Below are positions 1 to 64,000 of a stretch of 64,000 bases of DNA, in pieces (position 1 is the first letter of the stretch; each line of letters opens with the position of its first letter). A program made the position numbers and the translations under genes. The stretch is from Kutzneria buriramensis (GTDB lineage: Bacteria; Actinomycetota; Actinomycetes; Mycobacteriales; Pseudonocardiaceae): the NCBI RefSeq assembly GCF_003387475.1, contig NZ_QUNO01000013.1, forward strand, positions 62,001 to 126,000, written 5' to 3'. The notes below the pieces were generated by a model, which worked only from the letters and a program-made list of their open reading frames with translations, did no database searches and was not told the DNA's origin.

Positions 1-2260
1 CGACCCGCTGCACGGCCGACCACACGGTGGTCTCCGTCGGCCCGTAGACGTTCCACACCGGCACGCCGTCGGCGGTGAGCCGGTCGGCGAGCTCGCGGGG
101 GAACGCCTCGCCGCCGCAGAGCACGTGGCTCATGCCGTACGGGCGCCAGCCGGCGTCGAGCAGCATCCGCCACATCGCCGGCGGCCCCTGGGCGGCCAGC
201 CCCGGCTCGGACTCGATGAGCGAGCGGAGCTCCGTGCCGTCGGAGACCTGCTCGCGGGCGGCCAGCAGCACCGAGCCGCCGCGGATCAGCGGCAGGAACA
301 CCTCGTTGACGTGGATGTCGAAGCTGATCGAGGTGGTGGCCAGGTGCACCATGTCCTCGTCGGCGTCGAGCACCTCGCCCAGCGACTCCAGCAGGTTGAT
401 CACGGCCCGGTGGCGCACCTGCACGCCCTTGGGCAGACCCGTGGAACCGGAGGTGTAGATCGTGTACGCGATGTCGTCGCCGGACACCTCGACCGGCGCG
501 GCGGCGCCGTCGTGCTCGGCCGCCGCCTCCACGGACAGCGCCTGCGGCTTCAGCTCGGCGGCGACGGCGGCGGACGCCTCGTCGTACAGCAGCACCGCCG
601 ACTCGCTGTGCTCGGCGATGTACCGCAGCCGGTCGATCGGGTACTCCGGGTCGAGCGGCACGTAGTTCGCGCCGATCCGCAGCACGCCCAGCAGAGCCGG
701 CAGCAGCAGGCGGTTCCGGTTCATACACACGCCGACCGGGTCGCCGCGCTTCACGCCCGCCGCGGCCAGGTAGCCGCCGATGCGGCCGGCGAGGTCGTGC
801 AGCTCGTCGTAGTCGAGCTCGCCGTCGACCGCGCGCACCGCCAGCTCCGAGCCGGTCTCGATGCGCTGGTACAGGCCGGCCGGACCGTCCAGCGCCAGCT
901 TGGGACCGGCGGCGTGCGCGGCCAGGGCGTCGAGGTCCTCGTCGGCCAGCGCCGAGGTCGCCACCACCGAGGACTCCGGGTCGGTGGCGATCCGCTCCAG
1001 CACGGCCAGGTAGCCGCGGCTGATCCGGTCCACGTCGGCCGGGTCGAAGCGCCCGGCGTCGTAGCGGATCTGGAGCCGCAGCGAGGAGCCGTCCGGGGTC
1101 ATCACGAAGCCGGAGGTGATCGGGAAGTTGGTGTGCTCGTAGTAGGCGCCGATGTCGAAGGACAGGTCGTCCTGGCTGGACAGGCCCTCGTAGCTGCGGA
1201 ACCGCCGGAAGTCGAAGACGATGTCGAACGGGTTCCAGCCGGTGTGCTCGACCATCGCCGCCAGCGGGTACCGGCGGTGCGGCAGGATCGCCGTCTCCTT
1301 GGCGAACACCGAGGCGACGAACCCGCTCCAGGAGTCGGCCAGTTCCAGGCGGAACGGGTAGGTGCCGATGAACAGGCCCTTGACCTGCTCGGCGTCGCTG
1401 GTCTCGGGGCGGCCGTTGCCGATCACGCCGGTGATCACGTCGTGCCGGCCGAGCAGCGCCGCCGACACGCGCAGGTGCGCCGCCAGCAGCACGGTCCGCA
1501 CGGGGACGCGCAGCCGCTCGGCCAGCTCGGTGACGCCGACGACCGTCTTGTCGGGCGCGTCGTGCCAGCTCACCTCGACGGTGCCGATGGCGTCCGCGCG
1601 CTTGGTCGGGGTCGGCAGCAGCGCGGGCTCGGCGCCGGCCAGCTCGCCCTGCCAGAACTCCTCGGCGTCCTCGTCGTCCAGCGCGTCCAGCTCCAGGGCG
1701 ACGAAGTCGCGGAACCGGGTGCGCGGCGTGGCGAACTGCGGGTCCCGGCCCTGGCGAGCCGCCGCGTAGCCGGCGAAGAGCTCGGCGACGGCCGAGTGCA
1801 GGCTCCAGCCGTCCATGATCGCGTGGTGGAAGCTCCACCAGAAGTGGAACTCGTTCTCGCCGACCAGGTGCACGACGAACCGGAACAGCGGGGCGCTGCT
1901 GAGGTCGAACGCGTTGCCGACCTCCGTCCGCCGCCAGCGTTCCAGCGTCCCGTCGAGGTCCTGGTGGCCGCGCAGGTCGATGACCTCGAACGGGACCTCG
2001 GCCTCGGCGTGCACGAGTTGCAGCGGCTCGCTGAACTTGGTCAGCTCGAAGGAGGTTCGTAGCGTCTCGTGCGCGGCGACCAGGCCGTGCAGCGCGTGGC
2101 GGAACGCGTCCTCGTCCCACGGGCCGTGCACCCGCAGCGAGTAGATGTCGTGGTAGTAGGACGCGTCGCCGGCCAGCTCGGCGTGGTAGATCATGCCCGC
2201 CTGGAGTCGGGAGAGCGGGTAGGCGTCGGTGACCCCGCGCCGGGTGGTGGTACTCGTCAT
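1..2260 (-). CDS. NRPS, C-A (partial, 3' part beyond the left edge)
   Basis: Last visible gene of the minus-strand NRPS operon; about 753 residues are in the window and the reading frame is still open at base 1. The start is the ATG at 2260, 12 nt after the stop of the upstream NRPS and preceded by GAGGGGAA. A condensation domain fills residues 1-430, with an intact HHAIMDG motif near residue 145. An adenylation domain follows, with TIYTSGSTG near 603 and NVYGPTETT close to the edge. Aligning the specificity positions by eye to GrsA gives D-I-N-Q-L-G-V-V-W-(K). This shares most positions with the glycine signature (DILQLGLIWK), but N replaces L at position 239, so glycine or a small amino acid is only a guess. 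The carrier protein and any thioesterase should lie further left. It acts in the cytoplasm, downstream of the neighbouring bimodular NRPS. Confidence 0.93.
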   Translation of the reverse strand, partial: MTSTTTRRGVTDAYPLSRLQAGMIYHAELAGDASYYHDIYSLRVHGPWDEDAFRHALHGLVAAHETLRTSFELTKFSEPLQLVHAEAEVPFEVIDLRGHQDLDGTLERWRRTEVGNAFDLSSAPLFRFVVHLVGENEFHFWWSFHHAIMDGWSLHSAVAELFAGYAAARQGRDPQFATPRTRFRDFVALELDALDDEDAEEFWQGELAGAEPALLPTPTKRADAIGTVEVSWHDAPDKTVVGVTELAERLRVPVRTVLLAAHLRVSAALLGRHDVITGVIGNGRPETSDAEQVKGLFIGTYPFRLELADSWSGFVASVFAKETAILPHRRYPLAAMVEHTGWNPFDIVFDFRRFRSYEGLSSQDDLSFDIGAYYEHTNFPITSGFVMTPDGSSLRLQIRYDAGRFDPADVDRISRGYLAVLERIATDPESSVVATSALADEDLDALAAHAAGPKLALDGPAGLYQRIETGSELAVRAVDGELDYDELHDLAGRIGGYLAAAGVKRGDPVGVCMNRNRLLLPALLGVLRIGANYVPLDPEYPIDRLRYIAEHSESAVLLYDEASAAVAAELKPQALSVEAAAEHDGAAAPVEVSGDDIAYTIYTSGSTGLPKGVQVRHRAVINLLESLGEVLDADEDMVHLATTSISFDIHVNEVFLPLIRGGSVLLAAREQVSDGTELRSLIESEPGLAAQGPPAMWRMLLDAGWRPYGMSHVLCGGEAFPRELADRLTADGVPVWNVYGPTETTVWSAVQRV

Positions 2261-2272
2261 TCCGGGTTCCCC

Positions 2273-5200
2273 TCAGAGCCGGTCGAGCAGGGCCAGGTCG
2301 GCCGCGCTGAGCATGGCGAAGTCGTTGCGCGGCCTGGCATCGGCCGCTTCCTGTCGGAGTGCCGACGCCGCCAGCTCGCCCAGCGTGCGGGCGGCGAAGA
2401 CGGCGTCGAGCGCGAGCTTCCAGCCTCGTTCGGCGGCGACGCCGACGACCCGGACCGCGCTGAGCGAGTCCCCGCCCAGCGCGAAGAAGTTGTCGTCCAG
2501 GCCGACCGGGTCGGTCGCCTTGAGCACGTCCGACCACACCTGCGCGACCGCCCGCTCCGACTCGGTGCCGGGTTCGCGATAGGTCGAGGTTCGCGGGCGC
2601 AGGCCGGCCGGGTCGGGCAGCGCGCGACGGTCCACCTTGCCGGTCGTGCCGAGCGGGAACTCCTCCAGCACGACGACAAGAGCCGGGCACATGTAGTCCG
2701 GCAGCACCAGCCGCAGTCGGTCGATCAGCGCATCACCGTCCACATCGGACCGTGACGTGACGTAGCCGATGAGCTCCTTGCCGCCGCCGGCGCCCTCGTT
2801 CACGACGACGACCGCGTCCGCGACCTCCGGCTGGGCCACCAGCCGCGCCTCGATCTCGCCGAGCTCGATCCGCACGCCGCGGATCTTGACCTGGAAGTCG
2901 GTGCGCCCCAGGTATTCCAGCGCCCCGTCGGCCCGCCGGCGGACCAGGTCGCCGGTGCGGTAGAGCCGGCCGCGGCCGAACGGGTCGGGCACGAACCGGT
3001 CGGCGGTCAGGTCGGGCCGGCCGACGTAGCCGTGGGCCAGGCCGATGCCGCCGATGTGCAGCTCGCCGACGCCGCCGGTGGGCACCTGGCGCATGGCGCG
3101 GTCCAAGACGTGCAGCTGGATGTTGTCGATGGGCCAGCCGATCGGCACCACCGGGCCGTCGCCGGGTCGGCAGCTGTAGCGGGAGACGTCCACCGCGGCC
3201 TCGGTCGGCCCGTACAGGTTCTCCAGCCGCGGCCCGACGCCCATGACCTCGTAGAAACGGTCGCGGGTGCCGGCCTCCAGCGCCTCGCCGCTGCACACCA
3301 CCAGCCGCACGGTGTCGGCGACCGCCGCCGCGCCGGGCTGTTCCAGCAGCGCGGCCAGCATCGGCGGCACGAAGTGCAGGACCGTGACGCCCTCGCGGCG
3401 GATCTCGTCGATCAGGTAACCGGGGTCGCGGTGGCCGCCGGGCTTGGCCATCACGAGCTTCGCACCGGCCAGCAGCGGCAGGAAGAACTCCCACACCGAC
3501 ACGTCGAAGGTGTACGGGGTCTTCTGCAGCACCACGTCCGAGCCGTCGAGCCGGTACGCGTCCTGCATCCACCGCAGCCGGTTCACGATCGCCTCGTGTC
3601 CGACCACCACGCCCTTCGGCGCGCCGGTGGAGCCGGAGGTGAAGATGCAGTACGCCGCCTCGCCCTTCGGCACCGAGATGTCCAGCGGCGCAACGGGTTC
3701 CGCCGCCAGGTCGATGTCGTCGGCGGTCAATGTGACCTGGACGCCGGCCGTGGCGGTGATCATCGCCAGCCGCTCGACCGGCGCGGCGGTGTCCAGCGGC
3801 AGGTACGCCGCGCCGGCCGCCAGCACGCCGAGCAGCGCGACCACCAGCTCCGCCGACCGCTCCATCTGCACCGCGACCAGCTCGCCGGTCTGCACGCCGG
3901 CCTCACGCAGCCGCCGGCCGTGAACGTCGGCCAGCTCCAGCAGCCGCCGATACGTCAGCGTCGTGTCGCCGAAGGCGACCGCCGGCGCGTCCGGGTGCTC
4001 CGCGGCCGTGCGGCGGATCCACGTCAGCAGCGTGTCGTCGCTGGTCGGGACCATCGGGCCGGCGGCGGCCGCCAGCTCCTGCGCCTGCTCCCACGGCGGG
4101 GCCGTGTCGAACCGGCCGTCGAGGTTCAGCAGCAGGTACTCGATGTGCCGGAGCAGGCTCTCCGCGGTGGCCCGGTCGAACAGGTCGGTGTTGTACTCCA
4201 GGGTGAGGTGGCCGTCGAGCAGCGCGATCAGGCTCAGGTCGGTCTTGGCCGTGGGCCGCACGTCGGCGATCTCGGTGACCTCGACGCCCGGCAGCCGCAG
4301 CGTCGCCGGCTCGGCCTGCTGCATCACCAGCATCGCCTGGAACACCGGCGGGAAGCTGACCGTGCGCGGCACGCCCAGCTCACCGAGCAGCCTCTCGAAC
4401 GGCACGTCCGCGTCGGTCAGCGCGCGCTGCGCCTCGGCCGCCGTGACGGTGATCAGGTCCTCGACCAGGCCGCTGGCCGGCAGCGCGATCCGCAGCGGCA
4501 CGGAGTTGATGAAGCAGCCGATCAGGTCCTGGTGCTCGGGCTCCGGCCGGTTGGCCACGGCCGCGCCGAGCACGATCTCGGTGTCGGCGCCCCGGGCCGC
4601 GAGCGCGGCCGCGTAGGCGGCGGCGATCAGCGCGAACGGGGTCACCGCACGTCGTCTCGCCGCCTCCCGCAGGCCCGCCGGCAGGTCGAGGGTCACCCGG
4701 TCCCCGCGGAAGGTCTGTCGGCTGCCCCGCGGCCGGTCGGTGGGCAGGCCGTAGCGTTCGGGCGCGCCTTGCAGGTGCTCGGCGACGCCGGCCAGGTTGG
4801 ACGGCAGCTCCCGCTGCCGGGTTGCGAAGTCGGCGTAGTTCGCCGCCGGCGGCAGCTCAGTGCCTTGGTACAGCGCCGAAAGCTCGTTCTGGAGCACCGA
4901 CAGCGACCAGCCGTCGGCAGCGACGTGGTGCACGATCAGCACGAGGGCGAAGTCGTCGGCGCCGAGTTCGACCAGCGTCGCGCGCAGGCACTGGCCGGCG
5001 CGCAGGTCGAGGGGCCGGGTGAGCTCGCGCTGCACGAAGTCGGGCAGCGCCTCCGGGCCGTCCAGTGCCGCGGTCCGGAAGTCGAAGACCTCGCTCGCCG
5101 GGTGCGGCTCGGCGAGTAGGCCGTCCACGGTGGGCTGGAATCCCGTGCGCAGCGGAGCGTGCCGCTCGACGACCTTGACCACCGCCGATTCGAGGCGGCT

Positions 5201-8200
5201 CCGGTCGAGTGCACCGGTCAGCCGGAAGCACCAGGGGATGTTGTAGACGCCCGGTTCGGCGGCGGTGAGCTCCTCCAGGAAGAACATGCGTTCCTGGCCG
5301 AGACCCGCCTGGTAGGGCTCGTCCTTTTGGACGGCTGTGGCGGCCACCGCCGGGGCCTGCTCGGTGAGCCAGGCCGCCAGCGCCGTGGGCGTCGACCGTT
5401 GCAGCACGGCCGTCGCCGGCACCCGGACGCCGAAGCGCCGGCGCAGCAGGGCGGAGGCACGCATTGCCAGCAGCGAGTGGCCGCCGAGCTCGACGAACCC
5501 GTCGTCGGCGCCGACCTCGTCCAGGCCGAGGACCTCGCGGAAGACCGCCACGACGGTGTGTTCGGCCGGCGTCCGGGGCTCGGTGGTGACGGCGCGGGTC
5601 CGCACCGGCGGGGCCGGCAGCGACCGCTTGTCCACCTTTCCGTTGGACAGCAGCGGAAGCCGTTCCAGCTCCACCAGCTGTCCCGGCACGAAGGCCGGCG
5701 GCAGCGTGGCGGCGACGTGCCGGAGGACCGCCGGTGGCGACAGCGTCACGCCCGGCTTCGGCACGACGTAGGCGACGAGACCGTGCCCGTCCGGGGCCTT
5801 CACCACGACCGCCTGCTCGACGTCCGGGTGGCCGCGCAGCGCGGCGGTCACCTCGGCTGGCTGCACCCGCACGCCGTGCACCTTCACCTCGTCGTCGGCG
5901 CGGCCGAGGATCTCCAGCAGGCCGTCCGGTCGGCGGCGGCCGAGGTCGCCGCTGTGGTAGAGCAGGTCGTCGCCGAACGGGTTGCGGCGGAAGGCGTTCC
6001 CGCTCAGATAGCCCAGCGATCGGTGCGGCGTCCGGATGACGATCTCGCCGGGCTCCCCCACGCCGGCCGGCGTGCCGTCCGGGCCGAGGATCGCCACCTG
6101 GGTCTCCGGCTGCGTCCGGCCGATGGGCTGGACACCCGGGGAGGGTGTCGCCGGCACGTCGAACCAGCACTTGGCCAGGGTCGTCTCGGTGGGTCCGTAG
6201 AGGTTGACCACCCGGGCCCGGGGGCTGACGTTGGCGCGCCAGCGGTCGACGGCCTTGTCCGTCAGGGGCTCGCCCGCGAACATCGCGGCGCGCAGGGCCG
6301 GGAGTCTCGTCGCGGTGGCCGGGTCGGACAGCAGCTCCGACAGGCTCGGGGTGATGTGCAGCAGGGTGATGGCCTCGCGGTCCAGCCAGGCCAGGGTGCT
6401 CACCGGGTCGTCCAGGTCGGCCGGCCGCGGCACGACCAGCGTCGCGCCGGACACCAGGGGCAGGAACAGGTCCCGCAGCACCACGTCGAAGCCGAGGTTG
6501 GTCCGCCAGCCCAGCCGGTCGCCGGGCTCCGCGTCGAGGAGTCCGCGCTCCCAGGCCAGGAAGTGCCCCAGGCCGCCGTGCCGGCCGAGCACACCCTTCG
6601 GCACGCCCGTGCTGCCCGAGGTGAAGAAGATGTACGCGGGATCGTCCTGCCCGATGGGAACATCCACTTCGGACTCACCGAACGGCGGGTCGGTGATCTC
6701 CAGCGCCGGTCTGGCCGCCGCGCGGATGGCCGCCAGCCGGGCGTCCGGCAGGTCGGACTGCAACAGGAGCAGCACGCCGCCGGCGCGTAGCACGCCGAGC
6801 GCGGCCACCACGACGTCGCGGTCGTAGGTCCCGGGCACCGCAACGACATCGCCGGGGTCGAGGCCGCGTTCCAGCAGCCCGGCGGCGCAGCGGTCGGCGA
6901 GGGTGACGAGGTCCCGATAGGTCCACTCGCCCTCGGGGGCGTCGATGGCGATCTCTTCGGGCCAGTTCGACGCCGCCGCCCACACCTGGTCCACAACGGA
7001 CAGTTGCGGGCTCGCGATCAGCTCCCCGGCAAGCATTTCCGCCGTGTCGAAGGACCGGTCCATCGGCAGCGAACGCACGGACCGGTCCGGGTCGTCCAGC
7101 GCCGCCGCCAGCAGCCCGGTCATCGACGCCGCGAGCGAGGCGACGTCCGCCTCCGTGAGGGCGGCCGTGCGGTACAGGAACTCCAGCCGCAGACCGTCGT
7201 CCTCGGGCCAGCCGTAGAGGCACAGGTCGGCCCGCGATCGCACCGGCACCTGCTCCCAGCTCAGCCTGACCGTCGTGCAGCCGGCCAGCGTCAGCTCGGG
7301 GCGTGCGTCGGCGAACACGTTGAGCATCAGGTTCGTGCGCGGCTCCGCGCCGGCCTCCGCCCACTTGGCGCGCAAGGCCTCCGCCGGCACGTCGTGCGTC
7401 TCGTACGCGTCCAGGCTCGCGCCGCGAACGGTGTCGATCAGCTCCGCGAAGCTCTTGTCCAGGGTGGTTTCGACCGTGATGTAGAGGCTGTTCAGGCAGG
7501 GCCCGATCACGTTGCCGGCCCAGGACTGCGCACGGTTCGCGTACGGCATCAGGACGCTGCACGACTCCTGGCCGCTCAACCGGGCCGTCGTCGCGAAGAA
7601 CGCCGTCAGCAGCACCATGACCTCGGACGCGCCGTGCTGGCGACCCAGCCGACGGATCCGGTCCATCGCCTCGCCGTCGAGGTGCGCGTAGTGGCGCACG
7701 CCCTCGGTGGCATCCGCCGGCACCTTGCCATCGACCGTGCTCGGCAACGCCACCGGCTGCGGCACCGGCCGCCGCACGGCGATGCCGGCGATGCGGTCGT
7801 CCTGGCCCTGGAACCGGTCACGCTGGTATTTGGCGAAGCGGTCGAAGGGCTCCGGCGCGTCGGGCAGCTCGGTGCCGATGGTGACGTGGCGGTAGGCGTG
7901 GTCGAGCTCGGCGAAGAACGACGCCTCGGAGCCGCCGTCGAACACCAGGTGGCTCAACACCAGCAGCACCAGGGATTCCATGCCGAGGTCCCAGACGTGC
8001 GCCCGCACCAAGGGGGTGCCGGCCGGGAACGGCCGCAACGCCTCGTCGCGCAGCTCGGCATAGGCCCGCTGCTCGCCGGTCCGCCGGAAATGCACCGGCA
8101 GCTCGGTGTGGACCTGTCGTGACACCAACGAGTTCGTCTCGTCGTCCCAGCGCGGCTCGGTCAACAGCACCGGATTGCGCGTGGCGACCAGGTTCAGCGC

Positions 8201-8338
8201 CGCCTCGAACGCCTCGACGTCGAACTCGCCCTGCACGCGCCACGCCATCGGCAGGTTGTTCACGGCCGCGCCGGCGCCGACCTGCTCCAGCAGCCAGAGG
8301 CCTTCCTGCGCGTAGGAGGCCGGTGTGCTCTCGGACAT
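2273..8338 (-). CDS. Bimodular NRPS, C-A-PCP-C-A(Ser)-PCP
   Basis: A 2021-residue synthetase. The start is the ATG at 8338, only 2 nt after the stop of the upstream gene and behind a GGGGGGAG ribosome site; longer in-frame starts run back through that gene and are unlikely. Domains in order: C1 (about 1-430, motif SHLVFDG near 130, catalytic second His kept), A1 (about 440-930, FFTSGSTG near 569), PCP1 (ELGGHSLL near 953), C2 (canonical HHVAADG near 1136), A2 (IFTSGSTG near 1564), PCP2 (ALGGDSLS near 1953). There is no epimerase, methyltransferase or thioesterase domain. The A2 specificity positions read DVWHVSLVDK, a serine-type code. A1 reads roughly DVRHMALLAK, with FDVVLRD where FDxSVWE is usual; I do not recognise its substrate. 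Both A domains keep the A10 lysine (NGKVDKR, TGKVDRR). Confidence 0.95.
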   Translation of the reverse strand: MSESTPASYAQEGLWLLEQVGAGAAVNNLPMAWRVQGEFDVEAFEAALNLVATRNPVLLTEPRWDDETNSLVSRQVHTELPVHFRRTGEQRAYAELRDEALRPFPAGTPLVRAHVWDLGMESLVLLVLSHLVFDGGSEASFFAELDHAYRHVTIGTELPDAPEPFDRFAKYQRDRFQGQDDRIAGIAVRRPVPQPVALPSTVDGKVPADATEGVRHYAHLDGEAMDRIRRLGRQHGASEVMVLLTAFFATTARLSGQESCSVLMPYANRAQSWAGNVIGPCLNSLYITVETTLDKSFAELIDTVRGASLDAYETHDVPAEALRAKWAEAGAEPRTNLMLNVFADARPELTLAGCTTVRLSWEQVPVRSRADLCLYGWPEDDGLRLEFLYRTAALTEADVASLAASMTGLLAAALDDPDRSVRSLPMDRSFDTAEMLAGELIASPQLSVVDQVWAAASNWPEEIAIDAPEGEWTYRDLVTLADRCAAGLLERGLDPGDVVAVPGTYDRDVVVAALGVLRAGGVLLLLQSDLPDARLAAIRAAARPALEITDPPFGESEVDVPIGQDDPAYIFFTSGSTGVPKGVLGRHGGLGHFLAWERGLLDAEPGDRLGWRTNLGFDVVLRDLFLPLVSGATLVVPRPADLDDPVSTLAWLDREAITLLHITPSLSELLSDPATATRLPALRAAMFAGEPLTDKAVDRWRANVSPRARVVNLYGPTETTLAKCWFDVPATPSPGVQPIGRTQPETQVAILGPDGTPAGVGEPGEIVIRTPHRSLGYLSGNAFRRNPFGDDLLYHSGDLGRRRPDGLLEILGRADDEVKVHGVRVQPAEVTAALRGHPDVEQAVVVKAPDGHGLVAYVVPKPGVTLSPPAVLRHVAATLPPAFVPGQLVELERLPLLSNGKVDKRSLPAPPVRTRAVTTEPRTPAEHTVVAVFREVLGLDEVGADDGFVELGGHSLLAMRASALLRRRFGVRVPATAVLQRSTPTALAAWLTEQAPAVAATAVQKDEPYQAGLGQERMFFLEELTAAEPGVYNIPWCFRLTGALDRSRLESAVVKVVERHAPLRTGFQPTVDGLLAEPHPASEVFDFRTAALDGPEALPDFVQRELTRPLDLRAGQCLRATLVELGADDFALVLIVHHVAADGWSLSVLQNELSALYQGTELPPAANYADFATRQRELPSNLAGVAEHLQGAPERYGLPTDRPRGSRQTFRGDRVTLDLPAGLREAARRRAVTPFALIAAAYAAALAARGADTEIVLGAAVANRPEPEHQDLIGCFINSVPLRIALPASGLVEDLITVTAAEAQRALTDADVPFERLLGELGVPRTVSFPPVFQAMLVMQQAEPATLRLPGVEVTEIADVRPTAKTDLSLIALLDGHLTLEYNTDLFDRATAESLLRHIEYLLLNLDGRFDTAPPWEQAQELAAAAGPMVPTSDDTLLTWIRRTAAEHPDAPAVAFGDTTLTYRRLLELADVHGRRLREAGVQTGELVAVQMERSAELVVALLGVLAAGAAYLPLDTAAPVERLAMITATAGVQVTLTADDIDLAAEPVAPLDISVPKGEAAYCIFTSGSTGAPKGVVVGHEAIVNRLRWMQDAYRLDGSDVVLQKTPYTFDVSVWEFFLPLLAGAKLVMAKPGGHRDPGYLIDEIRREGVTVLHFVPPMLAALLEQPGAAAVADTVRLVVCSGEALEAGTRDRFYEVMGVGPRLENLYGPTEAAVDVSRYSCRPGDGPVVPIGWPIDNIQLHVLDRAMRQVPTGGVGELHIGGIGLAHGYVGRPDLTADRFVPDPFGRGRLYRTGDLVRRRADGALEYLGRTDFQVKIRGVRIELGEIEARLVAQPEVADAVVVVNEGAGGGKELIGYVTSRSDVDGDALIDRLRLVLPDYMCPALVVVLEEFPLGTTGKVDRRALPDPAGLRPRTSTYREPGTESERAVAQVWSDVLKATDPVGLDDNFFALGGDSLSAVRVVGVAAERGWKLALDAVFAARTLGELAASALRQEAADARPRNDFAMLSAADLALLDRL

Positions 8339-8340
8339 CG

Positions 8341-10434
8341 TCACTCCCCCCTTCCCGGACGCACCCATACCGGCCTGGTCATCAGCGAGATCGTCCCCTC
8401 GGCGACGACCAGACCCCGGACGTACTCCTGATGCTTGCGAGCCTCTTGCGGCACGTCGATCCGCACCGCCAGCTCGCCCCACCCCTGCGCGTCGAGGTCG
8501 ACGAACTTGGGCTGCGGGAACGCCATGCCGTTCTTGGCGGCGTTGGCCATGAACACCCCGGCCGCCACCTTCGTCGCGTCGCCGGCCACCTTGAACCGCA
8601 GCCGGATCGACGGCGATTCGCCGACGTGCCACAGCTCGGCGGTCTCGACCACCATGTCCGACACCGGCGACCGGCTGTCCGCGTCGCGGATCATGCCGCA
8701 CCGGGGGCAGACCCGCGCGTCGCGGCCGATCCGCTCGATGATCGGGTGCGTCGCCCCCTGCTGCACCAGAAGCCGTTCGCAGTAGGGGCATTCCTCGTCG
8801 GTCAGCACGGGCGCGTGCAGTTCGAGCGTCTCGCCCCAGATGTCGTTGTAGTGCTGGAAACTCTGCACGCCGCGCTCGAAGACCGCCTCGGCCAGCGTCA
8901 GTTCGGCCCGCTCCACGCCGGTCGCGATGGCACTGATCCGGCGGCGGATCCGCGCCACGTCACCGGTCAGCGCGGCCCCGTGCAGCGACGCCGCCACCGA
9001 CGCCACCTGATCGCGGACGTTGACGAGCATGTTGCCCTGCCGCGAGTACTTCAACCCGGTGAACGGCACGTCCTCCAGGCTGGTCATCGCGCGGCCCATG
9101 GCCTGCAACGACGCCTTGAGCGCGGGCACCTTCTCCTCGTCGAGGTGCTCCGTGACGGCACCCTTCAGCACCGCCGCCCCGCGCGGCGACACCTGGATCA
9201 CGTGCGCGCTGGAGCCGCGTGCCTCTTCGGCCGCGAGCGCGACCGCCGCGGCCCGGATGCCGCCGCTGTCCGCGCGGTCTTTACCTTCCACGACAAGGTA
9301 GTCCTGCCACGGGTTGTCGTCGCCGGCCTCGGCGACGGTCAGCCAGGGCAGCCCGAGCAGCGAGTAGTACGGCAGGTCCACCCGCTCGTAGCGGAGGTGA
9401 TCGTTGATCAGCGTCGCCGCCTCGCCGAGGCTGCGGCCGGTGGCGCACGCGGTGTGGAAGACGTCGTTGAGCTTGAGCAGGCCGTTGATCACCTGCCCGG
9501 TCGACAGGTACGCCGCCGCGATGCCGCGCACGAACCCGTGCGGCAGCAGGTAGTCCGACGGGTAGAGGCCTTCGTTGACCCGCATGCCCATGCACGAGTT
9601 GGTGAACACCGCGTCGGCCACGATCCGCCCCGACTTGATCACGTCCTCGGTGGACACTTCCGGCCGGTAGCAGTGCCCCGTGAAGGCACAGACCGGCGCG
9701 TGCGAGGCGGCGGCCGAGTGCACGTCGATCTGGATCGGGCCGATCGGGCAGATCACCGTGTCGTTGAAGTGCACGACGTCGTCGCGGCCGTGGGCGATCA
9801 CCGACACCGCGGCGGTGTAGGAGTCCAGCAGCAGCGGCCGGATCCGCTCAGCGCGCGCCTCCTCCTGGAGCACCCAGGTGCCGGTGCCGTAGCGCTTGGG
9901 CGTCTTCTGCACCGCCGGCCAGATCCGGACGTGCTCCTCGGCCGGCCGGATCCGGTGCGGCATCGCCAATCCCTTGGCGATCAGCCAGCTCAGGTCGTCC
10001 AGGTCCTCGCCGACGACCAGGCCCAGGTGCCCACCCTCGCCGCGCGACCGGTGCTCCCACAGGCTGTCGTGCACGCGGATCAGCGACCGCTCGTCGATCT
10101 CCTCGGCGAGTCCGATGTAGACGATGTAGCGGGCGTCGCCGCTGGCCGGGCCGATGTCCCCGGGATCGGTCAGCTCGACGCCGCTGCCGCCGACACAGGT
10201 GGCCAGCGCGGCGCCGACCTCGGCCGCCTTGGACCCGGTGCGCCAGGCCACGAGCACGTCGCCGTGCTGGTCGACCGGGCGGCTCATGGCGGCGGTGCTG
10301 ATGTCGGCGACGGCCTCGTGCGGCTCGCCGGGGTCGCCCAGCACCGGGACCTCCGCGCCGGGCAGGTAGGTGCGCAGCGCGTCTAGGTAGTCGTCCAGGC
10401 CGGGCAGGAAACGGAACGGGGACAACGTGGTCAT
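8341..10434 (-). CDS. Caspase/gingipain-like (clan CD) protein with zinc ribbon in the NRPS operon
   Basis: A 697-residue protein, start ATG 10434 behind CCCGGAGAAA. It is not an NRPS domain and I know no characterised homologue. What is visible: a hydrophobic strand ending in AHGRDD (His near residue 212), a later strand AVFTNSCMGMR (Cys near 279), then a Gly/Ala-rich stretch with TGRSLGEA and a LLGLPWL segment. This order (strand-His-Gly, strand-Cys, 'slGea', 'LLGdP') is how C25/gingipain and CHAT-type caspase folds look, so I infer that fold. A second candidate His lies in FTGHCYRP. The C-terminal third has CPYC near 548 and CPRC near 577, a likely zinc ribbon, then a beta-rich tail. It ends 2 nt before the NRPS start, so the two are surely co-translated. 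Its role could be peptide release, a proteolytic step or a scaffold; a catalytically dead fold is possible. Confidence 0.7.
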   Translation of the reverse strand: MTTLSPFRFLPGLDDYLDALRTYLPGAEVPVLGDPGEPHEAVADISTAAMSRPVDQHGDVLVAWRTGSKAAEVGAALATCVGGSGVELTDPGDIGPASGDARYIVYIGLAEEIDERSLIRVHDSLWEHRSRGEGGHLGLVVGEDLDDLSWLIAKGLAMPHRIRPAEEHVRIWPAVQKTPKRYGTGTWVLQEEARAERIRPLLLDSYTAAVSVIAHGRDDVVHFNDTVICPIGPIQIDVHSAAASHAPVCAFTGHCYRPEVSTEDVIKSGRIVADAVFTNSCMGMRVNEGLYPSDYLLPHGFVRGIAAAYLSTGQVINGLLKLNDVFHTACATGRSLGEAATLINDHLRYERVDLPYYSLLGLPWLTVAEAGDDNPWQDYLVVEGKDRADSGGIRAAAVALAAEEARGSSAHVIQVSPRGAAVLKGAVTEHLDEEKVPALKASLQAMGRAMTSLEDVPFTGLKYSRQGNMLVNVRDQVASVAASLHGAALTGDVARIRRRISAIATGVERAELTLAEAVFERGVQSFQHYNDIWGETLELHAPVLTDEECPYCERLLVQQGATHPIIERIGRDARVCPRCGMIRDADSRSPVSDMVVETAELWHVGESPSIRLRFKVAGDATKVAAGVFMANAAKNGMAFPQPKFVDLDAQGWGELAVRIDVPQEARKHQEYVRGLVVAEGTISLMTRPVWVRPGRGE

Positions 10435-10451
10435 CGTTGTTTCTCCGGGTT

Positions 10452-10616
10452 TAGGGGGTGTCCCGTGGATCGTGGTCGATGAGAGTCGGGATCGAGGTGG
10501 TTCCTGGCGGCGCTGCGAAAACGGCCTCATACCGGGCGTATTCGGACGTTTTCGCGGTGTCGTCAGGGGCCGCGTCGGCGCGGCTGTCGCGGTCGTGATT
10601 CACGGGACATCCCCTA
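10452..10616. mobile_element. MITE-like element, 165 bp, TA ends
   Basis: The stretch is bounded by TAGGGGGTGTCCCGTGGATC on the left and, inverted, TAGGGGATGTCCCGTGAATC on the right: 18 of 20 bases match. The TA at each end fits the target duplication used by IS630/Tc1-mariner transposases. There is no open reading frame inside, so it would move only in trans. An internal perfect 9-bp inverted repeat (GCGAAAACG ... CGTTTTCGC, about 10515-10556) adds a hairpin. On the minus strand the right end supplies the TAG stop of the MFS gene. Removing the element with one TA gives GCT TAA followed by 16 nt and the ATG at 10434, a normal operon junction. Confidence 0.72.
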
Positions 10617-11849
10617 AGCTGCGGCCGCGGCCGCGACTTCGGGGCGGTTGACCACCGCGGACGGCACGATCAGCAGGCTCAGCAGGCCGGGCGCGCCGGC
10701 GATCACGGCCATCAGCACGACCATGCCGCTGTACTGGCCGGCGGCCAGCAGCGGGCCGGCGATCACCGAGCCGACCGGCACCGCGCCGAGCATCAGCGTC
10801 CGCATCAGGGTCATGGTGCGGGCTCGCAGCTCCTCGGGCGTCCGCTTGTAGCGCACGGTCTGGGAGGACACGGTCAGCAGCGCGGCCGGCGCGCCGCAGA
10901 CGACCTGGCCGATCAGCACCAGCACCGGATTCGCGCCCAGCAGCAGAAGAAGCCCGCCGCCGGCGACGAGTTGCAGCGAGCCGATGCGGACCATCGGCCG
11001 CACCGCCGGCTTGATCGCGCCGGCGATCAGCGAGCCCAGCATCTCCGCCCCGGCCAGCACGCCCACCAGCAGGCCGAGCATGGTCGCGCCGCCGGCCAGC
11101 TTCTCGTGCGCCAACCACGGCTGGGTCACGATCAGCATGCCCATGGCCACGTTGAACGCGGTGAACGCCACCGTGATCACGACCATCACGCGGTCGCCGC
11201 GCAGGAACGCCAGCACCGGCCCCCAGGAGCCGCGCTTGGCGCCGCTGCCGGCGTCGGCCACCGGCCGCGGCAGCTTGGCCTTCATGCTCAGCACGAACAG
11301 CGCGAACGCCAGGTAGCTGGCGGCGTCGATGGCCAGCACACCCTGAACTCCCACAAGGGGAATCAGCGCGCCGCCGATCGCCGGGCCGATCAGGCCGGCC
11401 GCGCCGGTGGCGATCGCCTCCATGGCGATGGCCGTCGGCAGCTTGTCCTCCGGCACCAGTTCCGGCAGCACCGCGGGCACGATGCCGATCGGCAGGATCT
11501 TGAACAGGCCGTAGACGGCGGCCACCACGTAGGCGTGCCACAGCTGGAGGCTTCCGGTCAGCGCGAGGATCGGGATGGCCGCCATCGCGCCGCCGCGCAC
11601 GACACTGTCCAGCACCAGCAGGTTCCGGCGGGAGAAGCGGTCCACGAGCTTGCCGGCGAGCAGGCCGCCGACGATGATCGGCGCGGTGTAGCACACGCCC
11701 AGCACGGTCAGCGCCTCGGCGCCGCCCCGGGAAACTCCCAGCCAGGCCAACGCCGTCCAGCTGGCGCCGTCGCCGAGCAGGCTCACCACCGCGCCGATCC
11801 ACAGTTTGCGGTAGTCGGCGATTCGCAACACCGTCAGGTACGTCTTCAC
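10614..11849 (-). CDS. MFS exporter of the NRPS cluster
   Basis: A 411-residue membrane protein of the major facilitator superfamily, with about 12 hydrophobic segments and the inter-helix motif GKLVDRFSRRN near residue 70. The start is the GTG at 11849 (VKTYLTVLRIADYRKLW), behind AGGAGGG; a longer frame upstream crosses the divergent promoter and is rejected. MFS proteins of this type often export the peptide made by neighbouring synthetases, which is the likely job here. It is first in the minus-strand operon and is followed by the caspase-like gene after a MITE-like insertion. Its TAG stop lies inside the insertion's inverted repeat; without the insertion the stop would be TAA at the same codon, so the protein is probably not shortened. 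Confidence 0.88.
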   Translation of the reverse strand: MKTYLTVLRIADYRKLWIGAVVSLLGDGASWTALAWLGVSRGGAEALTVLGVCYTAPIIVGGLLAGKLVDRFSRRNLLVLDSVVRGGAMAAIPILALTGSLQLWHAYVVAAVYGLFKILPIGIVPAVLPELVPEDKLPTAIAMEAIATGAAGLIGPAIGGALIPLVGVQGVLAIDAASYLAFALFVLSMKAKLPRPVADAGSGAKRGSWGPVLAFLRGDRVMVVITVAFTAFNVAMGMLIVTQPWLAHEKLAGGATMLGLLVGVLAGAEMLGSLIAGAIKPAVRPMVRIGSLQLVAGGGLLLLLGANPVLVLIGQVVCGAPAALLTVSSQTVRYKRTPEELRARTMTLMRTLMLGAVPVGSVIAGPLLAAGQYSGMVVLMAVIAGAPGLLSLLIVPSAVVNRPEVAAAAAA

Positions 11850-12044
11850 GTCGGCGCACGCCCTCCTGGGTCGAGTACGGGGTGGCTGGATCTGTCCTGC
11901 CGCAAGTGAAGTCGAGCGAAACCCGCGAGTCCAGCGGGATGGGTGTCCGGGTTCGGCCACGGCGCTTCCGCATCCGGCCAACGGCGTCGCGGCGGCGGCG
12001 CGGCCGGCATTATTGAGCCGTACCCGGGAGAAAGGCCGACAACC
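11850..12044. promoter_or_regulatory. Divergent promoter region of the NRPS cluster
   Basis: 195 bp separate the MFS operon (minus) from the threonine adenylation gene (plus). Both directions must be promoted from here. I see ribosome sites at each end (AGGAGGG for the MFS gene, GGGAGAAAGG for the adenylation gene) but no convincing palindrome or -10/-35 pair. Confidence 0.4.
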
Positions 12045-13556
12045 GTGCACGCGACGACCCTGGTCGAGGTGTTCGACCGCAGCGTCAGAGCCAATCCGGA
12101 CCGTGTCGCGCTCGTCTACGAGGACACGGAACACACCTACGGCCGCTTGGACGAATGGTCGAACGGCATCGCGCAGTGGTTGCGGGACAACGGGGTTCGC
12201 CCCGGCGACCGGGTCGCGCTGCGACTGGCGCCATGCGCGGACGTGGTCGCCGCCATCCTCGGCATCGTGAAGTGCGGTGCGGCCTATGTGCCGCTGGACA
12301 TCCGAAACCCGCGCTCCCGCAGCGAGTTCGTGCTGGCCGACGCGGGTGCGGTGGCGTTCGTCGGCGATCTGTCTGAGACAGACACGAATCTTCCGCACCT
12401 GGACACCGAAACCCTTGCGGCGCTGGCCTCACGGCCGGCGGCCCCGGTCGACGCGGAGGTGTCCACTGAGGACGTCGCGTACGTGATCTACACGTCCGGC
12501 ACGACCGGCACCCCCAAGGGTGTCCCGATCCGGCACGGCAATGTGGTTGCGTTGCTGGACGCGACGGCGCCGCTGTTCGAGTTCGACCGCGACGACCGCT
12601 GGCTGCTGTTCCACTCAGTGGCGTTCGACTTCTCCGTCTGGGAGATCTGGGGCGCCCTGTCCACCGGCGCCGGCCTGGTGGTGCTGCCGCACTGGACGGC
12701 CCGCGACCCCGCCGCGGTGGTGGACGTGCTCGTGGCGAACGAGGTGACGGTGCTCAACCAGACGCCGACCGCCTTCGCTTCACTGGCCGCCACCGCGCAG
12801 CGCCGGGACATCACGCTGTCGGGACTGCGCTACGTCGTCTTCGGCGGCGAGAAGCTGCTGCCCAGGACGCTGTCGGACTGGGTGGCGCGCCACGGCGTCA
12901 AGAATCCGCGGCTGGTCAACATGTACGGCATCACCGAGACCACTGTGCACACGACGTTCCACGAGCTCACCGCCGACGACCTCGACGACACGGGCTCGCC
13001 GATCGGGCGGCCGCTGCCGGGCTTCGAGGCCCTCGTCGTCGATGACGACGGCACGCCGGTCGCGGCGGGCGAGGTCGGCGAGTTGTGGCTGACCGGACCG
13101 CAGGTGGCCGGCCGCTACCTCGACCGTCCCGAGCTGACCGCCGAGCGGTTCGGCCCGGCCGTCCCCGGCGGCCCGGCCTGCTACCGCTCCGGCGACCTCG
13201 TCGCCCAACGGCCGGACGGCACGCTGGAGTACCACGGCCGCAAGGACCTTCAGGTGAAGCTGCGCGGTCATCGCATCGAACTCGGCGACATCGAGGAGGC
13301 GGTCCGCTCGCACGAAGGCGTCACGGAGGCGGTGGCCTTCGTGCACGACTTCGGCGACGGCGACCTCCGGCTGGTGTGCGCATACCTGCCGACGACCGAC
13401 CCGGTCAAGCACCGGGAGCTGCGTGCGCACGTCAAGGCGCTGCTGCCCTCGTACATGCATCCCTCGGCGTACCAGGAGATCGACGAGCTGCCGAGGACCG
13501 TCAACGGAAAGCTCGACCGGGCGAAGATCGCCCGGTCGCGGGAACAGGGAGCGTGA
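12045..13556 (+). CDS. Stand-alone adenylation domain, threonine-type
   Basis: A 503-residue free adenylation enzyme that should form an aminoacyl-AMP and pass it to a carrier protein. The start is GTG 12045 (VHATTLVEVFDRS), about 9 nt after GGGAGAAAGG. Motifs: VIYTSGTTGTPKG near residue 148, DFSVWEIWGAL, NMYGITETT near 304, YRSGDL near 378 and NGKLDRAK at the C-terminus. The specificity positions read D-F-W-N-V-G-M-V-H-K; the classical threonine signature is DFWNIGMVHK, so threonine is a strong prediction. It is followed after 3 nt by a lone carrier protein. Such free A/PCP pairs commonly load an amino acid for modification (for example halogenation or oxidation) or for transfer in trans onto an NRPS that lacks its own module. 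No modifying enzyme is visible beside it, so simple trans loading is the plainer reading. Confidence 0.92.
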   Translation: MHATTLVEVFDRSVRANPDRVALVYEDTEHTYGRLDEWSNGIAQWLRDNGVRPGDRVALRLAPCADVVAAILGIVKCGAAYVPLDIRNPRSRSEFVLADAGAVAFVGDLSETDTNLPHLDTETLAALASRPAAPVDAEVSTEDVAYVIYTSGTTGTPKGVPIRHGNVVALLDATAPLFEFDRDDRWLLFHSVAFDFSVWEIWGALSTGAGLVVLPHWTARDPAAVVDVLVANEVTVLNQTPTAFASLAATAQRRDITLSGLRYVVFGGEKLLPRTLSDWVARHGVKNPRLVNMYGITETTVHTTFHELTADDLDDTGSPIGRPLPGFEALVVDDDGTPVAAGEVGELWLTGPQVAGRYLDRPELTAERFGPAVPGGPACYRSGDLVAQRPDGTLEYHGRKDLQVKLRGHRIELGDIEEAVRSHEGVTEAVAFVHDFGDGDLRLVCAYLPTTDPVKHRELRAHVKALLPSYMHPSAYQEIDELPRTVNGKLDRAKIARSREQGA

Positions 13557-13559
13557 CCG

Positions 13560-13796
13560 GTGATCGAGACCGAACTGCGGGACAGCACGCACGCGTGGGT
13601 GGTGGAGCTGCTCGACGAGTCGGACGTGTCGTTGGAGGACAACTTCCTCGACCTCGGCGGGCACTCCATGCTCGCGCTGCGGCTCAACGAGCGGATCGCC
13701 GACCGGTACGGGGCGGGCCTCAGCCTCCGCCTGCTGTTCGAGCGCAGCCTCGGCGACGCGGTCGCCGAGCTGGCCGCCCGACTTCAGGCGGCGTGA
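13560..13796 (+). CDS. Free peptidyl carrier protein
   Basis: A 78-residue acyl/peptidyl carrier protein, GTG start 3 nt after the adenylation gene stop. The phosphopantetheine site is DLGGHSML, Ser near residue 38. The size is that of a single carrier domain. It should hold the threonyl thioester made by the gene upstream and present it to a condensation domain of the NRPS, most simply in trans. Its stop codon lies inside a terminator hairpin shared with the convergent LuxR gene. Confidence 0.93.
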   Translation: MIETELRDSTHAWVVELLDESDVSLEDNFLDLGGHSMLALRLNERIADRYGAGLSLRLLFERSLGDAVAELAARLQAA

Positions 13797-13816
13797 GGCC
13801 CACCCCGGCCTCACGC
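13791..13816. terminator. Bidirectional hairpin spanning both stop codons
   Basis: GCGTGAGGCC, loop CACCCC, then GGCCTCACGC: a perfect 10-bp stem. It contains the TGA of the carrier protein (plus) and the TGA of the LuxR regulator (minus). Confidence 0.7.
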
Positions 13817-14863
13817 GTCGACCTGCGCGTCCAGCAGCCTGGACAGCGCGGCCGACCGAGCCCCCAGCTGGAACCGCGTCTCCACGCCCAGGCGCTCGCT
13901 GAGCAGGCTCAGGTAGCGGCGCAGCGTCCGGGTGGAGATGCTCAGCTTGCGCGCGATCGCCTCGTCGGTCCGGCCCTCGGCCAGGCCGGCGAGGATCGTG
14001 CGCTCGATGTCCTCGATGAGCTCGTCCTCGCCCGTGCCGTCGCGCACCGGCAGCGCGGTCTCCCAGCTGTGCCAGAACGTCCGCTCGACCAGCTCGATCA
14101 CCATCGGGTCGCGGACCAGCACGCCGCCCGGCCCGACCGCCACGAACACCGAGGACCGGTCCAGCACCACCGCCCGGTACGGCACGGCCGCGGCCGTGCG
14201 GACCTGGGCCCCGCCCTCGGCGAGCCGGGCCAGTTGGTCGGCTGCCCGCGGTCTTCGCCGGATCGCGTGCGGCCACAGCACCCGGTAGTCGACCCCGCGC
14301 CCGATCAGCGCCTCGTCCAGCTCGGGGTCGTCGGTGAGCACGTCGAGCGTGTCGGCCGAGGTGCTCATGCTGAGCACCAGGAACTCCGTGGCCGCGGCCA
14401 GCTCGGTGAGCCGCTGCCGGGCGGAGTCGGCGTCCGCGAACGTCTCCCGGCCGGCCGGCAACAGATCTGTCACCGGCACGTCCCGCGCCGCGGCGCGGTA
14501 GTTGGCCACCAGCATGCCCAGCGTGCGGGTCAGGCCGTCGGTGGCGTCGGTGACCCGGTCCCGCAGCGTGCGCATCGGCCGCAGCATGCTCGCGGCCGCG
14601 ATCTCCGGCGGCACGGCCTCCCACCGCACCGCCTCGCCGTCGGTGCTCCGGCGCAGCAGGTTCCAGCGCTCCAGCGCGAGGACCTGCTCGCCGACCGTCG
14701 CCGCGTCCAGTCCGGTCGTCGCGGCGCAGTCACGCACGCTCGCCGGCCCGGCGACGAAACACCGATAGACGACCGCCGCCGTGTCGTCCAGTGTGAGATC
14801 CGAATCGTGCGATTCGGACGTCCCCAGAGTGTAGTCGATCACGTCTCCCCCAAATCGAGACAT
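13811..14863 (-). CDS. LuxR-type transcriptional regulator (likely cluster regulator)
   Basis: About 350 residues. The N-terminal part resembles TrmB-like winged-helix regulators (a helix-turn-helix followed by a helical linker), the middle a phospholipase-D/TrmB sensor-like region, and the last 65 residues a LuxR-type helix-turn-helix (GRTDEAIARKLSISTRTLRRYLS). This layout is common for pathway regulators beside actinomycete NRPS clusters. The start is not certain: ATG 14863 (MSRFGGDVID) is preferred; a GTG at codon VIDYTL has GGGGGAG too close, and an ATG at 14902 would add 13 residues. It is convergent with the carrier protein gene and divergent from the hydrolase, and so is well placed to control both halves of the cluster. 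Confidence 0.85.
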   Translation of the reverse strand: MSRFGGDVIDYTLGTSESHDSDLTLDDTAAVVYRCFVAGPASVRDCAATTGLDAATVGEQVLALERWNLLRRSTDGEAVRWEAVPPEIAAASMLRPMRTLRDRVTDATDGLTRTLGMLVANYRAAARDVPVTDLLPAGRETFADADSARQRLTELAAATEFLVLSMSTSADTLDVLTDDPELDEALIGRGVDYRVLWPHAIRRRPRAADQLARLAEGGAQVRTAAAVPYRAVVLDRSSVFVAVGPGGVLVRDPMVIELVERTFWHSWETALPVRDGTGEDELIEDIERTILAGLAEGRTDEAIARKLSISTRTLRRYLSLLSERLGVETRFQLGARSAALSRLLDAQVDA

Positions 14864-15100
14864 GCTCGGCGACGACGCCATCCGGCGCCGCCACGAAAGC
14901 AACGTTCCCCAGTACCATCATGCTGCCGAAACCCCCGTTATTCGACAGTTCTCTGTCGCGAGCACCAAGATACTCGCGACTTTCAGTTGTCCACACAAGG
15001 ACCAACCAGGCATTCCCAACCGGCGAACAACCTAGTATGACTACAGGCCGTTCCCGATCGCGCACCTGTGGTGACAACCCGACGACGAAGGACCGCAACA
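14864..15100. promoter_or_regulatory. Divergent promoter region, LuxR / hydrolase
   Basis: 237 bp, visibly less GC-rich than the flanking genes, with no gene of its own. It should hold the promoters of the LuxR regulator (minus) and the hydrolase (plus). No clear operator was found. Confidence 0.35.
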
Positions 15101-15943
15101 ATGCATTTCCAACTCGACGACCTCGCCGTGAACTACGAGACCCACGGCGAAGGCCGGCCGATCGTCCTGCTGCACGGCTGGGGCATGGACCACGGCTATG
15201 AGGCGACCGACTACGAGCCGGTGTTCGCGGGCCGTCCGGGCTGGCGGCGGATCTACCCCGACCTGCCGGGCATGGGCGCGACGCCGGCGCGCGACTGGAT
15301 CAAGAGCCAGGACGACTTCCTCGAGGTCGTGCTGCGGTTCATCGAGCACGTCTCCCCCGACGGTCCGGTGACGCTGGCCGGCACCTCGGCCGGCGGCTAC
15401 CTGGCGATGGGCGTGGTGCACCGCCGGCCGGAACTGGTGGACGGGCTGCTGCTACGGGTGCCGGTGGTGGAGATGGACCGCGGCGCCCGCGACCTGCCCG
15501 CCCAGCGGACGCTGCTGGCCGACCCCGACTTCGTGGCCACGCTCGACCCGGCTGACGCCGAGGTCGCGGCGGGTGCGCTGGTGCAGACCCCGCGCTACGT
15601 GCGGGCCGCCGGCGCGGCGCTGCGGGACAAGATCCTGCCCGCGCTGGCCAGGGCGGACGAGCCGTTCCTGGACGCGATCGGCGGCGACCCGAGCCGGTAC
15701 GGATTCTCCTTCGACGTGACCGAAATGCCCGTTCCGTTCGATCGGCCGGCGCTCGTGCTGACCGGAAGGCAGGACACGATCGCCGGTTATCGCGACGCCT
15801 GGCGCGTGCTGGAGAACTTCCCGCGGGCCACCATGGCCGTCATTGACCGGGCCGATCACGGCCTTCCCGTCGACAACGAGCCGCTTTTCCACGCGCTCGT
15901 GACCGACTGGCTCGACCGCGTCGAGGAAATGAAGGCCCGCTAG
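15101..15943 (+). CDS. Alpha/beta hydrolase
   Basis: A 280-residue soluble hydrolase; start ATG 15101 behind GAAGGACC. The oxyanion motif LLHGWGMDHG lies near residue 26, the nucleophile elbow GTSAGGY near 99 (Ser), a likely catalytic Asp in TGRQDTIAG near 229 and a His in RADHGLPVDN near 255. The strand-turn order is that of proline-iminopeptidase/esterase-like hydrolases. Since none of the visible NRPS genes has a thioesterase domain, it could act as a separate editing or release enzyme, or be an unrelated esterase. It has no signal peptide. Confidence 0.85.
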   Translation: MHFQLDDLAVNYETHGEGRPIVLLHGWGMDHGYEATDYEPVFAGRPGWRRIYPDLPGMGATPARDWIKSQDDFLEVVLRFIEHVSPDGPVTLAGTSAGGYLAMGVVHRRPELVDGLLLRVPVVEMDRGARDLPAQRTLLADPDFVATLDPADAEVAAGALVQTPRYVRAAGAALRDKILPALARADEPFLDAIGGDPSRYGFSFDVTEMPVPFDRPALVLTGRQDTIAGYRDAWRVLENFPRATMAVIDRADHGLPVDNEPLFHALVTDWLDRVEEMKAR

Positions 15944-16101
15944 CCGATCGGCCCAAGGGTCACCCGATCGGCCGAATTGCCCTGGAAAATACGGAGTGCG
16001 ATCCACATCACAACCCCGAAAAAGGTCCCGCAAGTACGGCCGAACGCCGTCCCAATTCACGGGAACATGCACGGGTCGCATTCACAGGACGGTAACGTTA
16101 A

Positions 16102-16135
16102 CGCCGGGCGTCCGGTTCGCGACGGACGCCCGGCG
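16102..16135 (+). terminator. Terminator hairpin after the hydrolase region
   Basis: CGCCGGGCGTCCG, an 8-nt loop, then CGGACGCCCGGCG: a perfect 13-bp stem without a T run, as is common in actinomycetes. It lies 160 nt beyond the hydrolase stop and 90 nt before the secreted protease. Confidence 0.6.
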
Positions 16136-16226
16136 GTGGCGGCAATGGGAGTGACGCTCACAGTCGCGCTGCCGGTACCTGCAAAACCGCCGCGCGTCGA
16201 CACGGTCACGTCGTAGCCTCGCGCCC

Positions 16227-17744
16227 ATGTCGAAGATCCAGTGGGCAGCGGCCGTCGCGCTGGCGGCCCTGCTGCCCTCGGGCGTCGCCGCCGCGGCGAC
16301 CCCGCCACACACCGTCGTCGCGAGTCCGCGACCGGAGATCGGGGCGCTCTCGGCGGGCCCCACCCCCACCAACCACTTCTGCTCGGCGAGCATCGTCGCC
16401 AGCCCGAAGGGCAACGTGATCGTCACCGCCGCGCACTGCGTGGCCGGCAAGTCCCGCGTGTACTTCACGCCCGGCTACCACGACGGCCAGGCCCCTTACG
16501 GCACATGGGAGTCGGCCGCGACCTACATCGACCCCGGCTGGAACACCAGCCACGACATCGACGGCGCCGGCTCGCCGTACGACTACGCCTTCATCGTGCT
16601 CCAGCCCCGCAACGGCAAGAACGTCGCCGAGGTGACCGGCGCGTCGCTGAACCTCAAGATCGACCAGACGCTGCCGTCGCCGGTCTCGGTGTTCGGCTAC
16701 CCGTCCGGCGGGCAGGGCTACCAGGACAAGCCGTACGTCGGCGACAGCACGGTGTCCAAGGACGGCGAGTACTGGGAAACCCTCCAGTGCACCGGGATTC
16801 CCAGTGGCTTCAGCGGCGGCCCGTGGATCGTCGGCGGCCGGGACCTGATCGGCGTGATCGGCGGCAAGGGCCAGAACCTGCCGGCCAGCGATCCCCGCAA
16901 CTACAGCGTCCGCTTCGACAGCCGCGTGAAGGCGTTGTACGACAAGGCGATCGCCGCCGCGGTGCCGCCAGGCAACGGCAACCTGGGCTACCCGCTCGGC
17001 GACGGCCCGCTGTGGAAGCACGCGGACCTGATCACCAGCGGCGACTTCACCGGCAGCGCCCAGCTCGACACGATCGTCAAGTGGAGCGACGGCGAGGTGA
17101 CGCTCTACCAGGGCGGATCCACCACCGATCCGCAGAAGCCGTTCGTCGGCGAGACGCAGCTGGCCAAGCCCGGCACGATCTGGACGCACGCCAAGGGCCT
17201 CGCCACCGTGAACAACGGCGTGGTCGTGACGTGGGACGACGGCGAGGTCACGTACTACGGCTCGGCCAGCAAGGGCGGCTTCGCCAACGAGGTGCAGCTC
17301 GCCGCGCCCAACGCCCTCTGGCGCGACCACGCCTCGTACATCGCCGGGCTGGGCGGTGACCTCGTCGTCGTCTGGAACGACGGCGAAACCACGCTGTACC
17401 AGGGCATCGCCGCCAACGGCATCCACTCGGAGCGCCAACTCGCCGCGCCCAACGGAACCTGGACCAACGCGCGGTCGATCTCCGGCGGCAACTGGGTCGG
17501 CTCCGGCACTCCGGACCTGCTGGTGCGCTGGGTCGACGGCGAGTTCACCATCTATGGCGACGTCGCCAGCGCCGGGCTCGGCCAGGAGCACCAGGTCGAG
17601 GCGCCGAACGGGCTGTGGACCGACGCGACCGTCACCGCCGGCCGCGGCAACGCGATCCTCGTCCGCTGGATCGACGGCGAGGTCAGCCTCTACCCCGACG
17701 TCGACGGCAAGCTGCACCGCGAGATCCAGCTCGTGGCCCCGTGA
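16227..17744 (+). CDS. Secreted trypsin-like serine protease with five C-terminal repeats
   Basis: 505 residues. A signal peptide (AVALAALLPSGVAAAA) is followed by an S1-family protease domain: VTAAHC (His near 69), SPYDYAFI (Asp near 119) and SGFSGGPW (Ser near 196; FSGGP replaces the usual DSGGP). After residue 250 comes a tail of five repeats, each about 45-50 residues, with the core W-x-DGE-[VTF]-T/S-[LIY]-Y (WSDGEVTLY, WDDGEVTYY, WNDGETTLY, WVDGEFTIY, WIDGEVSLY) and intervening 'qLAAPNxxW' segments. These look like blades of a small beta-propeller or lectin-like module that could bind a substrate or cell-wall polymer. Exported protein, probably extracellular. The start ATG 16227 is the only one that gives a proper signal peptide. 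Confidence 0.88.
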   Translation: MSKIQWAAAVALAALLPSGVAAAATPPHTVVASPRPEIGALSAGPTPTNHFCSASIVASPKGNVIVTAAHCVAGKSRVYFTPGYHDGQAPYGTWESAATYIDPGWNTSHDIDGAGSPYDYAFIVLQPRNGKNVAEVTGASLNLKIDQTLPSPVSVFGYPSGGQGYQDKPYVGDSTVSKDGEYWETLQCTGIPSGFSGGPWIVGGRDLIGVIGGKGQNLPASDPRNYSVRFDSRVKALYDKAIAAAVPPGNGNLGYPLGDGPLWKHADLITSGDFTGSAQLDTIVKWSDGEVTLYQGGSTTDPQKPFVGETQLAKPGTIWTHAKGLATVNNGVVVTWDDGEVTYYGSASKGGFANEVQLAAPNALWRDHASYIAGLGGDLVVVWNDGETTLYQGIAANGIHSERQLAAPNGTWTNARSISGGNWVGSGTPDLLVRWVDGEFTIYGDVASAGLGQEHQVEAPNGLWTDATVTAGRGNAILVRWIDGEVSLYPDVDGKLHREIQLVAP

Positions 17745-17750
17745 GACCGT

Positions 17751-17774
17751 GGCGCCGCCCCACCGGGCGGCGCC
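17751..17774. terminator. Bidirectional terminator hairpin
   Basis: GGCGCCGCCC, loop CACC, GGGCGGCGCC: a perfect 10-bp stem between the protease (plus) and the membrane protein of the XRE triad (minus). Confidence 0.7.
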
Positions 17775-17792
17775 GCCCCGGAGCAGATCATC

Positions 17793-18875
17793 TCAGCGCA
17801 GTTCCCTGGACAGGGCAACGAGTTCGCGGACGTCGGCCTCGAGACCGCCCTCGGTCGGCATCGCGACGGGGTGAGCGGTGAGCCCGTCGGCATCGCCCCT
17901 CGGGCCGGCGGCCAGCGCCTCCCGCAGCCACGCCGCGACGGCCGCCGGCTCGGTCTGGTCACTGTCGACGGTGAGCCAGCCGCTGGCGCGCACCAATCCG
18001 TCACGGCATTCGATGACCCGGCGGTAGAAGCGGCGATTCACCGCCCGCAGGCTCAGCGTGTCGCCCCACCGGCTGGCCGGCACCCGGCCGAGCGTCTCCT
18101 CCGGGAAGGCCTGGTGCAACATCGTCCACAGTGGACGCATCCGGTGGTAGTCGCGCAGGTGCCGCCACCACACCCTCGCCGCGGCCGACCGGACCTGGGC
18201 GCCCGGGGCCACGATTCCCGCGAGGTACAGGAGATTGCCGGCCAGCACGCCGGCCTGCGGCATGACCAGCCAGTCCGGCAGACCGAACAGGCGCAGCACC
18301 ATCGTCGTGGCGACGAGGCCGGCGCCGATCCCGATGAGCACCAGGCCGCCCGCCGCGACGATCAGCCCCCACGCCAGCCAGGGTCGGGCCAGCCGCGCGT
18401 AGCGGCGCATCTGCACGACGCAGACCACGATCCCGTAGAAGCAGTAGGCGTTGGCCACCAACCGGAACCAGATCAGTGTCGTCTGCGGATAGTCCGCCGG
18501 GGCCAGCGACGAGGGAACGGTGGATGCCAGCACCGTCAGCACGATCAGCGTGACCGTCAGCACCACGGCCTCCCGCACGGCCTGCCGGAACGCCGGCCGC
18601 CCCTGCCCGGCGGAGTACACGAACACGCCGATCAGGCAGTACAGCATCGACAGCATCAGCGAGTAGGTGAGCCACATCCACACCATCGGGCCCGCGCCCG
18701 AGACGCTGCCCCACTGGCCGGCCCCGGTCAGTGGAGCCACCGCGAACGCGGTGGTGGAGATGCAGAAACACGCGACGACCCAGCGCAGCTGGATCCGGTG
18801 CGGCGACCGGACCAGCTGCGACGCCTTCCACAGGCCGACGACGACGTTGATGGCCACCAGGCCGTCCGGGTTCAC
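17793..18875 (-). CDS. MAB_1171c/DUF6545-like membrane protein
   Basis: 360 residues. The N-terminal 220 residues contain about seven hydrophobic segments; the rest is a soluble domain (WWRHLRDYHRMRPLWTML..., RFYRRVIECRDGLVR). This is the layout of the MAB_1171c-type 'putative transporter' family found widely in actinobacteria. The start is GTG 18875, whose bases overlap the TGA of the upstream ImmA/IrrE gene (GTGA), so the two are translationally coupled. Function is unknown. The association with an XRE regulator and a metallopeptidase suggests a membrane sensor or effector of a regulated proteolysis circuit. Confidence 0.75.
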   Translation of the reverse strand: MNPDGLVAINVVVGLWKASQLVRSPHRIQLRWVVACFCISTTAFAVAPLTGAGQWGSVSGAGPMVWMWLTYSLMLSMLYCLIGVFVYSAGQGRPAFRQAVREAVVLTVTLIVLTVLASTVPSSLAPADYPQTTLIWFRLVANAYCFYGIVVCVVQMRRYARLARPWLAWGLIVAAGGLVLIGIGAGLVATTMVLRLFGLPDWLVMPQAGVLAGNLLYLAGIVAPGAQVRSAAARVWWRHLRDYHRMRPLWTMLHQAFPEETLGRVPASRWGDTLSLRAVNRRFYRRVIECRDGLVRASGWLTVDSDQTEPAAVAAWLREALAAGPRGDADGLTAHPVAMPTEGGLEADVRELVALSRELR

Positions 18876-19432
18876 AGCCACCCCAACCGGTCGCTCAGCG
18901 CCGCGTCCACGGCCTCGGTCGGCCCGGACGTCGGCGGAATCCCGGCGGCGTCGAGCACCGCCGCCCACTCCAGGATGATGGTGGCGATGGTCTCCGCCTC
19001 CCGCTCCTCCTGGTCGTCGTAGGAGGTGCGGTAGCGCGCGCGGCCGGCGATGACCGGCAGCTGCCCGTCGGGCAGCCCGAGCACCTCGCTCAGGTCGCCG
19101 CCCTCGTCGTCGGACGGGTGGTCGGCGAGCAGGTGCCCGACCTCGTGCAGGATGATGTGCCGCTGGTGCGACTCGGTGGTGTCGCGCTGGTAGAAGATGT
19201 AGTCGGTGCGCTCGGCCTTGAGCCACACGCCGAACGGGCCGTCGGCCCAGATCGGGTACGGCACCAGCTTGATGGGTCTGCCGCGCAGCTTCGCCAGCCG
19301 CGCGCAGAAGTCGCGGATGTCCAGCGGCGGCTGGATGTCGAGCTCGCGCAGCAGCCGCCGACAGCGTCGCCGCAGCTCACGCTCGCTCGCGACGGACTCC
19401 TTCGTCCGACGGCGCCGTGCCCATGGACCCAT
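18872..19432 (-). CDS. ImmA/IrrE-family metallopeptidase
   Basis: 186 residues with the zinc protease motif HEVGHLLADH near residue 97 and a downstream EREAETIA helix that probably supplies the third ligand. Proteins of this family cleave XRE-type repressors or antitoxins (ImmA, IrrE). Start ATG 19432, with GAGG 8 nt upstream. It is preceded by an XRE regulator after 46 nt and overlaps the next membrane protein by 4 nt. The likely target is the neighbouring XRE protein, but that is inference. Confidence 0.85.
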   Translation of the reverse strand: MGPWARRRRTKESVASERELRRRCRRLLRELDIQPPLDIRDFCARLAKLRGRPIKLVPYPIWADGPFGVWLKAERTDYIFYQRDTTESHQRHIILHEVGHLLADHPSDDEGGDLSEVLGLPDGQLPVIAGRARYRTSYDDQEEREAETIATIILEWAAVLDAAGIPPTSGPTEAVDAALSDRLGWL

Positions 19433-19478
19433 GAGGCTTACCTCGGCTCCCCATCCCGTGTTGTCTACTCGTCGGCGG

Positions 19479-19976
19479 TCACGGACCGTGGTCGCCGTCC
19501 GGCGGCCGGGGCTCCCCGTCGCCGTCCGGATCGATCACCTCGATCATCTCCACCAGCATGCGCAGCCGTTCCGGGCTCATCCGGCCGGCCCGCATGGCGA
19601 TCTTGCGCACCTGCTCGGCCCGCTCCGGCAGTTCCTCCGGGCGCTGCCCGGCGGCGTCGTCGGCCTCGGCCAGCAGCCAGGCCGCGGTGACCCGGGACGC
19701 GCCGTCGGGGCGGTGGTCGTCGAAGAACTTGGCGATCGCGCGGACCTTCTCCATGGTCGGATTGGCCCGGCCCTCGCGCACCTTCCACAGCGTCACCCGG
19801 GAGATGGACACGTTGTGCGTCGGGTCGTCGGTGATCGCCCGCGCCACCTCGGGCGTGGAGTACCGCACCGGACGGCCGCGCCGGTCCAGGGACTTGATCG
19901 TGGTGTCGAACAGCTGGTTCAGCCGACGGGCCAGCGCGGATTCCGGCAGGGGCGCGCCCTCGCTGCTCACATCCAC
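19479..19976 (-). CDS. XRE-family regulator of the ImmA triad
   Basis: 165 residues; ATG start 19976 with GGGGAGGG upstream. The N-terminal half has a helix-turn-helix (YSTPEVARAITDD...VSISRVTLWKVREGRANP) followed by EKVRAIAKFFD, the usual XRE core, and a C-terminal helical region rich in Glu/Arg. It heads the triad with the metallopeptidase and the membrane protein. Inverted copies of GTTAACCG upstream are candidates for its own operator. Confidence 0.82.
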   Translation of the reverse strand: MDVSSEGAPLPESALARRLNQLFDTTIKSLDRRGRPVRYSTPEVARAITDDPTHNVSISRVTLWKVREGRANPTMEKVRAIAKFFDDHRPDGASRVTAAWLLAEADDAAGQRPEELPERAEQVRKIAMRAGRMSPERLRMLVEMIEVIDPDGDGEPRPPDGDHGP

Positions 19977-20005
19977 GGTCCCTCCCCTCGTCGCAGGGAT
20001 GCGAT

Positions 20006-20073
20006 GTTAACCGTCCCGCCGCACCCTACTAACGGATGTCGGACAAAACCGATGTCAATAAACAGCGGTTAAC
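20006..20073. promoter_or_regulatory. Inverted GTTAACCG / CGGTTAAC pair upstream of the XRE gene
   Basis: GTTAACCG (20006-20013) and CGGTTAAC (20066-20073) form a perfect 8-bp inverted pair 30 and 90 nt upstream of the XRE start. Between them lie two GATGTC copies (in CGGATGTCGG and CCGATGTC). The region is unusually AT-rich for this genome and is likely the promoter/operator of the XRE triad. Confidence 0.45.
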
Positions 20074-20091
20074 TATAATATACGATTGTGG

Positions 20092-20132
20092 CGCGCGGGC
20101 GGGCCGCCTGCGGGGGTTGGCCCGCCCGCGCG
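20092..20132 (-). terminator. Terminator of the WYL regulator gene
   Basis: A perfect 14-bp GC stem (arms 20092-20105 and 20119-20132, core GCGCGGGCGGGCC) with a 13-nt loop, 15 nt beyond the stop of the WYL gene. Confidence 0.65.
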
Positions 20133-20146
20133 GCCCCGCCGAACCC

Positions 20147-21103
20147 TCAGCCGTAGAGGGCGACGGTCGCCGCCGCCTTCTCCGCCAGGTAACCGCGAAG
20201 TTCTTGCGGGGCAACGACTTCCACGTCGGCGCTGAAGGCCAGCAACGCCTGGGCGGCGAGCGGCGACCGGAAGCTCAGCTCGACCACCGTCCATCCCGGC
20301 CCGTCGGCCGGCCTCGGGTCGACGGGCGCGAGGTCGGTGGCCTGCACGCGGAGGAACATCGCCAGGATCTCGTCGCGGACGCGCACGGTGACGGCCAGCG
20401 GCTTGGGCACCTCGTCGATGGCCCGGCGCAGGATGTCCCACACCGCCGCAAGTTCTACGCCGGGACGACGCTGCACTTGTTCGTTGAGGACAATCGCGGA
20501 TCGGGTCCGGTCCGTGCGGAAGAGGCGGGGCTCGCCCTCGTGGTCGGCGACCAGGTACCAGACGCCCGCCTTGTTGACCAGCCCGTACGGGTCGAGGATG
20601 TAGGTCCGCACGCTGTTGTCCCGCCCGCGCCGATACCGCAGCCGCAGTCGCCGGTCACCGAACACGGCCTCCTGGAACGGGGTCAGATCGAGCTGCCCCG
20701 AATTGCCGAGCCAGCGCACGGGGTCGATGAGGATGCGGCGGCTGGTCAGATCGGCGTCGGGCCGGTGCGGCGCGGGCAGCGCCGCCATGACCTTGCGCAG
20801 CGCGGAGCCGAGGGCCTGCCCCAGCCCGAGATCGGCGTGAGCCGAGCCGGAAAGCAGGACAAAAAGGGCTTTTGACTCCTCGGCGGTCAGTCCGGTGACA
20901 TCGGTCCGGTAGCCGGGCAGCAGCGCGATGCCGCCCTGCGGGCCGCGGACGGTGTAGACGGGCACGCCCGAGGTGGACAGCGCCTCGACGTCACGCATGA
21001 TCGTGCGGACCGAGACCTCGAGGCGCTCGGCGAGATCCGCGGCGGGCAGCTGCCCGTGGGTCTGCAGGAGCAGCAGGATCGAGAGCAGCCGGTCGGATCT
21101 CAT
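20147..21103 (-). CDS. WYL-domain transcriptional regulator
   Basis: 318 residues. An N-terminal DeoR-like winged helix (MRSDRLLSILLLLQTHGQLPA; ADLAERLEVSVRTIMRDVEAL) is followed by a WYL sensor domain (AGVWYLVADHEGEPRLFRTDR near residue 185) and a WCX-like C-terminal extension. Start ATG 21103; no ribosome site is evident, so it may be leaderless. A perfect palindrome begins 4 nt upstream of the start. It is divergent from an NTF2-like gene, its probable target together with itself. Confidence 0.88.
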   Translation of the reverse strand: MRSDRLLSILLLLQTHGQLPAADLAERLEVSVRTIMRDVEALSTSGVPVYTVRGPQGGIALLPGYRTDVTGLTAEESKALFVLLSGSAHADLGLGQALGSALRKVMAALPAPHRPDADLTSRRILIDPVRWLGNSGQLDLTPFQEAVFGDRRLRLRYRRGRDNSVRTYILDPYGLVNKAGVWYLVADHEGEPRLFRTDRTRSAIVLNEQVQRRPGVELAAVWDILRRAIDEVPKPLAVTVRVRDEILAMFLRVQATDLAPVDPRPADGPGWTVVELSFRSPLAAQALLAFSADVEVVAPQELRGYLAEKAAATVALYG

Positions 21104-21106
21104 ACG

Positions 21107-21129
21107 TATATGACACAGGATGTCATATA
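21107..21129. promoter_or_regulatory. Perfect palindrome, probable WYL operator
   Basis: TATATGACA, spacer CAGGA, TGTCATATA: two perfect 9-bp arms. It lies 4 nt upstream of the WYL start and 54 nt upstream of the divergent NTF2-like start, so a bound protein would cover the WYL promoter or start region and could control both genes. Confidence 0.7.
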
Positions 21130-21182
21130 GCCACGCCAAGGTGGTCCTCGTCAGGCACCGAACGTGGAAGGAACCACCTGTC

Positions 21183-21533
21183 ATGACCACTGCCAGCACC
21201 ATCGCCACCGAGTACGCCCGCGCCTGGCTCGCCGGCGACGCCGAGAAGGCGCTGAGCTTCATCGCCGACGACATCGTGTGCGAGGCCCCGAGCGGCCGGA
21301 TCACCGGCGCCGAGGGCTACCGCAACTTCCTGACGCCGTTCGTAACGGCGCTCGTCAGCGGCGAGCTGATCGACGTGCTGGCCGACGAGGAGCACGCGGC
21401 CACCGTCTACGTGGTGGAAACGCCGTTCGCCAAGGACTTCCGCGGCATGGAGTACATCACCGTGAAGGACGGCAAGATCGCGCACGTGGTCAGCGTCTTC
21501 GACCGCGCCCCGGCGCTGGCCGCCAAGGGCTGA
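21183..21533 (+). CDS. NTF2-like (SnoaL/DUF4440-type) protein
   Basis: 116 residues of the NTF2-like cone fold: an N-terminal helix pair (TIATEYARAWLAGDAEKALSFIADDIVCEAP) followed by a curved sheet ending in GMEYITVKDGKIAHVVSVFD. Start ATG 21183 behind GGAAGGA. Members act as small isomerases, dehydratases or ligand-binding proteins; nothing fixes the substrate. Adjacent to and divergent from the WYL regulator, it is probably repressed by it. Confidence 0.8.
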   Translation: MTTASTIATEYARAWLAGDAEKALSFIADDIVCEAPSGRITGAEGYRNFLTPFVTALVSGELIDVLADEEHAATVYVVETPFAKDFRGMEYITVKDGKIAHVVSVFDRAPALAAKG

Positions 21534-21540
21534 CCGACGC

Positions 21541-21576
21541 GGAGCCCCCGTGCCACCGAGGTGGCACGGGGGCTCC
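21541..21576. terminator. Strong bidirectional terminator
   Basis: GGAGCCCCCGTGCCAC, loop CGAG, GTGGCACGGGGGCTCC: a perfect 16-bp stem followed by GGGCTTTG. It separates the convergent NTF2-like and ribonuclease genes. Confidence 0.88.
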
Positions 21577-21585
21577 GGGCTTTGC

Positions 21586-22005
21586 TCAGAGCGCGTAGAA
21601 GTCGCTGTAGTGGTCCGGCGAGAACCACACCTGGCCGGAGTCCATGTCGACGACGATGCGCGCCGCGTCCCGGTGCGCGCCGCAGGAGCGCGGGTAGACG
21701 TCGAACTCCTGGAAGGAATCGCCGCTGGGCAGCTGGTTGTCGTCGTTGTAGTACGTGCCGCCGGCGTAGCTGCACTGGCCGTTCGGCCAGTCGTACCACC
21801 CGCGCTGGCTGGGGTAGCCCATGTCCGACCAGGTCGAGTTGGCCGACGCGGCGGCCGAGCAGCCGGAGATGTGGCAGGAGCTGTACACCGTCGCCTGGGC
21901 GGCCGGCGTGGTGACGACGGCCAGGCCCAGCATGGCGGTCAGGGTCGTCGCGGCCAGGGTGAGGCGCTTCGTCCAGGTCATGTGCGGTCGGTGGTTGGCG
22001 CGCAC
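21586..22005 (-). CDS. Secreted guanyl-specific ribonuclease (N1/T1/Sa type)
   Basis: About 139 residues. A signal peptide (TKRLTLAATTLTAMLGLAVVTTPAAQA) is followed by a roughly 100-residue RNase domain. The end carries the family signature: FQEFDVYPRSCGAHRDAARIVV...VWFSPDHYSDF, with catalytic Glu in FQEF, Arg in AARIVV and His in DHY, as in RNase Sa and barnase. Four cysteines (SSCHISGC, GQCSY, RSCG) can form two disulfides. The GTG at 22005 is chosen because AAGGAGG stands directly before it; ATG 21981 is possible and gives a more usual signal peptide. An exported RNase normally needs an inhibitor of the barstar type; none is visible beside it. Confidence 0.85.
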   Translation of the reverse strand: MRANHRPHMTWTKRLTLAATTLTAMLGLAVVTTPAAQATVYSSCHISGCSAAASANSTWSDMGYPSQRGWYDWPNGQCSYAGGTYYNDDNQLPSGDSFQEFDVYPRSCGAHRDAARIVVDMDSGQVWFSPDHYSDFYAL

Positions 22006-22262
22006 AGATCCTCCTTGTGTGCAGGGGAAAACGCCGCAGTGAAACCTGAGAGGTACTGCGGCTGGTCCGCCTGAACGGTATTCACGTTCCGCCGCCGGGC
22101 CAACCTTCCGCAATTGACAGTGCACTGACCGTTCTGTGAATCCGAAGATCCCTATTGGCGGCTATGTCCACTCTCGGGCGCGGCCGAAACCCTTGCGTGT
22201 GAACGCGTTCGGCGACTGTTCAACGCGCGTTCCGGGGCCCGCCAAGTCACACGAGATGGTGA

Positions 22263-22697
22263 TCACGGCGTCACGCGCTGGAGGAGCGCCTGCAGGCGGC
22301 GCTGTTCGGCGTGGGTCAGCTCGTCGGTCATGGGCGCGAGCGCCCGTGCGACGTCGGAGCGGATGCGTTCGGCCAACTCGGCCCCGGCCGGCGTGATGAA
22401 GACGTCGACGGCGCGGCCGTCGTGCGGACTCGGGGCGCGCCTGAGCAGGCCGCGTTTCTCCGCGCGGCCGACCATTCCGGTCGTGCTCGACTTGTCGAGC
22501 CCGAGGTAGTCGGCGAGCGCCGTGACCCGCAGCCGGCGGTCCCAGAGGATCGCCAGCACACGCAGCAGGGTCAGCGACAGATCGTGCTCGGCGCAGATGC
22601 GGTTCAGCACGCCCATCGTCGCGAAGGCGCTCTGCACCAGCGTGTCGACCAGCTCGTCCGGCTGCAGCGAACGCGTCCCGGCTTCCGTTTCCGACAT
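22263..22697 (-). CDS. MarR-family regulator
   Basis: 144 residues with the MarR winged helix: RVTALADYLGLDKSSTTGMVGRAEKRGLLRRAPSPHDGRAVDVFIT. Start ATG 22697. It is divergent from a quinone oxidoreductase gene, with a perfect inverted repeat between them. Members respond to phenolic or oxidative ligands and usually repress themselves and the neighbour. Confidence 0.9.
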   Translation of the reverse strand: MSETEAGTRSLQPDELVDTLVQSAFATMGVLNRICAEHDLSLTLLRVLAILWDRRLRVTALADYLGLDKSSTTGMVGRAEKRGLLRRAPSPHDGRAVDVFITPAGAELAERIRSDVARALAPMTDELTHAEQRRLQALLQRVTP

Positions 22698-22722
22698 GGC
22701 GACAGCCTAGTTGACTTCGGTG

Positions 22723-22751
22723 GTAGTACCAACTAATTTAGATGGTACTAC
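22723..22751. promoter_or_regulatory. MarR operator candidate
   Basis: GTAGTACCA, 11-nt AT-rich spacer, TGGTACTAC: two perfect 9-bp arms between the MarR start (22697) and the oxidoreductase start (22778). The spacer holds TAATTTAGA, a plausible -10 region. Confidence 0.72.
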
Positions 22752-22777
22752 AAACTACCTGCGACGGGGGGACCACC

Positions 22778-23707
22778 ATGAAAGCCGCTGTTGTCACCGC
22801 ATTCGACCAGCCGCCGCGCTACGCCGACTTCCCCATGCCGACCGCCGCCGGCCCGCACGAGCAGCTGGTCGACGTGCTCGCCGCCGGGTTGCACCCGCGT
22901 GTGCGGTCGCAGGCCGACGGCACGCACTACACCAGCACCGGCGAACTGCCGTTCGTGCCCGGCGTCGACGGCGTCGGCCGCTGCGCGGACGGGACGCTGC
23001 GCTACTTCCTGCTCGGCGACACGACCGTCGGCTCGATGGCCGAGCAGACGGTGATCGACGTCAGCCGCAGCATCGCGCTACCCGAGGGCGCCGACCCCGT
23101 CTCGGTTGCCGCCGCCGCGAATCCCGCGCTGGCGTCGTGGATGGCGCTGCGCCGGCGGATCGAGAGCAAGCCGGGCCAGCACGTGCTGATCCTCGGCGCC
23201 ACCGGCAACGCCGGCCGGATGGCCGTGCAGGTCGCCAAGCTGCTCGGCGCGGACAGTGTCGTCGCCGCCGGCCGCGATCGCCGGCGCCTCGCCGAACTCC
23301 CCGCCACCGACACGGTTTCGCTGGCCGACGCCGACCAACTCGGCAAGGTCGCCGCCGATGTCGACGTGGTGCTGGACTTCGTCTGGGGCCAGCCCGCCGC
23401 CGACGCCATGACCGCCCTGATCACCGCCCGCCCCGACCGCGGCCGGCCGCTGTCCTGGGTCCAGATCGGCGCCGTCGCCGGTGCCACCGCGCCGATCCCG
23501 TCCGCCGCGCTGCGCGCCGCGCGGTTGCAGATCGTCGGCAGCGGCCAGGGCTCCCTCGGCAAGCGCGAATACCTCGCCGAACTTCCCGCCCTCATCGAGG
23601 AAATCGGCAACGGGAAACTCCAGATCGACGCGAAACCGGTACCGCTGACGGACGTCGAGAACGCGTGGCGCAGCACGGAACGCACCGTGCTCATCCCAGG
23701 TGCGTGA
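22778..23707 (+). CDS. Zinc-free quinone oxidoreductase-like MDR protein
   Basis: 309 residues of the medium-chain dehydrogenase/reductase superfamily. An N-terminal GroES-like domain (FVPGVDGVGRCADG) is followed by a Rossmann domain with ILGATGNAGRMAVQVAKLLGA near residue 138 binding NADPH. The structural zinc cysteines and the catalytic zinc ligands are absent, as in quinone oxidoreductases. Start ATG 22778 behind GGGGGGA. It probably reduces electrophilic enones or quinones under control of the divergent MarR regulator. Its last 17 nt overlap the convergent glycosyltransferase gene. Confidence 0.88.
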   Translation: MKAAVVTAFDQPPRYADFPMPTAAGPHEQLVDVLAAGLHPRVRSQADGTHYTSTGELPFVPGVDGVGRCADGTLRYFLLGDTTVGSMAEQTVIDVSRSIALPEGADPVSVAAAANPALASWMALRRRIESKPGQHVLILGATGNAGRMAVQVAKLLGADSVVAAGRDRRRLAELPATDTVSLADADQLGKVAADVDVVLDFVWGQPAADAMTALITARPDRGRPLSWVQIGAVAGATAPIPSAALRAARLQIVGSGQGSLGKREYLAELPALIEEIGNGKLQIDAKPVPLTDVENAWRSTERTVLIPGA

Positions 23708-25202
23708 GTCGCGGCCACAGCTGCGGCCATGACATCGTCAGCCCCTCGCACACGACGATCGGGTCGCGCTGGGCCTGGTTGACGACGTCCGACCCCATCT
23801 GGACGGCGCCGACCGTCGTGCAGCGGGCGAAGCCCGGGGCCAGCAGCTCGGGGCGGATCCCCACCGCCACAACGATGTTCGCCGACGACGGCGGCATCCA
23901 GGTCGCCAACTCGTTGTGCCCGCTGTACACATCGGGCAGGCCGTACTCGTGCTGCCAGCGCGCGAGGGCGCCGGCCTCGCCGTAGTCCTGGGCCAGCAGC
24001 ACCGCCGACTGCCGCTGGTCCGGCGGCAGCGCCGACACCACGCCGGCCACCTGACGTGCGAGATCGGGCCAGCCCATGCTGTCCCGGGTCTCGATGTCGA
24101 CGACCGGGATCGGCGTCCGCGCCACCAGCGACGCCGGCACCACGGGCAGCATCAGCACCACGGAGATCGCCGCATTCAGGGCCAGCGCCCAGCCGACCGT
24201 GCGCCGCCGGAACGAGTCCAGCTGGACGCAGCCGGCGGCGAACAGCACCAGCACCAGCGCCGCCGGGTAGTCCAGGCGGCCGCCGGTCACGAAGACGACC
24301 GCAAGCACGACCGGGTAGCTCACGGCCACCGCACGGACCGGCCGCCACCCAGGGCGGCGGAGCAAGCCGACCAGGCCGGCCAGCCAGATCGGCGCCAGCG
24401 GCAGGCCCAGCACGGCCAGCTGTCCCGGCAGCAGGAAGAGTCGGTTGCGGTCGCCGTTGCCGTCGGCGCTGAGCGCTTTGGCCATGCTGAGCTGGGGCCA
24501 GCCGTGCGTCGCCTGGTAGATGATGTTGGGCGCGCCGATTACCAGCGCGATGGCCACCGCCGCGAGCAGCCAACGGTTGACGAGCAGCCGGCGCGGTCCG
24601 ACGAGGGCCAGGCCGACCAACAGGCCGCCGCACAGGAGCAGCACCAGGTACTTGTTGTACAGCGCGAGTCCGACCGCAATGCCGGCGAAGACCCACCAGC
24701 GGCCGGCCCTGCGGAGCAGCGCGCGCAGCACGAACAGCGTGACGACCTCCCAAGCGACGAGGTCGAGGCTCGACGTGAGCAGGGTGTGCCCGACCAGCAG
24801 GACGAAGGACGAGCCGGCCGCGCCCAGGGCGGCGACGACCTGCGCTCGCGTCGAGCCGCCCAGCTCCGCGGTAATCATCGCGGTGAGGATGACCACCGCC
24901 GCGGCGCACAGCGCGGCCGGCACCCTGATGCCTACCGGCGTGTCGCCGAGGAGGTGCGTCGAGAGGCCGGCGAGCAGCGGCGTCAGTGGCGGCTGGTCGA
25001 CGTAGCCGACCGCGGGGTGCGCGCTCAGCATCCGGAAGTACAACTCGTCGCGGTAGTAGCCGTAGCGCGATGCGCAGGCGATCAGCGTGACCAACACGCC
25101 CACCGCCACCGCGACGACGCCCGGCCAGGCCGTCCGCGTCGGGGCGGGCCAGGGCGGAGCGCCCCGCACCGGTGTTCGAACGTCGAGCGTTGCCTGGCTC
25201 AT
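23691..25202 (-). CDS. GT39/ArnT-like membrane glycosyltransferase
   Basis: 503 residues with about 10-12 hydrophobic segments in the first 380 residues and a soluble C-terminal domain. The first outside loop holds RDELYF and GYVDQPPLTPLLAGL near residues 55-75, the acidic signature of the ArnT/PMT (dolichyl- or polyprenyl-phosphate sugar) transferases. Start ATG 25202 behind GGGAGGC. It should transfer a sugar from a lipid phosphate carrier to a lipid or protein acceptor on the outer face of the membrane; the acceptor is unknown. A palindrome lies 29 nt upstream of the start. Confidence 0.85.
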   Translation of the reverse strand: MSQATLDVRTPVRGAPPWPAPTRTAWPGVVAVAVGVLVTLIACASRYGYYRDELYFRMLSAHPAVGYVDQPPLTPLLAGLSTHLLGDTPVGIRVPAALCAAAVVILTAMITAELGGSTRAQVVAALGAAGSSFVLLVGHTLLTSSLDLVAWEVVTLFVLRALLRRAGRWWVFAGIAVGLALYNKYLVLLLCGGLLVGLALVGPRRLLVNRWLLAAVAIALVIGAPNIIYQATHGWPQLSMAKALSADGNGDRNRLFLLPGQLAVLGLPLAPIWLAGLVGLLRRPGWRPVRAVAVSYPVVLAVVFVTGGRLDYPAALVLVLFAAGCVQLDSFRRRTVGWALALNAAISVVLMLPVVPASLVARTPIPVVDIETRDSMGWPDLARQVAGVVSALPPDQRQSAVLLAQDYGEAGALARWQHEYGLPDVYSGHNELATWMPPSSANIVVAVGIRPELLAPGFARCTTVGAVQMGSDVVNQAQRDPIVVCEGLTMSWPQLWPRLTHLG

Positions 25203-25230
25203 CGTGCCTCCCGAGTGCCGCACCGCCAGC

Positions 25231-25247
25231 TATACACTCGGAGTATA
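25231..25247. promoter_or_regulatory. Palindrome upstream of the glycosyltransferase
   Basis: TATAC, spacer ACTCGGA, GTATA, with ACTC-G-GAGT as an internal palindrome. It resembles PadR-type sites. A related sequence (CTATA-AACGGAGTG-TATAG) stands before the FtsX-like gene at 51540. No PadR gene is visible in the window. Confidence 0.45.
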
Positions 25248-25294
25248 CATACAGTTTATAGTTGCATTTGTGCAGGTCAGAGACTTGAGGGCGG

Positions 25295-25615
25295 TTACGA
25301 GATCAGAAAGGCGGGTACGAGCTGCGCAGCCGGCGAAGCCCTCGACGGCGCTGCGCCCGCCGGTGTCGAGCCGACGATCACGCCCCGCTCGTCGCGGAGC
25401 AGGACCCCGCCGGGGGCGGGCACCACCTTGCCGTCGGTGGCGGCGGCCAGGGCGTTGAAGAACTCGGGGAACCGTGCCGCCGCGCCGGCGACGCCCCGCG
25501 AGCTGAAGCCGAGGCCGAGGGCGCCCCAGGCCTTCCCGGTGGCGATCTGCGGCCGGGCGATGCCCGAGCCGGACTGCCGGTACAGCACGACGGCGTGACC
25601 GCCCGCGTCGAGGCG
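25295..25615 (-). pseudogene. GlcG/HbpS-like (DUF336) gene, 5' end missing
   Basis: The minus strand reads LDAGGHAVVLYRQSGSGIA, then KAWGALGLGF and GGVLLRDERGVIVG, the core of the GlcG/HbpS heme-binding-like family. The family's N-terminal helix and first strands are absent: upstream of LDAGGH the sequence becomes the antisense of the MmyB-like remnant. After GVIVG the frame loses the expected GVSG ending, and a neighbouring frame resumes with a plausible tail (SAVEGFAGCAA), so there is also a frameshift. It is non-functional as it stands. Confidence 0.65.
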
Positions 25616-26212
25616 GCGATGCTCGACCTGCTGGGCAAGCTCGGGGACGTGCCGGCGCAGCTGTTCACCGACCTTTTCGAGCTGGTGGCCCAGAACGACC
25701 TCGCCGTCGCCCTGCTCGACGAGCCGCTGTCGGGTGGCGGGCCCGACGACAGCCAGGTCTGCCGGTGGTCCCTCGACCCAGCGGCCCGTGCGCGCTACCC
25801 GGTCGACGCCCAACCGGGCGTGTCCCGTTTCTACGTCGCCGATCTGCGAGCCGCGAGCGGCCGATACCAGCGTGTCACCCGGTTCATCTCGCGACTTCGT
25901 AGCCGTAGCATCGAATTCTCCGATCTGTGGGACTCCGCCGCGGTGCGGGTTCGGCGGTCCGGCGAGCATCAGGTGCTGCACCCCAGCGTCGGGCTCATCG
26001 AGCTGGAGTGCACCGGCATGCTCAGCGAGGACGGCCGGCACCGGCGTGTCTGGTACTCGCCCCGGGTCGGCGGCGAAACCGCCCAGCGGCTGCAACTCCT
26101 CGGCGAGGACGGCCGGCACCGGCGTGTCTGGTACTCGCCCCGGGTCGGCGGCGAAACCGCCCAGCGGCTGCAACTCCTCGGCGTAGTGGGGACGACGTCA
26201 TTTCGTAGGTAG
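25600..26212 (+). pseudogene. MmyB-like XRE regulator, helix-turn-helix half missing
   Basis: The plus strand encodes the ligand-binding half of an MmyB-like regulator: LLGKLGDVPAQLF...VAQNDLAVALL, RWSLDPAARARYP, SIEFSDLWDSAAVR, HPSVGLIELE and a RLQLL end. A full member has an XRE helix-turn-helix of about 90 residues before this; here it is lost at the junction with the GlcG-like remnant. Near the end, 26 residues (EDGRHRRVW...LQLLG) are exactly duplicated. Both remnants lost their 5' ends at the same point, so one deletion removed the divergent promoter and both starts. Confidence 0.65.
26025..26180. repeat. Exact 78-bp tandem duplication
   Basis: Bases 26025-26102 are repeated without change at 26103-26180, in frame, duplicating 26 codons of the MmyB-like remnant. 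The lack of any difference points to a recent event. Confidence 0.92.
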
Positions 26213-26273
26213 AGCCGGGCCTTTCGTGTCGAACTGCCCTTGCCCGTGTGGGCGGTGTGCCATGGTGCGGGCC

Positions 26274-27269
26274 ATGACTGTTTCGGCGCGCGCGAAGTGG
26301 TTGGCCGTCGCGATCAGCTGCGTGGTGGCCGGGTCGGTGTGGGTCGGCGTCAGCCAGGGGGCGCCGACCGTGGCGGTCGGGTCGTACGACACCACCGCGC
26401 AGTTGTTCGCCACCGTCGCCGGTCCCGGCTCCGGGCCGTTCGGCACCAGCCTGGAAGGCGCCGCCTTCGACAAGGACGGGCACTTCTACTTCGTCAACAC
26501 CACGGCGTCGCCCGGTGAGCCGAAGCTGATGGGTCTGGACCTGGCCACCCGCAAGGTCAGCACCCTGTACACCGATTCGACCAGCATGCTCAACTGCATC
26601 GGCTTCGACCCGCACGGGACGATGTACCTGTGTGACCTCAAGGGGCAGAAGGTCGTCAGCTTCGATCGCGCCAGCCATGCGTTGACCGATGTGCTGACGT
26701 CGGTGGGCGGCACCCCGTTCGTGCCCAACGACCTGACGTTCGATCCGGCGGGCACCATGTACGTCACCGACTACCAGGACACGACCGGCCGGATCATCCA
26801 GGTCGACGCGAACGGCGCCAAGGCCCCGGTGACCGGCCTGAACCATCCCAACGGCATCACCATGAACGGCGACCACACCGCGTTGTGGATCGACGAGGAT
26901 CTGTCCGGCACCCTCGACCACGTCGCCTGGCAGCTGTCGTCGCCGGCGTCGACGACACTGGCGGCCACGCTGCACAAGGCGGCGTACCTGAGTCTTGGCG
27001 CCAATGCGTACGCGGATTCGCTGACGGTGGATGGCCAGGGCAACGTGTACATGGCGGTCTACGGCACCGGGGAGGTGCTGGAGTTCAACGCTGCCGGCGT
27101 TCAGGTCGGCAAGGTGGTGTTCCCGGAGAGTGCGCCGAAGGTGACGCATGTGGCGATCCAGCCCGGGACGCGGAAGGCGTTCGCGACGGCGTCCGGGCCC
27201 GGGGGCGGGTATGTCTTCACGTTCCCCGCGCTGGCGGCCGCTCCGGCGGGAATGCCGAACGGCGGTTAG
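26274..27269 (+). CDS. Secreted SMP-30/NHL-like beta-propeller protein
   Basis: 331 residues. An N-terminal signal sequence or anchor (KWLAVAISCVVAGSVWVGVSQGA) is followed by propeller repeats with hallmarks such as GAAFDKDGHFYFVN, IGFDPHGTMYLCD, LTFDPAGTMYVTD, HPNGITMNGDHTALWI and LTVDGQGNVYMA. This matches the SMP-30/gluconolactonase/strictosidine-synthase-like superfamily. ATG 26274 is preferred because it puts the charged residues directly before the hydrophobic stretch; ATG 26262 adds four residues. The substrate is unknown, and a lactonase role is only a family guess. Confidence 0.8.
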   Translation: MTVSARAKWLAVAISCVVAGSVWVGVSQGAPTVAVGSYDTTAQLFATVAGPGSGPFGTSLEGAAFDKDGHFYFVNTTASPGEPKLMGLDLATRKVSTLYTDSTSMLNCIGFDPHGTMYLCDLKGQKVVSFDRASHALTDVLTSVGGTPFVPNDLTFDPAGTMYVTDYQDTTGRIIQVDANGAKAPVTGLNHPNGITMNGDHTALWIDEDLSGTLDHVAWQLSSPASTTLAATLHKAAYLSLGANAYADSLTVDGQGNVYMAVYGTGEVLEFNAAGVQVGKVVFPESAPKVTHVAIQPGTRKAFATASGPGGGYVFTFPALAAAPAGMPNGG

Positions 27270-27321
27270 TGGGCGGAGGAAATCCCTCGACAGTTTCCCC
27301 CTCCCCTGCCACAGTCCCCCC

Positions 27322-28239
27322 ATGCCCGCCGACCTCGGCCCCGCCGAACTCCGCCAGATGCAGCACCTCGCCCAGCAGGTCACGGCCCTGCGCCCCGACC
27401 TGCTCAACGGCGACGCGACGATCGGCGAGCTGGCCTGGGTCTGGGCCAAGGACGTCGACGCCCTCGGCCACTCCTGGCGTCACCGCTTCTGGCACACGAA
27501 CGGGCAACTCACAGCTTGGGGGTGGGCATGGCTCCCCCACGACGGCACGACAACGGCGAACCTGCTCTGGCAGACGCACCCCGATCACCCGGAACTCCTC
27601 CCCGAGATCCTCGACTGGTACGACGCCACCGCCGGCGACGTCGTAAGACACCTGACGATCCAGCAGGCGGACACCCACGCGCAGAACCACGTCGCCGCTC
27701 ACGGCTACACCCTCGACGAGGACGACAAGTCCTGGGTGCAGTGGAACACCCGCGACCTCACCGACGTGCCGCAACCCGTCCTACCCGAGAACTACCGGTT
27801 CCGAACCGCCGCGGACGTCCCGATCACCGACGCGGTCCAGGCACACATGAACGCGTGGCCGAAGTCCCGCCTCACCGACAAAGCCTTCGCGAAAGTCCAG
27901 GAGACCTGGCCCTACCGCCCCGATCTGCACGTCCTGATCGAGGCCCCCGACGGCACCCTCGCCGCATCGGCCATCACCTGGTTCGACGAAACGACGCGAA
28001 CGGCCGAGTTCGAACCGGTTGGCACACACCAGAACTTCCGCCGCAAGGGCCTGGGCACCGCCTTGCAGCTGTACGGCATGCAACTCGCCAAGAACGCCGG
28101 CGCGACCCGGATGTTCGTCGCCTGTGCCGGCGAGCCGACGAACACCGCCGCCCGCGCCATGTACTACGGCGTCGGCTTCCGACCCATCACCCGCGACCTG
28201 CCGCAGATCAAGAATGCGGCGGCACCAACCGGTAGATAG
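27322..28239 (+). CDS. GNAT-family N-acetyltransferase
   Basis: 305 residues, start ATG 27322. The C-terminal half has the GNAT core: ITWFDETTRTAEFEPVGTHQNFRRKGLGTALQLYGM, with the acetyl-CoA loop RRKGLG near residue 238, followed by GATRMFVAC and a YYGVGF motif. The N-terminal half looks like a degenerate second GNAT domain (HGYTLDEDDKSWVQ), as in mycothiol-synthase-like tandem proteins. The substrate is unknown. Its last 32 nt overlap the convergent sorbosone-dehydrogenase-like gene. Confidence 0.85.
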   Translation: MPADLGPAELRQMQHLAQQVTALRPDLLNGDATIGELAWVWAKDVDALGHSWRHRFWHTNGQLTAWGWAWLPHDGTTTANLLWQTHPDHPELLPEILDWYDATAGDVVRHLTIQQADTHAQNHVAAHGYTLDEDDKSWVQWNTRDLTDVPQPVLPENYRFRTAADVPITDAVQAHMNAWPKSRLTDKAFAKVQETWPYRPDLHVLIEAPDGTLAASAITWFDETTRTAEFEPVGTHQNFRRKGLGTALQLYGMQLAKNAGATRMFVACAGEPTNTAARAMYYGVGFRPITRDLPQIKNAAAPTGR

Positions 28240-29533
28240 CGCCCGCCTGATCGTCGCTGACGTACACGGCGTGATCCGGCCCGAGCACCGCATCCACCGG
28301 CCGCCCCCACCGCGACCCGTCGACGGCCTGGAAGCCCCCGACCAGGGTCTGCTGCTTGCCCAGATCCCCGTTCGCCCACGGGAAGAACGACACCTCCGGC
28401 GCCCGCGGCGGCGAGGCGTTCCACGAGCCGTGCACGCCGATCAGCGCCCCGTGGGCGTACTCCCCGGGCAGTCCACCATCCACAAAGGACATCCCCAACG
28501 GCGCGGAGTGCGCGCCGAGCGACTGCTCCAGCCGCGGCAGCTTGGTGCAGTCGAGCCTCGAACCGTCCTTGTTCGTCTCCACGTCCCGCGTGAACGGCAC
28601 GTTCGACGGATTCTGCGGGCTGCCCTTCACGCCGGGATTCACATCGGCGTCGGGATTGCAGTACGGCCACCCCAGATTGCGCCCCTGGGTGAGCTTCGCG
28701 AGCGGCTCGACGGGGTGATCACGCACGTAGTCGGGGATCACCTCCCCCTGCGACGGCCCGTCCGAGCCCCCATACGGCTGGTCGAACGGATACGCGATGT
28801 TGTCCCGGTTGTTCACGGCCGTCCACACCGCCCCGTCCGGCGCGATCGCCAGCCCGGTGCCGTTCCGGACACCGACCGCGAACGGCTCCGCCGGCCCGCC
28901 GCCGGGCGGAACCCGCAGAATCGACGCCCGCGGGGGATTCGCGGTGAGATCGTCGGGCGACACATTGCCCGTCGAACCGACGGACACGTACACCGAGCCG
29001 TCATGCCCCACCACGACGGTCTTCAACGCGTGGGCGTAAGCACCGCCCAACTCCGGGCTCTTGGCATCCGGCAAACCGGTCAGAATCGGCTTCGGATCCT
29101 TCGCGACACCCGAAGCGTACGTGTAGACGTCCACGCGATCGCTCTGGGCGAGGTACAGCTTCGACCCGACGAACGTCAGCCCGTGCGGCTGGTTCAGTCC
29201 GCTCAGCAGCACGGACTGCTTCCCGTCGGACGTCAACCGCACCACCGTGCCGTTCCCCGGGACCGACACGAGCAGGTCGCCGTCCGGCGCCCACGCCTCG
29301 AGCCGCGCGTACGGCACCCGCGCGAACACCGACATCGTCCAGCCCTGCGGCACGAGCACCTGCCGCTGCGTGTCGAACGGCGCGGTGTCCAATCCGGCCG
29401 GCACCGTGAGGTTCACCCGGACGAGGCTCGCCGGCGCGGCGGCCGACGGCGCCGGCCCGGCACTCGAGCCCGAGCAGGCGCTCAACAGCAGAATCGCGGC
29501 CAGTGCGAGTGCGGCGACGCGTCGGATAGTCAT
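28208..29533 (-). CDS. Lipoprotein, sorbosone/glucose dehydrogenase-like propeller
   Basis: 441 residues; ATG 29533 behind GGAAGGG. A lipoprotein signal peptide ends in LLSAC-SG (Cys near residue 20). The body is a six-bladed propeller of the sorbosone dehydrogenase (PQQ-type GSDH) family: LNQPHGLTF, VGVRNGTGLAIAPDGAVW, GRNLGWPYCNPD, LGMSFVDG, GALIGVHGSWN, GRPVDAVLGPDHAVYVSDD. It should sit on the outer face of the membrane and may oxidise aldoses. It is downstream of a SanA-like gene (44-nt gap) and the GH35 beta-galactosidase, possibly one operon. Confidence 0.85.
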   Translation of the reverse strand: MTIRRVAALALAAILLLSACSGSSAGPAPSAAAPASLVRVNLTVPAGLDTAPFDTQRQVLVPQGWTMSVFARVPYARLEAWAPDGDLLVSVPGNGTVVRLTSDGKQSVLLSGLNQPHGLTFVGSKLYLAQSDRVDVYTYASGVAKDPKPILTGLPDAKSPELGGAYAHALKTVVVGHDGSVYVSVGSTGNVSPDDLTANPPRASILRVPPGGGPAEPFAVGVRNGTGLAIAPDGAVWTAVNNRDNIAYPFDQPYGGSDGPSQGEVIPDYVRDHPVEPLAKLTQGRNLGWPYCNPDADVNPGVKGSPQNPSNVPFTRDVETNKDGSRLDCTKLPRLEQSLGAHSAPLGMSFVDGGLPGEYAHGALIGVHGSWNASPPRAPEVSFFPWANGDLGKQQTLVGGFQAVDGSRWGRPVDAVLGPDHAVYVSDDQAGAIYRLVPPHS

Positions 29534-29577
29534 GCCGGCCCTTCCGTCACGGGTCCAGCATCCCACCGTACCGACGA

Positions 29578-30213
29578 CTAGTGCGGCAACGACGCCACGC
29601 CGGGCGCCCGGTGCCAGATCGCATTCTTCAGCGCGAGGACGGTGGCGAACCACTCCCGGGCCTCGTTCACGAACAGGTTGACCCCACCGCAGGCGCACTG
29701 CGCGTTCACGCCGTCGGCGTCCATGCCGAGGCTCCGGCACAGCGACACCGCCCGCGGCAGGTGGTAAGGCTGCGTCACCAGCAACGCCCGCCGCAGGCCG
29801 TACACCTGCACGGCGCGGGCGCAGGTGTCGTACGTGTCCACGCCGTACGGATCGACGACGACCTCGGCCATCGGCACGCCGTGGGTGAGCAGGTACGACG
29901 TCATGGCCCTGGTCTCGTTGCCGGAGCTCCCCGCGGCGTTGCCGGACACCAGCACCGACCGCACCTTGCCGGCCTTGACCAGGGCGATCGTGGTCTCCAG
30001 CCGCCCCGTGAGGTACGGGGTCTTCGTCTCCGCGCCGAACACCACCGCCACCGGCGCGTCGGGGGCATCCGCCACGTCGAACCGATGCCCGCCGGAGGCG
30101 ACGTATGTCCAGGTCACGCCCGTGCCGGTGAGCAGGACGGCCGCCACGAGGGCGGCCGTCCCGATCCACAGTGCACGTCGGAGCCAGCGGCGGCGTGGCT
30201 TCTCATCCCCCAC
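29578..30213 (-). CDS. SanA/YdcF-like DUF218 membrane protein
   Basis: 211 residues. One N-terminal membrane segment (LWIGTAALVAAVLLTGTGVTW) follows RRRWLRR. A DUF218 domain comes after it: APVAVVFGAETKTPYLTGRLETTIALVKAGKVRSVLVSGNAAG, NETRAMTSYLLTHGVP and RALLVTQPYHLPRAV. Proteins of this type (SanA, ElyC) influence envelope integrity and antibiotic exclusion. The start is a GTG at 30213, 20 nt downstream of the beta-galactosidase stop. Confidence 0.87.
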   Translation of the reverse strand: MGDEKPRRRWLRRALWIGTAALVAAVLLTGTGVTWTYVASGGHRFDVADAPDAPVAVVFGAETKTPYLTGRLETTIALVKAGKVRSVLVSGNAAGSSGNETRAMTSYLLTHGVPMAEVVVDPYGVDTYDTCARAVQVYGLRRALLVTQPYHLPRAVSLCRSLGMDADGVNAQCACGGVNLFVNEAREWFATVLALKNAIWHRAPGVASLPH

Positions 30214-30233
30214 GCCACCATGGAATCACAGGC

Positions 30234-33200
30234 TCAGGTGCAGGTCAGCGTGGGCACCGCCCAGTCGGCATGATCCAGTCCATTGCCGTCGCCGCCGTCG
30301 CCGACCTGGAGGTCGAGCACCTGGCCGCCGGTCACCGGCACGTCGATCGCCGCCGCCGGCTGGCCTCCCTTCATCACGGGCGTGGTCACCAGTGTCTTGC
30401 CGTCCACCACCACCGCGAACGTCACCGTCCCGTTGTTGCCGGCCTCGGCGTCGACTCCGACGAACCCCGTCAACCGGGTGCACTTGCCGGCCAAGTAGAC
30501 CTGCACGTCGCTCACCGCGTTGGTGCCAAGGCCCTTGGCGTACACCACGCCGCCGACGGTGATGGGCTTTCCGTCGCCGGCGGCGGCCTCGCCGTTGCTG
30601 GTGTCCCGCTCGACCGGACCCCAGCCGTTGGTGGCGGCCAGGAACGGCAGGCTGCTCACGGCGACCTGGCCGCTCGGCGGCGGCGCGGGCACCGCCCCGA
30701 CGATCCGCTCATCGCTGACGGATTCGCGGCCCCACTTGGCGGTCACCTTCAACGCCGCCGGGGTCAGCGTCCCGGACGTCGCGGTCACCGGCCACGAGAA
30801 GGTGTCGCCGTTGCGGCTGACCGCACCGACGGTCCAGCCGCTCGGTGCCGTCAGAGTCGCCGACACATCGCGACCACATCCCTGGACGGTCGCGGTGGCG
30901 GTGAACTGCTGGCCGCTGGACGCGGTGTCCGGCACGTGCAGGGCAACCGACGAGCGCGGCGCCGGTGGGACGGCGTACTTCCGCGGGTCGTAGCCCGGCG
31001 AGTAGTTCTGCCGCACGGTGAGCGGCGAGGCGTAGCTGCCGTAGTCGGTCAGCGACACCTGGCCGAGCCCGCCGGTGCTGCCGTCGAGGTCCCACACCGC
31101 GATGGCGATCGTGTTGTCCCCATTGGGATTGAGCACGCCGTTGGGGATCGGGAAGCTGTGCTCGGGCCCGAGGTAGTTGATGTACTGCCCCATCTGCCAG
31201 CCGTTGACGAAGATCAGCGCCCGGTACTGGCGGGACGGGTCGTCGGTGATGTTGATGCCCACCGAGGTGTCCTGACCCCGCGGCAGATCGAGCCGGACAT
31301 CGGTGCGGTACCAGGAAACCCCGGGCGTGGTGTCCTTGGCCGGCAACGACACCGTCTGCCACGAGCGGTCCGGGTAGCCGGGCAGCGACTCGCCGGTGCG
31401 CTCGCCGTACAGGCCGCCGGTGTTGAGCGGCCCCCGCACCTGGTCCAGGCCGTTCGCGCCCTGCAACCGCCAGGTGATGGACGTCAGCGGCGAGCCGGTG
31501 ATCCGGGCGCCGATGAGGCCGCGGGCGGCCTTGTTCCCATTCGACGCCCCGTAGTCCTCGTCGTGTCCCATGTCGACGGTCAGCACCGACACCTCGTTGT
31601 CGCCCTTGCGAGCGACTCCGGCCGGGAAGGTGAAGGTGTGCTGGGTGTCGGTCGAGCTGCCGACGAAGGTCCCGTTCAGCCACACCGAGACCGCGCCGGC
31701 GTTGCCGCCGCTCTGCGACGACAGCGTGATCCCGGACTGGGTGCCGTCACCGGTGAACCTGCCGCGATACCAGGTGTTTCCGGTGTGGAAGCCGTAGTCG
31801 TCGGCGAACAGCACCGGCAGCGAGCCCAGCGCGGTGCTGCTGTTGGTGGTCATCTTGTCCGCGACCGGCCAGCGCGAGTCGTCGAAGCCGGGCTGACTCT
31901 CCGGCGACTCCTGCTGGTGCTTCCAGTCGGTCAGCGCCGGCAACGTCACCGGCTTGGCCACCGGCAGCACCGCCGTGCGGCTGCCGCTGGACGTCACGTG
32001 GGACTGCACCGAGCGGCCGTTCCACGTGATGTCCGAGGCAGTGCTGAACACCTCGACCGCACCGTTGGTGTCGGTGTCGCCGGTCAGATCCAGCGCGCGG
32101 CCGTGAGCGGTAGCCGTCCGCAGCAGATGGGTGCCACGCACCAGCACTGGACCCGAAGCGGTGTCCTGGCGCCAGAAGGTCTCGGCGGTTGTCTTGTCCC
32201 CCAGCAGAAGCAGCAGCGGCCGCGCGCCCGGCTCGGTGACCAGCACCCGCGTGAGGCCATTGTGGACGTAGTCCAGTCGAAGATCCCCACGGCTGGCGTC
32301 CCAAGCACTGGTGGCGGAGCCGTCCAGCACCTTCACCGTCGGCTGCTTCGCGTACCGCAGCACGGTTTCCCCGGACTGACCGGCGTCCCCGTACAGCACC
32401 GCGACGTCCTGGCCGCCGATGGTGGCGTTGGTCATGATCTCGGACGTCGAGTACTGCAGGTGCGACTGCCCGAGGTCGTAGCCGGCGACGATGATCTTCG
32501 ACTCGCGGCCGTTCAGAGTGATGTCGCCCTGTTGCGGCACCGACGGGTAGTAGTCGGCGGTCCCGGCGGACAGCAGGTCGACCGCGTCGACCACCACGAA
32601 CGTCCCGGACGCCGACGGGTTCTTCTGCCCGGTGACGACGATCTTCAGCGTGTGCGGACCGGCGGCCAGGCCACGCACCTCGTAGCCGGTCAGCTGGTTC
32701 TGCTTGGACGCCGAGTACAGGTCCACGGTGCCGACCTTGGCGCCGTCCAGGTAGACGTCGGCGATGCCGTGGTTGCCGTCCTTGGACGTGATCCAGCGGA
32801 TTCCGGGGCCGGTGAAGGGAATGCTCACGCTGTCGCCGGTCGTGTCGGAGAACGACTCGGTGTGCTGGTAGTCGCCGCCGGTGTAGTTCTGCTCGGGGCC
32901 GACATGGCTCCACGAGCCCGTGTACGCCAGGGCGGACGCCGGGTCGTCATACGTGTAGCCGGAATGCGCGGCGAGGTCCAACGCGAGGTGCGTGTTGTCC
33001 GTGGCGTTCGACGTGGAATCGCCGTGCCGCAACGTGTGGAACTGCGTGCGGGTGTCCGGGTTGATCCGGGCGGTGTCGGTCAGGGCCGGGTCCGTCAGCG
33101 TCGCCGAGCCGAGCCCGTCGGTCTTGGTCAGCGGCGCCACGGACTGCGTGAACTCGCCGATCAGCTTGTCCTCGTAGTACTTCGGGTCCAGCTGCCGGCT

Positions 33201-34271
33201 CTCGGTGATTGCCGCGCCGTAGTCGTAGGACGTGTAGTTCTGCGGGATCGCGCTCCAGCCCCAGGACGTGCCGCCGTAGAGCATGTAGAAGCTCTGCGCG
33301 GTCGCGCCGGCGGCGATGTTCTGCTTGTAGAACACGTTCGCGAACTGGTCGTTGATCAGCTGCCCGCACTTGGCGTAGCCCGGCCCGCCCCACGGGTCGA
33401 ACGCGCCGCCCTGGAACTCGGGCGTGTACAAAGGCTTTCCGGCCGGGTGGTCGTAGCTGATGTCCGGCACGCCGTTCCACTTGGTCGGGTTCGAGCAGTC
33501 GAAGCCCTGCGGGTACGAGTCGGGGCCGTCCACGTCCAGCGCGGCCGCGCCCGAGTTGAAGGTGCCGTTGTTGTTGCCGGTCAGCGGAACCGTGATGCCG
33601 TCGGCGCGGGCCTTGTCCTCCAGGTGCTTCATGTACGCGCGGCCGGCGTCGCTGCCGTTGTAGTACTCGTTCTCCACCTGGTAGGCGATCACGCTGCCGC
33701 CGCCGTCGGTGAGCTGATGGCGCTTGAGGATGCCGTCGATCTGCGACTGCCACTCGTCGGAGTAGGCCAGGTAGGTCGGGTCGGCCGAGCGGGTGTGCCC
33801 CGGCGTGGTGGACAGCCAGGTCGGGAAGCCGCCGCCGTCGACCTCGGCGTTGATGTACGGCCCGGGCCGCGCGATCACGTAGAGGCCGGCGCGCTGGGCC
33901 ATGTCCAGGACTTCGTCGATGTCGCGGACGCCGCTGTAGTCGTACACGCCCTGCGCCGAGGACTGGTAGCCCCAGTCGAAGTACAGCGAGGTGGCGTTGA
34001 AGCCGGCCGCCTTCATCTTCTGGAAGATGTCCAGCCACAGGTCCGGGCTGGGCAGCCGGTAGTAGTGGAACTCGCCGGACCACAGGTAGGTCCGGTTGCC
34101 GTCGATCATGAACGAGTAGCCGTCGTACGTGACGGTGTGCGTGGCTCGGGCGGCCGGCGCCGCCGAGACGGGTCCCCCGGCCGTCACGAGGCCGGTCAGC
34201 GCGAGCGCGACACCGCTGAGCAAGGCCAGCAGTGATCGTCTCCAGGACGGTGGACGACGGCGTAAGCGCAT
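30234..34271 (-). CDS. Secreted GH35 beta-galactosidase with C-terminal NPCBM
   Basis: 1345 residues, ATG 34271 behind AGGAGG. A signal peptide (RSLLALLSGVALALTGLVTAGGPVSAAPA) is followed by a GH35 barrel at about 40-370: WSGEFHYYRLP, RPGPYINAEVDGGGFP, YQVENEYYN (acid/base Glu near 199) and YTPEFQGG (nucleophile Glu near 285). Next come beta-sandwich and jelly-roll domains including KNPSASGTFVVV and SWYRTDVRLDLP...NGWQMGQYINYLGP, then an NEW3-like domain. An NPCBM/CBM51 module ends the chain (about 1205-1345, SNGEAAAGDGKPITVGGVVYAKG split by turns). It should remove terminal galactose from plant or other glycans outside the cell. It heads a possible operon with the SanA-like and GSDH-like genes. 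Confidence 0.92.
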   Translation of the reverse strand: MRLRRRPPSWRRSLLALLSGVALALTGLVTAGGPVSAAPAARATHTVTYDGYSFMIDGNRTYLWSGEFHYYRLPSPDLWLDIFQKMKAAGFNATSLYFDWGYQSSAQGVYDYSGVRDIDEVLDMAQRAGLYVIARPGPYINAEVDGGGFPTWLSTTPGHTRSADPTYLAYSDEWQSQIDGILKRHQLTDGGGSVIAYQVENEYYNGSDAGRAYMKHLEDKARADGITVPLTGNNNGTFNSGAAALDVDGPDSYPQGFDCSNPTKWNGVPDISYDHPAGKPLYTPEFQGGAFDPWGGPGYAKCGQLINDQFANVFYKQNIAAGATAQSFYMLYGGTSWGWSAIPQNYTSYDYGAAITESRQLDPKYYEDKLIGEFTQSVAPLTKTDGLGSATLTDPALTDTARINPDTRTQFHTLRHGDSTSNATDNTHLALDLAAHSGYTYDDPASALAYTGSWSHVGPEQNYTGGDYQHTESFSDTTGDSVSIPFTGPGIRWITSKDGNHGIADVYLDGAKVGTVDLYSASKQNQLTGYEVRGLAAGPHTLKIVVTGQKNPSASGTFVVVDAVDLLSAGTADYYPSVPQQGDITLNGRESKIIVAGYDLGQSHLQYSTSEIMTNATIGGQDVAVLYGDAGQSGETVLRYAKQPTVKVLDGSATSAWDASRGDLRLDYVHNGLTRVLVTEPGARPLLLLLGDKTTAETFWRQDTASGPVLVRGTHLLRTATAHGRALDLTGDTDTNGAVEVFSTASDITWNGRSVQSHVTSSGSRTAVLPVAKPVTLPALTDWKHQQESPESQPGFDDSRWPVADKMTTNSSTALGSLPVLFADDYGFHTGNTWYRGRFTGDGTQSGITLSSQSGGNAGAVSVWLNGTFVGSSTDTQHTFTFPAGVARKGDNEVSVLTVDMGHDEDYGASNGNKAARGLIGARITGSPLTSITWRLQGANGLDQVRGPLNTGGLYGERTGESLPGYPDRSWQTVSLPAKDTTPGVSWYRTDVRLDLPRGQDTSVGINITDDPSRQYRALIFVNGWQMGQYINYLGPEHSFPIPNGVLNPNGDNTIAIAVWDLDGSTGGLGQVSLTDYGSYASPLTVRQNYSPGYDPRKYAVPPAPRSSVALHVPDTASSGQQFTATATVQGCGRDVSATLTAPSGWTVGAVSRNGDTFSWPVTATSGTLTPAALKVTAKWGRESVSDERIVGAVPAPPPSGQVAVSSLPFLAATNGWGPVERDTSNGEAAAGDGKPITVGGVVYAKGLGTNAVSDVQVYLAGKCTRLTGFVGVDAEAGNNGTVTFAVVVDGKTLVTTPVMKGGQPAAAIDVPVTGGQVLDLQVGDGGDGNGLDHADWAVPTLTCT

Positions 34272-34435
34272 GACGGACCTCCTGGGGTGCCACTTCGCAC
34301 GGAAAGCAGCACGAAAGCTAAGCAATCCAGCAGAGTCGGTCAAGACTAAACACACATTCACACTCTCGAACCTGTCGAAAATCGGACATTCGCGGCCACC
34401 CCATGACGTCCCGCGCCCTGCTAGCTTCGGCGACG

Positions 34436-35035
34436 ATGCCGAAACTGATCACCGCTCTCGTCGCGGCGCTGGCCCTCGTGCTCACCGCCGCGCCCGCGGC
34501 GGCCACCAGCTGCGAGTGCGCCACCCCGTCCATCGATCGGTACCAGCAGTGGCTCGCCTCCGGCGAGGGAACCACCGTGCCGACGACCGGCAGCCTGCTC
34601 GTCCCCGACGATCACGGTTACGCCGCAAGGGTGACGTTCCTGAACGCCGAGTGGCACGTGATCGTCGTGTGGCTCGGCAACCAGTTCGACGCGCAGGCCG
34701 ACCTGTCGCGGTCGGCCGGCTTCTGGCTCACCTACCGCGCCACCGACGACCTCTACGTCCAGCTGCGGCCGGCGTCGCACTGGAGCGGCGGCGACAAGTG
34801 GCTCACCCGCATCCCGTCCACCGGCGGCCGGCTCGTGAGCCGGTTCTTCAGCTTCGCCCCGGACAAGTGGACCTGGCTACCCGAACTGGGCCAGCCGGCC
34901 TACTCGTTCGCGTCGGCGCTGACCGAGGCGCGGGGGCTGGTGTTCGTCGGCAAGACGCCGAACGTCCTCGCCTTCACCGGACTGCGCGTGGACGGCTACC
35001 GGCCGCCATGCGTCAGCGACGCCGGCACGCGGTAG
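34436..35035 (+). CDS. Secreted protein of unknown function, Cys-containing
   Basis: 199 residues. A clear signal peptide (KLITALVAALALVLTAAPAAA) is followed by SCECATPSIDRYQQW. There are cysteines at the mature N-terminus (SCEC) and near the C-terminus (PPCVSD), so a disulfide is likely. No family is recognised. ATG 34436 is chosen since it starts the signal peptide; ATG 34403 would add 11 residues. The 3' end overlaps the convergent PPOX gene by 40 nt, and it is divergent from the beta-galactosidase. Confidence 0.7.
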   Translation: MPKLITALVAALALVLTAAPAAATSCECATPSIDRYQQWLASGEGTTVPTTGSLLVPDDHGYAARVTFLNAEWHVIVVWLGNQFDAQADLSRSAGFWLTYRATDDLYVQLRPASHWSGGDKWLTRIPSTGGRLVSRFFSFAPDKWTWLPELGQPAYSFASALTEARGLVFVGKTPNVLAFTGLRVDGYRPPCVSDAGTR

Positions 35036-35478
35036 TCCGGCTGGCCGTCCTTGGCCAGCACCCAGTGCGAGTCGACAACCGCCCGGTAGAGCCGCATACC
35101 GCTGTCGCCGCGCACGTCCTCGCTCGTCCACACGTGCCCGCCGTGGCCGACGGAGCGTTGCGAGAACACCCCCATGCCGGGCGCGGTCGCATCGTCCTCG
35201 ACCTGCGCGGCCGTGCCGGACATGTACACGCCCTGGCCGGCGCCGATCGCGACCTGTGAGTCGAAGACCGAGATGCCCACCTCGGGCCGCACCTCGATGT
35301 TGCGGGAGTGCTGCGTGTCGGGCCTGGAGATCCAGAAGAACTCGGTGAAGTCCCGGTGCGCGAAGTACACGGGCGAGCTCCACGGCCGCCCCGCCGCGTC
35401 CGCCGTCGCCAGCACCAGGTAGCGGTTCTCCTCGATGATCTCCCGGACGATCCGCGCCTCGGACCCGAACGCGCTCAT
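34996..35478 (-). CDS. Pyridoxamine 5'-phosphate oxidase-fold flavoprotein
   Basis: 160 residues with the split-barrel signature: YLVLATADAAGRPWSSPVYFAHRDFTEFFWISRPDTQHSRNIEVRPEVGISVFD. ATG 35478 behind GGGGAGGG. Such proteins bind FMN, F420 or heme and reduce or detoxify small molecules; the actual cofactor cannot be told here. It overlaps the convergent secreted-protein gene. Confidence 0.85.
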   Translation of the reverse strand: MSAFGSEARIVREIIEENRYLVLATADAAGRPWSSPVYFAHRDFTEFFWISRPDTQHSRNIEVRPEVGISVFDSQVAIGAGQGVYMSGTAAQVEDDATAPGMGVFSQRSVGHGGHVWTSEDVRGDSGMRLYRAVVDSHWVLAKDGQPDYRVPASLTHGGR

Positions 35479-35565
35479 GCCACCCTCCCCGGCTCGCCCG
35501 CCCACCGTACTCGACGAGTCGGGCGTTGCCTTCCCGGCGATCAGGCAATACGGTGGGGTCCGAAC

Positions 35566-35579
35566 TAGAACACGTTACA
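35566..35579. promoter_or_regulatory. KstR-consensus site (TAGAACACGTTACA)
   Basis: The 14 bases fit TnnAACnnGTTnnA, the published consensus for the TetR repressor KstR of steroid catabolism. It lies 28 nt upstream of the GMC oxidoreductase start, over or just after a likely promoter. No kstR gene is visible here. Confidence 0.5.
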
Positions 35580-35607
35580 GTTTTCGGGTGGCGGGCTAGG
35601 AGCGGAC

Positions 35608-37233
35608 ATGGCGAACAGGCCGCGCGGCAACGAGGCCGACTACGTGGTCGTGGGGTCCGGCAGCTCGGGGGCCGCGATCGCGGGCCGCCTGGCGGAGTCC
35701 GGCGCGAGCGTGATCGTGCTGGAGGCCGGCAAGAGCGACGAGCAGCTGCTGGTCCGCAAGCCCGGGCTGGTCGGCCCGATGCACGCGGTGCCGCAGCTGA
35801 AGAAGCTCGTCGACTGGGGCTACTACTCGGTGCCGCAGAAACACGTTCTCGATCGGCGAATGCCGGTGCCCCGCGGCAAGGTGGTCGGCGGCTCCAGTTC
35901 GATCAACGGCATGGTGTACGTGCGCGGCAACCGCGCCAACTTCGACGCCTGGGCGGCCGAGGGCAACACCGGCTGGGACGCCGACAGCGTGAACGCGGCG
36001 TACAAGCGGATGGAGGACTTCGAGGACGCCGAGAACGAGTTCCGGGGCGCGGGCGGGCCGATCCGGATCACCCGCAGCAGCATGCCGCAGGAGGCGTCGC
36101 TCCAGTTCGTCGAGGCCACCGCCGGCGCTCTCGGCTGCCCGGTCGTGGACGACTACAACGCCGAGTCCCAAGAGGGCGTCAGCCGGATGCAGCAGAACGC
36201 CGCGCACGGCCTGCGCTACAGCGCCTCGCGCGGCTACATCCACCATCTCGCGCCGCCCACGCTGGAGCTCCAGTCCCGCGTGCTGGTGCGGAAGGTGATC
36301 ATCGAGAACGGACGCGCGGTCGGCGTCGAGGTCACCGACGCCGACGGCACGCAGCGTTCCGTTCGCGCCGGCAAGGAGGTCATCCTCGCCGCCGGCTTCA
36401 TCGGCTCCGCCCAGCTGCTCATGCTCTCCGGCGTCGGCCACGCCGAACACCTGAAGGACAACGGCATCACGGTGATCGCCGACCTGCCCGTCGGCGACAA
36501 CCTGCACGACCACATGTTCCACGCGCTGACGTATCACGTGACGTCGAGCCGGAACAGGGGCACCGGCCCGTACTACGCGCGTGGCCTGCTCAAGGAGTTG
36601 ACGCGGCCCGGCACCAGTTTCCTGGCCAACACGGTGTTCGAGGCGGTCGCGTTCCTCAAGACGTCGCAGGCCGACGGGATCCCCGACCTCCAGCTCCAGG
36701 TACTGCCGTGGGCGTACGTCTCCCCCAATCAGGACGCGCCGATCCGGCACGACGTGGACAAGCGGCCCGCGCTCACCGTGCTGACGACGCTGATCTACCC
36801 GCGCAGCCGCGGCACGCTCCGCCTGGCGTCGGCAGATCCGACCGCGACGCCGCTGATCGACTTCCAGTACCTGGCCGATCCCGGCGACCTGGAGGTGCTC
36901 GGCGAGGGCTCCGAGATGGTGCGGGAGATCTTCGGCTCGCCGGCGTTCCAGGGCGCGGCCAGGGAGGAGATCCACCCCGGCACGCAACTCAAGGGCCAGG
37001 CGCTGCGCGACGCCATCCTCAACCGCGCCACCTCGGTGTACCACGGGGTCGGCACCTGCCGGATGGGTGTCGACGAGCTCGCGGTCGTCGGCCCGGACCT
37101 GAAGGTCCGCGGCGTCGACGGGCTGCGGGTGTGCGACGCATCGATCATGCCGTCGATCACCGGCGGCAACACCAACGCGCCCTGCATCATGATCGGCGAG
37201 ATGGGCGCGCGACTCGTCCTCCAGGGCACGTGA
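35608..37233 (+). CDS. GMC-family FAD oxidoreductase
   Basis: 541 residues, ATG 35608 behind AGGAGCGG. The FAD-binding GSGSSGAAIAGRL near residue 16 and LEAGKSD follow the Rossmann pattern. The GMC signatures are PRGKVVGGSSSINGMVYVRGN near 92 and GFIGSAQLLMLSGVG near 265. The active-site pair is His in VYHGVGTCRMG and Asn in TGGNTNAPC near the end. Closest in type to choline dehydrogenase-like alcohol oxidoreductases. With the aldehyde dehydrogenase 14 nt downstream it would oxidise an alcohol to an aldehyde, then to an acid. The KstR-like site upstream hints at a steroid side-chain or related alcohol, but this is unproved. Confidence 0.9.
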   Translation: MANRPRGNEADYVVVGSGSSGAAIAGRLAESGASVIVLEAGKSDEQLLVRKPGLVGPMHAVPQLKKLVDWGYYSVPQKHVLDRRMPVPRGKVVGGSSSINGMVYVRGNRANFDAWAAEGNTGWDADSVNAAYKRMEDFEDAENEFRGAGGPIRITRSSMPQEASLQFVEATAGALGCPVVDDYNAESQEGVSRMQQNAAHGLRYSASRGYIHHLAPPTLELQSRVLVRKVIIENGRAVGVEVTDADGTQRSVRAGKEVILAAGFIGSAQLLMLSGVGHAEHLKDNGITVIADLPVGDNLHDHMFHALTYHVTSSRNRGTGPYYARGLLKELTRPGTSFLANTVFEAVAFLKTSQADGIPDLQLQVLPWAYVSPNQDAPIRHDVDKRPALTVLTTLIYPRSRGTLRLASADPTATPLIDFQYLADPGDLEVLGEGSEMVREIFGSPAFQGAAREEIHPGTQLKGQALRDAILNRATSVYHGVGTCRMGVDELAVVGPDLKVRGVDGLRVCDASIMPSITGGNTNAPCIMIGEMGARLVLQGT

Positions 37234-37247
37234 GAAGGAGCGGACCC

Positions 37248-38822
37248 ATGACCCTCACCCCGCTCGAACTCACCCGCCCGGCCACGGTGACCGACGCCTT
37301 CCTGAGCCGGCTGGTCGCCCGCGTGCCGGGCCAGGACCGTGCGCCCTGGCCGCTCACCGAGGTCTACACCGGCGAGGTGCTCGTCGAGCTGCCGCAGTCC
37401 TCGCCCGATGAGGTCGCGCGGGCGTTCGCGGTTTCCCGGGCGGCGCAACGGAAGTGGGCGGCCACGTCGGTGCGGGACCGGCTGGCCGTGTTCAAGCGGG
37501 CCCACACGATCTTCGTCGACAACGCGCGGACGGTCGCCGACCTGATCCAGGTCGAGAGCGGCAAGAACCGGCGGATGGCGATCGAGGAGACCTGCGATCC
37601 GCCGATGGTGATGAGCCACTACCTGAAGCGGGCCGCCAGGCTGCTGGCACCGAAGCGGCGCGGCGGCCCCGTGCCGATGCTGTCCAACTCGACGGAGATC
37701 CGGCAGCCCAAAGGTGTCGTCGGCATCATCGCGCCGTGGAACTTCCCTTACGCCACCGGCATCTCCGACGCCCTGCCGGCGCTGATGGCCGGCAACGGGG
37801 TGGTGTTGAAGCCGGACAACAAGACCGCGCTGTCGCCGCTGTACGGCGTGCAGATGCTGGAGGAGGCCGGGCTTCCCGAGGGCCTGTTCCAGGTGGTGTG
37901 CGGCGAGGGCCCCGACGTCGGCCCGTCGCTCATCGACCACGCCAACTACGTCATGTTCACCGGCTCCACCGCCACCGGCAAGGTGATCGGCGAGCGGGCC
38001 GGCCGCAACCTCATCGGCTGCTGCCTCGAACTCGGCGGCAAGAACCCGATGATCGTGCTCGACGACGCCGACATGGCCGAGACCGTGCAGGGCGCGGTGT
38101 TCGGGGCGTTCGGCAACACCGGCCAGATCTGCATGCACATCGAGCGGATCTACCTGCCGGAGTCGCGGTACGACGAGTTCAAGAGCGCGTTCCTGGCCAA
38201 GGCCAAGGCATTGGACGTCCGCGCCGCCTACGACTTCGGCCCCGACATGGGATCGCTCGTCTCCGTCGACCAGATGCAGCGCGTCAAGTCCCATGTCGAC
38301 GATGCCGTGGCCAAGGGCGCCACCGTGCTCTGCGGCGGCAAGCCCCGCCCCGACCTCGGGCCGGCGTTCTTCGAGCCGACGATCCTCGAGGGCGTCACCC
38401 AGGACATGGTGTGCGGCGTGACGGAAACCTTCGGACCCGTGGTGGCGCTGCACAAGTACCGTACGATTGACGAGGCCGTAGCCCTGGCCAACGACACCGA
38501 GTACGGCCTCAACGCCTCCGTCTGGGGTCGCGACGTCGCCGCCGCGCGCTTGGTGGCAGCGCGGATCGAGTCCGGCAACGTCAACATCAACGACATCCTC
38601 GCCACGGCTTTCGCCGCCAAGGGCACGCCGTCGGGCGGCTTCAAGAAGTCCGGCGTCGGTGTGCGGCACGGCGATCAGGGCCTGCTCAAGTACACCGAGG
38701 TGCAGAACATGGCCGTGTTGAAGAAGCAGGTCATGGGCGCGAAGCCGGGCCAGGACTACGAGAAGTACATCAAGGGGATGCTCTCCAGCCTGAAGATGAT
38801 GCGACGGCTACGGATTCGGTAG
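37248..38822 (+). CDS. NAD(P)-dependent aldehyde dehydrogenase (SSDH-like)
   Basis: 524 residues, ATG 37248 after GAAGGAG. Motifs: IIAPWNFPYATGISDALPAL near 163, FTGSTATGKVIGERAG near 238, catalytic Glu in LELGGKNP near 262 and Cys in NTGQICMHIER near 294. It resembles succinate-semialdehyde dehydrogenases of the GabD2 type. It is transcribed with the GMC oxidoreductase and would act on its aldehyde product. The last 53 nt overlap the convergent Lrp-type gene. Confidence 0.92.
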   Translation: MTLTPLELTRPATVTDAFLSRLVARVPGQDRAPWPLTEVYTGEVLVELPQSSPDEVARAFAVSRAAQRKWAATSVRDRLAVFKRAHTIFVDNARTVADLIQVESGKNRRMAIEETCDPPMVMSHYLKRAARLLAPKRRGGPVPMLSNSTEIRQPKGVVGIIAPWNFPYATGISDALPALMAGNGVVLKPDNKTALSPLYGVQMLEEAGLPEGLFQVVCGEGPDVGPSLIDHANYVMFTGSTATGKVIGERAGRNLIGCCLELGGKNPMIVLDDADMAETVQGAVFGAFGNTGQICMHIERIYLPESRYDEFKSAFLAKAKALDVRAAYDFGPDMGSLVSVDQMQRVKSHVDDAVAKGATVLCGGKPRPDLGPAFFEPTILEGVTQDMVCGVTETFGPVVALHKYRTIDEAVALANDTEYGLNASVWGRDVAAARLVAARIESGNVNINDILATAFAAKGTPSGGFKKSGVGVRHGDQGLLKYTEVQNMAVLKKQVMGAKPGQDYEKYIKGMLSSLKMMRRLRIR

Positions 38823-39774
38823 CCGCCCGTTTGACGGTCCTGATCACGGGCGCTGTCTCGACGTGCGCAATCGCGGGCAGCGCCGCCACCCGTGTGGTCA
38901 GGTATCGGTAGAGCTCGCGCTGGTTCGCGCACACCACGCTCGCGCAGAGATTCGTCGGGCCGGTCGTGGCGGCCGCGAAGGCGATCTCCGGGTGCGCGGC
39001 CAGCGCCTCGCCGGCCTCCGTCAGGTACGCCGGGGCGACCGACAGCCAGAGCACGGTTCGCGGCCCCACCCCGAACATGCGCCCGTCGACGTCGATGTCC
39101 AGGTACAGCACGCCTCGTTCGCGCAGCTCGGTCATCCGCCGCCGGACCGTCGTCGGCGACCAGCCCGTGACCGTCGCCAACTGCTCGATCTCGGCCCTGC
39201 CGTCGGCCGCCAGCGCGGCCAGCAGCTTCCGGTCGCCGTCATCGAGCCGTACCGGCCCCGGCCGGCGCTCGATCGGCGGCGGCGTCAGCCGCTCGATCGC
39301 CTCCTCGTCGAGCGACCCGAGCTTGGCGACCAGGCTGTCGGGGCCGCCGTAGAAGGCGTGCAGCACGGAGTGTGCGGTGACGCCCTCCACGCGCGGGGTG
39401 CGGGGAAGCTTGGCCAGCAGCAGGGTTTCGCTGTCGGCTTCGCTCTCCGTACGGACCGTGCAGGTGATCTCCGTGCCGCCCGAGGTCAGGCTCACCCAGG
39501 ACGTGTCCGGTCGCCGCGCCAGCGCCTCCGCAACCTGGACGGCCGCCGACGGCGAGCAGCGGACCCGGAGGAACCAGTCCATCGCGCCGAGCGCGATCGA
39601 GTCGACCGCGCCGATCACCCGTAGCGCGCCGGACGACCGCAACCTGGCGTAGCGGCGGGCGATGGTGCGATCCGACACACCCAGCACTTCGCCGATCAGG
39701 CTGAACGGCGCTCGCCCGTTGACCTGGAGGGCGTGCACCAGCTGCCGGTCCAGCTCGTCGTAGTCGGATTCCAC
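38770..39774 (-). CDS. Two-domain Lrp/AsnC regulator
   Basis: 334 residues containing two consecutive Lrp/AsnC units: a helix-turn-helix at the N-terminus (APFSLIGEVLGVSDRTIARRYARL), a ligand-like region, then a second helix-turn-helix near residue 195 (AEIEQLATVTGWSPTTVRRRMTEL) and a C-terminal AsnC effector domain. Usual Lrp proteins have about 150 residues, so this is a fused dimer. GTG 39774 is chosen; longer in-frame starts run into the divergent gene. It is divergent from an FAD monooxygenase, its probable target. Confidence 0.86.
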   Translation of the reverse strand: MESDYDELDRQLVHALQVNGRAPFSLIGEVLGVSDRTIARRYARLRSSGALRVIGAVDSIALGAMDWFLRVRCSPSAAVQVAEALARRPDTSWVSLTSGGTEITCTVRTESEADSETLLLAKLPRTPRVEGVTAHSVLHAFYGGPDSLVAKLGSLDEEAIERLTPPPIERRPGPVRLDDGDRKLLAALAADGRAEIEQLATVTGWSPTTVRRRMTELRERGVLYLDIDVDGRMFGVGPRTVLWLSVAPAYLTEAGEALAAHPEIAFAAATTGPTNLCASVVCANQRELYRYLTTRVAALPAIAHVETAPVIRTVKRAATESVAVASSSGWRASP

Positions 39775-39883
39775 CGTTGCGACAGTATCGAACGTCGGAT
39801 ATCGCCGCAATCGGCCCCGTTTCTGGCTCGGTGGACCCCACCGAGCCGAGGGTTGGCCATACCAACCCAAGGGGAGGATTTCC

Positions 39884-41290
39884 ATGGACACCGAGGTACT
39901 GGTCGTCGGCGCGGGGCCGACCGGCCTGATGACGGCCAGCGAGCTGCTGGTGGCGGGGGTGGCGGCCGTGGTGGTCGACAAACTGCCTCGGCGCAGCGAG
40001 TTGTCGCGGGCCGGCGGCGTGCAGGCCCGCACTCTGGACGCTCTCGACCAGCGTGGCCTGCTCGAACCGCTGCTGGCCACCGGCGACTACCCCACCGGCG
40101 CCGGCCACTTCGCCGGCATCCACTTCTCGCCCGCCCACTTCGAGGACCGCCTCCTGTGGCGCTCCGTGCCACAGGTGGCGATCGAGGCGTTCTTCGAGGA
40201 CCACCTTGCCACCCAGGGCCTGCACGTCCGCCGCGATCACGATCTCGTCGGCCTGGACCAGGACGATGACGGCGTCACCGCGACTTTCGCCGACGGCACG
40301 ACCATCCGCAGCCGCTATCTCGTCGCCGCCGACGGTGGCCACAGCACCGTGCGTTCGTTGCTGCGCGCCGACTTCCCCGGCCGTCCGGGCACCATGACCG
40401 TCGTCGCCGCCGACGTCCGGCTGAGCGGTGCCGGTCAGAAGATGTCGCACACCTGGGGTGCCGACGGCACCTGGGCCGCGCTGTTCCCCCTCGGCACCGA
40501 CCCCCAGGGCCGCCCCCTGCTGCGCCTCGCCTTGGGCGGCCCCAACCGCTCGCTGCCCCGGGACGTCCCCATCACCGACGACGAGCTCCGCGACGGCCTG
40601 GACACCGTCTTCGGCTCGACCGTCCAGCTGGAGGAGGTGGTGTACGCCCGCCGCATCACCAACGCCGCCCGCCAGGTCGCCCAGTACCGGCATGGCCGCG
40701 TGTTCCTCGCGGGCGACGCCGCCCACGTGCACCTTCCGCTCGGTGCGCAAGGCATGAACACCGGCCTGCAGGACGCCTTCAACCTCGGTTGGAAGCTCGC
40801 CGCCGCCGTGCACGGCTGGGCCCCCGCCGACCTGCTGGACACCTATCACACCGAGCGCCACCTGGTCGGTGTCGGCGTGCTGCGAAACGTCCAGGCACAG
40901 AGCCTTCTCATGGACTGGGCCGGCACCCGCGACCCGGACGTCCTGGCCGCCCGCGACGTCTTCGCCGACCTGGCGCGGCTGCCGTCCGTCCAACGCCACC
41001 TCGGCGACGTCCTCTCCGGCATGGCCATCCGGTATCCCATGCCCGGCTCCCACCACCTCGTCGGCCGCCCCGCCCCCGCCTCGTCGCACGAGTTCCTCCG
41101 CACCGGCCGCGGTCTCCTGCTCGACCCGTCCGACCAGTTCGCCAAGGTCGCCGACCTCTGGTCCGACCGCGTGGATCGCGTCCGTGCCGGCGAGCCCATG
41201 CTCGTCCGCCCGGACGGCTACGTGTGTTGGGCCGGCGACCCGGAAGAGCTGGAGCCGGCGCTGGGCCGCTGGTTCGGCCCCCGCCGCTAG
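39884..41290 (+). CDS. FAD-dependent aromatic monooxygenase (PheA/TetX/Rox-like)
   Basis: 468 residues, ATG 39884 behind GGGGAGG. GAGPTGLMTASEL near residue 8 binds FAD; VAADGGHSTVRSLL and VFLAGDAAHVHLPLGAQGMNTGLQDAFNLGWKLA (read in two parts) are the DG and GD motifs of group A flavoprotein hydroxylases. A C-terminal thioredoxin-like remnant ends in VCWAGDPEELEPALGRWFG. The length is close to that of rifampicin monooxygenases and polyketide hydroxylases; which one cannot be decided. A divergent Lrp regulator probably controls it. Confidence 0.88.
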   Translation: MDTEVLVVGAGPTGLMTASELLVAGVAAVVVDKLPRRSELSRAGGVQARTLDALDQRGLLEPLLATGDYPTGAGHFAGIHFSPAHFEDRLLWRSVPQVAIEAFFEDHLATQGLHVRRDHDLVGLDQDDDGVTATFADGTTIRSRYLVAADGGHSTVRSLLRADFPGRPGTMTVVAADVRLSGAGQKMSHTWGADGTWAALFPLGTDPQGRPLLRLALGGPNRSLPRDVPITDDELRDGLDTVFGSTVQLEEVVYARRITNAARQVAQYRHGRVFLAGDAAHVHLPLGAQGMNTGLQDAFNLGWKLAAAVHGWAPADLLDTYHTERHLVGVGVLRNVQAQSLLMDWAGTRDPDVLAARDVFADLARLPSVQRHLGDVLSGMAIRYPMPGSHHLVGRPAPASSHEFLRTGRGLLLDPSDQFAKVADLWSDRVDRVRAGEPMLVRPDGYVCWAGDPEELEPALGRWFGPRR

Positions 41291-41302
41291 TCCGGTTCGG
41301 GT

Positions 41303-41332
41303 GGTGGCGGTGCCGCCGGCGGCACCGCCACC
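41303..41332. terminator. Bidirectional terminator palindrome
   Basis: GGTGGCGGTGCCGCC directly followed by its reverse complement GGCGGCACCGCCACC: a 15-bp inverted repeat between two convergent genes. Confidence 0.75.
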
Positions 41333-41338
41333 CTCAAC

Positions 41339-42730
41339 TCAGCCGGGAACGTTGTCCGTGAAGTGGGTTCCCGCCGACTCGTACGCCGACACCGCGCTGT
41401 CCACCTGGGACGGGCTCATCGCCCCGCCCCCGTTGAAGTACACCCAGTTGACCTTCTCGTCCCACGTCCGCTGCCCGGTAAACGGCAGGTCGATGAACCA
41501 CTCGTTGAAGTCGATGGTCATCTTGTCCCGCGGGTAGTACTTCCCGCTGCTGGTGAAGTAGACCTGACCGTCCACATAGTACGTGACGACCCCGCCGGCG
41601 ACGGTCATCACCAGTGTGTGCCATCCCGCCAGGCTGGAGATCACGTTGTGGGTGACCCGGTCCATCGCGTCGGCGCTGTACCAGGTAGTCGTGTACAAGG
41701 TGGGCCCGGGCGCACCCCAGCCGCCGTTCGGCAGGTACTCGTTGTCCAACTCGCTGTACAGCGACTCGTCCGGCGTGATCGTGTAGAAGGTCTCGTTGAC
41801 GTGGTCGCCGTTCTGACCACTGGTCGGCGCGTCGGTGAAGTACACCCGAGCGGCGTAGGTGCCTTCGAGGAACTTCCGCTGGGTGGTGTCGATCTCCGCC
41901 TGCGTCGTGTTGCCGGCGGTGCCGTCGGTCTTGGCCTCCAACTGCATCACCTTGCCGCCGACCGCACTCGAGTCGGACGGGAACGTGATGGCTCCAGCGG
42001 ACCAGGTGTTCTGCACGCCCGGACCACCCGCACCTGTACGCACGCTCCAGCCGTGAGCCGACAGCGCCGGGTCGGAGGAACTGCTGTAGTGGAAGTCGTC
42101 GAACATCGCCGGCCCGCTCGGCGGCGGTCCGCCGGGCGAAGTCGTGGTCGTGGTGGTCGGCCCACCGCCGGCCGGCGCGCTGCCGAACGCCAACGAGCCG
42201 CCCACGTACGCGGCCACGTTGGTGTTCACCGTGTAACCGGTGTCCGCCCCGTTGAACGAATAGTCGTTGGCCTGGTTGACGTTCTGCCAGTCCTGACGGT
42301 ACAGCCGGAGCTGGATGTCACCGCTGTCGGCTCCGGCCGCCACCGAGCCGCCGCTGAAGCTGATCTGGAGGTAGTGGTCGGCGGTGGCGGTCGGGGTCGG
42401 CAACATCCCGATGGTGCCGGTGATGGATGAGCAGCCGACGACCGCCCACGCGCACGCGAAGACGTACGGGCTGGTGGTGTCGGCGGTGAAGTAGTAGCGC
42501 AGGGTGACCTGGTTCAGCGCGAGCGGCGCGCTCCCGGTGTTGACGATCTTGAACCAGGGTTCGGCCTCGCCGGCGCTGGCCGGCGTGGAGGTCTTGTACT
42601 GCACGCTGAGCGCGGGCGTCGCCCCCAGCGCGGGATGGATGGCGTAGAGGCTGGCCGCCGCGCACACCGCCGCGGTCGCGGCGATGACGGCACGGCGGCG
42701 GACCCGCGGCCGGGCAGGGCTGTGGTCCAT
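41339..42730 (-). CDS. Secreted CBM3 + GH16-like glycan-active protein
   Basis: 463 residues, ATG 42730 behind GAGGAG. A signal peptide (AVIAATAAVCAAASLYAIHPALGA) leads to a CBM3 cellulose/chitin-binding module (YKTSTPASAGEAEPWFKIVN, LRYYFTADTT; about 38-185). A Thr/Pro linker (PTTTTTTSPGGPPPSG) follows, then a concanavalin-like domain of about 240 residues with SELDNEYLP near 340. ELDNE matches the ExDxE catalytic core of GH16 enzymes, so an endo-acting beta-glucanase or similar is likely. It is exported and divergent from a sugar ABC importer across a region with two perfect palindromes, which suggests joint control. Confidence 0.85.
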   Translation of the reverse strand: MDHSPARPRVRRRAVIAATAAVCAAASLYAIHPALGATPALSVQYKTSTPASAGEAEPWFKIVNTGSAPLALNQVTLRYYFTADTTSPYVFACAWAVVGCSSITGTIGMLPTPTATADHYLQISFSGGSVAAGADSGDIQLRLYRQDWQNVNQANDYSFNGADTGYTVNTNVAAYVGGSLAFGSAPAGGGPTTTTTTSPGGPPPSGPAMFDDFHYSSSSDPALSAHGWSVRTGAGGPGVQNTWSAGAITFPSDSSAVGGKVMQLEAKTDGTAGNTTQAEIDTTQRKFLEGTYAARVYFTDAPTSGQNGDHVNETFYTITPDESLYSELDNEYLPNGGWGAPGPTLYTTTWYSADAMDRVTHNVISSLAGWHTLVMTVAGGVVTYYVDGQVYFTSSGKYYPRDKMTIDFNEWFIDLPFTGQRTWDEKVNWVYFNGGGAMSPSQVDSAVSAYESAGTHFTDNVPG

Positions 42731-42838
42731 CGGTTCTCCTCGGTCGAACGACGCGTGGCGGCCCCGATCGACATCGACTGACCTTTGGTAACCCATTGGC
42801 CAGCCGGTTGCCGTACACGGTGAGCCCGCGAAAGCGCG

Positions 42839-42871
42839 ATGTCAAGAGTCTTGACATGACCAATGGTCATG
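42839..42871. promoter_or_regulatory. Two adjoining perfect palindromes between GH16 and ABC importer genes
   Basis: ATGTCAAGAGTCTTGACAT (42839-42857, 9-1-9) and CATGACCAATGGTCATG (42855-42871, 8-1-8) overlap by three bases. They lie 67 nt before the binding-protein start and 109 nt before the divergent GH16 start. The regulator is probably the GntR/HutC protein at the end of the importer operon, perhaps with a second factor, since the two core sequences differ. Confidence 0.7.
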
Positions 42872-42937
42872 CGGAACTCTCCGTCGCCAACAGGCCAACG
42901 AGCCACCGCCTCCCCACTCCCCGCCCGGAGGACCCCG

Positions 42938-44215
42938 ATGCCCAGACGCAGCCTCGCCGCCTTACCCCTGGCCGCCGCCCTCGCCCTCGCCGCGTGCGGC
43001 GGACCGGCCGACACGAACTCCGCCCAGGGCAAGGCCATCACGGTCTGGCTGATGGACGGCGACCTCAGCGACAAGGCGGTCGCGGCGATCAACACGGCCT
43101 TCGAGAAGGCCACCGGGGCCACGGTGACGGTGCAGGTCCAGGAGTGGGACAACATCAACACCAAGATCAGCACCGCGCTGGCCCAGGACAGCACCCCGGA
43201 CGTGCTGGAGATCGGCAACACCGACGTCCCGCTGTTCGCGGCCAACGGCGCGCTGGCCGACCTCACCGACCACAAGGCGGACCTGTCCGCCGGTCAGGAC
43301 TGGCTGCCGGGACTTGCCGGTCCCGCCACCGTGGACGGCAAGATCTACGCGGCGCCGCTGTTCGCGGGCAACCGCGCGGTCGTCTACCGCAAGTCGATCT
43401 GGGCCAAGGCCGGCGTCACGACACCGCCGACCACGTATGCCGAGCTCACCGCCGACCTGGACAAGGTCAAGGCGGCCAACCCCGACCCGGCGTTCTCCGC
43501 CTTCAACTTCCCCGGCCAGTACTGGTACGGCGCACTGCAGTTCGTCTGGGACGCGGGCGGCCAGCTGGCCACACAGGACGGTCCTAAGTGGACCGGCGCG
43601 CTGGAGAAGCCGGCCGCGCAGCAGGGGCTCAAGGCGTGGCAGCAGTTCCAGAACACCTACTCCGGCGCGGCCTCGCGCAACGTCGACACGAAGGCCCCGG
43701 ACCAGGCGGCGATGTTCGCCCAGGGCAACACCTCCGCGATCCTCGACACGAGCGTGAACACCATCCTCAAGGACAATCCGTCGATCAAGGACGACATCGG
43801 CACCTTCCCGTTCCCCGGCGCCGCCCCCGGCAGGACGCAGCCGGTTTTCCTCGGCGGCTCGGACCTCGGCATCGCGGCCAAGTCCCACAACCAGGACCTC
43901 GCGCTCAAGTACCTGAAGACGGCCGCCGACCCGAACGTGCAGAAGTCGGCGATCGCCGGCATCGACGGCTGGACGCCGGTCTCCACCCAGATCATCGACC
44001 AGGTCACGCCCTCGCTGCCGCCGCTGAGCGCCGCCTTCTTCGCCGCCGCCAAGTCCTCCGGCGCGACGCCGGCCACCGCCGGCTGGGCGACCGTGGAGAG
44101 CGACAAGTCGATCAACACGTTCTTCGCCGACATCGCGACCGGCCGCAAGTCGACGGCGGACGCGGCCAGGGACTTCGACGCCCACCTCGACCAAGCCCTG
44201 AACGCGTCGCAATGA
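42938..44215 (+). CDS. ABC sugar importer, binding lipoprotein
   Basis: 425 residues, ATG 42938 behind CGGAGGA. A lipoprotein signal ends in LALAAC-GG (Cys near residue 18). The rest is a family 1 extracellular solute-binding protein: AITVWLMDGDLS, FEKATGATVTVQVQEWDNINTKI, TPDVLEIGNTDV, AAPLFAGNRAVVYRKSIW, AQGNTSAILDTS. It catches an oligosaccharide outside the cell and delivers it to the two permeases encoded next. The stop overlaps the next start (ATGA). Confidence 0.93.
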   Translation: MPRRSLAALPLAAALALAACGGPADTNSAQGKAITVWLMDGDLSDKAVAAINTAFEKATGATVTVQVQEWDNINTKISTALAQDSTPDVLEIGNTDVPLFAANGALADLTDHKADLSAGQDWLPGLAGPATVDGKIYAAPLFAGNRAVVYRKSIWAKAGVTTPPTTYAELTADLDKVKAANPDPAFSAFNFPGQYWYGALQFVWDAGGQLATQDGPKWTGALEKPAAQQGLKAWQQFQNTYSGAASRNVDTKAPDQAAMFAQGNTSAILDTSVNTILKDNPSIKDDIGTFPFPGAAPGRTQPVFLGGSDLGIAAKSHNQDLALKYLKTAADPNVQKSAIAGIDGWTPVSTQIIDQVTPSLPPLSAAFFAAAKSSGATPATAGWATVESDKSINTFFADIATGRKSTADAARDFDAHLDQALNASQ

Positions 44216-45192
44216 TGATCAACCTCGGGACCTCCCTCAAGACGTCGCCGCCGGCAGCAGCGGCGATGACAGTCGCCGGCGCCGAACCACCGCCCCGGCG
44301 CCGGCGACGCCCCCTCCTGCCGTACGGGCTGCTGCTCCCGGCGGCCGCGATCCTGGCCCTGACGCTCGGCTACCCGCTGCTCCGGCTGGTGCTGATCTCG
44401 TTGCAGGACTACGGATTGCGGTCCCTGTTCACCGGCGTCGTCGGCTGGGCCGGCACGGCGAACTACATCGCGGTACTCCAGTCCCCGGACCTGACCCCGG
44501 TTCTGGCGCGCAGCATCGGTTTCTGCGCCGCGCTGGTGATCGGCACGCTGGTCATCGGGCTCGGCGTGGCACTGCTGATGCGGCAGCTCGGCCGCCGCAT
44601 GCGGGCGGCAGTGATGTTCGCGCTGATCGCCGCCTGGGCCATCCCGAACGTGGCGTCCACGCTGATCTGGCAGTGGCTGTTCCAGCCGGTGTACGGCGTG
44701 GTGAATTGGCTGCTCACCCGCGTCGGCGTGCTCGGCGACCTCACCCAGCACGACTGGACCACGTCCGCGTTCTCCGCGTTCACGCTGGTGTGGCTGTTGG
44801 TGGTGTGGCAGTCGGTGCCGTTCGTGGCGCTGACCCTGCACGCCGGCCTGACCCAGATCCCCCGCTCCTACTACGAAGCCGCGGCGATCGACGGGGCGGG
44901 GCCGCTACGCGTCTTCACCACCATCACGCTGCCGTTCCTGCGGCCGATCCTGGGCCTGGTCACGATCCTGTCGGTGATCTGGGACTTCACCGTGTTCAAC
45001 CAGATCTGGATCCTCACGCAGGGCGGCCCGAGCGGTCGGACCACGACCCTCGGCATCTGGACGTTCACCACGGCGTTCAGCAAGAACTCCTTCGGCCAGG
45101 GCGGCGCGATCGCCGTGGTGTCGGTGGTGCTGCTGATCGCGATGACCGCCGTGTACGTGCGTCGGCTCGTCCGTTCCGGGGAGACGATATGA
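44212..45192 (+). CDS. ABC sugar importer, permease 1 (MalF type)
   Basis: 326 residues with six or seven membrane segments after a basic N-terminus (RRRRRPLLPYG). The EAA loop reads YYEAAAIDGAGPLRVFTTITLP near residue 222, the contact site for the ATPase. ATG 44212 overlaps the binding-protein stop; ATG 44215 is equally possible. Confidence 0.93.
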   Translation: MMINLGTSLKTSPPAAAAMTVAGAEPPPRRRRRPLLPYGLLLPAAAILALTLGYPLLRLVLISLQDYGLRSLFTGVVGWAGTANYIAVLQSPDLTPVLARSIGFCAALVIGTLVIGLGVALLMRQLGRRMRAAVMFALIAAWAIPNVASTLIWQWLFQPVYGVVNWLLTRVGVLGDLTQHDWTTSAFSAFTLVWLLVVWQSVPFVALTLHAGLTQIPRSYYEAAAIDGAGPLRVFTTITLPFLRPILGLVTILSVIWDFTVFNQIWILTQGGPSGRTTTLGIWTFTTAFSKNSFGQGGAIAVVSVVLLIAMTAVYVRRLVRSGETI

Positions 45193-46001
45193 GGATCGCT
45201 CGTAACACCGCCGCCACGCTGTTCTGCGTGGTGTGGCTGTTCCCCGTGTACTGGATGGTGAACACCGCGTTCAAGCCGTACGGCGACATCCTCAGCACCA
45301 CGCCGAGGTTCCTGCCGTTCCCGTTCACCCCGGCCAACTTCGTGGACGCGGTGACGAAGTCCGGCTTCCTCAGGGATCTGGGCAACAGCGTTCTGATCAC
45401 CGCCGCAGTGGTGGCCGTGGCGATCGTCGTCGCCTTCCTCGCCGCGACGGCCCTGACCCGCTTCCGTTTCCCCGGCCGCCGCGGCTTCCTGATCGGCGTG
45501 CTCGTGGTGCAGATGGTTCCCGTCCCGGCGCTGGTGATCCCGCTGTTCCTGAGCCTGAAGTCCGTGCATCTGCTCAACACCTTCCTCGGTCTCGGACTCA
45601 CCTACGTCGCCCTGGTGCTGCCCTTCACCATCTGGACGCTGCGCGGCTTCCTGCACGGCATCCCGGTCGAGCTGGAGGAGGCGGCGATGGTCGACGGCGC
45701 GGGCCGCGGCACGGTGATCCGCCGGATCCTGCTGCCGCTGGTGCTGCCCGGCATCGTCGCGACCAGCGTGTTCGCGTTCATCACGGCGTGGAACGACTTT
45801 CTGTTCGCCTATGTGGTCATGAAGGACCAGTCCGGCTACACGCTGCCGGTGTGGCTGGTGTCGTTCAGCACGAGCACCGGCACCGACTACGGCGGCCTGA
45901 TCGCCGCGTCCACCCTGTTCGCCCTGCCCGTGGTGGTGTTCTTCGCCCTGGTCCAGCGCCGGCTGGTGGAGGGCATGACCGCCGGCGCGGTCAAAGGATA
46001 G
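45189..46001 (+). CDS. ABC sugar importer, permease 2 (MalG type)
   Basis: 270 residues, six membrane segments. The EAA loop is LEEAAMVDGAGRGTVIRRILLP near residue 160 (shown as two overlapping parts in the chain). ATG 45189 overlaps the permease 1 stop (ATGA). No ATPase gene is present in the operon. Actinomycete importers of this class commonly share one multitask ATPase (MsiK) encoded elsewhere. Confidence 0.93.
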   Translation: MRIARNTAATLFCVVWLFPVYWMVNTAFKPYGDILSTTPRFLPFPFTPANFVDAVTKSGFLRDLGNSVLITAAVVAVAIVVAFLAATALTRFRFPGRRGFLIGVLVVQMVPVPALVIPLFLSLKSVHLLNTFLGLGLTYVALVLPFTIWTLRGFLHGIPVELEEAAMVDGAGRGTVIRRILLPLVLPGIVATSVFAFITAWNDFLFAYVVMKDQSGYTLPVWLVSFSTSTGTDYGGLIAASTLFALPVVVFFALVQRRLVEGMTAGAVKG

Positions 46002-46012
46002 GAGCTGCGACC

Positions 46013-47464
46013 TTGCTCATCCCCCGTCCGAACCACATCGAGCCGCTGCCGGACTGGTTCTACCTGCGGCCGGATCTCCGCATCAGCTGCGGCCCCGGCG
46101 CCGAGGCCGCCGGCGACCTGCTCGCCGGCTACCTCGGCGTGCGCGGCGGCAGCGGGGCGCCGTCGATCTGGCTGGAGCTGCGGACGACCGCCGGCGGTGT
46201 CGAGGGCTACGACCTGAACATCCAGCCGCACCAGGTGTTTCTCGCCGCCACGAGCGAACAGGGCCTGCTCAACGGCGTGCAGACGCTGCGTGCGCTGGCC
46301 CGGGACGAGTACCTCCCCTGCCTGCGGATCAAGGACGAGCCGCGGCTGCCGTGGCGCGGGGTGATGCTCGACGTCGCCCGGCACCACATGCCGCTGGAGT
46401 TCCTGCACCAGTTCGTCGACGTGCTGGCGCTGCACAAGCTCAACGTGCTGCACCTGCACCTGACCGACGACCAGGGCTGGCGGATGGAGATCGACGGCTG
46501 GCCGCGGCTGATCGACGTCGGCGCTTGGCGGTCGGAGAGCATGGCCGACGGCGTGCCGCACGGCGGCTACTACACCCAGGCCGAGCTGCGGGAACTGGTG
46601 CGGTGCGCGGCCGCCCGGGGCGTGACGGTCGTGCCGGAGATCGAGATGCCCGGTCACGTGCGGGCGGCGCTGGCCGCGTACCCGGAGTTGGGCAACTTCC
46701 CCGAGCGGCCGCTGCCGGTGTGGACGAGCTGGGGCATCAGCGAGGACATCCTCGGCGTGCACGACACCGCGCTGGAGTTCTGCCGCGAGGTGCTCCGGCA
46801 GGTCGTCGACGTGTTCCCGTCCCCGTACGTCCACATCGGCGGCGACGAGTGCCCGACGACGCAGTGGGCGACCGCGCCCTCGGCGCTGGCCCGGGCCGCC
46901 GAGCTGGGCTTCGACGACCGGGGACGGCTGCACGGCTGGTTCCTGGGCCAGATGCGCGACACGCTGCGTGACCTGGGGCGGACGGCGATCTGCTGGGCCG
47001 AGGCCGGTCAGCACGCGGGCGGCCTGCCGCCGGGCCTGGTGCTGGCCGCGTGGCGGGACGCCGAGCACGGGGCGCAGGCGGTACGCGGCGGGCACCAGGT
47101 GATCATGGCCCCGCACCGCGCCACGTACCTCGACTACCGCGAGACCGAACCGCCCGGCCGGTCGGGCATCGTCACCACGGTCGCCGACGTGTACCGGTTC
47201 GATCCCCTGGCCGGCGGCCTGCCCGTGGCCAGCGGGAACTCGCCCGGGGTGCTCGGCACGCAGGCCCAGCTGTGGACGGAGCTCGCGCCGACCCCGGACG
47301 ACGTGCGGCGGCTGGCGTTCCCGCGACTCTGCGCGTTCGCCGACATGGCCTGGCACAGCGGGCCGCCCGACTACGATGACTTCCGGCGCCGGCTGGCCGG
47401 CCAGCTCGACCTGCTGCGCGCCATCGACGCCCTACCCGCCAGCATCGAGACGACCACACCGTGA
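46013..47464 (+). CDS. Intracellular GH20 beta-N-acetylhexosaminidase
   Basis: 483 residues with a TTG start at 46013, 8 nt after AGGAG; no ATG or GTG fits the N-terminal family sequence. Domain GH20b lies at about 1-110 and the GH20 barrel beyond: WRGVMLDVARHHMP, KLNVLHLHLTDDQGWRMEI, PEIEMPGHVRAALAAYPEL, and the catalytic Asp-Glu pair in HIGGDECPT near 280. There is no signal peptide, so it probably cleaves GlcNAc-containing oligosaccharides after import. It overlaps the GntR gene by 4 nt and belongs to the importer operon. Confidence 0.92.
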   Translation: MLIPRPNHIEPLPDWFYLRPDLRISCGPGAEAAGDLLAGYLGVRGGSGAPSIWLELRTTAGGVEGYDLNIQPHQVFLAATSEQGLLNGVQTLRALARDEYLPCLRIKDEPRLPWRGVMLDVARHHMPLEFLHQFVDVLALHKLNVLHLHLTDDQGWRMEIDGWPRLIDVGAWRSESMADGVPHGGYYTQAELRELVRCAAARGVTVVPEIEMPGHVRAALAAYPELGNFPERPLPVWTSWGISEDILGVHDTALEFCREVLRQVVDVFPSPYVHIGGDECPTTQWATAPSALARAAELGFDDRGRLHGWFLGQMRDTLRDLGRTAICWAEAGQHAGGLPPGLVLAAWRDAEHGAQAVRGGHQVIMAPHRATYLDYRETEPPGRSGIVTTVADVYRFDPLAGGLPVASGNSPGVLGTQAQLWTELAPTPDDVRRLAFPRLCAFADMAWHSGPPDYDDFRRRLAGQLDLLRAIDALPASIETTTP

Positions 47465-48198
47465 CCGCAGCCGAGCAGTTCGACCCCCGCAAGTCCTCGC
47501 CCAAGCGGGACGTCGTCCGCCAGCACATCCTGAGCCTGATCGAGAACACCCGGCCGGGCACCGGCCTGGCGTCCGAGCGAGAGCTGGCCCAGCAGCTGGG
47601 TGTGTCCCGGCCGACCGTGCGGGCGGCGCTGGACGAGCTCACCCGGGACGGCCTGCTGGTCCGGCAGCGCGGGCGCGGCACCTTCACCGGGCCGCACAAG
47701 GTCACCCAGGAGCTGGCCGCCGGCATGTCCGCGCCGCCGGCCGAGGGCGACTGGACCAGCTGGGTCGTCACCTTCGACGTGGACGCGGCGCTGCCGCCGA
47801 CCGCTGCCCGGCTGGAGCTCGAGCCCGGCGACCCGGTGCTGCGCGTGACGCGGGTGCGCCTGGTCGGCGGCGAGCCCATCGCCATCGAACGGCTGGAGCT
47901 GCCGGCCGCGGTCGTGCCCGGGCTGGAGCCGTCGGACATGGAGTCCGGCAACTTCTACCGGCTGCTGCGGGAGCGGTTCGGGGTGCGGGTGGCCGAGGCC
48001 GTGCAGAGCATCGAGCCGTCGTTCACCAACCCCGAGCAGGCGGAACTGCTGGACGTGCCGGTGTACACGCCACTGCTCCAGATCGAGCGGACCACCCGTG
48101 ACGACGGTGGGCGCGTGGTGGAGGTGACCCGCTCGGTGTACCGGGGCGACCGCTACCGGATCACGTCCACGCTCCGGTTCGACGACACGTCCGGCTAG
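47461..48198 (+). CDS. GntR/HutC-family regulator (DasR-like)
   Basis: 245 residues. GTG 47461 overlaps the GH20 stop (GTGA). The N-terminal winged helix reads LASERELAQQLGVSRPTVRAALDEL with RQRGRGTF as the wing tip; the C-terminal UTRA/HutC sensor domain carries RLELEPGDPVLRVTRVRL and YRGDRYRITSTL. This is the layout of DasR/NagR, which sense phosphorylated amino sugars. As last gene of the operon it most likely represses it through the palindromes at 42839-42871. Confidence 0.9.
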   Translation: MTAAEQFDPRKSSPKRDVVRQHILSLIENTRPGTGLASERELAQQLGVSRPTVRAALDELTRDGLLVRQRGRGTFTGPHKVTQELAAGMSAPPAEGDWTSWVVTFDVDAALPPTAARLELEPGDPVLRVTRVRLVGGEPIAIERLELPAAVVPGLEPSDMESGNFYRLLRERFGVRVAEAVQSIEPSFTNPEQAELLDVPVYTPLLQIERTTRDDGGRVVEVTRSVYRGDRYRITSTLRFDDTSG

Positions 48199-48667
48199 CC
48201 GCGGCCGGCCTGCGCAAGCGGCTCCTTGGTCTCCGCGCCGAACACCTTTCCTCCCTCGGTGTCCGGAACCTGCGGGTCGGAGCTGCTGTTCACCGGGACC
48301 ACCACGCCCACGCCGGTCGTGGCATCGAAGTCGGCCAGGCAGGGGCCTCCGGTCATGTCGCGGCGCATGATCAGCTGCGGGTCCGTCGGATCGGTGGCGC
48401 GGCTGTCCACTTCGGACTTGCCGGCGCAGTGCATCACCTGCTCCCCAGCCGCGGATGGGAGTCGGGGTAGCCGCGTTGACGATCTGCGAGCCGGGTTTCC
48501 GGTCTGGGGTCCACGCCGAGCTGCTTCATCCGCTCGGGTGTCCAGTGCGCCAACGCATTCGTGCGGTCCTGCGGCGTGAAATCCACCTTCGTGATCGGGA
48601 TCGCCGCACCGAACGCCGGCGCGGCGCCGCAGACGGCCGCCGTTGCCTGAACGCCGAGAGTCGTCAC
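48195..48667 (-). pseudogene. Broken secreted S1 serine protease
   Basis: Two pieces in different frames. The first (48667 down to about 48480) encodes a signal-peptide-like start and AHWTPERMKQL, typical just before the protease domain of actinomycete trypsin-like enzymes. The second (about 48450 to 48195) encodes a C-terminal end with CAGKSEVDSRATD, RRDMTGGPCLADFD, GVGVVVPVNSSS and KVFGAETK. The His and Asp catalytic regions are missing, and the active-site GxSGGP reads DMTGGP. An internal deletion plus frameshift explains this. The rest of the interval between the GntR and MerR genes holds nothing else. Confidence 0.5.
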
Positions 48668-49566
48668 ACCGAGCCGTCGAGGGCGTCGAGCAGCCAGGTG
48701 TGGGTGACGCCCATCGGCGCGGGCTCGCCGGTGATCTGGCCGGCGAGCCGCCAGTAGCGGCGGATCCGCGGGTCCCGGTCCGGGGCGGTGCGCCGGTTGA
48801 GCGCCAGCCGGAACCGAGGGCTGTCAGCGGTGCCGAGCGCGGCGGCGTGTGCCGCGACGAATCGGTCGAGCGCAGGACCCGCCTTGGGACGTGCACCGGC
48901 CGCGACCTGCCTGGACGCCAGCTTGCAGGCGTCGCCGACGGCGGCGTGGAGCTCGGCGAGGTCGGCGATCCGGTCGTGGTTGACGAGCGTGCTGGCCCGA
49001 AGGTGGCTGGGCAGCGCGGGGTCGGCGGCGAGCAGCACCAGCTCGGCGTAGGCGACGACCTGGGCCGGGGTCGGCAGCTCCGGCGGCGGTGGGGCGCTGA
49101 CGTCGAGGAACATCTGGACGCTGTCGGGCGGGATCGGGCCCGTGGTCATCGGATGCCAGAGCCGAACGAGGGTGTCGCGCGCGGAGAACCCGTCCTCGAC
49201 GGCGGACAGCAGGTCCAGCCGGGCGCCGCGGTCGGTCGGCGCGGCCTCCTCGACGGCACGGAGCGCGGCGCGCCGCCAGGCCAGCGTCGCCACCTCGCGG
49301 TCGAGCTCCGCCCGCTCCGCGGCCACCGCCTCGTCGAGGGAACGCCGGCCGGCGAGGACGTCGGTGATCGACCGCAGGCCCAGGCCGAGTCCACGCAGCC
49401 GGCGGACCAGGCCGAGCCGGTCGATCGCCGCCGCGTCGAACCGCCGGTGGCCGCCGACGCTGCGCAGCGGCTCGAGGATTCCCTCGTCGCAGTAGAACCG
49501 GATCGTGCGGACGGGCACGCCGGTGCGGCGCGCCAGATCGCCGATGCCGAGTGTGTCGCCGGTCAC
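48664..49566 (-). CDS. MerR-family regulator
   Basis: 300 residues. The N-terminal MerR helix-turn-helix reads LGIGDLARRTGVPVRTIRFYCDEGIL, then GHRRFDAAAIDRLGLVRRLRGLGLGL. A coiled-coil segment follows (LDEAVAAERAELDREVATLAWRRAAL as two helices) and a long C-terminal domain of about 190 residues resembling TipAS-less regulators of unknown ligand. GTG 49566 is chosen with GGAGG 10 nt upstream. It is divergent from a maleylpyruvate-isomerase-like gene, with a MerR-type palindrome in the 44-bp gap. Confidence 0.86.
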   Translation of the reverse strand: MTGDTLGIGDLARRTGVPVRTIRFYCDEGILEPLRSVGGHRRFDAAAIDRLGLVRRLRGLGLGLRSITDVLAGRRSLDEAVAAERAELDREVATLAWRRAALRAVEEAAPTDRGARLDLLSAVEDGFSARDTLVRLWHPMTTGPIPPDSVQMFLDVSAPPPPELPTPAQVVAYAELVLLAADPALPSHLRASTLVNHDRIADLAELHAAVGDACKLASRQVAAGARPKAGPALDRFVAAHAAALGTADSPRFRLALNRRTAPDRDPRIRRYWRLAGQITGEPAPMGVTHTWLLDALDGSV

Positions 49567-49575
49567 GTTCGGTCG

Positions 49576-49597
49576 AACCTCCAGCCGAGTGGAGTTT
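49576..49597. promoter_or_regulatory. MerR-type palindrome
   Basis: AACCTCCA, spacer GCCGAG, TGGAGTTT: arms match in 7 of 8 positions. It occupies most of the gap between the divergent MerR and maleylpyruvate-isomerase-like genes and overlaps the MerR ribosome site, so autoregulation is likely. Confidence 0.5.
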
Positions 49598-49610
49598 CTA
49601 CGGTAAGGCC

Positions 49611-50372
49611 ATGGATGTCGCACGACTCGTCGAGGGACTGCACACGGTCACGGCCGACTTCGCCAAGGCGGTGGCCGGCGCGGACCCGGAGGCCAAGGTC
49701 CCGACCTGCCCGGAATGGCCGCTGCGGGTGCTCGTCGGTCACATCGGCCAGGCCCACCGCTGGGCGGCGGAGACCGCCCGCGGCAAGCAGTCCCCCAGAC
49801 CGGACCCGTTCGAGGCCGATCCCGGCACGGACTGGTCCGCGTGGCTGACCGACGGCGCCAACGGGCTCACCGACGCGGTGCTGGCCGCCGGCGACCGTCA
49901 GGTGTGGACGTTCTTCGGCCCCGGGCCGGCGGCGTTCTGGCTGCGCCGGATGCTCCACGACACGATCGTCCACCACGCCGACGCCGCCTTCGTCACCGGC
50001 GCGGCGTTCGAGGTGGCCCCCGACCTGGCGACCGAGGCCGTCACCGAGTGGTTCGACGTGCTCACCAACCCGCTGACGCCGACCATCCGCCCCGAGATCG
50101 CCGAACTCAACGGCACCGGCCAGACCCTCGCCTTCCACCCCTCCGACGCCCCCGGCTGGCTCCTCACCCGCACCCCCGACGGCCCGCGAGTTCGCCCCGG
50201 AAATCAAGCACAGCCAGACACACCGAATGCGGGTTTCGGGCAGAACGTCGCCCTGAGCGGCCCCGTCGCCGACCTGCTGCTGGTGCTGACCCGCCGCCTC
50301 CCCGCCGAGCACGTCACCGTCACGGGCGACCGCGCCTTGATCGACCACTGGCTCGCCCACACCGCCGCCTGA
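49611..50372 (+). CDS. Maleylpyruvate isomerase/DinB-like protein
   Basis: 253 residues, ATG 49611. The N-terminal DinB/MDMPI four-helix domain has TCPEWPLRVLVGHIGQAHRWAAE, with the metal-binding His in LVGHIGQAH and later MLHDTIVHHADA. A C-terminal MDMPI-C sterol-carrier-like part ends in LTRRLPAEH. The family uses mycothiol as cofactor in isomerase or transferase reactions. Probably regulated by the divergent MerR protein. Confidence 0.85.
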   Translation: MDVARLVEGLHTVTADFAKAVAGADPEAKVPTCPEWPLRVLVGHIGQAHRWAAETARGKQSPRPDPFEADPGTDWSAWLTDGANGLTDAVLAAGDRQVWTFFGPGPAAFWLRRMLHDTIVHHADAAFVTGAAFEVAPDLATEAVTEWFDVLTNPLTPTIRPEIAELNGTGQTLAFHPSDAPGWLLTRTPDGPRVRPGNQAQPDTPNAGFGQNVALSGPVADLLLVLTRRLPAEHVTVTGDRALIDHWLAHTAA

Positions 50373-50382
50373 ACGCACGTGC

Positions 50383-50417
50383 GTGGCTCACTCGGCACAG
50401 GGAGCCGAGTGAGCCAC
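50383..50417. terminator. Bidirectional terminator hairpin
   Basis: GTGGCTCACTCGGC, loop ACAGGGA, GCCGAGTGAGCCAC: a perfect 14-bp stem between the convergent MDMPI-like and Endo H-like genes. Confidence 0.85.
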
Positions 50418-50423
50418 CCACGA

Positions 50424-51317
50424 TCAGCCGGTGTACACCGCCGCGCTGCCGTACAGCTGCTGCGTGAAGCTGGAGATGTACGTGTGGCGGTCGCTGCCGT
50501 CGAGGTTGTACGTCAGGTACACGCCGTAGCCCTGCGAAACGGTCTGCTTGGCCAGGCTGGCGGCGGTGCTGGTGGACGTCCCGCCGATCTCGACGGCGGC
50601 CGGCGACAGGTCGGCCTTCGGCAGCTTGATGGCCGGCACACCCCACGTCCCGTAGTACGGGTTCCAGGCGTAGTTGAACTTCGAGGTGATGTCGACGCCG
50701 CCGTAGGACAGGCTGCCCGCGGCCGGGCCGATGTTGTACAGCGAGATGAGCTTGTTCGGCATGTTCGCCCGCAGCGCCGAGACGAGGTAGACGAACGAGC
50801 TGGCGTTGGGCTGTCCGGTGCCGTTGTTGCCGTATTCGGCGTACTCGTCGTCGAAGTCGATGCCGTCGAGGCCGTACTTGGCGACGGCGTCGGACAGCTG
50901 CTTGGCGAACGCGGCCGCCGCCGCCTGGCTCGGGAAGTTGGCGAAGCCGGCGCCCTGGTGGTTGCCCAGGATCGACAGCATCACCTTGATGCCCTTGGCC
51001 TGCAGCGGCCGCACCTGGGTGGCCACGTTGTCCAGCACGCTCTGCACCTGGGGGTTGAAGTACAGGTAGGCCGACCGGGTTGACGTGTTGTAGTTGATGT
51101 TGGCGGCGAAGATCACGCCGATGTCGAAGACGTTGCCGCCCTTGGCCAACGCGTACTTGCCGACGTTGACCATGCTGTTGTTGTTGACCTCGATGTAGGC
51201 CACGGTGGTCGGCCCGGTCTTCGCGGGCGCCTTCGCCGCCGCGGCGGTGGCGCCGGTGATCGACAGGGCCGCCGCGGTCAGGAGCGCGAGCGCCGTGCCC
51301 AATCCGGATTTACTCAT
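50424..51317 (-). CDS. Secreted endo-beta-N-acetylglucosaminidase H (GH18)
   Basis: 297 residues. A signal peptide (ALALLTAAALSITGATAAAAKA) is followed by a mature chain that closely follows Streptomyces Endo H: KTGPTTVAYIEVNNNSMVNVGKYALA (shown in parts), VIFAANINYNTST, LLSILGNHQGAGFANFPSQ-like segment, AVAKYGLDGIDFDDEYAEYG with catalytic Asp and Glu near residue 154, and NYAWNPYYGTW. It cuts between the two GlcNAc residues of high-mannose N-glycans outside the cell. Start ATG 51317. It may supply glycans to the nearby ABC importer and GH20 enzyme. Confidence 0.95.
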   Translation of the reverse strand: MSKSGLGTALALLTAAALSITGATAAAAKAPAKTGPTTVAYIEVNNNSMVNVGKYALAKGGNVFDIGVIFAANINYNTSTRSAYLYFNPQVQSVLDNVATQVRPLQAKGIKVMLSILGNHQGAGFANFPSQAAAAAFAKQLSDAVAKYGLDGIDFDDEYAEYGNNGTGQPNASSFVYLVSALRANMPNKLISLYNIGPAAGSLSYGGVDITSKFNYAWNPYYGTWGVPAIKLPKADLSPAAVEIGGTSTSTAASLAKQTVSQGYGVYLTYNLDGSDRHTYISSFTQQLYGSAAVYTG

Positions 51318-51539
51318 CGGAGATCGAACCCCCAACGGGTGAGGTGGCAGGGATATTCGCGCAATCTACGGCCCATAACCGCCCACGCGCCGTGCTCCAG
51401 CCGAGCGAAATCCGACGATTTTTCGATTACGCGATAACACTTGACCGAATTCCTTATGACAATTCCGGACAACGTTGCGCCGGACGCACTCGATCCGGCG
51501 GTGTTTGCGCGCTCGACTCGCCGACCTGCTCCGACCGTG

Positions 51540-51558
51540 CTATAAACGGAGTGTATAG
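51540..51558. promoter_or_regulatory. Palindrome before the FtsX-like permease
   Basis: CTATA, spacer AACGGAGTG, TATAG, 22 nt upstream of the GTG start. It resembles the site before the glycosyltransferase at 25231 (both have TATA arms around CGGAGT), so one regulator of PadR type could bind both. Confidence 0.45.
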
Positions 51559-51580
51559 TTGGGAAAGTGGAGGCGAACCG

Positions 51581-53845
51581 GTGAGGTGGCTGCACGACTT
51601 CGGCCTCGGGGTGCGGCTGGCCGTCGGGGGCGGCCGGACCTCGTGGTCGCGAGTGGTTCTCGGCACGATCGGCATCGGTCTCGCCACCACTGTGCTGCTG
51701 CTGTTCGCGTCGGTCGGCCACATGCTGGGCAACGCCAATGCGCGCATCGCCGCGCGCACGCCGAGCACCGTTCCGATCGCCGGCAAGCACCCCACGCAGC
51801 TCTTCTACGACGACATGTCGTTCCACGGCGTCTCGATCAACGGCAATTACCTGCACGGCACCGCGCCGGACTCGCCGGTCCCGCCCGGCCTGAGCACGCT
51901 GCCCGGCCCGAACGAGGTCGCGGTCTCCCCCGCCCTCGCCGACCTGCTGCGCACGCAGCCGAACCTGCGCCCCCGCTTCCCGCAGAAGATCGTCGGCACG
52001 ATCGGCGACGCCGGCCTGCGCGGACCGGCCGAGCTCATGTTCTACGCCGGCACCGATCCGCTGCCGGACACCGGCCCCGGCCTGTCCGCGCCGCAGCGGG
52101 TCTACGCCTTCGGCGCGCCCAGCGGCTCGCGCCTGGACGATCCGACGCTGCTGGTGGTGGCGATCCTCGGCGGGGTCGCGGTGCTCATCCCGATCCTGAT
52201 CTTCGTCTCGGTGAGCAGCCGCATCGCCGGCGCGCAGCGCGACCGGCGGCTGGCCGCGCTGCGGCTGGTCGGTTCGAGCGACCGTCAGGTCCGCCGCGTC
52301 GCCGCGGCCGAGTCGCTGGTCGGCGCGGCCGCCGGCCTCGCGGTGGGCGCGTTGGCGTTCCTCGGTCTACGGCAGCTGGCGCCGCAGTTCGATCTTCTCG
52401 GGTGGAGCACGTTCGTCACCGACGTGGTGCCGTCGGCGTCGCTGGTGGTGGTGATCGTCCTGCTGGTGCCGGCGCTGGCCGTCGGCACCGTGCTGTTCGC
52501 GCTGCGGCGGGTGATCATCGAGCCGCTCGGCGTCGTCCGGGAGTCCAGGCCGATCCGCCGGCAGCTGTGGTGGCGGCTCGGGCTCATCGTGGTCGGCATC
52601 GGCCTGCTGCTGGTGGCCAAGCCCTTCGCCCAGCAGTTCTCGGACGCGTGGATCACGCTGATCGTCGTCGGCGCCTCGTCGCTGCTGATCGGCGTGCCGG
52701 CGATCCTGCCGTGGCTGATCGAACGCGTCGTGGACCGCGTGCACGGCGGCGCCCCGTCCTGGCAGCTGGCCATCCGCCGGCTGCAGCTCGACAGCGGCAC
52801 GCCGGCCCGTGTGGTCAGCGGCATCGCGGTGGTGCTGGCCAGCGCTGTGTCGTTGCAGCTCATGCTGCTCGCGACCTCCGGTCAGAACTACCAGCCCCCG
52901 GCGAACGGCTGGGTCACCGTCGACACGACCCCGGCCGCCGCCGATCGCGTCGCCGCCGACCTGGCCAAGGTGCCGGCGGCGAAGCAGGTCGGCATGGTGC
53001 AGCTGGTCAGCGCGCTCGATGCCGACGGGGACCGCCACACCATCGCCGTCGCCTCGTGCACGGCCATCGAAGGCATCCTCGACGTACACGGCTGCCGCGA
53101 CGGCGACGGCTACGTCGGTACCTACGCGAAAGGTTCCAACTACGCCAAGGCCGGGCAGGTATGGAGCCTCGTCAACGCGCACGGCCCGTCCACGCCCGTC
53201 GCGACGTACCGGGTGCCGGGCGACCTCACGCCCGCCACGCAGCGGATCAGCCCGCTCGGCGACGTGGTGCTCACCCCGGCCGCCGCGGCGTCGTTGACGC
53301 TGCCCACGGATCGGGACGTGCAGGCCTGGGTGCTCACCGATCCGACCCAGGCCGGTGCCACCGACCAGATCGCCACCGGCCTCGGCGACCTCACGTGGCA
53401 GGTTTTCATCGGGCTCAGCGGCGCCGACCAGCTCAGCGGCAACCAGCAGGCGTACGCGACGATCCGCAACGCGCTGCTGACCGCCTCGCTGTTCACCCTG
53501 CTGCTGGCCGGCGTGAGCATGCTTGTGCTGGCGTTGGAGCAGATCCGCGAACGCCGCCGGCCGCTGGCCATGCTCGCCGCCGCCGGCGTGCCGCGGTCGA
53601 CGCTGGCCCGCTCGCTGCTGTGGCAGACCGCCGTGCCGGTCGCACTTGCCGTGGTGGTCGCCGTCGGCATCGGGATCGGCATCGCCGGGCTGGTCATCCG
53701 CATGGTCGACCTGCCGCTACGGGTGGACTGGCCGACCATAGGCGTCTTCGCCGCGGCCGCCGTGGCGCTGGTGTTCGCCGTGACCGCGCTGACCCTGCCG
53801 GCGCTGCGCGGCGCCACCCGGCTGGCCGCCATGCGTACCGAGTGA
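51581..53845 (+). CDS. FtsX-family ABC permease, two FtsX modules, no ATPase partner
   Basis: 754 residues. GTG 51581 follows GTGGAGGCG; longer in-frame starts lie in the divergent promoter region. An N-terminal membrane segment (VVLGTIGIGLATTVLLLFASVG) is followed by an outside domain, then segments near 190-330 (SSRIAGAQRDRRLAALRLVGSS, the FtsX coupling region) and a second FtsX module at the C-terminus (LEQIRERRRPLAMLAAAGVPRS). Such permeases are usually encoded beside their ATPase and often export peptides or lipoproteins or resist antimicrobial peptides. Here no ATPase gene adjoins, so the partner must be encoded elsewhere or has been lost. Confidence 0.88.
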   Translation: MRWLHDFGLGVRLAVGGGRTSWSRVVLGTIGIGLATTVLLLFASVGHMLGNANARIAARTPSTVPIAGKHPTQLFYDDMSFHGVSINGNYLHGTAPDSPVPPGLSTLPGPNEVAVSPALADLLRTQPNLRPRFPQKIVGTIGDAGLRGPAELMFYAGTDPLPDTGPGLSAPQRVYAFGAPSGSRLDDPTLLVVAILGGVAVLIPILIFVSVSSRIAGAQRDRRLAALRLVGSSDRQVRRVAAAESLVGAAAGLAVGALAFLGLRQLAPQFDLLGWSTFVTDVVPSASLVVVIVLLVPALAVGTVLFALRRVIIEPLGVVRESRPIRRQLWWRLGLIVVGIGLLLVAKPFAQQFSDAWITLIVVGASSLLIGVPAILPWLIERVVDRVHGGAPSWQLAIRRLQLDSGTPARVVSGIAVVLASAVSLQLMLLATSGQNYQPPANGWVTVDTTPAAADRVAADLAKVPAAKQVGMVQLVSALDADGDRHTIAVASCTAIEGILDVHGCRDGDGYVGTYAKGSNYAKAGQVWSLVNAHGPSTPVATYRVPGDLTPATQRISPLGDVVLTPAAAASLTLPTDRDVQAWVLTDPTQAGATDQIATGLGDLTWQVFIGLSGADQLSGNQQAYATIRNALLTASLFTLLLAGVSMLVLALEQIRERRRPLAMLAAAGVPRSTLARSLLWQTAVPVALAVVVAVGIGIGIAGLVIRMVDLPLRVDWPTIGVFAAAAVALVFAVTALTLPALRGATRLAAMRTE

Positions 53846-53847
53846 GG

Positions 53848-54552
53848 CTAGAAAGTCCCGGCGAGAAAAGCCTTTCGCACGTCCGGTTCGAACTTCTCGA
53901 TGGCGTAGCGGAGCATCGTGCGCGGCATCGTCGTCTGGTGCCGGGCCAGCCAGCCCAGCTCGGCGTCGCGGTCGCGGATGCCGACCTCGCGCAGCATCCA
54001 GCCGACGGCCTTGTGGATCAGGTCGTGCGGGTCGCCGACGAGCCGGTCGGCGATGCGGAGCGTCCAGGCGTGGTCGTCGCGGCGGATGAAGGCAAACGTG
54101 GCGATGATCGCGATCCGGCGCTCCCACAGCGACGCCGACCCGGCCAGGTCGTCGAGCAGTGACCGGTCGCGGTCCAGCAGCCACTCCCCCAGCAGCTGGG
54201 ACGCGGACGAGTCGACCAGGTCCCAGTTGTTCACGAAGGCCGTGTGCGCCAGGTAGAAGTCGACGATCCCGCGGCGCGCGACGTCGTCGGCCTTGGCGAA
54301 CTTCAGCACGAGGATGAACAGGGCGGTCAGGCGTTCCTCGTGGGCGCCGGTGGTCAGCAGGACCTCGATCTGGGGCAGGTCGAGGGTCGCGAACCGGCGG
54401 GCGACGCGGCGCTGATCGGGCACGGTGACGCCGAGGAAGCGGTCGCCCTCCCCGTAGCCGCCGGGCACGGCGCGGAGGTACTTCGCCTTCTCGTCGACCT
54501 TGCCGGGGTCAGCGACCGCCGCGAGGGCCGCCGAGACGTCCGATGCCTGCAT
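53848..54552 (-). CDS. AlkD-like DNA glycosylase (DNA alkylation repair)
   Basis: 234 residues of HEAT-like helices: GVTVPDQRRVARRFATLDLPQIEVLL, AHEERLTALFILVLKFAKAD, DLVDSSASQLLGEWL, WERRIAIIATFAFIRRDD, DLIHKAVGWMLREVGIRD and QTTMPRTMLRYAIEKF. AlkD removes alkylated purines from DNA; the conserved Trp, Asp and Arg region (NNWDLVDSSA, WERRIA, AVGWMLRE) is present. Start ATG 54552. It lies 9 nt after the stop of a 2OG oxygenase, likely in one operon. Confidence 0.92.
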   Translation of the reverse strand: MQASDVSAALAAVADPGKVDEKAKYLRAVPGGYGEGDRFLGVTVPDQRRVARRFATLDLPQIEVLLTTGAHEERLTALFILVLKFAKADDVARRGIVDFYLAHTAFVNNWDLVDSSASQLLGEWLLDRDRSLLDDLAGSASLWERRIAIIATFAFIRRDDHAWTLRIADRLVGDPHDLIHKAVGWMLREVGIRDRDAELGWLARHQTTMPRTMLRYAIEKFEPDVRKAFLAGTF

Positions 54553-54561
54553 GACACGAAC

Positions 54562-55275
54562 TTAGCTGGCGTCGTGGAACACCAGGCCCAGGGTGTGCCG
54601 CCGGCCTTCCCGCACTGCCGAAACACCGTGCCGCACCGGCGCCGCCGACCATCCCCGAGCCGACCGCACCGGACGGTCCCGGGTGGTGAACACCAGCCCG
54701 TGTCCCTGGGGGATGAGCGTCGCCGTCGCCCGTGACTGCGCCCGCGGTCGCTGCTCGACGAGCAGGAACTCGCCACCCGTGTGGTCGACGCCGGGATCGT
54801 TGAGGTTGATCACGACCTGCAGCGGGAAGACCTTGTCTCCGTACAGGTCGCGGTGCAGCGCGTTCCAGCCGCCGGCCTCGTAGCGCAGCAGGATCGGCGT
54901 CGGGCGGGTCTGTCCGGCCTCGTGGCAGATCCGCAGCCACTCGTCCAGCGTGTCCGGCCACTCCGCCTCGCGGCCGAGCCGCGCGTGCCAGTCGCGCGCG
55001 ACGGGCAGCAGCCGTGGGTACAGCGCCTGCCGCAGCTGCTCGACCGGCTCGGGGAACGGCGCGGCGAAGTAGCGGTAGTCGCCGTTGTCGCCGAACCGGT
55101 GCCGGCGCAGGTTCACCGTCGCCCGGAAGCGTTCGGTGGCGTCCCACAGCGCGGCGATCTTGGCACACTCGGCCGGGGTGAGCAGCTGCGGCAGCAGGGC
55201 GCAGCCGTAGTCGTCGAGTTCGGCGGCCACCGCGGCCCAGTCGGCCGCGGCGACGCGCTTGTCGTACTTGGTCAC
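54562..55275 (-). CDS. 2-oxoglutarate/Fe(II) oxygenase
   Basis: About 237 residues. The iron and 2OG ligands are visible: HRDLYGD (His, Asp near residue 145), a distal His in PVRHGVS near 215 and Arg in GRRHTLG. GGEFLLVEQRPRAQS is typical of prolyl-hydroxylase/DUF2086-type members. The GTG at 55275 (VTKYDKRVAAADW) is preferred because family members begin there; an ATG at 55386 adds 37 residues of weak character and overlaps the divergent gene's start codon. It is co-transcribed with the AlkD-like gene, so a DNA- or RNA-related oxidation is imaginable, though the domain type also fits small-molecule or protein hydroxylation. Confidence 0.85.
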   Translation of the reverse strand: MTKYDKRVAAADWAAVAAELDDYGCALLPQLLTPAECAKIAALWDATERFRATVNLRRHRFGDNGDYRYFAAPFPEPVEQLRQALYPRLLPVARDWHARLGREAEWPDTLDEWLRICHEAGQTRPTPILLRYEAGGWNALHRDLYGDKVFPLQVVINLNDPGVDHTGGEFLLVEQRPRAQSRATATLIPQGHGLVFTTRDRPVRSARGWSAAPVRHGVSAVREGRRHTLGLVFHDAS

Positions 55276-55384
55276 GTCCCCAGACTGCCGCCGCACCTTG
55301 CCGAACGCTGGCGGGAATCCGCTGTCGAGTTCGGCCGCCGCCGCTCGTCCTCGGTATGAAGTGTCGCCGAGAAAGGTATGAATC

Positions 55385-55951
55385 ATGAATGTTATGGACC
55401 TGTACGGCCGGGCCCAGGACGGGTTCGACACGGTGCTGGCCGGGGTCGGCCCGGACCAGTGGGACGCGCCGTCGGAGTGCGCGGAGTGGTCGGTGCGGGA
55501 CGTCGCGGGCCACCTGATCTGGGGCCAGCGGCAGCTGCGCGCGTGGGCGACCGGCGACCACTACGCCGAGCAGGGCGGGCCCGGCTCGGCGCACCCCGCC
55601 GTGGTGATCGACGGCGACCCGCTGACGACCTGGCGGGCGGCCCGCGAGGCGGCGACCGTCGAGCTGTCCGAGGCGGTGCTGGCCAGGCCCACCACCGTCC
55701 CGGGCATCGGCGAGGTGCCGCTGATGGCGCTGGTGACGTTGCTGGTCACCGACACCGTCACCCATACGTGGGATATCGGGCACGCGATCGGCGCGGACGT
55801 GAGGCTCGAGCCGGAGGCGGTGACGGTGGCGTTCGAGTGGTCGCGCCGGAACGCCATGCGGCGGCCGGGCTTCTTCGGCCCGGAGCTGCCGGCGCCTGAC
55901 GACGCCGACGAGCAGGCCCGGATGCTGGCGTTCCTGGGGCGCAAGCCCTAA
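55385..55951 (+). CDS. TIGR03086-type DinB/MDMPI-like protein
   Basis: 188 residues. The metal-binding helix pattern includes [25 protein letters not shown] and [14 protein letters not shown], which carry the three His of the mycothiol-dependent family. ATG 55385 ([10 protein letters not shown]) or ATG 55394. Its start codon shares bases with the alternative ATG of the divergent 2OG gene. The 3' end overlaps the convergent sigma-factor gene by 4 nt. Confidence 0.86.
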
Positions 55952-57126
55952 CCGAGGTCGCGCAGACGGCCGGCGAGGAAGCGGCGGTCGGCGGGGCTCG
56001 CGGCGAGCTCGTGCGCGCGCCGGTACGCCGCCGCCGCTTCCTCCTTGCGGTCCAGGCGACGCAACAGGTCCGCGCGGGCGGCGTGCCACAAGTGGTAGCC
56101 GTCCAGGCCGGGGATCTCGTCGATCAGCGCCAGACCGTCACCAGGCCCGAACGCCATCGCCACGGCGACCGCCCGATTCAACGCCACCACCGGCGACGGC
56201 GACAGCGCCAGCAACTGGTCATACAGGCCGACAATGCCGGCCCAGTCCGTCTCACCAGGCGACGCGTGCAGCGCGGCGATCGCCGCCTGGAGTTGGTACG
56301 GGCCGACCCGGCCGACCCGCAACGCCCGGTCCAGAACGCCCACGGCCTCGGCGATCTCGTCGGCGTCCCAACGGGACCGGTCCTGATCCTCCAGCAGCAC
56401 GACGTCTCCGGCGGCGTCGAAGCGGGCGTTGCGGCGAGAATCGTGCAGCAGCAGCAACGCCACCAGGCCCAGGGTCTCGGGCTGGTCGGGCATCAACGCG
56501 GCGACCAGCTTGCCGAGGCGGATCGCCTCCTCGCACAGGGCGTGCTCGGCGGTGTAGCCGCGAGTGAAGATCAGGTACACCACCGCGAGCACGCCGTCGA
56601 GGCGCTCGGGCAGCAAGTGGTCGGCGGGCACGGCCAGGCTGATGCCGGCGTCGCGGATCTTGCGCTTGGCCCGCACCAGCCGCTGCGCCAGCGTCGCCTC
56701 GCCGATCAGGAACATGCGGGCGATCTGCGCGGCGGTGAGCCCGGCGACCGCCTGCAACGTCAGCGCCACCCGCGCGTCCTCGGCCAGCGCCGGGTGGCAG
56801 CAGGTGAAGATCAGGCTCAGGCGCTCGTCACCGACGTTGAGCAGGCGATCCTCGTCCACTTCGACAATGGCAGGTGGCGGGTCGAGCTGGGCGAGCTTCT
56901 CCCGTCCGAGCCGGGCCCGCCGCAGCCGGTCGATCGCACTGTTACGGGCGGCCGTCAGCAACCACGCCACCGGGTCGTCCGGCGGCGCGGCGCCCCACTT
57001 GGCCAATGCCGACGCGCACGCGTCCTGCAACGCCTCTTCGGCCAGCTCGAAATCGCCGAGCACGCGGATCAACGCCGCCAGCATCCGGGTCCGGTCCTCG
57101 CGGTAGACCCGCTGGAGCACGGTCAT
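55948..57126 (-). CDS. ECF sigma factor with C-terminal TPR-like extension (ECF42/SigJ type)
   Basis: 392 residues. Sigma region 2 ([20 protein letters not shown]...[11 protein letters not shown]) and region 4 ([39 protein letters not shown] in two parts) are followed by a DUF6596 helical extension of about 220 residues ([41 protein letters not shown]). This is the ECF42 class, known to be paired with YCII/DGPF proteins rather than anti-sigma factors. ATG 57126 overlaps the YCII gene stop (ATGA), which fits that pairing. Confidence 0.93.
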
Positions 57127-57488
57127 GCGCGCCGGTGGTCCAGGCCCGGCACGCCGGCGACCGGCCGCACCTCGATCGAGCCGGTTTCCGCCATCGGGCA
57201 CAGCGCTGCCAGCTCCAGCGCCTCGTCCAGGTCACGGCAGTCGAACACGTAGACGCCGCCGAGGTGCTCGTGGGTCTCGGCGTACGGGCCGTCGGTGATC
57301 AGCGTGCGGCCCTCGCGGACACTGACCGTGGTCGCGGTGTGCTCGCCCTGCAACGGATGCCCGTAGACGAAGGCGCCTCGCCGACGGCACTCGTCGGCGA
57401 AGGCGTTCACCCTGGCCAGCGCCTCGGCGAAGCCCGGATCGCCGGGTTCGGGCCGCTCGCAGTCGTAGATAAGCAGCATGTACAGCAC
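57123..57488 (-). CDS. YCII/DGPF-domain partner of the ECF sigma factor
   Basis: About 121 residues, [15 protein letters not shown] at the start and a [23 protein letters not shown] core, the DGPF/YCII signature. GTG 57488 is preferred (family members begin with a strand like kYLLLIY); ATG 57512 adds 8 residues and overlaps the divergent start. It overlaps the sigma-factor gene by 4 nt and may modulate it. Confidence 0.88.
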
Positions 57489-57510
57489 GGCGTCAGTATT
57501 GTCGGCGTCC

Positions 57511-57861
57511 ATGATTACCGCCGTTCACACCCTGGTGTACGCCACCGACGCGGACGCCGCCCGCGCCTTCTTCCGCGACGTGCTGGAGTGGCCGAACGTG
57601 GACGCCCACGACGGCTGGCTGATCTTCCGGACCGGACCGTCCGAGCTGGGCGTGCACCCCGCCGACGGGGCGCCGAGCCACGAGATCTCGCTGATGTGCG
57701 ACGACCTCGACGCCACCATGGCCGAGCTGGCCGCCAAGGGCGCAGAGTTCACCGGCGAGCCCGAGGCCCGGGCGTTCGGCCGCACGGTGGCCATGAAGGT
57801 GCCCGGCGCCGGCGACATCCTGCTCTACCAGCCGCGGCACCCCGTCGCCTACGACCTCTGA
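57511..57861 (+). CDS. VOC/glyoxalase-fold protein
   Basis: 116 residues, ATG 57511. Two beta-alpha-beta units: TAVHTLVYATDADAARAFFRDVLEW and ISLMCDDLDATMAELAAKGAEF, ending in ILLYQPRHP. It is of the type that binds a metal and a small substrate or antibiotic; the substrate is unknown. The 3' end overlaps the MFS gene by 13 nt. Confidence 0.87.
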   Translation: MITAVHTLVYATDADAARAFFRDVLEWPNVDAHDGWLIFRTGPSELGVHPADGAPSHEISLMCDDLDATMAELAAKGAEFTGEPEARAFGRTVAMKVPGAGDILLYQPRHPVAYDL

Positions 57862-59198
57862 TCGCTCCGGCGGCTGACCACGAGCCCACCGAGCAGCGCC
57901 AGCGCGACGAGCAGCGCGTTGAGCGGCGTCCAACCGGCGGTCGGCCCCAGCGCGGCCACCAGCACCCCGCCGAGTCCGATGAGGATGGACTGTCCGAACA
58001 GGTCGGACATTTGCAGCGCCGCCGAGTTGAAGCCGCGCTCGGCCGCCGGGGACAGGTTCAGCACCAGCACGGACACGCTGGATGTGCCCAGCCCCATGCC
58101 GAAACCGGCGAGGATCCACGCCGGCGCGGCCACCCACGGCGGTCCCCAGGCCGGCGCGACGAGGGTCACCAGCCCCACGCCGGCGGCGATGGCGAGAAAG
58201 CCCCACCGCACGAACCGAGCAGGGCTCAGTTCGGGATATCTCGGCTGCAACCAGGATCCGACCGCCCATCCCAGGGCGGCCGTCGTCAGCGGCACGCCCG
58301 CCCAGGCCGGGCTGAAGCCGTGAACCTGTTGCAGCACAAGGGGTAAGAACGCCTCACTGCCCATGAACGCCGCAGACATCAGGCCTCGTGCCAGCACCGC
58401 GCTGGGCAGGCCGATGCGGGCGCGCAGGGTTCCGCGCGGCAGCAACACCAGCACCCCGGGCACGAGTGCGGCCGCCCCGAGCAGGGCAGCCCCGAGGCCG
58501 GCGCCGCTCGGGTGGTCGCCGGCCCAGCTCAGCACGGCCAGCCCGATCGCGGCCGCGACGGCGGCGGCCGTCAACCCGCGCCGATGCGGTTCCGTCGCCG
58601 GCGGTTCGAACGCCGGCAGCCGGCGCAGCACGATCAGCACCAGGCCCCAGCCGACCAGAACCAGCGGGGCCAGGCCGAGGAAGATCCACCGCCAGCTCAG
58701 GTACTGCGCGAGCAGGCCCGCGACGGTCGGACCGACCAGCGACGGCACCACCCAGGCCGTGGCGAACGCGCCGAAGACCACGGGCCGGTGGCGCTCCGGG
58801 TACACCTGCGCGACCAGCACGTAGAGGCCGACCATCTCCACGCCGCCGCCGAAGCCCTGCAACGCCCGCCCCACCAGCAGCTGGGTCATGCCCTGGGCGA
58901 CGCCGGCGACCAGCAGGCCCACCGCGAACATCGCCGGCCCGACCGTCAACGCCGGTGTCGGGCCGCGACGGTCGCACAGCCGGCCGCCGACCACGTTCCC
59001 CACCACCTGGGCGGCCAGGAACATGGTGAACGGCCACGAGTACAGCTCCTCGCCGTGCAGGTCGTGCACCAGCGTGGGCAGCGCCGTGGTGACGCCCATC
59101 GACTCGAACGCCGACAGCGTCACCAGCATCAGCAGGCCGACGGTCGCCGCCCGCCGATCCGGCGCCCACAGCGCGCTCTTCCCGGTCACCACGGTCAC
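57849..59198 (-). CDS. MFS exporter (DHA2-like)
   Basis: About 449 residues and 14 hydrophobic segments. Motif A-like GGRLCDRRGPTPAL near residue 75 and the TM5 motif WVVPSLVGPTVAGLL near 150 (G-x-x-x-G-P) point to a drug:H+ antiporter. GTG 59198 is chosen; a longer ATG start at 59270 is possible. It is divergent from the LtrA/Vgb operon, where the second gene is a drug-inactivating type enzyme. Confidence 0.88.
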   Translation of the reverse strand: MTVVTGKSALWAPDRRAATVGLLMLVTLSAFESMGVTTALPTLVHDLHGEELYSWPFTMFLAAQVVGNVVGGRLCDRRGPTPALTVGPAMFAVGLLVAGVAQGMTQLLVGRALQGFGGGVEMVGLYVLVAQVYPERHRPVVFGAFATAWVVPSLVGPTVAGLLAQYLSWRWIFLGLAPLVLVGWGLVLIVLRRLPAFEPPATEPHRRGLTAAAVAAAIGLAVLSWAGDHPSGAGLGAALLGAAALVPGVLVLLPRGTLRARIGLPSAVLARGLMSAAFMGSEAFLPLVLQQVHGFSPAWAGVPLTTAALGWAVGSWLQPRYPELSPARFVRWGFLAIAAGVGLVTLVAPAWGPPWVAAPAWILAGFGMGLGTSSVSVLVLNLSPAAERGFNSAALQMSDLFGQSILIGLGGVLVAALGPTAGWTPLNALLVALALLGGLVVSRRSDQRS

Positions 59199-59272
59199 AC
59201 CGACAGCCTGCAACCTCAGGTGCGCTGGAGGTCCAGTCCGGCCCTCGACGACCGGATCGGCACGCGCCAATC

Positions 59273-59314
59273 GTCACGAACACGCTTGCCCCGTGACCGC
59301 GGCAACTTCGTGAC
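59273..59314. promoter_or_regulatory. Inverted GTCACGAA / TTCGTGAC pair
   Basis: Perfect 8-bp arms (59273-59280 and 59307-59314) separated by 26 nt in the divergent region between the MFS and LtrA-like genes. A candidate operator; the spacing is long for a single dimer. Confidence 0.35.
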
Positions 59315-59396
59315 AACCGGGCTGTTGGCGGCCGGCGCGGCGGGCGCGGCACGGGTTAGCGACGGGAATGCGCGCGGGGTGATCTATCTTCCGGGC

Positions 59397-60596
59397 ATGC
59401 CCACGGGAGACACGAGCTGGTCGCGGCTGCGCCGCACGCTGTGGCAGCCGCCGCGCCGGCACGGCGAGCAGCCGCAGGAACGTGTGGTCGGGCCGCTCGA
59501 GCTGTTCTACGACCTGGTCGTGGTGGTGCTGGTCGCCCAGGCCGCGCACCACCTGGCGACGCATCTGAGCTGGCACGGGCTCGGCGAGTACGCCGCGGTG
59601 TTCGGCCTGGTGTGGCTCGCCTGGATCAACGGCAGTCTGCACCACGAGCTGCACGGCCGCGAGGACGCCCGCGGGCGAAGCATGTTCCTGCTCCAGATCC
59701 TCGTCCTGGTGCCGCTGGGGGCGTTCATCCCCGACGCCGGCGGCGAGCGCGGGGCGGCGTTCGCGGTGGACGCCGGGCTCCTGTTCGCGGTGCTGGCCGT
59801 GCTCTGGTACCTGGCCCAGCGCGGCGACGCTCCCGGCTACCGCCGCGCGAGTTTCACGTACGTGGCGATGACGGCCGCCGCCGCGGTGGGGTTGGCCGGC
59901 AGCGCGCTGCTGCCCGACGACCTCCGCGTGCTGGCCTGGGGCGTGATCGACGGGGCCTACCTGGCCGGTTTCGCGGCGATCATCAGCGCGCGGTGGTTGC
60001 GCGCCGCCACCATCACCGTCACCGACTCGATCACCGAGCGGTTCGGTCTGCTGATCATCATCGTGCTCGGCGAGACGGTCACCGGAGTGGTCGCCGGCCT
60101 GGCCGAGACGCCGATCGAACCGCTCACCCTGGCCGTCGGGCTCGTCGGCGTCACCGTCGGCTTCGGGGCCTGGTGGGTGTACTTCGACTTCGCCGGGCAC
60201 CGCGCGCCGAAGGCGGGCCACAGGGTGGCGATCCGGTGGATGTACCTCCATCTACCGCTCACCGCAACCGTGGCCGCGATGGGGGCCGCCATGGTGAGCC
60301 TCGTCGAGCAGGCCCACGAGGACCGGACGCCCGTCGCCACGGCGTGGGTCCTCTGCGGCGGCGCGGCCGTCGTGCTCGTCGCGACCATGGTGCTGGCGAC
60401 GACGTTGCAGGACTGGCAGAGCCGCCGCGACCTGTACCGGCCGCTGTCCCGTGCGTCGCTGGCGATGGCGGTTCTGTGCTTGACTCTCGGGTTCCTGCGG
60501 CCGCCGCCGATCGTGCTGTGTGTGGTACTGGTGGTGTTGTTGGGCATTCCCTGGGGGTTCGCCGTCGCGCACCGCTTTCGTGACGAGGAGTTGTGA
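59397..60596 (+). CDS. LtrA-like (low temperature requirement A) membrane protein
   Basis: 399 residues, ATG 59397. The family signature appears at the start (RVVGPLELFYDLVVVVLVAQAAHHLA), then about ten membrane segments, LHHELHGREDARGR and FGLLIIIVLGETVTGVVAG. The biochemical role of the family is unknown. The TGA stop overlaps the ATG of the Vgb-like gene, so the two are coupled. Confidence 0.9.
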   Translation: MPTGDTSWSRLRRTLWQPPRRHGEQPQERVVGPLELFYDLVVVVLVAQAAHHLATHLSWHGLGEYAAVFGLVWLAWINGSLHHELHGREDARGRSMFLLQILVLVPLGAFIPDAGGERGAAFAVDAGLLFAVLAVLWYLAQRGDAPGYRRASFTYVAMTAAAAVGLAGSALLPDDLRVLAWGVIDGAYLAGFAAIISARWLRAATITVTDSITERFGLLIIIVLGETVTGVVAGLAETPIEPLTLAVGLVGVTVGFGAWWVYFDFAGHRAPKAGHRVAIRWMYLHLPLTATVAAMGAAMVSLVEQAHEDRTPVATAWVLCGGAAVVLVATMVLATTLQDWQSRRDLYRPLSRASLAMAVLCLTLGFLRPPPIVLCVVLVVLLGIPWGFAVAHRFRDEEL

Positions 60597-61450
60597 TGGA
60601 CGTTGTGGAGTACCCGGTCGGCTCGGGTCCGTACGGGATCGCCACGGGATCCGACGGCGCGCTGTGGTTCACCGAGGTGCACGAGGGCCGGATCGGACGG
60701 ATGACGCCGGATGGCGAGTACCGCTCCCATCCGGTCGGCGGCCGCCCGTGCGTGATCGTCGCCGGGCCGGACGGGGCGCTGTGGTTCACCGACTCCGAGG
60801 GGCATCGGATCGGGCGCATCACCGTCGACGGCGAGGTGTCGCATGTCGACGTGCCTTCTGCCGGCCCGTACGGGCTGGCCGTCGGCCCGGACGGGGCCTT
60901 GTGGTTCACGGAGATGAACACCGACAAGATCGGTCGCGTCACCGTCGACGGCACGGTCACCGAGTTCCCACTTCCGTTGAGCGGCAGCTTCTCGGCCATG
61001 ATCACCGACGGCCCCGACGGGGCGCTGTGGTTCACCATGAACCAGGGCAACGCCATCGGCCGCATCACCGTCGACGGTTCCGTCACGGTGCACCCGTTGC
61101 CCACCGCGGGCGCGGGTCCCGTCGGCATCACCCGCGGCGGCGACGGCGCGCTGTGGTTCGTCGAGATCAACGCCGGCCAGGTCGGCCGCATCACCGTGGA
61201 TGGTGACGTTGCGGAGTTCCCCTTGCCGGACCGGGAATCCCGCCCGCACGCCATCGCCGTCGGGCCGGACGGCCGGTGCTGGTTCACCGAGTGGGGTGCC
61301 AGCCGGGTCGGCCGGATCGAGGTGGACGGCACCGTCGAGGTGTTCGCCCTGACCGAGAAGTCCGAGCCGCACGGCATCACCGTCGGCCCGGACGGCGCGC
61401 TGTGGATCGCCCTCGAAACCGGCTTCCTCGCCCGCGTGCCGGCGAAGTAG
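60596..61450 (+). CDS. vgb: Virginiamycin B lyase-like beta-propeller
   Basis: 284 residues, ATG 60596 six nt after GAGGAG; a GTG at 60593 is also possible. Seven repeats with the core GPDGALWFT and [RK]IGRI/M-TxDG. The positions used by streptogramin B lyase appear to be present: His in RPHAIAVG near 222, Glu in WFTEWGASRVGRI near 238 and His in EPHGITVG near 262. The known enzyme (about 295-299 residues) opens the cyclic depsipeptide of streptogramin B. Whether this protein does so or acts on another lactone cannot be told. It is coupled to the LtrA-like membrane protein. Confidence 0.78.
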   Translation: MDVVEYPVGSGPYGIATGSDGALWFTEVHEGRIGRMTPDGEYRSHPVGGRPCVIVAGPDGALWFTDSEGHRIGRITVDGEVSHVDVPSAGPYGLAVGPDGALWFTEMNTDKIGRVTVDGTVTEFPLPLSGSFSAMITDGPDGALWFTMNQGNAIGRITVDGSVTVHPLPTAGAGPVGITRGGDGALWFVEINAGQVGRITVDGDVAEFPLPDRESRPHAIAVGPDGRCWFTEWGASRVGRIEVDGTVEVFALTEKSEPHGITVGPDGALWIALETGFLARVPAK

Positions 61451-61647
61451 TCGCCGACTGCCGCGCACCGGGAACGCTCACACCTGCCGGCGGCTGCCCG
61501 GCGCTTCATCTCCGGACGTCGTTGCCGGCTTTGTCCCCAGGAGGCATGCTTTCACTCGAAACTGAAGTCATAGTGACAACATTGCTCGTGCCTCCCGCTT
61601 TCGACCGGTTACGATCACCGAAGGTAGGCCTGATCTTGGGGGGTGCG

Positions 61648-62232
61648 ATGGAATTCCAGGACGTCGTGCGGCGCCGCCGGATGGTGCGCAAGTTCACCGA
61701 CGAGCCGGTCTCCGAGGAGAGCCTGCGCCGGATCATGAGCAACGCGCTGCGCGGGCCGTCCGCCGGCTTCTCCCAGGGGCAGGCGTTCCTGGTGCTCCAG
61801 GGCGACGACGTGCGCCGATTCCACGACACCGTCGAGTGCTGGACGTCCGACAGCGCCAAGGCCGCGCCCGTGCTGGTGATCCCGTTCGCCGTCAAGGACG
61901 TCTACCTCGACCGGTACGCCCAGGAGGACAAGGGCTGGACCGACCGCAGCGAGAGCCACTGGCCGGTGCCGTTCTGGTACATCGACACCGGCATGGCCGT
62001 GCTGCTGATCCTTCAGACCGTCGTCGACGAGGGCCTTGGCGCCGTCTACTACGGCATCAGCGACGAGGACTTCGACAAGCTGCGCGCCGAGTTCGGCGTG
62101 CCCGCCACCCACGTGCCGATCGGCGCGATCGCCATCGGGCACGGCGACGACATCCAGATCTCCGAGGGCGCCTCCCCCAACACCCGCAAGCGCAAGGAGA
62201 AGACCGAGACCGTCCACTACGGACAGTGGTGA
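61648..62232 (+). CDS. Nitroreductase-family flavoprotein
   Basis: 194 residues, ATG 61648 behind GGGGGG. FQDVVRRRRMVRKFTDEPVS near the start is the FMN-contact arginine pattern; AIAIGHGDD near 170 closes the family core. It would reduce nitro or quinone-like compounds with NAD(P)H. The 197-bp region upstream has no other gene. The stop is 4 nt from that of the convergent DUF6210-like gene. Confidence 0.87.
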   Translation: MEFQDVVRRRRMVRKFTDEPVSEESLRRIMSNALRGPSAGFSQGQAFLVLQGDDVRRFHDTVECWTSDSAKAAPVLVIPFAVKDVYLDRYAQEDKGWTDRSESHWPVPFWYIDTGMAVLLILQTVVDEGLGAVYYGISDEDFDKLRAEFGVPATHVPIGAIAIGHGDDIQISEGASPNTRKRKEKTETVHYGQW

Positions 62233-62236
62233 GCCG

Positions 62237-62638
62237 TCAGTCCGAGTTGGCGAACACCAGCACCGCGCGGTCGTCCTCGGCCCGGACCGGTATCCACGCC
62301 TCGGTGAGGTCGTCCAGCCGGTCCAGGTCGAGGGTGAACCGCAGGTACCGGTCGAGGTTGCCGTCCGGCACGAAGTAGCCCGTCTCCTCCACCAGCTCCC
62401 GTAGGCGCTCGAGGTGGCCGCCCTCTGCCCAGTTCGTCGGCGGCCAGCCGTCGAACTCCGCGAAGAAGTCGAGGTAGTCGGTCGCCGGGCCGACCACCAC
62501 CAGGTAGCCCTCGAGCTCCTTCTGCAAGCAGGCAAGCCCGCCGCACTGGTTCTCGTACACGACTCCCGTCGGAGCCGCGACGATCAGCCCCAGCACGTGG
62601 GGCATCGCGTCCTGCGGGTTGAAGTCCACCCTGATCAC
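62237..62638 (-). CDS. DUF6210-like protein
   Basis: 133 residues with a GTG start at 62638. A core LIVAAPTGVVYENQCGGLACLQKELEGYLVVVG resembles the DUF6210 family as I remember it (read as strands around GVVYENQCGG). Acidic overall; function unknown. Small, acidic and isolated as it is, it could be an immunity-type protein, but no partner toxin is seen. Confidence 0.65.
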   Translation of the reverse strand: MIRVDFNPQDAMPHVLGLIVAAPTGVVYENQCGGLACLQKELEGYLVVVGPATDYLDFFAEFDGWPPTNWAEGGHLERLRELVEETGYFVPDGNLDRYLRFTLDLDRLDDLTEAWIPVRAEDDRAVLVFANSD

Positions 62639-62677
62639 GGCCCGCTCCCCCTCAATTCACGTGCGCCGCCGGCGCAC

Positions 62678-63223
62678 ATGGTCGACAGTGGCAGTGTGGA
62701 CGATCTGCTCGACCGTGACGCGACCCGGGTCGTGGTGCTCGTCGAGGGCATCAGCGACCAGGTCGCCGTCGAGACGCTGGCCGCCCGGCACGGCCGGGAC
62801 CTCGCCGCCGAGGGCGTCGTCATCCTGCCCGTCGGCGGCGCCCACGGCGTCCGCCGCCACGTCCAGCGCCTTCTCGACTTCCGACTTCTCGCAATCTGCG
62901 ACGCCGGCGAGGCCCACGTCGTACAACGCGCCATGGCCGAGGCCGGTCGCGGGGACGTCTTCGTCTGCGACCGGGACCTGGAAGACGAGCTCATCCGCGC
63001 CGCCGGCACCGACCGCGTGAAGGACGTCTTCGCCGCCCACGGGGATCTGACTGCTTTCCACACCATCCAGCGGCAGCCCGCCTGGCGTGGCAAGGACGAA
63101 GCCGCCCAGATGCGACGCTTCCTCGCCGCCGGCGCCCGGCGCAAGCTCCGCTACGCCCGCCTCCTCACCGCCGAACTCGACCACATCCCGCCGCCGCTGA
63201 CCGCCCTGCTGGCGGCGATCTGA
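62678..63223 (+). CDS. Solo TOPRIM-domain protein (OLD-like)
   Basis: 181 residues. ATRVVVLVEGISDQVAVETLAARHG near residue 15 holds the TOPRIM Glu, and LLAICDAGEAHVV near 65 a later acidic site of OLD-type nucleases. The ATPase half of OLD proteins is absent and no ATPase gene adjoins. ATG 62678 is used. It may act alone or as the remnant of a two-gene system. Confidence 0.75.
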   Translation: MVDSGSVDDLLDRDATRVVVLVEGISDQVAVETLAARHGRDLAAEGVVILPVGGAHGVRRHVQRLLDFRLLAICDAGEAHVVQRAMAEAGRGDVFVCDRDLEDELIRAAGTDRVKDVFAAHGDLTAFHTIQRQPAWRGKDEAAQMRRFLAAGARRKLRYARLLTAELDHIPPPLTALLAAI

Positions 63224-63310
63224 TCTGCTCCGTACGGGCGACCCCAGGTAACCGCTTGGCAGGTGGCGACGACGAGTGGATCGACACTCGACCCGACCAG
63301 GCAGGTCACC

Positions 63311-63544
63311 ATGCGGATCCGATTACTGCTTGCCGGCGCCGCGCTGGCCGGCCTCGGCGCGCTGGCCGCGTGCAACGACCCCGACAAGCCCGCCGAGGTC
63401 CCCGGCGTGGCCCCACATGCTCCTGTCACCAGCGTCGTCGTCGAGACCACCACCTCGAGCCGCCCCGAGGAGATCCCCGGCGTCGGCGTCACGGGCACCA
63501 AGCCGCCGCCTGGTTCGTCCTCGACCACCAGCGGGACGCCGTGA
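63311..63544 (+). CDS. Small lipoprotein
   Basis: 77 residues. A lipoprotein signal (RIRLLLAGAALAGLGALAAC, Cys near residue 21) is followed by a Pro/Thr/Ser-rich, unstructured tail. ATG 63311. The stop overlaps the next start (GTGA), so it is probably made together with the membrane protein that follows. Function unknown. Confidence 0.72.
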   Translation: MRIRLLLAGAALAGLGALAACNDPDKPAEVPGVAPHAPVTSVVVETTTSSRPEEIPGVGVTGTKPPPGSSSTTSGTP

Positions 63545-64000
63545 CCGAGGAGCGCGGTCCCGCTCGGACCGCGCTGGAGCTGGTCGGCCTCGTGATCGCG
63601 CCGGCGACGGTGATCACGTCCGTGCTGCTGTACTTCGGCTGGAACCGTGAGAACGCTTTCTTCGGCTACTTCGGGCTCGACCCCGGCGTGCTGAAGCTCT
63701 CCGCCCAGGACTTGTTGCTACGCAGCGTCGGCGTCGTGTTCCTGCCGGCGGTCATCGTCCTTGCCTGCCTGGCCGCGCTCATCCTGCTCGGCCGCCTGGG
63801 CTCCCGCTTCGCCTCACGCCTTCGCGTCGTCCGCTGCGCGCTGCTGGCCATTGCGGTCGCGGGGGCAGTACTTGCTCTCACCGGCGTCATCGACCCCTTG
63901 TGGGGCGCCGCTTCCCTCGCCGCCAGCGCCCTCCTCGGCGCCGACCTCGTCTCCACCACCACCCGCCTCTGGGGTCAGGCCCTGGTCGGCTCGGTCATCG
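63541..64000 (+). CDS. Membrane protein of unknown function (partial, runs off the right edge)
   Basis: About 153 residues are visible from GTG 63541 (VTEERGPARTALELVG) to the edge. Hydrophobic stretches lie at about 14-30, 60-85, 98-118 and 120-140. The FFGYFGLDPGVLKLSAQDLLLRS segment between the first two resembles the loop of actinomycete integral membrane proteins I cannot name. The lipoprotein gene overlaps its start. Confidence 0.75.
   Translation, partial: MTEERGPARTALELVGLVIAPATVITSVLLYFGWNRENAFFGYFGLDPGVLKLSAQDLLLRSVGVVFLPAVIVLACLAALILLGRLGSRFASRLRVVRCALLAIAVAGAVLALTGVIDPLWGAASLAASALLGADLVSTTTRLWGQALVGSVI

Follow-up and report, generated by a model that had tools for sequence, protein, structure and literature searches.

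In Kutzneria buriramensis, a gene encoding a 697-residue protein of no annotated family is embedded in a non-ribosomal peptide synthetase (NRPS) operon of the window, i.e., the whole stretch of 64,000 nts of DNA that was analysed (Table 1). As the preliminary description of this DNA had stated, only 2 nts separate its stop codon from the ATG, at position 8338, of a bimodular NRPS, in which two Condensation, two PP-binding and AMP-binding domains are read as C-A-T-C-A-T. The ATG at 10434 was taken as the start of the 697-residue form, and it was preferred over an alternative in-frame ATG at 10530, which gives 729 residues, because similarity to the homologues sets in near residue 3 of the 697-residue form. 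The same description had noted that no thioesterase (TE) is visible, which holds within the window; however, the next NRPS gene, followed into the assembly beyond the left edge of the window, is closed by a TE domain (E 7e-30, residues 1045-1281 of 1290). Release of the peptide by the 697-residue protein is therefore needless. The stand-alone adenylation domain and carrier protein located between 12045 and 13796 on the plus strand could constitute a trans-acting starter unit for the NRPS. Beside the cluster, the minus-strand gene at 13811-14842 encodes a protein with a C-terminal LuxR-type HTH, which is likely a regulator. No aminoacyl-tRNA synthetase (aaRS) gene was seen among the examined genes of the window cluster.

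Table 1. Features of the NRPS operon and of the 697-residue protein, with positions in the window
Feature	Position	Strand	Basis
Next NRPS gene, 5′ part, C-A-T-TE, extending beyond the left edge of the window	1..2260	minus	assembly sequence L062:2392-6261
Bimodular NRPS, C-A-T-C-A-T	2273..8338	minus	domain search and 2-nt spacing
BlsK-like protein of probable caspase/CHAT-like fold, 697 aa	8341..10434 including stop (coding 8344-10434)	minus	homology and profile comparison
C-terminal beta domain, approximately residues 591-692, with Foldseek beta-sandwich matches (e.g., CARDB)	8359..8664	minus	predicted model
Zinc-ribbon-like CxxC (549/552) and CxxC (576/579)	8698..8790	minus	29/29; Pfam ribbon scores below cut-off
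Probable caspase/CHAT-like core, approximately residues 60-365	9340..10257	minus	hhalign against CHAT and models
C281, invariant 29/29, clan CD nucleophile position, on the CHAT Cys	9592..9594	minus	alignment and profile comparison
C255, invariant 29/29, candidate Fe-S ligand	9670..9672	minus	alignment
C249, invariant 29/29, candidate Fe-S ligand	9688..9690	minus	alignment
C229, invariant 29/29, candidate Fe-S ligand	9748..9750	minus	alignment
H215-G216, clan CD His-Gly position, His in 24/29 homologues	9787..9792	minus	alignment
MFS exporter, directly upstream of the 697-aa gene, same orientation	10614..11849	minus	domain search
Stand-alone adenylation domain	12045..13556	plus	domain search
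Stand-alone carrier protein (PCP)	13560..13796	plus	domain search

No Pfam or NCBIfam model reached its cut-off for the 697-residue protein, and a PDB sequence search gave nothing better than E 0.03 with the single protein (lipases) and only weak matches with a six-row profile (best E 0.13), the CcbD structures 7YN2 and 7YN3 being absent. About 30 distant homologues were nevertheless found in actinobacteria. The single protein returned zero matches in the genome contigs, compared with 5 loci for a three-row profile. Of 390 genomes from the same bacterial family, 16 were positive in a profile search at E 0.001, as were 9 of 394 genomes of the class at E 1e-5; both figures include the genome from which the window comes. 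In the 394 class genomes, a 25-row profile recovered exactly the 9 that the three-row profile had given. Six other genomes of the genus were searched, without a homologue in any of them. Further homologues are present on records of a plasmid collection; a tblastn search of plasmids with the L057 homologue gave no match. The 29-row full-length alignment used below omits L056 (split over two frames), L061 (a near copy of L060), L043 (a short form), L010 (a duplicate of L031), the Bombilactobacillus pieces, Embleya H3 and the weak G428 match. The set of neighbouring proteins comprises 164 entries (L009 and L010 lie outside it and two proteins above 1500 aa were skipped), of which 138 were examined; the 26 left over are eight single entries (long proteins of NRPS or tRNA synthetase type, partial ones or very short ones) and, from each of L031, L058 and L061, six proteins.

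Eight cysteines are common to all 29 full-length members: C229, C249, C255 and C281 in the core, and C549, C552, C576 and C579, which form a CxxC-x23-CxxC arrangement on the C-terminal side, where the preliminary description had seen a CxxC...CxxC zinc ribbon. This ribbon does not reach a curated cut-off (12.1 against 22.9 bits for Zn_ribbon_Com and 11.2 against 27 for Zn_ribbon_3). The further motifs that had been described are also present, with a shift in numbering, the His-Gly pair being H215-G216 rather than residue 212 and the cysteine C281 rather than 279. The GRSLGEA segment includes G333, kept in 25 of 27 members, while the LLGLPWL segment includes G361, kept in 27/27 and, with the larger set, in 29/29. 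Since C281 and the four ribbon cysteines are invariant and the histidine is found in 24 of the 29 members, the H215, C281 and ribbon motifs reflect more than chance. Conservation of the putative catalytic pair is complete for Cys and not universal for His: residue 215 is Leu in L003, L009 and L032, Phe in L034 and Asn in L117. Four of these five members belong to a single six-row branch (support 100/100) together with L035 and L036, which both retain His, while L117 sits apart, within the clade of BlsK-position genes discussed below.

The order of these motifs had led to the proposal of a clan CD fold, which is probably right. In hhalign, the family core (residues 61-365, 27 members) matched 14 CHAT domains drawn from related genomes with a probability of 91.3% and a score of 52.6, compared with 10.1-20.1 for 27 controls (26 profiles of unrelated neighbour families plus a reversed CHAT alignment), and the probability was 93.9% with 29 members. 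The alignment extends over 107 and 104 columns, respectively, of some 300 in the core and takes in C281 but not H215. C14 peptidases matched weakly (7.9%), yet with both the HG and the Cys in register; as a reference, the true pair formed by CHAT and C14 gave 53.9%. For the 697-residue protein itself, no match to Pfam CHAT, C14 or C25 was listed even at E up to 10. The N-terminal part of the Streptoalloteichus homologue (389 aa) was modelled with AlphaFold2 from an alignment of six sequences (pLDDT 69.7, pTM 0.76). The top Foldseek match of this model in the PDB was 7x8a_D, a CHAT domain protein (E 0.017, prob 0.80); separase came at rank 18 (E 0.39), and no match reached E 0.001. The model of the full-length window protein (pLDDT 58.7, pTM 0.46) had no CHAT protein among the 50 matches listed, in which beta-sandwich proteins were reached through its C-terminal domain only. 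Because the CHAT profile match stands far above the 27 controls, a caspase-like core is likely, short of proof.

The family shares with the CHAT domain proteases (PF12770) the HG...Cys order and the predicted alpha/beta core, along with the hhalign and Foldseek matches above. It differs from them in the absence of a Pfam CHAT match, in a histidine that is not universal, in its C-terminal ribbon and beta domain, and in the three additional cysteines lying between His and Cys. Within the His-to-Cys stretch of the 14 CHAT domains there is no common Cys column, 11 of them being devoid of Cys and 3 containing one. C229, C249 and C255, without a shared CHAT counterpart, are candidate Fe-S ligands, a number that would suit a three-ligand [3Fe-4S] site.

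A non-actinobacterial homologue is found, as a gene in pieces, on a Bombilactobacillus folatiphilus plasmid (L115:6101-7005). This fragmentary homologue has Cys at none of the positions of C229, C249 and C255 and retains the Cys at position 281, which hints that the three would act as a unit separate from C281, a decaying gene being a weak witness. The pattern bears on another view of the core. As all four core cysteines are invariant while His varies, C281 might be a ligand rather than the nucleophile, in a catalytically idle scaffold whose core would bind a metal or Fe-S cluster via C229, C249, C255 and C281 and aid another enzyme. Such a scaffold is highly improbable, given that C281 falls on the CHAT nucleophile, that the Bombilactobacillus fragment keeps this Cys and none of the other three, and that BlsK, to which the family is probably related, is reported as an enzyme.

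A 334-aa short homologue without ribbon and beta domain is encoded upstream of YcaO and TfuA genes (L043:9216-10220, G214). Judging from this short form, the family's minimal unit may consist of the core and its four cysteines.

Searching with the Streptoalloteichus-type homologue led to plasmid-borne clusters. In Kitasatospora sp. NBC_00039, the gene order is cytosylglucuronate synthase, blsE, blsF, blsG, a DegT aminotransferase, an ATP-dependent ligase, MFS, the homologue, a methyltransferase and a nucleoside deoxyribosyltransferase, where blsE, blsF and blsG are named in the record itself. We read this order as bls D to M, in which the homologue takes the K position, the letters beyond E, F and G being assigned from the order. 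The homologue is presumed to be BlsK by its place in the gene order. Another homologue, in Streptomyces sp. NBC_00467, shares its cluster with blsE, blsF and genes for beta-methylarginine, and its immediate neighbour is a short AMP-binding gene. The L118 homologue is labelled 'hypothetical protein' in its record and had no NCBIfam match at E 0.01.

The window protein forms a clade with L033 and L007 (100/100). Profile-profile comparison of this clade with the BlsK-position clade gave 99.4% over 593 columns (E 2.7e-21), covering the core, the ribbon and the beta domain, and the window ORF is also recovered, at 1.6e-16, by a profile built from the BlsK-position clade alone. The window protein and the gene at the blsK position are connected by homology along the full length, by the identical eight invariant cysteines and by an adjacent MFS gene. 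However, in the 29-row alignment the window protein shares no more than 17-19% identity with members of the BlsK-position clade (a smaller alignment gives up to 23%), the fork uniting the two clades is weakly supported (50/49), and the window gene belongs to an NRPS operon, whereas BlsK comes from a peptidyl nucleoside cluster. At this identity and with such weak branching between the clades the function may have drifted, and given the NRPS setting the acceptor must differ from that of BlsK. From these comparisons, the 697-residue protein is best classed as a divergent member of the BlsK family, in an NRPS setting and with a newly proposed caspase-like core. Among the matches listed in the open-licence literature, no CHAT or caspase fold was found for BlsK or for an NRPS partner.

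In the study of BlsK, a leucyl group was reportedly moved from leucyl-tRNA onto demethylblasticidin S. According to a title cited in PMC10691278, BlsK is a [3Fe-4S], tRNA-dependent aminoacyltransferase. Leucylation is described as a proposed self-resistance in blasticidin S biosynthesis and as a methylation requirement (PMC5572114), and the leucyl group is described as being taken off by PepN (PMC4664946). Because its relatives include the gene at the blsK position of blasticidin S-type clusters, the 697-residue protein probably joins rather than cuts. We consider it rather probable that it is a BlsK-family aminoacyltransferase built on a caspase/CHAT-like core, adding an amino acid at an amine that belongs either to the NRPS product or to an intermediate. 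The donor would be an activated amino acid, most likely an aminoacyl-tRNA by homology to BlsK. C281 would take up the aminoacyl group as a thioester, which would then be resolved by the acceptor amine, with the assistance of H215 where present, so that an amide is formed on the NRPS peptide or on an intermediate. An iron-sulfur cluster, as reported for BlsK, would have C229, C249 and C255 as its ligands. The MFS protein encoded next to the gene may then export the product in a masked form of lower toxicity.

The preliminary description had instead suggested that the protein releases or cuts the peptide, a role that is probably wrong. A cysteine peptidase of clan CD type, which would trim the peptide product, set it free or take off a protecting group, would agree with the HG and Cys in clan CD order and with the CHAT profile match, and other peptidases (M28 and S66) are found in some homologue neighbourhoods. 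This is nonetheless improbable in view of the absence of His in 5 of the 29 members, the three extra invariant cysteines without a shared CHAT counterpart, the TE already present in the next NRPS gene and the homologue at the BlsK position, which points to aminoacyl transfer.

The surroundings of the homologues seem enriched in genes of amino acid activation. Within about 10 kb, genes for A or C domains, LAL-type ATP-grasp enzymes or aaRSs occur at 24 of the 29 loci compared with 9 of 27 control stretches, and taken separately the counts are 11 against 2 for C domains, 14 against 2 for LAL-type ATP-grasp and 6 against 0 for four aaRS profiles (29 loci and 27 controls each), all of these being indications only because the profiles were built partly from the case loci, which include the near duplicates L003/L009, L060/L061 and L031/G052. 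NRPS genes are truly associated with the homologues, though not exclusively: with the same reservation, A or C domains lie within about 10 kb at 18/29 loci against 8/27 controls. None of the tested activating enzymes is found at 5 of the 29 loci. Checked with Pfam, aaRS genes lie within approximately 10 kb at 7 of the 29 loci (L007, L032, L033, L034, L035, L038 and L041), a count to be read with the control stretches screened with the four aaRS profiles only. One of them, a LysRS gene, belongs to L007, one of the two nearest relatives of the window protein. The IleRS-type gene in the vicinity of L032 may have a housekeeping role. L033, L034, L035 and L038 have cluster genes in common.

A second possibility for the donor arises from these neighbourhoods: the same Cys-dependent aminoacyltransferase could be charged from an aminoacyl-carrier-protein thioester, supplied by the A domain and PCP at 12045-13796 or by a T domain of the NRPS. 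Stand-alone A and PCP genes adjoin the operon, and A-T genes lie just before the homologue, with overlapping ends, in L003, L009 and L032 (L009 by similarity only), adjoin it in L039 and are two genes away in L038, the domains having been checked with Pfam in L003, L032, L038 and L039. A short AMP-binding gene is also found directly beside the homologue in L116 and L055. The loss of His with retention of Cys in members beside A-T genes would fit a thioester exchange, in which there is no amine leaving group to protonate. However, BlsK is reported to be tRNA-dependent, and no AMP-binding gene is listed across the 25.9-kb Kitasatospora stretch around the BlsK-position gene. A carrier-protein donor is accordingly regarded as rather unlikely, and the aminoacyl-tRNA as the preferred one.

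To our knowledge, no Fe-S cluster is present in CcbD/LmbD, the lincosamide enzymes with which the proposed reading shares a cysteine-protease-like, amide-forming activity. They are absent from the PDB sequence matches and from the 50 structural matches listed for either model, and CcbD has no detectable sequence relation to the 697-residue family, which also speaks against extending its donor to the latter. CcbD, as described in PMC12945683, is a cysteine-protease-like enzyme of lincosamide biosynthesis, dependent on a carrier protein, which forms an amide bond through a ping-pong route with a Cys-His-Glu triad, a precedent for the carrier-protein donor. A different comparison is offered by the window protein's NRPS setting. 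PEARLs (peptide aminoacyl-tRNA ligases) are tRNA-dependent enzymes of the lantibiotic-dehydratase type, whose fold is, as far as we know, unrelated to that of the 697-residue protein; the resemblance would lie in tRNA-dependent peptide bond formation alongside an NRPS. Peptide bond formation by PEARLs combined with NRPS is described in PMC11212132.

A bolder and more tentative proposal, possible but favoured with less than even confidence, is that of a caspase-fold family devoted to making amides rather than cleaving them, with an Fe-S cluster bound through three cysteines inserted between the catalytic His and Cys of a CHAT-like core, an aminoacyl-thioester on C281, a tRNA or carrier donor and, in the present operon, tRNA-derived amino acids coupled to an NRPS product. 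If true, the fold of caspases, separase and CHAT proteases would also serve as an aminoacyl ligase in antibiotic pathways, with an Fe-S site in the active region. It would also provide BlsK with a structural framework, give access to about 30 further loci at which a protein so far uncharacterised may be attaching an amino acid, and supply a case, open to testing, in which tRNA-dependent chemistry is coupled to an NRPS assembly line.

Several features recur around the homologues. An MFS gene is immediately beside the homologue at 8 of the 29 loci (the window, L004, L007, L031, L036, L038, L039 and L054), and directly adjoins it in L117 and L118 too. Short class II tRNA synthetase-like proteins are common to the clusters of L033, L034, L035 and L038, some of which also contain a P450 or an S66 (MccF-type) peptidase; these clusters are possibly tRNA-synthetase-inhibitor pathways. 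In L041:7255-11195 (G246), the homologue overlaps by 4 nts with an arginyl-tRNA synthetase gene and is preceded by a FemAB-like gene. Finally, in L042:9231-14368 (G185), the homologue is located near QueD-, QueE- and QueC-like genes of the 7-deazaguanine type, assigned by eye, with the radical SAM confirmed.
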